27,518 bases of DNA, taken from positions 1 to 27,518 of the IMG/VR virus record IMGVR_UViG_3300033571_021692. One strand, written 5' to 3'. Source of the DNA: a virus. A program made the position numbers and the translations under genes. This document shows, one piece after another, positions 1-27,518 of the stretch. Each line of letters opens with the position of its first letter. The stretch's first letter is position 1. Below the pieces are notes generated by a model. That model was not told the origin of the DNA. It did not search any database and saw only the letters and a program-made list of their open reading frames with translations.

Positions 1-2412
1 CCTAAGCCCGATGGCTATGTGGCTTCTGGGCTGTTTGACAATATGCACGAGGCGGCCGCCCAGACCGTGGCCCTAAACGGGCGATACAAAGGGTCATACT
101 GGATGCTGAACCCGGTTAGCCCTGATGCAGTCAGTTCCGTTCCCAACAAGCTGACCAAGGCCAAAAAAACGACGCTAGACAGCGACATTGACCGACGCGA
201 GTGGATGCTCATTGACATCGAGGGCAAGCGCACCAACGCTAAGGCCGAGAATGCCTCAGACGAGGAGCTGTTCTGCGCTTTTGAGCTGGCAGCGTCCGTA
301 CTGCGCGACAATTCCGACGTGGCGGCCCCGTTGATACTGATGTCGGGTAATGGTTGTCACCTGCTCTACCGTATCGACGAAGAGAACAACCCAGATTCTA
401 CCGACCTATGCAAGCGAGTGCTAAAAGGGCTGGCGCACCGATACAATACAGACGGCGCTAACGTCGACACCACGGTATTCAACGCGGCGAGGATCTCAAA
501 GCTTCCGGGCACCCTAACTTGCAAGGGAGTTGGCACTGATGAAAGACCCCAACGAATCGCTAGAGTGTTGCAGTGGTCAGATTGCCAAATCATTCCCACC
601 GAGCGCCTGCAACAATGGGCCCAATTGTGCCCAGCAGAGGAGCCAGCTCCCGCGAAAAAAATTGACGTTGGTCGCGACCGTGGAGACAAGTTTGCCCGAG
701 CGTTGGCCTGGCTGGAAAAGCGAAACCCTGCTGTAGAAGGCTCGAACGGGGACGCCTGGACCTATCAGACGGCCGGCAGAATCGTTAACGGGTTCGACTT
801 GACTGAGTTCGAAGCCCTGGATGCCCTAAACTCCGGCTGGAACCAACGCTGCTCGCCACCGTGGTCAGACAAGGCCCTGATGGAGAAAATCAAACACGCA
901 CAGAAATACGGCACTGAGGCAAAGGGCTTTATGTTGGACGTGGCCCTGGAGAAAGGCCAACCAGGAGCTAACCTCAAGACCGACCTGCAGTTAGCTAAGA
1001 AGCTCAATAAGCTTGCCCTGACCGACACCGGACACGCTGAGGCGATCATCGAGATTTATGGCAAGCGCTTGAGGTGGAACGCGACCAGTAAACGTTGGCT
1101 GATTTGGACCGGCTCACACTGGACCGAGGACGACTTCAACAAGGCGCTTGCTTGGAGCAACAAGGCCGCTCGAAAGCGCCAGGAGGCGTCTGCCCTGATC
1201 GAGGACGAGGAGGACCGCAAGAAGCACTTCGCGTTTGGTGTGCGGGCTGAGAACGCCAAGGCTCGCAACGCTGCGTTGGAACAGGTGAAGGCGTTTTCTA
1301 CCCACGTCGTTCATCAGCGAATGCTCAACGTTGACCCCTGGCTTTTGAGCGTGCAGAACGGGACTTTAGACCTGCGCACTGGCACGCTGCGACCGCACGA
1401 GCAACAGGACCTCATCACGTTCCGGGTCGAGGCCAAGTATGACCAAGAGGCAACCTGTCCCCGATGGCTGGAGTTTCTCAACACAGCAATGGCTGGAGAG
1501 GCTTCTATGGTCAGCTATCTGCAAAGGGCCATTGGCTACTCGCTGACCGGAATTACGCGAGAACACGCTGCTTTCATTTGCTATGGGGGCGGCCTAAACG
1601 GCAAATCGCTGTTCCTGGAGGTGGTCGCCGAGCTTCTAGCCGGCTACGCCAAGGTTGCCAGATCTAGCACGTTCACTGAATCGCCAAATGAAGGCATCAG
1701 CAACGACATTGCTAGACTGGCGGGCGCCCGACTAGTTCGCTGCTCGGAGACCAACCAGAACTTTGTCTTGGACGAGGCCCTCATCAAGAGCCTAACAGGT
1801 GAAGACACGGTGACGGCTCGCCTGCTTCACTGCGAGTTCTTTGAGTTCGTGCCTAAAAGCAAATTTTGGCTGGCGACCAACCACAAGCCGATCATCAAGG
1901 GAACCGACAAGGGAATCTGGCGGCGAATTCGGATGATTCCGTTCTCGGTCGAGATTGAGGCCCATAAGATTGACGTAAACCTCAAGGGAAAGTTGCTCAA
2001 GGAGCTAGATGGAATCCTGGCGTGGGCGGTCAGTGGCTGCCTTGAGTGGCAAGCCACTGGACTGGCAGAGCCGGACATCGTGAAGGCTGCGACAAGGGAA
2101 TACCAGGCGGAGTCGGACATCATAGGCACGTTCCTGGATGAATGCTGCTCACGTGAACACCCTATGAAGGTGGAGTCATTGAACCTGCTTTATGCTGGGT
2201 ATTTGGCTTGGGCGAAGGAGCAAGGTATCAGGTTTGCACTGACCAAGCGAAGCCTTTCAGCAAGACTCTGTGAGAAAGGTCTCGTCAAACGAGAAACAGG
2301 CCGAAACAAGACCATCTCTTTTGAGGGTATCACATTGGTCCAGATCCCTGATGTAACAAGACGAGACCAGGAGAACTTAGCCAACTTGGCTGCCTCTTGC
2401 ATAGGATACTAG
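1..2412 (+). CDS. Primase-helicase (AEP-type primase plus D5/P4-like SF3 helicase), 5' partial
   Basis: Replication protein expected to make primers and unwind DNA at the phage origin. The frame is open to base 1, so the gene starts upstream of the window; the GTG at 19 is only an internal candidate. Counting from that GTG, the N-terminal part has three archaeo-eukaryotic primase signatures: LIDIE (residues 65-68, hDhE), SGNGCH (109-114, the s-x-H motif) and VDTTVFNAARISKLPGT (149-165). The C-terminal half has the Walker A GGGLNGKS (523-530), a SETNQ stretch and the FWLATNHKP sensor-like motif near 616-624, followed by KGIWRR, as in D5/P4-type helicases. The last ~80 residues look like a winged-helix DNA-binding tail. 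A terminator and an iteron cluster follow, which suits a protein that binds an adjacent origin. Family call firm; the exact N-terminus is unseen. Confidence 0.93.
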   Translation, partial: PKPDGYVASGLFDNMHEAAAQTVALNGRYKGSYWMLNPVSPDAVSSVPNKLTKAKKTTLDSDIDRREWMLIDIEGKRTNAKAENASDEELFCAFELAASVLRDNSDVAAPLILMSGNGCHLLYRIDEENNPDSTDLCKRVLKGLAHRYNTDGANVDTTVFNAARISKLPGTLTCKGVGTDERPQRIARVLQWSDCQIIPTERLQQWAQLCPAEEPAPAKKIDVGRDRGDKFARALAWLEKRNPAVEGSNGDAWTYQTAGRIVNGFDLTEFEALDALNSGWNQRCSPPWSDKALMEKIKHAQKYGTEAKGFMLDVALEKGQPGANLKTDLQLAKKLNKLALTDTGHAEAIIEIYGKRLRWNATSKRWLIWTGSHWTEDDFNKALAWSNKAARKRQEASALIEDEEDRKKHFAFGVRAENAKARNAALEQVKAFSTHVVHQRMLNVDPWLLSVQNGTLDLRTGTLRPHEQQDLITFRVEAKYDQEATCPRWLEFLNTAMAGEASMVSYLQRAIGYSLTGITREHAAFICYGGGLNGKSLFLEVVAELLAGYAKVARSSTFTESPNEGISNDIARLAGARLVRCSETNQNFVLDEALIKSLTGEDTVTARLLHCEFFEFVPKSKFWLATNHKPIIKGTDKGIWRRIRMIPFSVEIEAHKIDVNLKGKLLKELDGILAWAVSGCLEWQATGLAEPDIVKAATREYQAESDIIGTFLDECCSREHPMKVESLNLLYAGYLAWAKEQGIRFALTKRSLSARLCEKGLVKRETGRNKTISFEGITLVQIPDVTRRDQENLANLAASCIGY

Positions 2413-2436
2413 TTAAGCCCAAAGCCAAAGCTATCG

Positions 2437-2468
2437 AGCCACCTAAAGACATTTTGGGTGGCTTTTTT
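2437..2468 (+). terminator. Rho-independent terminator after the primase-helicase gene
   Basis: AGCCACC pairs with GGTGGCT across a 13-base loop, and a run of six T follows. The arms can extend with one mismatch (AGCCACCTAAA against TTTGGGTGGCT). It lies 25 bases after the primase stop and probably ends the replication transcript before the iteron region. Confidence 0.85.
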
Positions 2469-2600
2469 GTTTTGTGCGTCTCTCTAGCCTCTCTATCTCC
2501 CTTGGTCCGTATCCCCCCACGGACAATTTGCAATTTGAAGAACTACGTGCCTCTTTTAGTCCTTTTCAAGTCTGGGCAGCCACTCAAGCCTGGGGAGATG

Positions 2601-2872
2601 TGCGGGTGATGCGGGTTACTGCGGGTGAAGAAAATTCAATCACCCGCAAATCATTTGCCTGTTAAATATAGCTTTTACTATTGTTGCGGGTGATGCGGGT
2701 TATTTTTGGGGGGTTTTATCCTTTCGAAAATAAGCGTTTTAAAAAAACGCCTTATTATAGAGCTAGCAATAGGGATTTTTGTCTAATCACCCGCATCGAA
2801 CAAAGGGAATGCCTTTGCTGTATGGGTTTGTTTGTCGTCTTGGCAAAAAGTGTTCGCCCGCAAGCACCCGCA
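2601..2872. repeat. Iteron cluster GCGGGTGA/GCGGGTT, direct and inverted
   Basis: Direct copies start at 2602, 2611 and 2621 (9-10 base spacing), then at 2686 and 2695 (9 base spacing). The unit TGCGGGTGATGCGGGTT occurs twice (2601 and 2685). Inverted copies TCACCCGC lie at 2640 and 2787, and CACCCGC at 2865. The 9-10 base spacing puts neighbouring copies on about the same face of the helix, as expected for cooperative protein binding. Confidence 0.8.
2729..2756. repeat. AT-rich imperfect palindrome inside the iteron region
   Basis: AATAAGCGTTTT is followed after three A by AAAACGCCTTATT, its reverse complement apart from one extra C. No T-run follows on either strand, so it does not look like a terminator. 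It sits in the AT-rich interval between direct and inverted iterons and could be a melting or hairpin element. Confidence 0.5.
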
Positions 2873-2929
2873 CTGAAAGAATGTCTCGTGGAGGCTTACC
2901 GAAAAAAATTCAAGCGCTAAAATGGTTAG

Positions 2930-3358
2930 ATGAGCCCCGAACTTTCCATTGATTCGCCTTTGTATTGCATTGACTACGAGTCACTCCAGCGCCACCCGCA
3001 AGCCATCGAGGTGGCCCTTTTTCTAAGACAGAAGATTGACGATCCGCAGTGGTCCCTTCGGCGCACCTGCCGAGGCTGCGAGACCTGGGTCCGCAAGGAC
3101 TCGACGAGAGTCAAGTCCGGCGAGACGGACACAGACGGGCCCGGCCGGATTGAGAACTACCCTCACCGCCCTGGTGCCGCTGCTCCTCATGAGTCCTGCA
3201 ATGGCTGCTGGTTCAGCCTGCTGGACGAGGTCGACTCCAAGCCGCGACCCACCTACACACCGTTGACCGTGGCCCAGCCCAACCGGTGGCAGCCCACCAG
3301 GCTACTGCTAGACATCAAGTTCTCTACTAGTGGTGTCAAAATAGGACACTGTGAGTAA
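2930..3358 (+). CDS. Hypothetical protein with two CxxC zinc knuckles
   Basis: A 142-residue protein I do not recognise. It has two cysteine pairs, C47-x2-C50 (TCRGCETW) and C90-x2-C93 (SCNGCW), spaced like the two halves of a zinc ribbon, with H79 and H87 between them. That suggests a small metal-binding domain that could touch DNA or another protein. The rest is rich in Arg and Pro. It starts with ATG 58 bases after the last iteron, and the ribosome binding site is poor. An iteron-like CACCCGCA also falls inside the gene at about 2993. Its place between the candidate origin and the terminase genes fits a replication, regulatory or HNH-like accessory role, but no HNH motif is visible. Function unknown. 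Confidence 0.6.
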   Translation: MSPELSIDSPLYCIDYESLQRHPQAIEVALFLRQKIDDPQWSLRRTCRGCETWVRKDSTRVKSGETDTDGPGRIENYPHRPGAAAPHESCNGCWFSLLDEVDSKPRPTYTPLTVAQPNRWQPTRLLLDIKFSTSGVKIGHCE

Positions 3359-3425
3359 TTTGCAGAATGGCTTAACCACGCCGTTTCGTTCGTTAATGGG
3401 CTATATAGTGAAGGGAATTGTCGCA

Positions 3426-3641
3426 ATGAAAACACTAGACCTTGAGCAAGAGGCCGACCGACTCCTGGGGCTCAAACGACGGGGTCGTCGTATCGCGCAC
3501 GAGTATCCAGTGCTTTCAGAGCGACAGCTCCGTCGTATTGCAGAGACCGAGTTGCTACTCGGTGAGGAGCGCGTCAGCGCCTTCGCAGACTGCGCAGGCA
3601 GTCACCACAGGGAAATTACCTCTCAAAGGTCCCCCTGGTAA
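3426..3641 (+). CDS. Small hypothetical protein upstream of terminase
   Basis: A 71-residue, mostly helical and charged protein, not recognised. I chose the ATG at 3426 because AAGGGA lies nine bases upstream (3411-3416); the longer in-frame ATG at 3351 lacks such a site and would overlap the previous gene. Residues 5-50 are rich in Arg, Glu and Leu and could form two or three helices, possibly a helix-turn-helix, but no diagnostic motif is present. It lies just before terS and may be part of the packaging operon or a small regulator. Confidence 0.5.
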   Translation: MKTLDLEQEADRLLGLKRRGRRIAHEYPVLSERQLRRIAETELLLGEERVSAFADCAGSHHREITSQRSPW

Positions 3642-3716
3642 GGGTGCGCCCTGTCTCTCTCCCCTAGGAATTCGGAACTAAGGGGTAACCGGAAACGCCC
3701 GGAAGTTTGGAGGAAT

Positions 3717-4349
3717 ATGCCGAGCAAGAAGCGCCCGGCAAAACCCGGGAAAAAGTTGCTGCCAATGCAGCGAGCCTTCATTGAGGCGCTGGCCAAGGAC
3801 CCCAGGCAAAATCTTACAGCAGCGGCAAAGGCTGCTGGATACAGCCCTAAGGCCGCATCCAAGACCGCAAGCGACCTCATGAACCTTCCTCAATACCAGC
3901 ACGTCCAGATCGCCTACCAGAAGCTTGTTGACGAGCGCTTTGCTCAATTCACCGACAAAAAGGACGAGGATATTTTCCGGATTTTGACGGCTCAGGCGTT
4001 CGGTGACCGGCGCGGAATCCAAAAAATTGTGGATGGCAAGCTGGTGGTTGTCGATTCAGACGAGCTATTCCCGGAACAAGAATGGCTGATTGACCACTAC
4101 CGGCAGCGATCGCTGAACGATGGCACTGGCGACACCTTCTTGGAGCCGGTCTTGGTGAACCGGCTGGACGCCGTCAAGAGCTTGGCCAAAATCCGGGGAT
4201 TGATGCGAGAGAAGGTCGACGTTGAGGCAACAATCACCATTACCGAAGCCCGCGAGTCTCTCAAAAGCAAACTGGCTGGCTTTGCAGCCCTCGGATATTC
4301 AGGACAAGTTCCTGGAGTCGCTAACACTGAAGGAACTCCTGGAGCTTGA
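3717..4349 (+). CDS. terS: Terminase small subunit
   Basis: The DNA-recognition subunit of the packaging motor, which binds the packaging site and hands DNA to the large subunit. The 210-residue protein has a basic N-terminus and then the helix-turn-helix typical of Terminase_2-type small subunits: residues ~15-60 read QRAFIEALAKD, then NLTAAAKAAGYSPKAASKTA. A helical central part follows, with a C-terminal region (VDVEATITITEA) that commonly ends this family. GGAGGA lies five bases before the ATG. It overlaps the large subunit frame at its 3' end, the normal gene order for terminase pairs. Confidence 0.88.
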   Translation: MPSKKRPAKPGKKLLPMQRAFIEALAKDPRQNLTAAAKAAGYSPKAASKTASDLMNLPQYQHVQIAYQKLVDERFAQFTDKKDEDIFRILTAQAFGDRRGIQKIVDGKLVVVDSDELFPEQEWLIDHYRQRSLNDGTGDTFLEPVLVNRLDAVKSLAKIRGLMREKVDVEATITITEARESLKSKLAGFAALGYSGQVPGVANTEGTPGA

Positions 4350-5670
4350 GTATAGCTGGGACTTCTGGGGCCGACCTGAACAGCAAATTCCTAAAGGGGA
4401 CTGGTATTTCTGGTTAATCCTGGCTGGTCGTGGCTTCGGAAAAACGCGAACCATCACCGAGGTTGTGCTTGAGTGGATTCGGCAGGGCTATGAATACGTA
4501 AACCTAGCTGGACGCACCAGCGGCGACCTTCGTAAAACCGTCATACACGGCGAGTCTGGTATCATCCGTAAGGCCCCGAAGGACCTAAAGCCTAAGTATA
4601 TTGAGAACGCCAAGGAGCTTCGTTGGCCCGACGGCCGGGTCAGCTTGTGCTTCACTTCGGACGAGCCAGAGGGTGGTCGGGGCGCACAAAGTGAGAAACT
4701 TGCTCTTGACGAGGTCGCGGCATGGCCCAACAAGCTTCTTTTTGACAACTTGGAAATGGGTTGTCGTATCGGTGACAACCCCCAGATTATCGCTTGCACG
4801 ACTGGAAAACGGAACAACAAGATCCTCAGAAGTCTGAAGACACGGCATGACGTGGTCGTCACTCGTGGCAGCACCTATGACAACCAAGCGAACCTGTCTC
4901 CACGGTTTGTGCAGCAGATGCACTCAACGTGGGAAGGCACCGAGAAGGGCAAAGAAGAGCTTTACGGAGACTGCCTAGATGAGCTGAGCGGTGTGCTCTG
5001 GACAGAGGAGCTGCTCAACGAAACCCGGGTTCAATTCGCACCCAAGATGAAGCGAGTCGTAATTGGCTGCGACCCTTCAATTTCAACGTCTGACCGTTCA
5101 GACGAAAAGGGAATTGTGGTCGTCGGGCTGGGTGAAGACGATCACATCTACATCTTAGAGGACTTGTCTATCAAAGCTCCCCCTAAGGTCTGGGTAAAAA
5201 GACTAGTTCTGGCATACAAGCGTTGGGGATGCACAAAGATTGTCACGGAGACCAATCGTGGTGGCGAGTTGGTCAAGCACGCAATCGAAGAGTGGGCGCT
5301 GCACAATACAGATATTCGTGACATTGTCGTTGAGGCGATCAATACCCAAGAAGACAAAGGGACACGAGCCGAGCCTATTTCTGTGGCTTGGAGCAAGCAT
5401 CGTTGCCACTTAGTTGGGGAGTTTCCGGAGCTGGAAGAGGAGATGACCACCTGGGACCCCGCCACGACCAAGATTAGTCCAAATCGCATTGATGGATTGG
5501 TATTCGGAGCAAACGACGTTAGTCCCAGGATGCCCAAAAAAGAACCAGCCGGCGCAATCGTGCGACACACTAAGGTCCCACTCGGGGACAAAATTCGATT
5601 TGCTCGCGAGAGAGCCGAAAGGAGACGAGGCAATGGGACTAATGGAAACCTTGCTTCGGCCCTTTACTAA
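4222..5670 (+). CDS. terL: Terminase large subunit (ATPase and nuclease)
   Basis: The motor and headful or site-specific nuclease that drives DNA into the prohead. Counting from TTG 4222, the N-terminal tryptophan-rich segment (WDFWGRPEQ, WYFWLILAGRGFGKTR) contains Walker A AGRGFGKT (68-75). Walker B is LALDEVAAW with D162-E163, and the coupling motif is ACTTG (191-195). The C-terminal nuclease domain shows GCDPS (D284), ILEDLS (D314) and NRIDGLVFG (D424), the expected acidic residues. No ATG precedes the conserved N-terminus. TTG 4222 has AGAAGG six bases upstream; TTG 4282 is an alternative giving a shorter overlap with terS. The 3' end overlaps the portal gene by 38 bases. Function firm, start uncertain. 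Confidence 0.94.
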   Translation: MRQQSPLPKPASLSKANWLALQPSDIQDKFLESLTLKELLELEYSWDFWGRPEQQIPKGDWYFWLILAGRGFGKTRTITEVVLEWIRQGYEYVNLAGRTSGDLRKTVIHGESGIIRKAPKDLKPKYIENAKELRWPDGRVSLCFTSDEPEGGRGAQSEKLALDEVAAWPNKLLFDNLEMGCRIGDNPQIIACTTGKRNNKILRSLKTRHDVVVTRGSTYDNQANLSPRFVQQMHSTWEGTEKGKEELYGDCLDELSGVLWTEELLNETRVQFAPKMKRVVIGCDPSISTSDRSDEKGIVVVGLGEDDHIYILEDLSIKAPPKVWVKRLVLAYKRWGCTKIVTETNRGGELVKHAIEEWALHNTDIRDIVVEAINTQEDKGTRAEPISVAWSKHRCHLVGEFPELEEEMTTWDPATTKISPNRIDGLVFGANDVSPRMPKKEPAGAIVRHTKVPLGDKIRFARERAERRRGNGTNGNLASALY

Positions 5671-7129
5671 GGTCGTCGAGGTCAACAAGACCGTTTACAA
5701 GACCGAGATTCGTCGAGTAGCAGAGGCCGACCAGAAGTCTGATGCAGCTGAATACTCGGGTGGAGGCGTAAAACCGCTCGGTCGCTGTCATCTCCGCGAC
5801 CTGACCCCTGGCCGCCACTACGAGATGCAGCGAAAGGCAAATCTTTACTGGGCCAAGCACCCGGTTGTAAAAAAGTGTATCCAGAACCACCGCAACTTTA
5901 TCGCCGGGCAAGGCATCAAAGTGGTTGCCACTGGTTCCAAAACGGACGTGAGGGCAAAGCTACAAAAGTTGATTGACCGCTGGTGGTGTCTCAACGGTTT
6001 CGACGCCCAGCTGGCCCAGCGCGTAGAGACTCTTTCGGTTGAGGGTGAATGGATTTACTGGGCTCCACCAGCTGCTCCGAACGGGATGTTCAAGCTGGCC
6101 AAATTGTTGCCAGAGTCCATCAAAGACGTCTGTAGAGACAGTATTGATGCCGAAATGCTCAGCAAAATTGAGTTCAAGCAACCGATGGAGTTCCTTCGGG
6201 CAGATGGCACTAAGCATCTTGAAGACGAACTCGCAATTGTAAACCGAAACTGGCGCACAGATCGCGTTGAGGGCGAAGTACTTTACCTGGGAATTAACAG
6301 ATTAAGCGGGCAAACTCGCGGTTTTTCTGACATTCTGGCGGTCTTTGACTACGTCCACACGCTAGACAACGTTGTTTTCCTTGAGTCTGACCGGGTCGCT
6401 GTCCAAAAGTCGTTTGCCTGGAAGGTCAAGCTCAAAGGGTCTGACAATTCGGAGAAAATCCAGGCCAGAAAAGAAGAAATCCTAGCCGAGGGTCCCCCTG
6501 AATCGGGCGAGATCATCATTAACAACGAGGATGAGGACTGGGAATACATCAGCCCAGATCTGAACCTCACAGACACGATTGAGTTCGTGAAGATGTTGCA
6601 AAACACGGTGCTTGGCGGCCTACACAACCCCCAACACTGGTTTTCAGAGGGCGGAGACGTTAATAAAGCCACGTCTCAGGAGATGGGCGGGCCTGCGTTT
6701 GCTGTTATTCGCGAACGACTCGCCGAGATTTTCCAGTTTTTCCGTCTTGCTTTGGATCTTGCAATCCAGCGATGGGTCGACATGGGGCTGCTGCCGGATG
6801 TTGAACCAGAGGACCTCACTTATGTGATTGGCTCGCGCGACCCAGAAAAGGAAGAATCGCGCGAGGATTCACTCCAGAAAATCACCGAGACAATGGCTCG
6901 GGCCCGGGAAGAAACTTTCATCACCGACGATGAGGCCGCGCGAGCAGTCCGATCTGTCTATTCTCAAAGCGGACTCGGGGACTTCCCTGGATTGCCGCCC
7001 AAAAAAGCAACCGGAGGAGCAGCAAATGTCCAAAGAAACCAATCCCAGCCAAACCTGGAAGCCGGAGGGCGTAACGGCAGCCCAAGTCAAGACGGTGGAG
7101 TCTCTACTGAGCCCCAACCAGTCAGTTGA
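5633..7129 (+). CDS. Portal protein
   Basis: The dodecameric ring at the capsid vertex through which DNA enters and leaves. The 498-residue protein follows terL directly and has the shape of siphovirus portals: early segment HPVVKKCIQNHRNFIAGQG, a mid-protein helix-rich stretch (AVFDYVHTLDNVVFLESDRV, near 236-256), then GGLHNPQHWFSEGGDVNKAT near 327-346, which looks like the tunnel loop and crown region. The last ~60 residues are low-complexity and polar. I chose ATG 5633 because AAGGAG lies about nine bases upstream; longer in-frame starts lie inside terL. Its 3' end overlaps the next small gene by 104 bases. Confidence 0.86.
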   Translation: MGLMETLLRPFTKVVEVNKTVYKTEIRRVAEADQKSDAAEYSGGGVKPLGRCHLRDLTPGRHYEMQRKANLYWAKHPVVKKCIQNHRNFIAGQGIKVVATGSKTDVRAKLQKLIDRWWCLNGFDAQLAQRVETLSVEGEWIYWAPPAAPNGMFKLAKLLPESIKDVCRDSIDAEMLSKIEFKQPMEFLRADGTKHLEDELAIVNRNWRTDRVEGEVLYLGINRLSGQTRGFSDILAVFDYVHTLDNVVFLESDRVAVQKSFAWKVKLKGSDNSEKIQARKEEILAEGPPESGEIIINNEDEDWEYISPDLNLTDTIEFVKMLQNTVLGGLHNPQHWFSEGGDVNKATSQEMGGPAFAVIRERLAEIFQFFRLALDLAIQRWVDMGLLPDVEPEDLTYVIGSRDPEKEESREDSLQKITETMARAREETFITDDEAARAVRSVYSQSGLGDFPGLPPKKATGGAANVQRNQSQPNLEAGGRNGSPSQDGGVSTEPQPVS

Positions 7130-7226
7130 GCAAGCTTGGATACGTGGCGGAGTCCTATCCGTCATCGTCTACCCTGACCGTAAGGTCGTAAAAGTCTATC
7201 CTAATGGTGAACCGTTCGATGCCTGA
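7026..7226 (+). CDS. Small hypothetical protein between portal and protease-capsid
   Basis: A 66-residue protein, not recognised. ATG 7026 has GGAGGAG about eight bases upstream, a strong site that supports translation although the first half of the gene overlaps the portal C-terminal tail in another frame. The second half (SVIVYPDRKVVKVYPNGEPFDA) reads like a short beta sheet. Its 3' end overlaps the start of the protease-capsid gene. Position suggests a head-associated or assembly accessory role; nothing in the sequence shows which. Confidence 0.6.
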   Translation: MSKETNPSQTWKPEGVTAAQVKTVESLLSPNQSVEQAWIRGGVLSVIVYPDRKVVKVYPNGEPFDA

Positions 7227-9507
7227 TGAAATAGAGCAGGTTCCCGAGGAAACGACTGTCACTCAAACCTCAGAGGAGACCGCTGGGAATCCTCTCTCAC
7301 TGTATGCACACATCACTGAAGAGGCTCCAGTCGGGACGACTTGGCAGGTTCGGATCATTCGAGCCGGCTGGTCCAATAATGGGATCTACTACAGCGCCAA
7401 GGCTCTACAGGAGGCTCTACCGCTATTTGATGGGGCTGCCGTCCAGCTTTACGACTTATCGCACCTGAAAAACCGCACACAAATAGAGAATCCAGCGGCT
7501 GCGAACGTGGGCTTTACCCACTCGCCAACGTGGGACGGCTCCTCTGTGATGGGGCTTTTTGAGTGCACCGATGCCAACTTGCAGAAATCACTGATGGCAA
7601 ACTACAAGGCCCGGAAGCGACTCCAGGAGAGCGGCAAGCTGCTGCCCTCGGTCCTCGGGCTATCGATCGACGCTCTCGCTCACACCGCTGCCGGCGTGGC
7701 CGAGGGACGAAAAGGGCTGCTCTGTGAGCAGCTGCTGCAGATTATGGAGACGACCGTCGTTTCCAACCCCGCTGCCGGTGGTGCCATTATGGCGCTGGTG
7801 GCGGGACTAGATGAGGAGGTGGAACCAATGCCAGAACAAGAAAAACAGGCTACGGCGGTCGCAGAGTCGTCACCAGTAGCAGATCAACAGCTCGGAGTGC
7901 TGTCCGAAATGCGTCTGGAGTTGTGCGCTGTAAAATTAGAGCGCCGGCTTTTAGAGGCTAAGCTACCCTACAAACTCAGCGCCCTGGTAAAAAGCCAGTT
8001 CAAGGGCAAGGTCTTTGAAGACCCTGAGATAGACGGCTTTATCACCCAGTGCCGTGAGGCTTTCGTGCAAGAAGCTGCCCCAACCGGAGTGGTTCAACGC
8101 CAACCGGACATCTCACTGGGTGCGGGCGACGTCGAAAAGCTTCAAGCGTCAATGGACTTGATGTTCAGATACAATCCCAACGCTGACAAAACTCGAAATT
8201 TGACGGAGGCCGAAAAGCAGCTCTACCGGGATGTCGCTGGTAGCCGTCTATCGCGGTCGATTGCGGCTTGCCGTGAACGCTGGTTCGACGACGAGAATCG
8301 GTTCGATCGAATCGGTCAGAACGCTCTGTGCCGAGTGGTTGAGGCTACAACTGCTGACTTTGCCCAGATTATGGGCAATAGTCTGAATCGCGCGACGATT
8401 CAGCAATACTCTGCGTATCCTGACAACTGGCGAGATCTGGTCGATATCAACCCGAACGTCAATGACTTCAAGACTCAGACCCGTATTTTGTCGGGTGGAT
8501 TCTCAAATCTACCTGCTGTTTCCGAGTCCGATACTACTGATACCTATCCAGAGCTTTCGACTCCGGGAGAATACTCCAGCACCTACGCAGTAGGTGGACG
8601 TGGCGGAAAGTTCACCATCACCAGGGCGATGGTGAAAAACGATGACATGTCATTCATCGCATCGATTCCGAGCCGAATTGCTCGTGGGTCAAATCACCAA
8701 TTGCGCAAGTTTGTCTATGGGCTCATCATCGCTGGAAACACTGGCTCTATCGGTGCTGATACCACCTACGACGGCTTAACTCTCTATCACGCCAGTCACG
8801 CAAACAGTTCGACTACGGCAATGAGTCAGGCAGCTATCAATGTCGCTCGGACGGCCATCAAAAATCAACGTGGTTTTGCTGGACTGTTCAACTTAGCCTC
8901 TGGAGCAGCGGCTAATGCCACCAGTTTGACTCTAAATAAAACTACTGGGATTGCTGCGGGCGACTATCTGCAAATTGATGCGGAGGTCTACCGCGTAACC
9001 TCAGTAGCTAGCGGAACTGTAGTTAACGTGTCTGCGGCCGCACTTGGCACCAGTTCGACGACTCACAGCACCGGCACCAAGAACGTGATCCAAATCAGCG
9101 AATCCATCCCACTGGGCCGCTTGCACGTCATTGCTCCGGACGAACTGGAGTCGACTTTGATTCCGATCCTGATGACTGAACAGGCTCTGGGCTCTAACAA
9201 TAACGACATCAACAACCTGAATATGGAAAATAGAGCTGGACGCTTGGTGCCTCACTTGGTCAATGCCCAGTATCTGCGTGATACCAACAACTGGTTTGTG
9301 GCCACCGAGGCAAAGGACTATGTCAACATCGAGATTGCCTTTATGGATGACATCCAGACTCCTCAAATCTATGTGCCTACTTACGGTATGGAGGGATTTG
9401 ACCCGAACCTCAGTCGCGACAACTACCGGTTTAAGTGTATGCACGAATACTCCGGCGCAGCGGTCGACTATCGCGGACTGTTCGCCGCTCTGGTAGCTGG
9501 CGGCTAG
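7219..9507 (+). CDS. Fused prohead protease, scaffold-like segment and major capsid protein
   Basis: One 762-residue polypeptide that seems to carry three head functions. Residues ~25-195 resemble a prohead serine protease: His candidates at 82 (DLSH) and 101 (FTHSP), LGLSID with Ser149, then IMETTVVSNPAAGG with E177, matching the E-x-S-x-V-x-x-PA pattern of HK97-type proteases. Residues ~200-290 are charged and helical like a scaffold (VKLERRLLEAKLPYKL). From ~295 onward it resembles Mu gpT-like major capsid proteins (NSLNRATIQQYSAYPDNW; GGKFTITRAMVKND). A beta module is inserted at ~560-620. ATG 7219 is preferred because GGTGA lies seven bases upstream; ATG 7204 is possible. No separate protease, scaffold or capsid gene is seen. 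Confidence 0.8.
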   Translation: MPDEIEQVPEETTVTQTSEETAGNPLSLYAHITEEAPVGTTWQVRIIRAGWSNNGIYYSAKALQEALPLFDGAAVQLYDLSHLKNRTQIENPAAANVGFTHSPTWDGSSVMGLFECTDANLQKSLMANYKARKRLQESGKLLPSVLGLSIDALAHTAAGVAEGRKGLLCEQLLQIMETTVVSNPAAGGAIMALVAGLDEEVEPMPEQEKQATAVAESSPVADQQLGVLSEMRLELCAVKLERRLLEAKLPYKLSALVKSQFKGKVFEDPEIDGFITQCREAFVQEAAPTGVVQRQPDISLGAGDVEKLQASMDLMFRYNPNADKTRNLTEAEKQLYRDVAGSRLSRSIAACRERWFDDENRFDRIGQNALCRVVEATTADFAQIMGNSLNRATIQQYSAYPDNWRDLVDINPNVNDFKTQTRILSGGFSNLPAVSESDTTDTYPELSTPGEYSSTYAVGGRGGKFTITRAMVKNDDMSFIASIPSRIARGSNHQLRKFVYGLIIAGNTGSIGADTTYDGLTLYHASHANSSTTAMSQAAINVARTAIKNQRGFAGLFNLASGAAANATSLTLNKTTGIAAGDYLQIDAEVYRVTSVASGTVVNVSAAALGTSSTTHSTGTKNVIQISESIPLGRLHVIAPDELESTLIPILMTEQALGSNNNDINNLNMENRAGRLVPHLVNAQYLRDTNNWFVATEAKDYVNIEIAFMDDIQTPQIYVPTYGMEGFDPNLSRDNYRFKCMHEYSGAAVDYRGLFAALVAGG

Positions 9508-9550
9508 TTCTAGCTGGCTATTTCTAGAATTCAGGAAGGGAGCCTTAGCA

Positions 9551-10237
9551 ATGTCGTTAGCACAATTGAAAAAGACTGTTAAGGCGTTTGCTAAGGTCTC
9601 CCATCTTGAGTTCATTTCAGATTTTGATAGCTTCCCGGACCTGATTTCTGATGAAACAATCGCCATCAACGAGGCGATCAAGGACTACTCGCAGGCTCGG
9701 CCCCGCTCTGTAGTTCAAGAATTTTCCGGGAATTCTGACTACGAGTTCCCTTTAGCCTCGATCTCACAGTTCAGTCCAGAGACTTGTCTCATTAACGCTG
9801 TATTCTGGCCGGTGGAGCGGCAGGGTGAATACCTCGTTCCTGCTGATGAATGGCGTGTTTATCAGCGTCCAGACGCCACGTGGTGGCTGAAACTGTTACA
9901 GGAGACGCCTAGCGACAGGATTTGGGTGCGTCTCACGATTCCTCACGTAGCTGAGACTCTAATGACTACGGCTCCAGCCGACTTCGAGGCGATTTGCCAC
10001 CTGGCTGCCTCAAAATTGTTGCAAATGGCTGCGAATCATACCGCTAGCTCCTATGGCAACTCTATTGCGGCTGATTCGGTGGATCGAGCCCAGCAGTCTG
10101 GGAACTACGCGATGCGCTCCAAGGACGAGCGGGCTATGTATACGCAATGGATGACAGGCCGTCGCCAGACGTCTGGAGCAAGGTTGCGCTGGGGTCAGTC
10201 CCAACGAGCCGATCGCCCTTTTTGGAGGGACCGATGA
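9551..10237 (+). CDS. Probable head-tail connector (adaptor) protein
   Basis: A 228-residue protein in the position of the portal-proximal adaptor, which extends the portal and closes the head. The first ~45 residues are helical (AIAINEAIKDYSQARPR-like), the middle is beta-rich (YEFPLASISQF, YLVPADEWRVY), and a long helix follows (FEAICHLAASKLLQMAAN), the general arrangement of gp6/gp15-type adaptors. AGGGAG lies eight bases before the ATG, and 43 bases separate it from the capsid gene. It overlaps the next gene by ATGA. The family call rests mainly on gene order and secondary structure. Confidence 0.6.
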   Translation: MSLAQLKKTVKAFAKVSHLEFISDFDSFPDLISDETIAINEAIKDYSQARPRSVVQEFSGNSDYEFPLASISQFSPETCLINAVFWPVERQGEYLVPADEWRVYQRPDATWWLKLLQETPSDRIWVRLTIPHVAETLMTTAPADFEAICHLAASKLLQMAANHTASSYGNSIAADSVDRAQQSGNYAMRSKDERAMYTQWMTGRRQTSGARLRWGQSQRADRPFWRDR

Positions 10238-10707
10238 GCGAATTCTTCGCCACCGTGCGGAAAATCGGGCCTATTTTTAGCGCCTCGCGTGAGGCTGTTG
10301 TCAAATTGCAGATGGCCAAGGGCGTTTCAGCGGCTGCCGAGAGATTTGCGTCCGAAGTCCGGCCGGTTACTCCCAGAGCTGGCGGCCGACTACAGAATTT
10401 CACTCAGGTAACCGGGATTGGGATTGGGAAAAAGGTGCAGTCGGGTGATTGGTATGCTATCCCTCTGGACCGAGGGGCGCAGGCCTCATTCGCTAAAATT
10501 GGGCCATTGGCTCAGTGGGCTGGCATGAAGTTGGGCCTTTCGGGCCTGGAAGCGCGGCGAGCCGCCTTCGCCATCAGCAAAAGTTTCTCTCGAGAGCCGC
10601 GCAAGGCTCTCAACTTCTTCTATGGGACGTTTGATCGTCTTGCCCCGATGCTTCAAAGCCAGTACTTGGCCCCGGTGGGGATTTACATTGTTAAGGAGCT
10701 TGGCTAG
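10234..10707 (+). CDS. Probable HK97 gp10-like head-tail joining or tail completion protein
   Basis: A 157-residue basic protein. The stretch AAERFASEVRPVTPRAGGRLQNF resembles the 'PvdTGrLr' signature of HK97 gp10-like neck proteins, in which helical and beta parts stack between connector and tail; the match is partial (RAGGRL in place of dTGrL). ATG 10234 overlaps the previous stop as ATGA and has GGAGGG about seven bases upstream, so the longer reading from 10147 is not needed. Its stop overlaps the next GTG. Position before the tail completion gene supports the call. Confidence 0.6.
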   Translation: MSEFFATVRKIGPIFSASREAVVKLQMAKGVSAAAERFASEVRPVTPRAGGRLQNFTQVTGIGIGKKVQSGDWYAIPLDRGAQASFAKIGPLAQWAGMKLGLSGLEARRAAFAISKSFSREPRKALNFFYGTFDRLAPMLQSQYLAPVGIYIVKELG

Positions 10708-11675
10708 TGGGATGGAGCGCAATCGTCGAGGCCATAGCCGCCAGAATTAGTGCCATTTGCCCCACCGCCACGGTCAACAACCGCATTAGGAACATAAAGT
10801 CCTCGCTAGACACCAAAGACTGGGGAGAAGCCTATAAGGACTGGGCAGACAGCACAGTCAATTGCTGGCAAATAACTCGCGTCGGCCGCCGAGAGATCAA
10901 CACGGACGACAGTAGCAAAAAGCGCACACAGCACGAGATTGAGATTTGGCATCATCGGAGCGTGGTGGACTGCTCAGAGTCCGAGCAGCTGTTCCAGCTT
11001 GAGCTGGATCAGGTCGTGGATGATTTCAGCAACGGCGACCGCACGTTGGGGGGCGCTTGTGTTTCGCTCGGAACTCCTGCGGCCGAGCAGATAGGCCACG
11101 CGATGCTGGCCGAGAGTGTGCTTTGTCACAGTGGCAGCCTCAAATTCACGGCCGAGGAGTCGGTCAGTGCAGGAACGGCCGAGACTGTTGTGGCGATTCC
11201 GAGCGAGTTTTGGAGGACGATTGGCGACGCTCTGATTGTCTGGATTTCTCCTCAGCTGACCAGCTTGGCGCTCACAGCCGTCAAATGGGACGCCGGGACG
11301 ACTAAGGCACCCCCAACATCCATCGACCCACGCACCGAATGCCCGCGGCTACTGCTTCGCCTGGCTGATAACGACATCGAGTTGCAGCCAAACCACTGTC
11401 AGGTTGAGACCAACTCGGGGGCATTGTGGTTGCAACTGCGCCAAGCCAAAGGCGACGATCACCACAAGCGGCTAGTTGCCTATGCTGGCACGATTGCACA
11501 GAAATTCCTGGGCGAGCAGCGACCAGCTGGTCTGCAATCTGTAGGCGTTGAGTTTATGGAACTCACTCGCGTCATTTATCACGACCCAGTTGAGCACTCT
11601 CTCGGTGACCCGACCCTGAGAGTATCCACCGCTGAAATTCAATTCGAGATCAGAGCAAGGAGATACCCAGCATGA
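10707..11675 (+). CDS. Tail completion protein, possibly a tandem of two tail-terminator-like domains
   Basis: A 322-residue protein starting at GTG 10707, which shares one base with the previous TAG; AAGGAG is ten bases upstream. It lies where tail terminator proteins are usually found, before the tail tube gene, and is about twice their usual length. Residues 1-150 show the expected pattern: N-terminal helix, TQHEIEIWHHRSV strand, a helix (FQLELDQVVDDF) and a final strand pair (LCHSGSLKFTAEES). Residues 210-322 repeat that plan (helix GTIAQKFLG, then VSTAEIQFEIRAR). A Thr/Ser-rich linker joins them. This suggests duplication or fusion of two such domains; the sequence similarity is too weak to be sure. 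Confidence 0.45.
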   Translation: MGWSAIVEAIAARISAICPTATVNNRIRNIKSSLDTKDWGEAYKDWADSTVNCWQITRVGRREINTDDSSKKRTQHEIEIWHHRSVVDCSESEQLFQLELDQVVDDFSNGDRTLGGACVSLGTPAAEQIGHAMLAESVLCHSGSLKFTAEESVSAGTAETVVAIPSEFWRTIGDALIVWISPQLTSLALTAVKWDAGTTKAPPTSIDPRTECPRLLLRLADNDIELQPNHCQVETNSGALWLQLRQAKGDDHHKRLVAYAGTIAQKFLGEQRPAGLQSVGVEFMELTRVIYHDPVEHSLGDPTLRVSTAEIQFEIRARRYPA

Positions 11676-11887
11676 AACTAGTCTACGTTTGCAACCCCGG
11701 AGAGGGCCCAGAAATCAAGCAGCTCGGAGCGCCTTATGGATTCCGAGTCACTCCAGGAGTGCCCTGGGAATGCGAGCGCGATGAGGCTTGGGTCAAGGAG
11801 CTGTGCGAGCGGGTCCCCCAAGTTCAGATTGTCCAGCCTGAGGCTTCCATTGAGGAGCAAGAATTCAACGACGGAGGTGAGGTCTAA
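11672..11887 (+). CDS. Small hypothetical tail-region protein
   Basis: A 71-residue acidic protein, not recognised. It starts at ATG 11672, overlapping the previous TGA, with AAGGAG nine bases upstream. The sequence has a short strand (MKLVYVC), a Gly/Pro-rich loop (GAPYGFRVTPGVPW) and a helix ending in an acidic tail. Its stop shares a base with the tail tube start (TAATG). Small proteins here are common in siphovirus tail operons; no function can be read from the sequence. Confidence 0.6.
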   Translation: MKLVYVCNPGEGPEIKQLGAPYGFRVTPGVPWECERDEAWVKELCERVPQVQIVQPEASIEEQEFNDGGEV

Positions 11888-13281
11888 TGCCAACTTTAGG
11901 CTATGGTGTAGGGGCGGCAGTAGGAACTGCCACCGAATCAGTCCCAGGAACGGGTGTTGCTCCAACCGTCTGGCATCAATTTGTCAGCGAGTCAATGAAA
12001 GCTGCGAAGCCTCTCATCAAACAGGGGTCGATCACTGGAGATCGCTCTGTTCTGCGCAGGATTCCAGGAATGCGCACTGCTGCGGGCGATTTGGAGCTGG
12101 AATTCGACGGCAACAGCTTCGGGCAATTCTTTCACTACCTTAACGGCAACCATTCAGGGGCTCTAAATAGCGCCAACGTCGGCGGCCTCATCACGGCTGC
12201 TCCAACCGCCACTCCAGCCTCAGGCGGAGCGATTCCTGTGGGGACCTATCGCTACACGATTGCTCCCATCTGGCTCTACACGTTAGGCGGAAAGCCTCAA
12301 GTCTGTCCTCAGTCTGCGGCAGCTACTGGCGTTGCAGTGACCTCTGGTAACCAAACGGTGGGACTGTCGTGGACCGCTCCTAGCAGTCCTCCAACCGGTT
12401 GGACCCACGCGGGGACGGCTGTATATCGCACAGATGGAGCGGCCGGAACCGAGCTTCTGGTTGGAGTTGTTACTGGGTCAGGCACGACCTACACCGATAC
12501 TGCCGCCACCGTAGACGCTGGGAACTTCTGCCCTGTTGGCTCAGCGGCATCAACTCCGAGAATCCACACCTTCACAAAGGCCTTCGTGATTGGCTCCGAT
12601 CCTTTGCAGCCGTTCTCATTGACTGTTGGTAAAAACAACGACGTCGCAGAACGCTTCTTGCTCTGTAAGGCCAACACGTTGGAAGTATCGGTTGGCGAAG
12701 GCAATTCGTTGGTCAAGGTCAAGGTCGGGATTATGGCCAGGGACTTCGAGGAAGTGGCCAACCCAACTCCCTCAATCACCAACTTGGCTAAGGCAGCCAG
12801 CTGGCAGACTCTGATCGGCATCAACGGCACCTATCAGCAGATTGTTGAGAAGGTAACCCTGAACCTGATGAACGCCTGCGAGATGATTCCTGGTTTATCC
12901 GGAGAGGATAGAATGCGTGAGGTGGGCTACGGAGAACGGGAGGTCAAGGCCACGCTGGATCGCCAGTTCGAGAACCACGAATATTGGCGCTATATGCGTG
13001 ACGGAGGATCTTTCTCGCTGCAGATGACAATCCAAGGTGATGCCCTTGGTGCGATCGTCGCTGGCGGAAACCCGCGATTCACGTTCAGCGGTCAGCAGGT
13101 CCGGCCGCTCTGCTACTTGGCAATCTTTGATTTGCCTATGTGCCGTGTGGCTGATGCTGGGGCCAACGCTAGCGGTCCTGGCCGGATGGTCGAGAAGATC
13201 GCGGTTGAGACCGAGGTTGACCCAACTACTGGGACTGAACTGAAAGTTCGTCTCATCAACCTGACGAACACCTACAGCTAA
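11887..13281 (+). CDS. Major tail tube protein with inserted fibronectin-like domain
   Basis: Forms the hollow tail tube. The 464-residue protein begins with the GYGVGAAVGTATE-type N-terminus and has beta-rich tube-fold segments at both ends: GDLELEFDGNSFGQFF at ~67-82, then TFTKAFVIGSDPLQPFSLTVG at ~228-248 and LTNLTNTYS-like C-terminus. Residues ~104-212 form a separate beta module (AIPVGTYRYTIAPIW, VGLSWTAPSSPPTGWTHAGTAVYRT, YTDTAA) with a fibronectin type III-like pattern, probably displayed on the tube surface. GGAGGTGAGG precedes the ATG. It lies next to the tape measure gene, which supports the call. Confidence 0.8.
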   Translation: MPTLGYGVGAAVGTATESVPGTGVAPTVWHQFVSESMKAAKPLIKQGSITGDRSVLRRIPGMRTAAGDLELEFDGNSFGQFFHYLNGNHSGALNSANVGGLITAAPTATPASGGAIPVGTYRYTIAPIWLYTLGGKPQVCPQSAAATGVAVTSGNQTVGLSWTAPSSPPTGWTHAGTAVYRTDGAAGTELLVGVVTGSGTTYTDTAATVDAGNFCPVGSAASTPRIHTFTKAFVIGSDPLQPFSLTVGKNNDVAERFLLCKANTLEVSVGEGNSLVKVKVGIMARDFEEVANPTPSITNLAKAASWQTLIGINGTYQQIVEKVTLNLMNACEMIPGLSGEDRMREVGYGEREVKATLDRQFENHEYWRYMRDGGSFSLQMTIQGDALGAIVAGGNPRFTFSGQQVRPLCYLAIFDLPMCRVADAGANASGPGRMVEKIAVETEVDPTTGTELKVRLINLTNTYS

Positions 13282-16200
13282 TGGCTCGCAACCGGCTAGA
13301 GATTGAAGTCGCTGGAGATGTCCGCCAGCTGAACAAGGATTTCCAGCAGGTTGATCGTGTCGTGGACAGCACGATGGGCAACATCCGCACCAAGGCCGGG
13401 CAGGTTTCGGTGGCGCTGGCCTCTATGGCAGGGGCTGGTGCCGGCCTGGCGGGGATGATGGTCGCCAAAGCCGGCGAGATGCAAAAGTATGAGGTGATGC
13501 TCTCGGCAATGATGGGCAGCACCAAGGCTGCCCACGCAGAGCTGCAGCGGCTTACTGCTTTTGCTGCCTCAACCCCGTTCGAGCTGCCTGGAGTCGTCGA
13601 GGCCTCGATTCGTATGCGAGGCCTCGGCGTCGACGTGGAGCGCTTCCTGCCTCAGGCTGGTTCTCTGACGACGGTGCTGGGAACCGACTTGCCTCAAGCG
13701 GCCAAAGGCTATGCCCAGGCACTGAAGGGCGTTCCTGAGGGACTTGAGATGCTACGCAATGCGGGCATCACGCAAGAGAAGTTGGTCGCAGCCGGCGCGG
13801 CAATGAACAAGGGCCAGTTGTCGACCGTGGCCGCCGATCTGCCTAAGCTCCAAGCTGCGATCGAGAAGGTTGTCAAATCCTCGTTTGGCGATCAGATGGC
13901 TGCCCAGAGCAAAACTTTTGTCGGCGCCGTATCCAATCTCAAAGACTCGGTCGGTCAGGGATTTGCCGAGCTGGGCAACGAGATGCTGCCTATGGCCGAG
14001 ACTGGGGTGAGGGCTCTCACCTCGCTGACTGACTCGATGCGGAATATGAGCCCTGCCACCAAAGGGATGGCAGCAGACACTTTGCTTGCTGTGACTGCTG
14101 CCGCTGGATTGGCTAGCATTGGGATGGGGCTCGTGGCCGTCATTGGGCCTCTGGCTCTCGCGATGCGAGCCTACAACGCGGTAGCGGCACAAAATGCAGC
14201 GGTCAATCTGGCGAGTGCAAACACTGCTGCTCTGTCGGCTGCCGCCAAATTCACAGAGGCATCAGCCGCTCAAGCGCAAGCAGTGGCTAACGTCGAAGCA
14301 GCCGTGGCTTTGCAAGCTGAAGCTATCGCTGAGACCGAAGCGGCGGCAGCGGCGGAACTCCTGGCAGTGGCTCAGGGTGAAGCGGCTGTTGCGTCTCAAG
14401 CTCTCGCTGTGGCGGCTGGAGAGACTGCAGCCGCCAGTGGTGCTCTCGCAGTTGCAGAGGGTGGAGCTGCGGCAGCTGCTGGAGGAATGGGGGCTGGTGC
14501 GTTGGCTTCTGCCGCAGCCCTCGGCCCATTGGTCGTGGTCATCCTGGCTGTAGCTGGGGCCGTGGGATATCTCATCAGCCGATACAGCGAAGAGACCAAA
14601 GCTCAGGCTGAAGTCATCGATATGCAGACTAAGGCGATCCAGAAGTTCCACGAGTATCGTGGGGCACTGATCGCGGTCAATACAGCCCTCAAGGACAACA
14701 AGTCGGTCAAAGAAGCCGCCGCCGATGTGAAGGCAGCCGGCTACGACGACGTAGCGATTCACGCTGCCATTGCAGCCAAGCTTGTCGAGCAAATGGAGGC
14801 TGAAAAGCAGGGCGACAAGGTCAGCGTTGAGCGCATCGAGCGACAGCTGGTAATGCTTCGTGGCGTCCAGACCGAGCTAGCCGGGACCAGATTTGAGCAC
14901 GACCGAGTTGCGGCCGCAGCGAAGGCAGCAGCGGAAGCCCAGGAAGCGGCCGCGCGTAAGGCTCTTGAAGGCTTCAAAAAGAATCAGAGCGCTGGAACCT
15001 TTGTAAACCCTAAGGATGAGCTTTCTGCACTTGACTCAGTGATGTCTGCCCTGAAAGCCACCTCCAAGGAGTATGAAGAACTCCAATTGGAGCGAGTCAA
15101 GCTGGCCCGCAATGTAGCCGAGGCCGAGCGCAAAGAACGTCTGGCAGTAGCACAGTTTGAGTTTGATATGCTGGGAGCCAAGCGGGAAGTCGACAAAAAC
15201 GCCCAACTTAAGATCCTGAAGGATGTCCTGGATGGTTACCAGCTGACCACCGAAGAAAGACGTCGATATACGCTAGACGCTGCCAAGCTTGAACTCGACA
15301 TCGCAAACGACGTTGCTGCAAAGAAGAAAAAGTTACACGAAGAAGCCGTCAAACAAGCCCAGATTGAAGCTGACTCCAGGATTAAGGCGCAGGAGGCTGC
15401 GCAGAAGACAAGCGAGCTGGATATCAAGGAGCTGGAAGACCGACTCAAGCTTGGTCAGGACGTGATCGCTCAGCTTGGCCAGGAGATCGCGGAACGAACT
15501 AAGCTGGCCGCCGAGATCATCAAAGAGAAAGCCGCAAAGGAAGCTATTGACAAAAGCCCTTCAGAAGCGGCCGAAATCAGGAAGACGGCAGAGGTTGAGG
15601 CTCAAAACGCCATCCGTCAGGGTCGCGAACAAGTCCAGAAGATGGAACGCGATCACACTGAAAAGCGTGTAAAGGATGAGGCGGCCTATGCCGAGGTGGC
15701 TGCCAAGTTCGGGCGAGCTCAAGAAGATTCTCTCCAGAAAAAGTTTGAGCTGTCTGGCAAAGGCGAGTTTGAGCTGAAACAGGCAATGGAGCAGAGGCAA
15801 AAGGCCGAGGAAAACGGCTTCCGCCAAAAGGCTGCTCTCGATGCTATGAACAAAGATGCGGCCGAGTCCAAACGCATTGAGAAACAACTCGAACTCGACC
15901 TGCTCTTGCTAGCAGAGCGCCAGACCAACGAACGCGCCACCCTCAATCAGAAGATTGATGAGACTAAGGCCAAGCTCGACGCGCTGAAGAAATCGCAAAG
16001 CCCACTTGATCTTTCAGGTGGAGCCAAAGGCGTCGCCGATGCTTTTTCTTCAGTGAACGATAGCTTCAAAAAGGGAGCAATCTACTCGGCCGATACCCCT
16101 CAATCTAAGGCCGATCAGGCTAAGATTGATGCTGCTAAAAAGACTCTAGACGGCTTGAACAAGGCCGCTCCCAAGGACGCGAATCCAGCCGCCCCTGCTA

Positions 16201-16385
16201 ACTCAATCTTTGTCCCAGGTGGGGCTGAATCAGTTACTGCCCTTCCCGTGCTTGAACGCATCCTGGCATCGCTGGAGCGTATGGAACGGGCTCCCGTAAA
16301 AGTTCAGGTTTCAAATGGGACAAACGCTAGCAACGACAGCGCCTTCCAACTGCATCGAGCGCCAGGCCTAGGAGAGAAGAAGTGA
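13281..16385 (+). CDS. Tape measure protein
   Basis: Sets tail length and is ejected with DNA. The 1034-residue protein opens with the family's typical phrases: EIEVAGDVRQLNKDFQQVDR, SVALASMAGAGAGLAGMM, YEVMLSAMMGSTKAAHAELQ and AASTPFELPGVVEASIRMRGLG. A hydrophobic segment lies at ~270-300. An Ala-rich helical stretch with a loose 14-residue period lies at ~327-400, then a membrane-like segment (ALASAAALGPLVVVILAVAGAVGYLI). Long charged coiled coils fill ~470-1000. The start shares a base with the tail tube stop and lacks a good ribosome site, so it is probably translated by coupling. No tail assembly chaperone gene precedes it. Confidence 0.95.
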   Translation: MARNRLEIEVAGDVRQLNKDFQQVDRVVDSTMGNIRTKAGQVSVALASMAGAGAGLAGMMVAKAGEMQKYEVMLSAMMGSTKAAHAELQRLTAFAASTPFELPGVVEASIRMRGLGVDVERFLPQAGSLTTVLGTDLPQAAKGYAQALKGVPEGLEMLRNAGITQEKLVAAGAAMNKGQLSTVAADLPKLQAAIEKVVKSSFGDQMAAQSKTFVGAVSNLKDSVGQGFAELGNEMLPMAETGVRALTSLTDSMRNMSPATKGMAADTLLAVTAAAGLASIGMGLVAVIGPLALAMRAYNAVAAQNAAVNLASANTAALSAAAKFTEASAAQAQAVANVEAAVALQAEAIAETEAAAAAELLAVAQGEAAVASQALAVAAGETAAASGALAVAEGGAAAAAGGMGAGALASAAALGPLVVVILAVAGAVGYLISRYSEETKAQAEVIDMQTKAIQKFHEYRGALIAVNTALKDNKSVKEAAADVKAAGYDDVAIHAAIAAKLVEQMEAEKQGDKVSVERIERQLVMLRGVQTELAGTRFEHDRVAAAAKAAAEAQEAAARKALEGFKKNQSAGTFVNPKDELSALDSVMSALKATSKEYEELQLERVKLARNVAEAERKERLAVAQFEFDMLGAKREVDKNAQLKILKDVLDGYQLTTEERRRYTLDAAKLELDIANDVAAKKKKLHEEAVKQAQIEADSRIKAQEAAQKTSELDIKELEDRLKLGQDVIAQLGQEIAERTKLAAEIIKEKAAKEAIDKSPSEAAEIRKTAEVEAQNAIRQGREQVQKMERDHTEKRVKDEAAYAEVAAKFGRAQEDSLQKKFELSGKGEFELKQAMEQRQKAEENGFRQKAALDAMNKDAAESKRIEKQLELDLLLLAERQTNERATLNQKIDETKAKLDALKKSQSPLDLSGGAKGVADAFSSVNDSFKKGAIYSADTPQSKADQAKIDAAKKTLDGLNKAAPKDANPAAPANSIFVPGGAESVTALPVLERILASLERMERAPVKVQVSNGTNASNDSAFQLHRAPGLGEKK

Positions 16386-17167
16386 GCTTGAATTTCAATG
16401 AGGTTAAGGCCTATCAGGCCGATGTAATGCCATCCGGGCTGACTACGACTGGAGTGGGCGGAGCGATCACGGCCTACGAGATCACAAATGGCACGCCTGG
16501 CGAGGTGCTGCCGTCGCTGGCTAGCTCATTGAGCGGCGGCGGCGACAAGCAAATCTGCGCTAAGTGGTTCTTTAAGAATGAATCAGCAAGCGACGACCTG
16601 CCCAGCGCAAAGTTCTTCTGCGAAAACTTGATGGACCCGGGGCCCACTGGAAACCACAACGTCACCATTAGACCAAGCGGCTCTGGGGATGACTCCACTA
16701 GGGTGGCCAAGGTGATCGGATTCGACTCGAGCGGGGCTCAACTTGTCGAATCTGTTCCGCTGAATGGAGATGCTGATGTGTCGACGGTCGCGACGTTCTC
16801 GGAAGTGGTCTGTGTCGAATCCCGGCTCGCGAGTGGGGCTCTGGTGCGAAGCGCCTCAGCTTGGACCATCAAAAAGGACACGACAGTGGTGGCCACTCCT
16901 CCAGCTGGCAGCTATGGAGCCACCTCGGAAGTCGAATTCTGGCTGGAAACGACCCTAAACGGTTCAACGACTATTTCCTTGGCCACTGACACCCCCTCAG
17001 GTTCAACTTTCAGCCGCCCCAAGACCTATGCCAGTGGGCTAGCGGTGGCCACAGGGACTCTGACCCACGGCGACTCGCAGGCTATCTGGGAGAAGTGGGT
17101 CAACCCGGAGCGCCGGGCAACTAGCCCAGACTTCGAGTTGTTGACCTGTCTGCAGGGTGACATCTAG
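16382..17167 (+). CDS. Putative minor tail / tail tip protein
   Basis: A 261-residue beta-rich protein just after the tape measure, the usual place for distal tail proteins. Start is GTG 16382, overlapping the tape measure TGA as GTGA, with GGAG nearby. Residues ~50-80 (GGGDKQICAKWFFKNESAS) and the repeated Thr/Ser/Gly strands suggest a beta-sandwich. No catalytic motif is seen. Stop shares a base with the next GTG. Tail location is well supported by context; exact role is not. Confidence 0.55.
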   Translation: MSLNFNEVKAYQADVMPSGLTTTGVGGAITAYEITNGTPGEVLPSLASSLSGGGDKQICAKWFFKNESASDDLPSAKFFCENLMDPGPTGNHNVTIRPSGSGDDSTRVAKVIGFDSSGAQLVESVPLNGDADVSTVATFSEVVCVESRLASGALVRSASAWTIKKDTTVVATPPAGSYGATSEVEFWLETTLNGSTTISLATDTPSGSTFSRPKTYASGLAVATGTLTHGDSQAIWEKWVNPERRATSPDFELLTCLQGDI

Positions 17168-18837
17168 TGGCAGTCCTCAAGGTCGACCGCCCTCACCGGT
17201 TCGCCGCTCTTGAGCAAAAGAAGTTCAGCCGGCCACACCGCTTCTCGACCTCTCAGTTCCAGTTTCGCAGGGCTCACAGATTTGAAACTACGTGCCAGAA
17301 AAAGTTCAGCCGGCCACACAGATTTGTTGCAATGCCGGTCGAGGTTGATGCGAGCGCCTACGGCTTTACCCAACCGGTTGGGGAGCACGACTTAGCTTGG
17401 AAGTATGGGATTGGATCGCTGCAGGTGGAGCTAAGCTGCCAAGGTAACGACCTGAATGGTATCCCGGCTTCCTTGCAGGTGACTCACGCAGAGTCGGCAG
17501 CAATCCAGTGGAGCTGCCCGATCAACGACCCAACTGGCTACTATCACCCAAAGCGTTCTGGGCCTTGGTTTGGGGTGCTAGACAATAAAGCGTTTGATTC
17601 TTCTGACAATATCGTCAAGACGCTGGAGGCCAAGATTACTTGGGGCGGGTATCCCTATCACTTAACCGGAGTTCCGACGAAGTACGGGCACAGCCGCAAC
17701 GGAAGCCCAAAATTTTCCTCCACCTGGTCAGGCATCGACAGCTCTATCAAGCTTTTTCGCAAAGCCCAAACCTTGGAGACAGTTCGTTCAAAACGCGGCG
17801 CCGTAGTCACCAACAAGCAGGCCTTGGCCTCAATATTTGAGGCTTACGGAATACGCTATGATGTTTCGGGCCTAAAAGAGATTCCAATCAACTGGCAGCA
17901 TCGACAGGACAATATGCCAGGCAACTGGATGCAAACGTTGCTGGACGCCACAATGGCCGCCTGGTGTGTGGAGGGAGACACTCTCCGTTGCTATCAGCCA
18001 GCTGTGTCGGGCCCAATCAAATGGGAATACGGAGCTGATGCCTACATCCCCGAAGACCAGCTGGACGCGAATGTTGACCAGATCTGCAATCACGTTGTCG
18101 TTCGTCGAGCTGCCGAAGCTTCAACAGCTCCTCCACAGGGCGACGGCGACAACGCTATCAAGATGTATGCCTTTGGCAACTCTTACAGTCAGAGCTTCTC
18201 TCCTCCGCTGAATGGCATCCGATGGGAAGTGACGGGAGATGGCGTTGCCTCGGACTTCATCTGCAAGAACAAGGACGGCATCCCGTTTGCAGTGATTGGC
18301 CCTAGGATTGGTGGAAACGTCGCTTATCCTAGTTTCCTGGTAAATGCTGGCGGCGCCGTAGTCAACGGTATCGCCTCCATCAGTTGGACTTGGGGGGCTG
18401 CAAACGCCCTCGTGCCCAATACGGTGACCGGTGCCCCTGGCTCAATCACGTTCTTCGGCAACACTGGCCACAACGTGGCGGACCTGGTGACTGAAGAATA
18501 TGACGAAGTCTATACCGTCGAGGCGATGGACTCCGTGTCTATCGCTGAGTATGGGTTGTGGAAGACTGAGATGAGGCCCAACCCTCTGTTTATGCGGTCT
18601 CAGGACGCCCAGTGGTTTGCCGATGAGTATGTGCGCCGCAAAGCGTGGGACTCCGACCCCCAAAACTTCAAGGTAAACCTCAACCTAGCCCTGCGAGTCG
18701 GTGATCGAGTGCGGATTGTCGATCCGCTCCTTGGGTCCGAAGAGCGCTATGTCAATCAGTTGAACCACAGCATTATCGACGACCCAGCCCAACGATTCAC
18801 CCGATTTCGAACGATACTGTATGGATGGAGGCCGTGA
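17167..18837 (+). CDS. Baseplate hub / tail tip protein with N-terminal RPHRF repeats
   Basis: A 556-residue protein starting at GTG 17167. The first 55 residues carry four copies of an R-(P/A)-H-R-F motif. From residue ~60 it resembles tail hub proteins of the gp27/Tal N-terminal type: strand-rich segments (LQVELSCQGNDL, AIQWSCPINDPTGYY, AKITWGGYPYHLTGVPTKYGHS), then SIFEAYGI, PGNWMQTLLDATMAAWCVEGDTLRCY and DQICNHVVVRRA, all typical of this fold. The C-terminal part (RKAWDSDPQNFKVNLNLALRVGDRVRIVDP) is the closing beta-barrel often found in such hubs. ATG 17332 after the repeats is possible but lacks a ribosome site. It would form the tail tip ring around which the spike and fibres attach. 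Confidence 0.65.
   Translation: MAVLKVDRPHRFAALEQKKFSRPHRFSTSQFQFRRAHRFETTCQKKFSRPHRFVAMPVEVDASAYGFTQPVGEHDLAWKYGIGSLQVELSCQGNDLNGIPASLQVTHAESAAIQWSCPINDPTGYYHPKRSGPWFGVLDNKAFDSSDNIVKTLEAKITWGGYPYHLTGVPTKYGHSRNGSPKFSSTWSGIDSSIKLFRKAQTLETVRSKRGAVVTNKQALASIFEAYGIRYDVSGLKEIPINWQHRQDNMPGNWMQTLLDATMAAWCVEGDTLRCYQPAVSGPIKWEYGADAYIPEDQLDANVDQICNHVVVRRAAEASTAPPQGDGDNAIKMYAFGNSYSQSFSPPLNGIRWEVTGDGVASDFICKNKDGIPFAVIGPRIGGNVAYPSFLVNAGGAVVNGIASISWTWGAANALVPNTVTGAPGSITFFGNTGHNVADLVTEEYDEVYTVEAMDSVSIAEYGLWKTEMRPNPLFMRSQDAQWFADEYVRRKAWDSDPQNFKVNLNLALRVGDRVRIVDPLLGSEERYVNQLNHSIIDDPAQRFTRFRTILYGWRP
17188..17325 (+). repeat. Four coding repeats of the peptide R-P/A-H-R-F
   Basis: RPHRF or RAHRF is encoded at 17188-17202, 17230-17244, 17269-17283 and 17311-17325, residues 8, 22, 35 and 49, spaced 14, 13 and 14 residues. 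Copies 2 and 4 share KKFSRPHRF but use different codons (AAG/AAA, CGC/AGA, TTC/TTT), which favours selection at the protein level over recent DNA duplication. Confidence 0.85.
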
Positions 18838-19067
18838 TGGATTTTGAATCTGAGTATTCCAGGACGACCAAATTTGAGGCTGCCGTGGTCCAGAGCAGCT
18901 ATTTCGGGCAGCAGTATGACGTGCAGTCTGGGAATCGCGGGCACGCACGCACCGAAGCTGGTCGTGTAGCTGGGCCCAAATATCGCGTTGGTGACAACAT
19001 CATCTTGTTCGCCAGCTCCGAACACGATCAGCCGATCATCGTTGGCGGGAGTCCCTACCTGACGTGA
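18837..19067 (+). CDS. Small OB-fold-like baseplate protein
   Basis: A 76-residue protein starting at ATG 18837, which overlaps the hub gene stop; GGAGG is five bases upstream, so it is preferred to ATG 18825. The C-terminal half (YRVGDNIILFASSEHDQPIIVGGSPYLT) has the Gly-Asp turn and the (D)xPIIVGGSP ending common in OB-fold domains of tail spike and hub proteins. It precedes a gene whose N-terminus has a similar segment. A small adaptor at the tail tip is likely; no enzymatic motif. Confidence 0.5.
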   Translation: MDFESEYSRTTKFEAAVVQSSYFGQQYDVQSGNRGHARTEAGRVAGPKYRVGDNIILFASSEHDQPIIVGGSPYLT

Positions 19068-21745
19068 TCCGGAGGAACCTCATTCTAGAAGTCCCTCCAA
19101 AAAAATCGGCCAAAGCGGCACCCGCGGCCTTTATGGCTGCCCATCGTGGAGTGGAATTCGGGGAAGTGGTGGCGGTCAATCCTGATAAGACGGTCGATGT
19201 GCGGGTGGGAACGAGATCCCACCCAATGACTGGCATTCGTCCGAGCAAGCCAGCTAATATGCGGGTGGGTGACCACGTGCACGTTGGGCACCTGCACGGC
19301 TCACCCGATCTGCCATTCATCTTCTCGGTGGGCGGTGGTGGAACAGGTCAATCTGCAGCACCTCGTGATGCAAATCCAATTCGCGCGCGTCTATCAGGGC
19401 TCTGGCCACAATGGGAAGGCAGTCCGGAATTGGGTTTACAGCCTGGAGCGATGGGAAAAGCTTTTGCGCCAAATGGCTTCTCGCAATGGGTGGCCGACCA
19501 GTCCATATTTGCAGACACGTTTTTCCAGCCGCTACTTTGGTCTAGCCCAATTCTCTGGCCTAGCAAGGACAACACGGGCCAGAGAATGGCTCTGCTTTAC
19601 ATATCGGCGACTAGCAATGCCACCGGGGCCCCTTTGCAGCTGTGGCTGGAGGTTTTTGGTCCGGGAGAAACAGATCCATATCTGTCGCTAATCAATCGAA
19701 CCTTGATTGCAGAGTATCCAGCGCTATGGAGCAATGGGACAGCTTTGCAGGTGAATGGCGAGCCTGACTGGGGTGTGGAATTCCTTCCCTCGAAGCTCCA
19801 CTACCTACCCAGCAGCGACCAGCTGGTGGTGCTCGGGCCAGGCTTCGACGTGGACGGCCGTCGTGACGTCTGGGTTTGCAGTTCGGCGGGCGCGATTGTG
19901 CAAAAGTCGATCCTGTCCGATAGCCTCAATACCAATCTGACGGTGGCGCCCTATGCACTGGTTGCCGGTTCCTGGCACTTTACTCGCGAGGTAAGTCAGG
20001 CTACAAGTGCTGTTACTGACACCGAGCTGACTCCAGATGGCCGCAAAATCCGAGGCTACAAACTCAGCAGCGACGGCAAGCGTTATTCCAAAACCTGGGA
20101 ACTCGACCCGCTAGACGTATTGCCTGGCGGAGCTGGGCTCAAAATCCTCAAGCCAGTAACCTCGGCAGCATCTGGACGCAATGACAGGCGCTGGCCGTAT
20201 TCGACAGTGTCTAACGCCGTTGCAATCTCCGTATCTGGGGGAGTTGGAGCAGCTGGCTCACTGGTGCGCAATGGTTTCGTGGCGGGGAGCAATAACGGGC
20301 CAGATGATATCATACCGATTGACTATATGGCCTGGGCAAACACTCGCTTATTTACGCAGTGTTCAATGGTCTTCTCGCTTCGCAATGCTGAGACTGGCGC
20401 GGAACTATATCGCGACGTTCAGACGGTCGATGGTTACAACAATTGGGCCATAGAGTCCGGAACTTTTGGTTACGAGAATATGTATGGGCCGGGGCCCAGA
20501 TACGACCCAGACCTGTTCATTGGATTCCTGTCTAGTCAGGGCAATCCAACCGATCTTGGCTGGGAGGCAGACGGCCCAGATTATCACCTGCACGGAGACC
20601 TACCCCTTTCCTTTCCCCTGCGCCAGCATAATTCTGCCGTAGGGAACAGTGCTGTATTCCAGGGTTCCGGAGGCAGTGGTGGCCTCTATCGTATAGGTGG
20701 CGGCGAGGGAATAGACTTTTCTCCAAACTCCGACCAGATGGCGTTGCTGAACAACATTATCGGATCGGGAGCAGGCACATCACAGGCTGAGAACAGTCAC
20801 AGCGGTTGCTTCGACAAACAGGCTAGCTACTATACAGACTACGCAATGCCGGAGCTTTACAAGCGAGGCGGGCCAGACGCTGGGGGTTGGGTCGATGGCT
20901 ATAACGTGATCGAGTATCCGGAGACAGTCATTCCAGACGTCGGGACCTTTGCGCCAGGTAGCAAGCTCTTCTTCAACATAAACTACGTGGCCAAGGTCGA
21001 TCAGCACTTCCGAACATATTTACGAAAAATCGTTTGGGATGGCAAGAAATATGTGGATGGGCCAAAGCTCCAGGTTTCTCAGGATTGGGTCTTGGGCGAT
21101 GTGCTAATTCCGCAGGGCGGCCTGGCTTTCTCTGCGAGCACTCGCACGCTATCGCTTGGACGGCCAGCTCTGGAGCAACGCTGGGCAATGGCGGCCGTGG
21201 TCAGCGACGCCACGCACAAAATTCGTGAGCTGCTATTCCGGCTTGCGGACACCCGCACGGAGCTAGCACAGGAATCTAGGCCTGTTCTCCAGGTTTGGGA
21301 CTCCGTGACCTTGGATTTTATCGTCGAGGTTCAGCTTTGCCTGACGGATGTGGCTACAGCCACCGACGGAGACGAAGAGACATACCCCAATACCGTGGCC
21401 GTTGAGGGGCGGTATCTCTACGACTCCCGCAACTGGGGCACACCACAGATGCGATGCATCCTAGATGACACGGTGCCTGGTGCTTTTGGGCAGGGTGGCG
21501 CTGCGGTCCAAATCCTAATCTACCACAGTGACCGGCGCGACCCCGGGGCCGTGATTGTGCAACGGATGCACACGATTGTATTTGGAGACGCCAACGTCTA
21601 CGGATTCTTGCACTCAATTAGTCAGGCTACGACCTACCCGACGCCCGAGGACTACAATCAACCGCAAAGCTTTGATACTTGGGCCCAGGGCAGTGGCGGC
21701 CGTGCCTTCTACCGCGAGGGCAATGTTTTTTCAGCAAGTTCATAG
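19064..21745 (+). CDS. Large tail tip / spike-like protein with N-terminal OB-fold-like domain
   Basis: An 893-residue protein overlapping the previous stop as GTGA. Residues ~32-90 (GEVVAVNPDKTVDVRVGTRS, MRVGDHVHVGHLHGS, DLPFIFSVGGGG) look like the OB-fold of tail spike and baseplate proteins. The rest is a long Trp/Gly/Asp-rich beta region with repeated strands (MALLYISATSN, QLVVLGPGFD, DVWVCSSAG, GRYLYDSRNWG), which could be a propeller or other solenoid, but I cannot assign it. GGAGG at 19071 lies inside the frame and would fit an ATT or CTC start nearby, so GTG 19064 is chosen by overlap only. A virion tip or receptor-binding role fits its place before the fibre genes. Confidence 0.6.
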   Translation: MIRRNLILEVPPKKSAKAAPAAFMAAHRGVEFGEVVAVNPDKTVDVRVGTRSHPMTGIRPSKPANMRVGDHVHVGHLHGSPDLPFIFSVGGGGTGQSAAPRDANPIRARLSGLWPQWEGSPELGLQPGAMGKAFAPNGFSQWVADQSIFADTFFQPLLWSSPILWPSKDNTGQRMALLYISATSNATGAPLQLWLEVFGPGETDPYLSLINRTLIAEYPALWSNGTALQVNGEPDWGVEFLPSKLHYLPSSDQLVVLGPGFDVDGRRDVWVCSSAGAIVQKSILSDSLNTNLTVAPYALVAGSWHFTREVSQATSAVTDTELTPDGRKIRGYKLSSDGKRYSKTWELDPLDVLPGGAGLKILKPVTSAASGRNDRRWPYSTVSNAVAISVSGGVGAAGSLVRNGFVAGSNNGPDDIIPIDYMAWANTRLFTQCSMVFSLRNAETGAELYRDVQTVDGYNNWAIESGTFGYENMYGPGPRYDPDLFIGFLSSQGNPTDLGWEADGPDYHLHGDLPLSFPLRQHNSAVGNSAVFQGSGGSGGLYRIGGGEGIDFSPNSDQMALLNNIIGSGAGTSQAENSHSGCFDKQASYYTDYAMPELYKRGGPDAGGWVDGYNVIEYPETVIPDVGTFAPGSKLFFNINYVAKVDQHFRTYLRKIVWDGKKYVDGPKLQVSQDWVLGDVLIPQGGLAFSASTRTLSLGRPALEQRWAMAAVVSDATHKIRELLFRLADTRTELAQESRPVLQVWDSVTLDFIVEVQLCLTDVATATDGDEETYPNTVAVEGRYLYDSRNWGTPQMRCILDDTVPGAFGQGGAAVQILIYHSDRRDPGAVIVQRMHTIVFGDANVYGFLHSISQATTYPTPEDYNQPQSFDTWAQGSGGRAFYREGNVFSASS

Positions 21746-21759
21746 AGGAGGTAATAACT

Positions 21760-22116
21760 ATGGCGAAACAAGTAGTTGGCGCAACTCCAACCGTTGATAT
21801 TGCCGTTAAGCGCGGATTTGACGAAGTAATCGAGTTCCGCTTTGCCTACGCCACAGACTACAACTGGACGGGATGCACCGCACAATTTGAGGCCCGCAAA
21901 TACGCAGGACAGCCAGCCGTGCTCTCCCTCACGTGCAACGTGGTGCAGTTCGACTCCAAGACGGCGCAGATGGTTTTCCCTGTGCCAGCTGCTTCCACAG
22001 TGGATGCTGCATTTGGAGCCTATCAGTTCGACTGCCAGCTGACCTTCGTGTCTGGAGCCTTGGAGCCGGTAGTTAGCGGCAGGCTATTTGTAGAGGATAG
22101 GGTGATACGCACGTGA
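21760..22116 (+). CDS. Putative tail fibre anchor / fibre-associated protein
   Basis: A 118-residue beta-rich protein. AGGAGG is seven to eight bases before ATG 21760, so the longer frame from 21679 is not used. The layout, an N-terminal strand pair (VDIAVKRGFDEVIEFRFAYA), a WTGCTAQFEARKYAG segment, then GAYQFDCQLTFVSG and a closing VVSGRLFVEDRVIRT, resembles small Ig-like fibre anchors such as the BppU N-terminal type. It overlaps the fibre gene start as GTGA. Likely a connector between tail tip and fibre; assigned by pattern and neighbour. Confidence 0.55.
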   Translation: MAKQVVGATPTVDIAVKRGFDEVIEFRFAYATDYNWTGCTAQFEARKYAGQPAVLSLTCNVVQFDSKTAQMVFPVPAASTVDAAFGAYQFDCQLTFVSGALEPVVSGRLFVEDRVIRT

Positions 22117-25100
22117 GAGCAGAGGTTGCAGTCATAGACTCAGGACGGACCGTTTCTGTTGTAGACGGCATCATTTCGGTCGTTTCAATTGGGATCCCCG
22201 GTCCTGCTGGACCAGCGGGGCCCGCCGTCACCGATGTTGACTCAATTGACAAAGGATTCCTGACTCCTGAATTTGGAGGGTCCAACACGCTAGGCGGTGC
22301 CACCACTCGGCAGATTCAGTCAATCCGCACGGCGACCGACTACTACTACTCTCTAGCCTGGCACCCAAACGGGCGCTACTTCTACACAGGGACGGAGCCT
22401 CTCGGAGGCGAGACGGGCACGGGAGCTATTTCCTGCTACGCTGTGTCAAAGCGCGGAATGATTTCCAGAAAGTCTTTTGTTGCAGTTGCTGGAATCTTAG
22501 GAATTCAAAGTATTGTCATCACCCGAGATGGCAAATTCCTGTTCGCGTATGATTGGAATAATAGTCAGATTAGGCGCTACTCAATAGCGACCGGTGGAGC
22601 ATTGACGCTTATTGGACTGACCGCGCCCTCACCTACCCCAACCATTCTGCAGGGGTATCAACGTTCGATGGTGCTGGACGACAACTCAAAGACACTCCGC
22701 TTAGCTACTGATACCGGTCTTTACTCCTGGGCAGTAGACAGCGCAGGCGGACTGGCTGCATTGCCAACAATGGCGGGCGCTTTCAGGTCTGTATGCTCAG
22801 ACGTGGACAGCCAGAGAGTTTGGGCACTATCAACCGCTGATACCAAGATTTACAGTTACTTGATAGCAACAGACGGCAGCCTGACAGCCGAATACAACGT
22901 AACCCTGCCACAAACCGGAAGCGGATCCTTGGGCGGTCTTTTTGCTTCACCAAACGGGGCGAACTTAATCGCTTTGATTGGCTCGTCTAGTCGCCCAATT
23001 CAGTATTCAGTATCTGCGGACGGGACTTTGTCTCTAGTTCGAAGGCTGGAAATCTCTGATGGCTATTTTTCCTGGGTATCCTTTTCTAGAAATTCGGATC
23101 TATTTTGGATGTCAGACCCTGGATATGGTTTCTGCATTGCATGCTCTATGCTGGCAGAGGAGCCATTCAGAATTGAAACTTCACTCACTATTGCGGGATA
23201 CTCCCGCACGCTAGCTGTATCGCCAGATGGGCAAACCTTAATTGTCAACGGGGCTACATCTGGAGTGCCACACATCTACGTTTGCCGGATCAATCAGGCC
23301 CGGACCGGCAACCTGGCAAAACTGAGTGAGCGCATAACAGTTGGCCCGGTCATCACCAATGGTGTGCCATCGTCGCTGTCTGACCAGGCTATCGGGGGTA
23401 ACTCCTGGCAGTGCATCACGCACCCCACCCAGCCGTGGCTATACGTCACAGGAGCAACTACGGGGCTCGTCAGTCAATACAGCTACGTAGCTGGAACCGG
23501 TGTCATCACTTCGCTAGGAGCCGCGCTAGTCACTACTAACTGCAAAGGCGGAGCAGTTTCGCCTGATGGCAAATGGCTCTATGTCGCCGACCGTGCGGCA
23601 TCGGGGAATGGCACAATCCGGCAATACTCAATCAATCAATCTACCGGAGTCCTGACGGAGATTGGAACTCCAATTCCTGCAGGCGTTCCATGTCATCAAG
23701 TGACTATTCACCCATCCGGAAAATGGCTCTACTCCTGCGGACAGACTGATAACCTGATTTACCAGTATGCCATAGATCAAGAAACCGGACTTCTGACCGC
23801 GTTACCAACGCCAACTATTGCCGCCACTAACGCCGGACCGTTCACAATGGCTTGCACTCCAGATGGGTCAACGATCTACGTATCCTGCATTGCTACACTG
23901 AATTATGTCTATCAGTATGCCGTAGACCAAACAACTGGGCAACTTTCATCATCTTATATGTATCAATTTGTCCCTATTGCTGGAGCGGCTGGGCAAGAAA
24001 CTGACATTCAAGTCCATCCAAGTGGCAAATGGTTGCTATCTTGCGGCCAAGGCACTGTTCGTTATGTTTCTGTCTGGCGTCTATCTACCGGTGAATCGCT
24101 TTACCGGGCAGGTAACCCGATTCCACATTCTCGCCTGGGTCTAAACAGCTTCCCTGATCAAGTCACATCGATTGCAATTCACCCCAATGGTGTAGATGTT
24201 TATCTTGTTGCAGTTCCTGCGAGTGTGATTCATTGCAAATTTGATTCAGAGGGGAACTTATCAGTAATTGGCAGGATGAATTTTCCTGTGACCGGTTACC
24301 CTGCAAGTTCTGGCGGTGGTAGACTGGCGTTTAACCCTCTGGGAACCGTAGCGTTCAGCGCGAGCCAAAACTTCACTTCAATCGCTAGGTTATCAATCGC
24401 CCAAGGAACCCAATCCAGTGTGCAGGCTTTGACCACGCACAAAACACACACAAGCCAGCAATCTAGCTCTTTTGACACTATCAGCTATGACTGGGAGTTC
24501 GCGGGAATTCGCGGAGCGAGACTGCGAGCAAACACTGACGGCGGTGGAAACTCTTTCGGTCCGGTTTATTTCGAGCTTTCAAACGGTGGCGGGATGATCG
24601 CGAGAAACCAGGTCGCTGACATTCCTGCGGCACCTGCGGCCAACTATGTTGGTTTTGGTTGCGCCCCGACGTCTGGCCAAAGCCTGGCGACCAACTGCAA
24701 CTCTCGTGCTTGCTACTCCGGCGGGATGCCTCACCCGACCATCAACACTTACGGAGCGAGCTTTCGGCCTTGTGGCACCGCAGACCCGACCAACGCCGGA
24801 GCTTCGTTCAACGACATCGGCGTCTGCCCAGCGACGACAGTCAACGGAGCGGTCAAGGACAGCACTTGGTATCTACGCTACAACGGAAGTGTCTACGCGT
24901 ATTTTGCCACGGCAGACAGTATCAGTTCACTCTATAAAAACGCCAACGGTGCACCCGGTTTCTACCTGAACCAACCGCTGAACTGCCTCAACATCTACCC
25001 AGCTCACGCCTCCTCTGCGCTCAATTTTCGCGGCGCCGACAACGTAATCAAGGCTACCTTGGCCAATGCTGGGTTCAACATTCTGGTTGGTTCTTGGTCA

Positions 25101-25721
25101 GCTTCAGCCATTGGGGCAACATACGGAGGCACAGGCCAGACGGTCTACGCCGTTGGCGATCTGCTGTATGCCAACACAACCACCAACCTAACAAAACTGG
25201 CCGGAAATACTACAACCAACAAGCGCTATCTTAGCCAAGCCGGAAATGGAACCACAGCTGGGGCCCCAGGCTGGGCAGATATTTCTGCTGCCGACATCAC
25301 GCTAGGTCAGCTTGCGCCAATTCGAGGGGGGACTGGAATCGCAACCAACGCGAGCACCGGAGTTCCTAGCATAGCTGCTGGTGTTTGGTCCGTATTGACT
25401 CGACTTACAGCCGCCCTGGGGGGAACTGGGATTGACACAAGCGCCAGCACTGGCGTTCCTAGCATTGCTGCAGGGGTCTGGTCAGTCCTGACTCGACTCA
25501 CGGCAGCACTAGGAGGAACCGGAATAGACACTAGCGCTAGCACCGGTGTTCCTCGCGTGGCAGCTGGGGTTTGGTCGGTTGGCAACCTGGTAGCTCCGAC
25601 TGCCCCCCCAGCGACTAGCACTTCAGCAGGTGTAGCCGGGACAATAACTTGGGACGCAAACTGGCTCTATGTCTGCATAGCCACCAACAGCTGGAAGCGC
25701 ATTGCGCTTACCTCATTCTAG
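22113..25721 (+). CDS. Large tail fibre protein with 14 beta-propeller blade motifs
   Basis: A 1202-residue protein starting at GTG 22113. Residues 27-38 are a short collagen-like run (GIPGPAGPAGPA). Residues ~75-760 hold 14 copies of a YVTN/lactonase-type blade motif, hxhxPxGxxhY (LAWHPNGRYFYTG, LAVSPDGQTLIVNG, GAVSPDGKWLYVAD, VTIHPSGKWLYSCG, IAIHPNGVDVYLVA and others), enough for two seven-bladed propellers. A Cys-rich unknown beta segment follows (~830-980), then fibre-type GGTGQTVYAVGDLLYAN, a 31-residue tandem repeat (1072-1157) and a C-terminal cap (GTITWDANWLYVCIATNSWKR) common at fibre ends. Such propellers can bind glycans or proteins; a host-recognition role is inferred. No lactonase catalytic set is claimed. 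Confidence 0.8.
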   Translation: MRAEVAVIDSGRTVSVVDGIISVVSIGIPGPAGPAGPAVTDVDSIDKGFLTPEFGGSNTLGGATTRQIQSIRTATDYYYSLAWHPNGRYFYTGTEPLGGETGTGAISCYAVSKRGMISRKSFVAVAGILGIQSIVITRDGKFLFAYDWNNSQIRRYSIATGGALTLIGLTAPSPTPTILQGYQRSMVLDDNSKTLRLATDTGLYSWAVDSAGGLAALPTMAGAFRSVCSDVDSQRVWALSTADTKIYSYLIATDGSLTAEYNVTLPQTGSGSLGGLFASPNGANLIALIGSSSRPIQYSVSADGTLSLVRRLEISDGYFSWVSFSRNSDLFWMSDPGYGFCIACSMLAEEPFRIETSLTIAGYSRTLAVSPDGQTLIVNGATSGVPHIYVCRINQARTGNLAKLSERITVGPVITNGVPSSLSDQAIGGNSWQCITHPTQPWLYVTGATTGLVSQYSYVAGTGVITSLGAALVTTNCKGGAVSPDGKWLYVADRAASGNGTIRQYSINQSTGVLTEIGTPIPAGVPCHQVTIHPSGKWLYSCGQTDNLIYQYAIDQETGLLTALPTPTIAATNAGPFTMACTPDGSTIYVSCIATLNYVYQYAVDQTTGQLSSSYMYQFVPIAGAAGQETDIQVHPSGKWLLSCGQGTVRYVSVWRLSTGESLYRAGNPIPHSRLGLNSFPDQVTSIAIHPNGVDVYLVAVPASVIHCKFDSEGNLSVIGRMNFPVTGYPASSGGGRLAFNPLGTVAFSASQNFTSIARLSIAQGTQSSVQALTTHKTHTSQQSSSFDTISYDWEFAGIRGARLRANTDGGGNSFGPVYFELSNGGGMIARNQVADIPAAPAANYVGFGCAPTSGQSLATNCNSRACYSGGMPHPTINTYGASFRPCGTADPTNAGASFNDIGVCPATTVNGAVKDSTWYLRYNGSVYAYFATADSISSLYKNANGAPGFYLNQPLNCLNIYPAHASSALNFRGADNVIKATLANAGFNILVGSWSASAIGATYGGTGQTVYAVGDLLYANTTTNLTKLAGNTTTNKRYLSQAGNGTTAGAPGWADISAADITLGQLAPIRGGTGIATNASTGVPSIAAGVWSVLTRLTAALGGTGIDTSASTGVPSIAAGVWSVLTRLTAALGGTGIDTSASTGVPRVAAGVWSVGNLVAPTAPPATSTSAGVAGTITWDANWLYVCIATNSWKRIALTSF
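25326..25583 (+). repeat. 93-bp tandem coding repeat (31 residues, 2.8 copies)
   Basis: Copies at 25326-25418, 25419-25511 and 25512-25583 (partial) encode GGTGI(A/D)T(N/S)ASTGVP then SIAAGVWSVLTRLTAAL. In the 17 identical residues of copies 1 and 2, 12 codons differ synonymously by my count; copies 2 and 3 differ at 8 of 14 identical residues. The unit looks like a tail-fibre shaft repeat. Confidence 0.9.
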
Positions 25722-25729
25722 GAGGAACA

Positions 25730-26083
25730 TTGAACGAAATCACCTGTTTGCATATGCCCTGGCAATTGACGGAATCGGGCGATTGGGGCGACTCAATCTC
25801 TCCAGATATGCCCGTCGCCATCACGCAAGTTACCGCGCTTCCGTTCGAAAAAGCAATCATCATCTATATTGCTCCGATCGGCGGAGACGGCAAGCCAATA
25901 CCCGGCCATTCCGCAAACCTGAAACTTCCAGACTGGGCCTACGCACAACTAGCGGGCAGCCAAACTGTTCCCGTCCTGCAAATGCTGCAAAAGATGCCAG
26001 AGGGTATCTACGGAGACAAGTTTTTGGACTTTTCAAAGTCCGAGATAGTCACATTGAAAAAATCGGAGGAGCAAAAACCATGA
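25730..26083 (+). CDS. Hypothetical protein downstream of fibre
   Basis: A 117-residue protein, not recognised. GGAGGA at 25721-25726 immediately follows the fibre stop and points to TTG 25730 as the start; ATG 25751 is the next choice. It has a hydrophobic strand (AIIIYIAPIG), a GDGKPIPGHSANLKLPDW segment and a basic C-terminus. It overlaps the next gene by ATGA. In such positions fibre chaperones and small structural proteins occur; nothing decides here. Confidence 0.6.
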   Translation: MNEITCLHMPWQLTESGDWGDSISPDMPVAITQVTALPFEKAIIIYIAPIGGDGKPIPGHSANLKLPDWAYAQLAGSQTVPVLQMLQKMPEGIYGDKFLDFSKSEIVTLKKSEEQKP

Positions 26084-26457
26084 CCAAAGTCAAATACCTA
26101 GGCCTCCTGGCCAGCGCTGTCGCCCTAATCCAGGGAGGCAACGGACCCCAACAAGTAAGCCCGCCCCAGGGCGGAGCGATCGCAATTTTCGAGGTTCCTG
26201 TTTTTCAGGAGTCGAGCCACGCTGATTTGGCCAAGCTCGGTGAGGCTGACTCGGGCCTACAACTGACCAATCACCAGCCAGGCCATTTCGATTGGGCGGC
26301 TTCAATCGCCAACGATGTCTATGAGGCCCTGAAGAACGACGGGACGATCAGCGGCACCGAGTGGGCTAAGATTGGCGGCAACGTGGCCAGTCACGTTGAA
26401 GTGCAGGGCGCCGTTGGCAATGTCCTCAACACCGTTCGCGGCCTATTTGGAAAATGA
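26080..26457 (+). CDS. Hypothetical protein with N-terminal hydrophobic segment
   Basis: A 125-residue protein. ATG 26080 overlaps the previous TGA and has GGAGGAG nine bases or so upstream. Residues 1-20 (MTKVKYLGLLASAVALIQGG) resemble a signal peptide or membrane anchor. The C-terminal half (WAASIANDVYEALKNDGTISGTEWAKIG) contains a D-x-G-x-I-x-x-x-E pattern seen in many small phage helical proteins; it resembles half an EF-hand, but calcium binding is not claimed. It ends in a Gly/Lys tail. Stop overlaps the next small ORF as ATGA. Might belong to the release module. Confidence 0.6.
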   Translation: MTKVKYLGLLASAVALIQGGNGPQQVSPPQGGAIAIFEVPVFQESSHADLAKLGEADSGLQLTNHQPGHFDWAASIANDVYEALKNDGTISGTEWAKIGGNVASHVEVQGAVGNVLNTVRGLFGK

Positions 26458-26627
26458 CCCCTACCCACATACGACCTCACAATGAGGAGCACGGTTGTGC
26501 CAAAGCCGTGCTCCTTTTTCTTTTATCACTTACCCGAGCCCAATTCGACCTGCTGATGCACTGCTGGATTGTGCTCTGTGTGGCGGTCTCGGCTCTGGGC
26601 TGGCTGCGGCACTACGGCTTGATTTAG
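26454..26627 (+). CDS. Small membrane protein, possible holin-like
   Basis: A 57-residue frame starting at ATG 26454, overlapping the previous TGA. It contains a short hydrophobic run (AVLLFLLSL) and a clear membrane segment (LLMHCWIVLCVAVSALGWL), with a polar N-terminus, as in small holins. It lies before a membrane-coiled-coil protein and a C39-like peptidase. Weak points: no Shine-Dalgarno is seen, and a perfect terminator hairpin lies inside the frame. A shorter version from ATG 26556 (23 residues) would keep the membrane segment and avoid the hairpin. Confidence 0.35.
   Translation: MTPTHIRPHNEEHGCAKAVLLFLLSLTRAQFDLLMHCWIVLCVAVSALGWLRHYGLI
26487..26525 (+). terminator. Rho-independent terminator-like hairpin
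   Basis: GAGCACGG (26487-26494) pairs perfectly with CCGTGCTC (26506-26513) across an 11-base loop, followed by CTTTTTCTTTT. It lies about 30 bases after the stop at 26457 and would end the structural operon or reduce read-through into the release genes. Confidence 0.8.
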
Positions 26628-26635
26628 GAGGCAAC

Positions 26636-27004
26636 TTGGAACCTACACTTGAGGACAGCTCGGTTAAAGTCGGATTTCTTGGGCTCGGGCTCCTTGCGGC
26701 TCGGGGGTTGGTCTCGGCCGCTTTTGGCTGGAACAGCTCTCGTGAGCAGCGGCTCCGTGATCTGGAGGCCAGCCGCGAGGAGGAGCGCCAGCAACTGGTA
26801 GCCCTCCAGAATCAGTTGGCTTCGGAGCGGGCCAACTGGGACACGGAGCGGTTGGCCCTCCGCACTCAGGTGTTGGAGCTGGGGGCCAAAGTGGAGCGAC
26901 TGCAGGCTCAGATAAAAGCGGCGAAACCCAAACCGAGAGCACGAGCCAAGCCCAAAGCCAAAGTCGATTTGAATGAATCCAAGATTCTGAAAGGTGCCGA
27001 GTAA
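26636..27004 (+). CDS. Membrane-anchored coiled-coil protein, possible spanin or holin partner
   Basis: A 122-residue protein starting at TTG 26636, chosen because TAGGAGG lies five bases upstream; a longer frame from 26495 has no site. Residues ~11-31 (VGFLGLGLLAARGLVSAAFGW) form one membrane segment, ~36-95 a charged coiled coil (EQRLRDLEASREEERQQLV), and ~97-109 a basic tail (KPKPRARAKPKAK). One membrane helix plus a coiled coil is the plan of inner-membrane spanins, and it lies before a peptidase gene, but the basic tail is not diagnostic. Stop overlaps the next ATG (TAATG). Confidence 0.6.
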   Translation: MEPTLEDSSVKVGFLGLGLLAARGLVSAAFGWNSSREQRLRDLEASREEERQQLVALQNQLASERANWDTERLALRTQVLELGAKVERLQAQIKAAKPKPRARAKPKAKVDLNESKILKGAE

Positions 27005-27177
27005 TGACCGAAGGCTACAACAGAGACTACTACGACGAAAACAAAGACTATTACACGACAGTGAGCGGAAAGCTGTCCAACTTGCTGGCTAAAATCGACC
27101 AAGTTTCTGCCAAAGTGGACACCCTGGATGCCAAGCTAGACCAACTAGCCAAGACCAATGCACCGCAAGCGACTTAG
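27004..27177 (+). CDS. Small coiled-coil protein
   Basis: A 57-residue protein starting at ATG 27004, which shares a base with the previous TAA. The first 20 residues are rich in Tyr, Asp and Glu; residues ~22-50 (KLSNLLAKIDQVSAKVDTLD) show a clear heptad pattern of Leu, Ile and Val, so it should form a short coiled coil. It could pair with the preceding coiled-coil protein. Function unknown. Confidence 0.6.
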   Translation: MTEGYNRDYYDENKDYYTTVSGKLSNLLAKIDQVSAKVDTLDAKLDQLAKTNAPQAT

Positions 27178-27340
27178 GCAACAGTGCCCCGAGTGTTCCA
27201 GGGCCGGTGGGGCGCACGCCGTCTACTGCTCCCGACTCGACGTGGCGGACGAGCCGGAGCAAAAGCAGCCGCCCGATAAATGGCGCGATCAGCGCAAGTA
27301 CTTTGAGGAGATGAGACAAAATGCAAAAACTTCCCAGTAG
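27158..27340 (+). CDS. Small zinc-finger-like protein
   Basis: A 60-residue basic protein. C10-x2-C13 (CPEC), then H20 and C24 (GAHAVYC), could bind zinc in a CCHC arrangement. The C-terminal half is charged and helical. The gene overlaps its neighbours on both sides (20 bases each) and has no clear ribosome site, so it may be translated by coupling. Small zinc-binding proteins are common near phage regulatory and release genes, but the role is unknown. Confidence 0.45.
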   Translation: MHRKRLRQQCPECSRAGGAHAVYCSRLDVADEPEQKQPPDKWRDQRKYFEEMRQNAKTSQ

Positions 27341-27518
27341 AGTTGATCTTAAGGTTCCATACTTCGGGCAATGGGACAACTATTTGGAACCGCAAGGAAC
27401 CTGTAACACTACCTCAACCGCTATGTGTCTCCGATACCGAGGCATAGTTGGCGACGGAAACGGCCAGCTGGAGGACCAGCTAACCAAGAAATGTCAACAG
27501 GAAGGCTGGGACAGACAC
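27321..27518 (+). CDS. C39-like cysteine peptidase, 3' partial; candidate endolysin
   Basis: The gene runs off the window end; 66 residues are visible. GAGGAG lies ten bases before ATG 27321. KVPYFGQWDN (residues 11-20) carries the Gln of the oxyanion hole and QGTCNTTSTAMCL (25-37) the catalytic Cys, the usual start of C39-like peptidase domains; the His and Asp would lie beyond the edge. Such domains occur in some phage lysins and in tail-associated peptidases. Its place after the membrane and coiled-coil genes favours a lysis role by context only; a muralytic activity cannot be told from 66 residues. Confidence 0.75.
   Translation, partial: MQKLPSRVDLKVPYFGQWDNYLEPQGTCNTTSTAMCLRYRGIVGDGNGQLEDQLTKKCQQEGWDRH

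Follow-up and report, generated by a model that had tools for sequence, protein, structure and literature searches.

The window analysed here is the whole 27,518-base record of a virus of bacteria, and its tail genes follow the order tube, tape measure, a 261-aa protein, a 556-aa protein, an 80-aa protein with an OB-like sequence pattern, proteins of 893 and 120 aa, and a 1202-aa protein with beta-propeller matches (Table 1). The 556-aa reading frame begins with MAVLKVDRPHRFAALEQKKFSRPHRFSTSQFQFRRAHRFETTCQKKFSRPHRFVAMPVEVD, and within this N-terminus the motif R-(P/A)-H-R-F is found four times, at spacings of 14, 13, and 14 residues. Four copies between 17188 and 17325, recurring every 13-14 residues within the first 55, had been noticed in a sequence-only reading of this DNA; a pattern scan confirmed both the number and the period, the first copy starting and the last one ending exactly at those positions. 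No further R[PA]HRF or [RK]xH[RK]F was present elsewhere in the six frames of the window.

Table 1. Features of the tail region around the RPHRF array, with the basis of each assignment.
Feature	Positions	Strand	Basis
Tail tube protein, 464 aa	11887-13281		Pfam Phage_tube_2, E 5e-22
Tail tape measure protein, alternative arm partner	13281-16385	+	Tape measure families of PHROGs (E 2.3e-10 at best)
261-aa acidic protein, distal-tail position, candidate arm partner	16382-17167	+	Net charge -12; directly 3' of tape measure gene
Putative tail hub, a 556-aa protein with an orphan sequence	17167-18837	+	Gene order
Basic N-terminal arm of putative tail hub, residues 1-55, before Met56	17167-17331	+	Junction, GC, charge
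27-residue unit copy 1, residues 4-30	17176-17256	+	Shares 14 of 27 residues with copy 2
Motif copy 1, RPHRF, residues 8-12	17188-17202	+	Pattern scan
Motif copy 2, RPHRF, residues 22-26, inside KKFSRPHRF	17230-17244	+	Pattern scan
27-residue unit copy 2, residues 31-57	17257-17337	+	14/27 residues identical to copy 1
Motif copy 3, RAHRF, residues 35-39	17269-17283	+	Pattern scan
Motif copy 4, RPHRF, residues 49-53, inside KKFSRPHRF	17311-17325	+	Pattern scan
80-aa protein, OB-fold-like	18825-19067	+	VGDNIILF...QPIIVGG read by eye

The array is better described as a 27-residue unit present twice, each with two motifs and a QKK between them. The two units read LKVDRPHRFAALEQKKFSRPHRFSTSQ and FQFRRAHRFETTCQKKFSRPHRFVAMP, and half of the residues that they share (7/14) are encoded by the same codon. 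The string KKFSRPHRF is identical around motif copies 2 and 4 (nt 17218-17244 and 17299-17325) and falls inside a 29-nt DNA repeat with a spacing of 81 nt and 86% identity, while the codons of the motif itself differ from copy to copy (CGCCCTCACCGGTTC, CGGCCACACCGCTTC, AGGGCTCACAGATTT, and CGGCCACACAGATTT). Even two motifs did not arise in any of 200,000 shuffles of the first 60 residues. The first 70 residues scored 51 for internal repeats, where shuffled versions averaged 16 and reached 35 at most; the other proteins of the window scored 22 or less. Tandem Repeats Finder, at a score of 30 or more, did not list the array.

The sequence-only reading had called the 556-aa product a tail hub protein. 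The position of the gene fits this name; none of the profiles and models that we consulted identifies a hub. The protein belongs to no family of Pfam, PHROGs, or NCBIfam, and nothing relevant was found in the PDB; its best weak PHROGs match was phrog_1887 'tail protein' (E 0.17), which a search of the record did not confirm, and PF14594 was not found in the record by a search whose controls were also silent. AlphaFold2 run on the single sequence without an alignment gave a mean pLDDT of 30 and 33. Matches to a zinc finger (WT1, E 6) and to Tachykinin (E 0.42) were discarded as chance. The 80-aa protein had no significant profile match and the 261-aa protein had no relatives in the phage records searched; the OB and distal-tail identities of these neighbours are putative. 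Read by eye, residues 150-300 and 480-556 of the 556-aa protein seem to follow a hub-like pattern of barrels and helices, which suggests two barrels around a helical part. From gene order and these patterns, it is plausible that the protein is the tail-tip hub. The proteins that occupy the same place in the gene order, namely gpL and gpJ of lambda, pb3 of T5, gp53 of JBD30, the hub and megatron of R4C and RcGTA, and gp27 of T4, may share the pattern of two barrels and a helical part that was read by eye, but no sequence relation to any of them was detectable, and the 556-aa protein is an orphan variant of a putative tail-tip protein.

We then looked at the phages that share the head module. 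The portal and a protease-capsid fusion of this phage have counterparts, about 27% identical, in the Microcystis phage Mae-JY22, and the portal gene led to 37 IMG/VR records; related portals and fusions are also carried by the records G007, G010, and G014. The tails of these relatives are of other kinds. By eye, the gene order of G010 is Mu-like and its tail looks contractile. In JY22, G007, and G014 the tape measure gene is followed by a distal-tail-like protein and then by the hub, as here, but the hub belongs to a different family and has no arm. When the portal-linked phages were extended as possible sources of hub relatives, they yielded only other hub families lacking the arm; hubs of the JY22 and G010 types aligned to the 556-aa protein with an hhalign probability under 1% and carry no RPHRF array. 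Between the distal-tail-like and hub genes of G007 (L058 18402-18544) lies an array of 14-nt tandem repeats whose halves are roughly inverted copies of one another. As a parallel to the RPHRF array it was rejected, being a DNA repeat that is not codon-phased.

Relatives of the 556-aa protein were not found by tblastn in phage records, IMG/VR, or genome contigs, nor in 1,962 sampled bacterial genomes from five phyla (386, 387, 398, 396, and 395), these empty searches being mainly sensitive to close relatives, such that distant ones could escape. Three weak tblastn hits were set aside as chance, since they contain stop codons. The pattern RPHRF-x(8,9)-RPHRF, which the sequence-only reading had proposed to look for next to hub genes, gave no match in a tail gene in phage, IMG/VR, or genome sequences: in IMG/VR there was no pair at spacing x9 and a single chance match at x8, antisense to a terminase gene, and the 24 stretches matched in genomes were short or of low complexity. 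R[PA]xRF occurring three times was not found in IMG/VR, the phage records held nothing of the RPHRF type, and no other tail protein with such repeats was found. The literature searched contained only unrelated strings for RPHRF and no report of N-terminal repeats in a hub. The statement that no hub family is known with this stretch agrees with Pfam, PHROGs, and NCBIfam, which hold nothing like it. The recurrence expected of a conserved hub family with an RPHRF arm was thus not observed, and the arm may be private to one genome.

The GTG start at 17167 shares one nucleotide with the stop of the preceding gene (TAGTG) and is preceded by a weak Shine-Dalgarno sequence, aGGGTGa. Overlaps of 1 nt occur likewise at 10707, 11887, and 13281; among the remaining neighbours between 9551 and 22113, an overlap of 4 nt is the most usual arrangement, found in the majority. 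GC content by codon position is 0.56/0.45/0.65 in the arm vs 0.56/0.45/0.63 in the remainder of the gene, and the motif spacings of 42, 39, and 42 nt are whole codons. The coding score of the arm frame (0.018) is above that of out-of-frame windows (mean -0.49, 95th percentile -0.16) and is the highest on its own strand, although it is low for this genome, under the 5th percentile of in-frame windows (0.126), and is equalled by one antisense frame. The latter corresponds to a 74-aa ORF (17164-17388, minus strand) that nothing else marks as a gene.

One could instead suppose that 17167-17331 is untranslated, the hub beginning at Met56 (17332) and the repeat being an intergenic DNA or RNA element. 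The ATG of Met56 does stand directly 3' of the array, and the equivalent junction of G007 contains an intergenic repeat; the low codon score also points this way, and the openness of the frame is weak evidence when taken alone because 9% of out-of-frame windows have equally long stop-free stretches of 55 codons. However, no Shine-Dalgarno sequence precedes Met56, and a start there would create a gap of 164 nt, which would be odd among clustered genes that for the most part overlap by 1-4 nt. The codon-phased spacings and the mainly synonymous change also argue against an untranslated element, as does the RNA fold of the arm, which is not unusually stable (z = +0.64); Rfam gave no match. We consider the untranslated alternative improbable. 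The arm is very probably translated, its reading frame and start are well supported, and a start at Met56 only is unlikely given the gene junctions.

The claim that the peptide is kept despite synonymous codon differences could be examined on the four copies of the 15-nt motif core. On the best tree they require at least nine base changes, among which only the P to A change of copy 3 is non-synonymous, and the motif peptide therefore looks kept, as had been claimed. Under a neutral simulation of nine changes, 5.2 residue changes were obtained on average, and at most one in 0.15% of runs (P ~0.0015). This value becomes P ~0.01 when roughly corrected for the choice among some nine possible five-codon cores, the core having been picked after seeing the data. 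We regard this as moderate evidence, from one genome, for selection on the motif peptide. On the other hand, the array may be the relic of local duplication, a unit of 13-14 codons duplicated first and the 27-codon unit afterwards, which lengthened a tolerant N-terminal linker and left the motif with no specific partner. The copies are still alike as DNA (the 29-nt repeat), such arrays can come and go, no relative is known to retain this one, and the same phage carries another repeat array, a 93-bp tandem repeat near the end of its fibre-like gene (25325-25576). The G007 repeat at the same gene junction suggests, since it is not codon-phased, that repeats can arise there with no coding meaning. 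Against a mere relic stands the pattern of change itself: the core has changed at third positions and by swaps of arginine codons between the CGN and AGR sets, with hardly any effect on its peptide, whereas the linkers between the motifs have diverged. We find the relic explanation doubtful, though it retains an appreciable share of probability.

Our preferred reading, held tentatively and at somewhat below an even chance, is that the N-terminus is a basic arm with repeated docking motifs for a neighbouring tail ring, the 261-aa protein being the putative partner. The description of the stretch as basic holds: the first 60 residues have a net charge of +10. Residues 1 to about 55 would form a translated, probably flexible arm leading into the first domain of a hub trimer, and each motif would be a short linear docking peptide, its Arg and His supplying charge and its Phe an anchor. 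A Phe beside Arg and His at regular distances in a basic stretch is as expected of such a peptide, and docking is a plausible interpretation of the sequence. The motifs would dock on the neighbouring distal-tail ring, for which the acidic 261-aa protein is the best candidate; from gene position and charge, the arm perhaps binds to it. We further suggest a stoichiometry in which two units on each of three subunits give six sites, such that three arms would offer six equivalent contacts where a threefold hub meets a sixfold ring.

Known tail tips have a threefold hub beneath a sixfold ring, according to three structural reports (PMC10721106, PMC11445458, PMC10276861). In that of lambda, the last tail ring is built of three HDI domains of gpL and three HDII domains of gpJ, and its stacking on the gpM ring is electrostatic (PMC10721106); in those of JBD30 (PMC11445458) and R4C (PMC10276861), distal-tail parts mediate the mismatch between sixfold and threefold symmetry. 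A repeat arm, unlike in the 556-aa protein, is not mentioned for the lambda, JBD30, or R4C hub in the parts of these reports considered. The closest likeness to the proposed arm is found in the stopper proteins, gpFII of lambda and that of R4C, whose long N-terminal extension grips the neighbouring ring (PMC10276861); however, these extensions act at the head end, are partly helical, and are not described, in the portion of that source considered, as repeated short peptides. That arms of tandem peptides with six docking sites bridge a threefold hub and a sixfold ring, an arrangement for which no description was found, seems to us quite unlikely in this full form. Docking of the proposed kind would couple tail rings of different symmetry in a simple, modular manner, through a short peptide that could be tested in isolation. 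The orphan tail-tip variant is of interest because its motif peptide appears to be under selection, and no sequence relatives of the tail module were found in IMG/VR, the phage records, or the bacterial genomes sampled; as a single case from one genome, the finding is limited and its weight moderate.

Two other roles for the arm were considered. It could sit in the lumen of the tail tip and bind the C-terminus of the tape measure protein or DNA, as its charge would allow. The tape measure proteins of JBD30 and lambda have a C-terminal coiled coil in this lumen (PMC11445458, PMC10721106). The last 60 residues of the tape measure protein here have a net charge of +1, and that end is less favoured as a partner because it is not acidic. 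DNA normally stays short of the tip before ejection, and the sequence evidence picks neither partner; binding in the lumen is unlikely in our judgement. The arm could also be a propeptide or chaperone-binding leader that is removed ahead of tail assembly or in its course, by cleavage at the QKK sites for instance. It is basic, probably flexible, and N-terminal, its QKK strings recur between the motifs of each unit, and the capsid protein of this phage is made as a fusion with a prohead protease. Nevertheless, prohead proteases work in heads rather than in tails, and no example of a hub with such a leader was found in the literature searched, such that we give cleavage hardly any probability.

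Three other proteins of the record deserve a comment. The fusion of prohead protease with major capsid protein (7204-9507; NF045541, E 8e-39) has at residues ~566-626 a stretch that looks like an inserted domain, since it matches other virion proteins (phrog_4406 and phrog_2885) and is largely absent from the Mae-JY22 homologue. In the tube protein, the Pfam model of 266 positions was matched over residues 9-406; as the protein is much longer than the model, an inserted domain at residues ~105-215 is suggested by eye. The 1202-aa protein (22113-25721) has beta-propeller matches (Lactonase, E 2e-23, and WD40) and probably serves as a tail fibre or in receptor binding.
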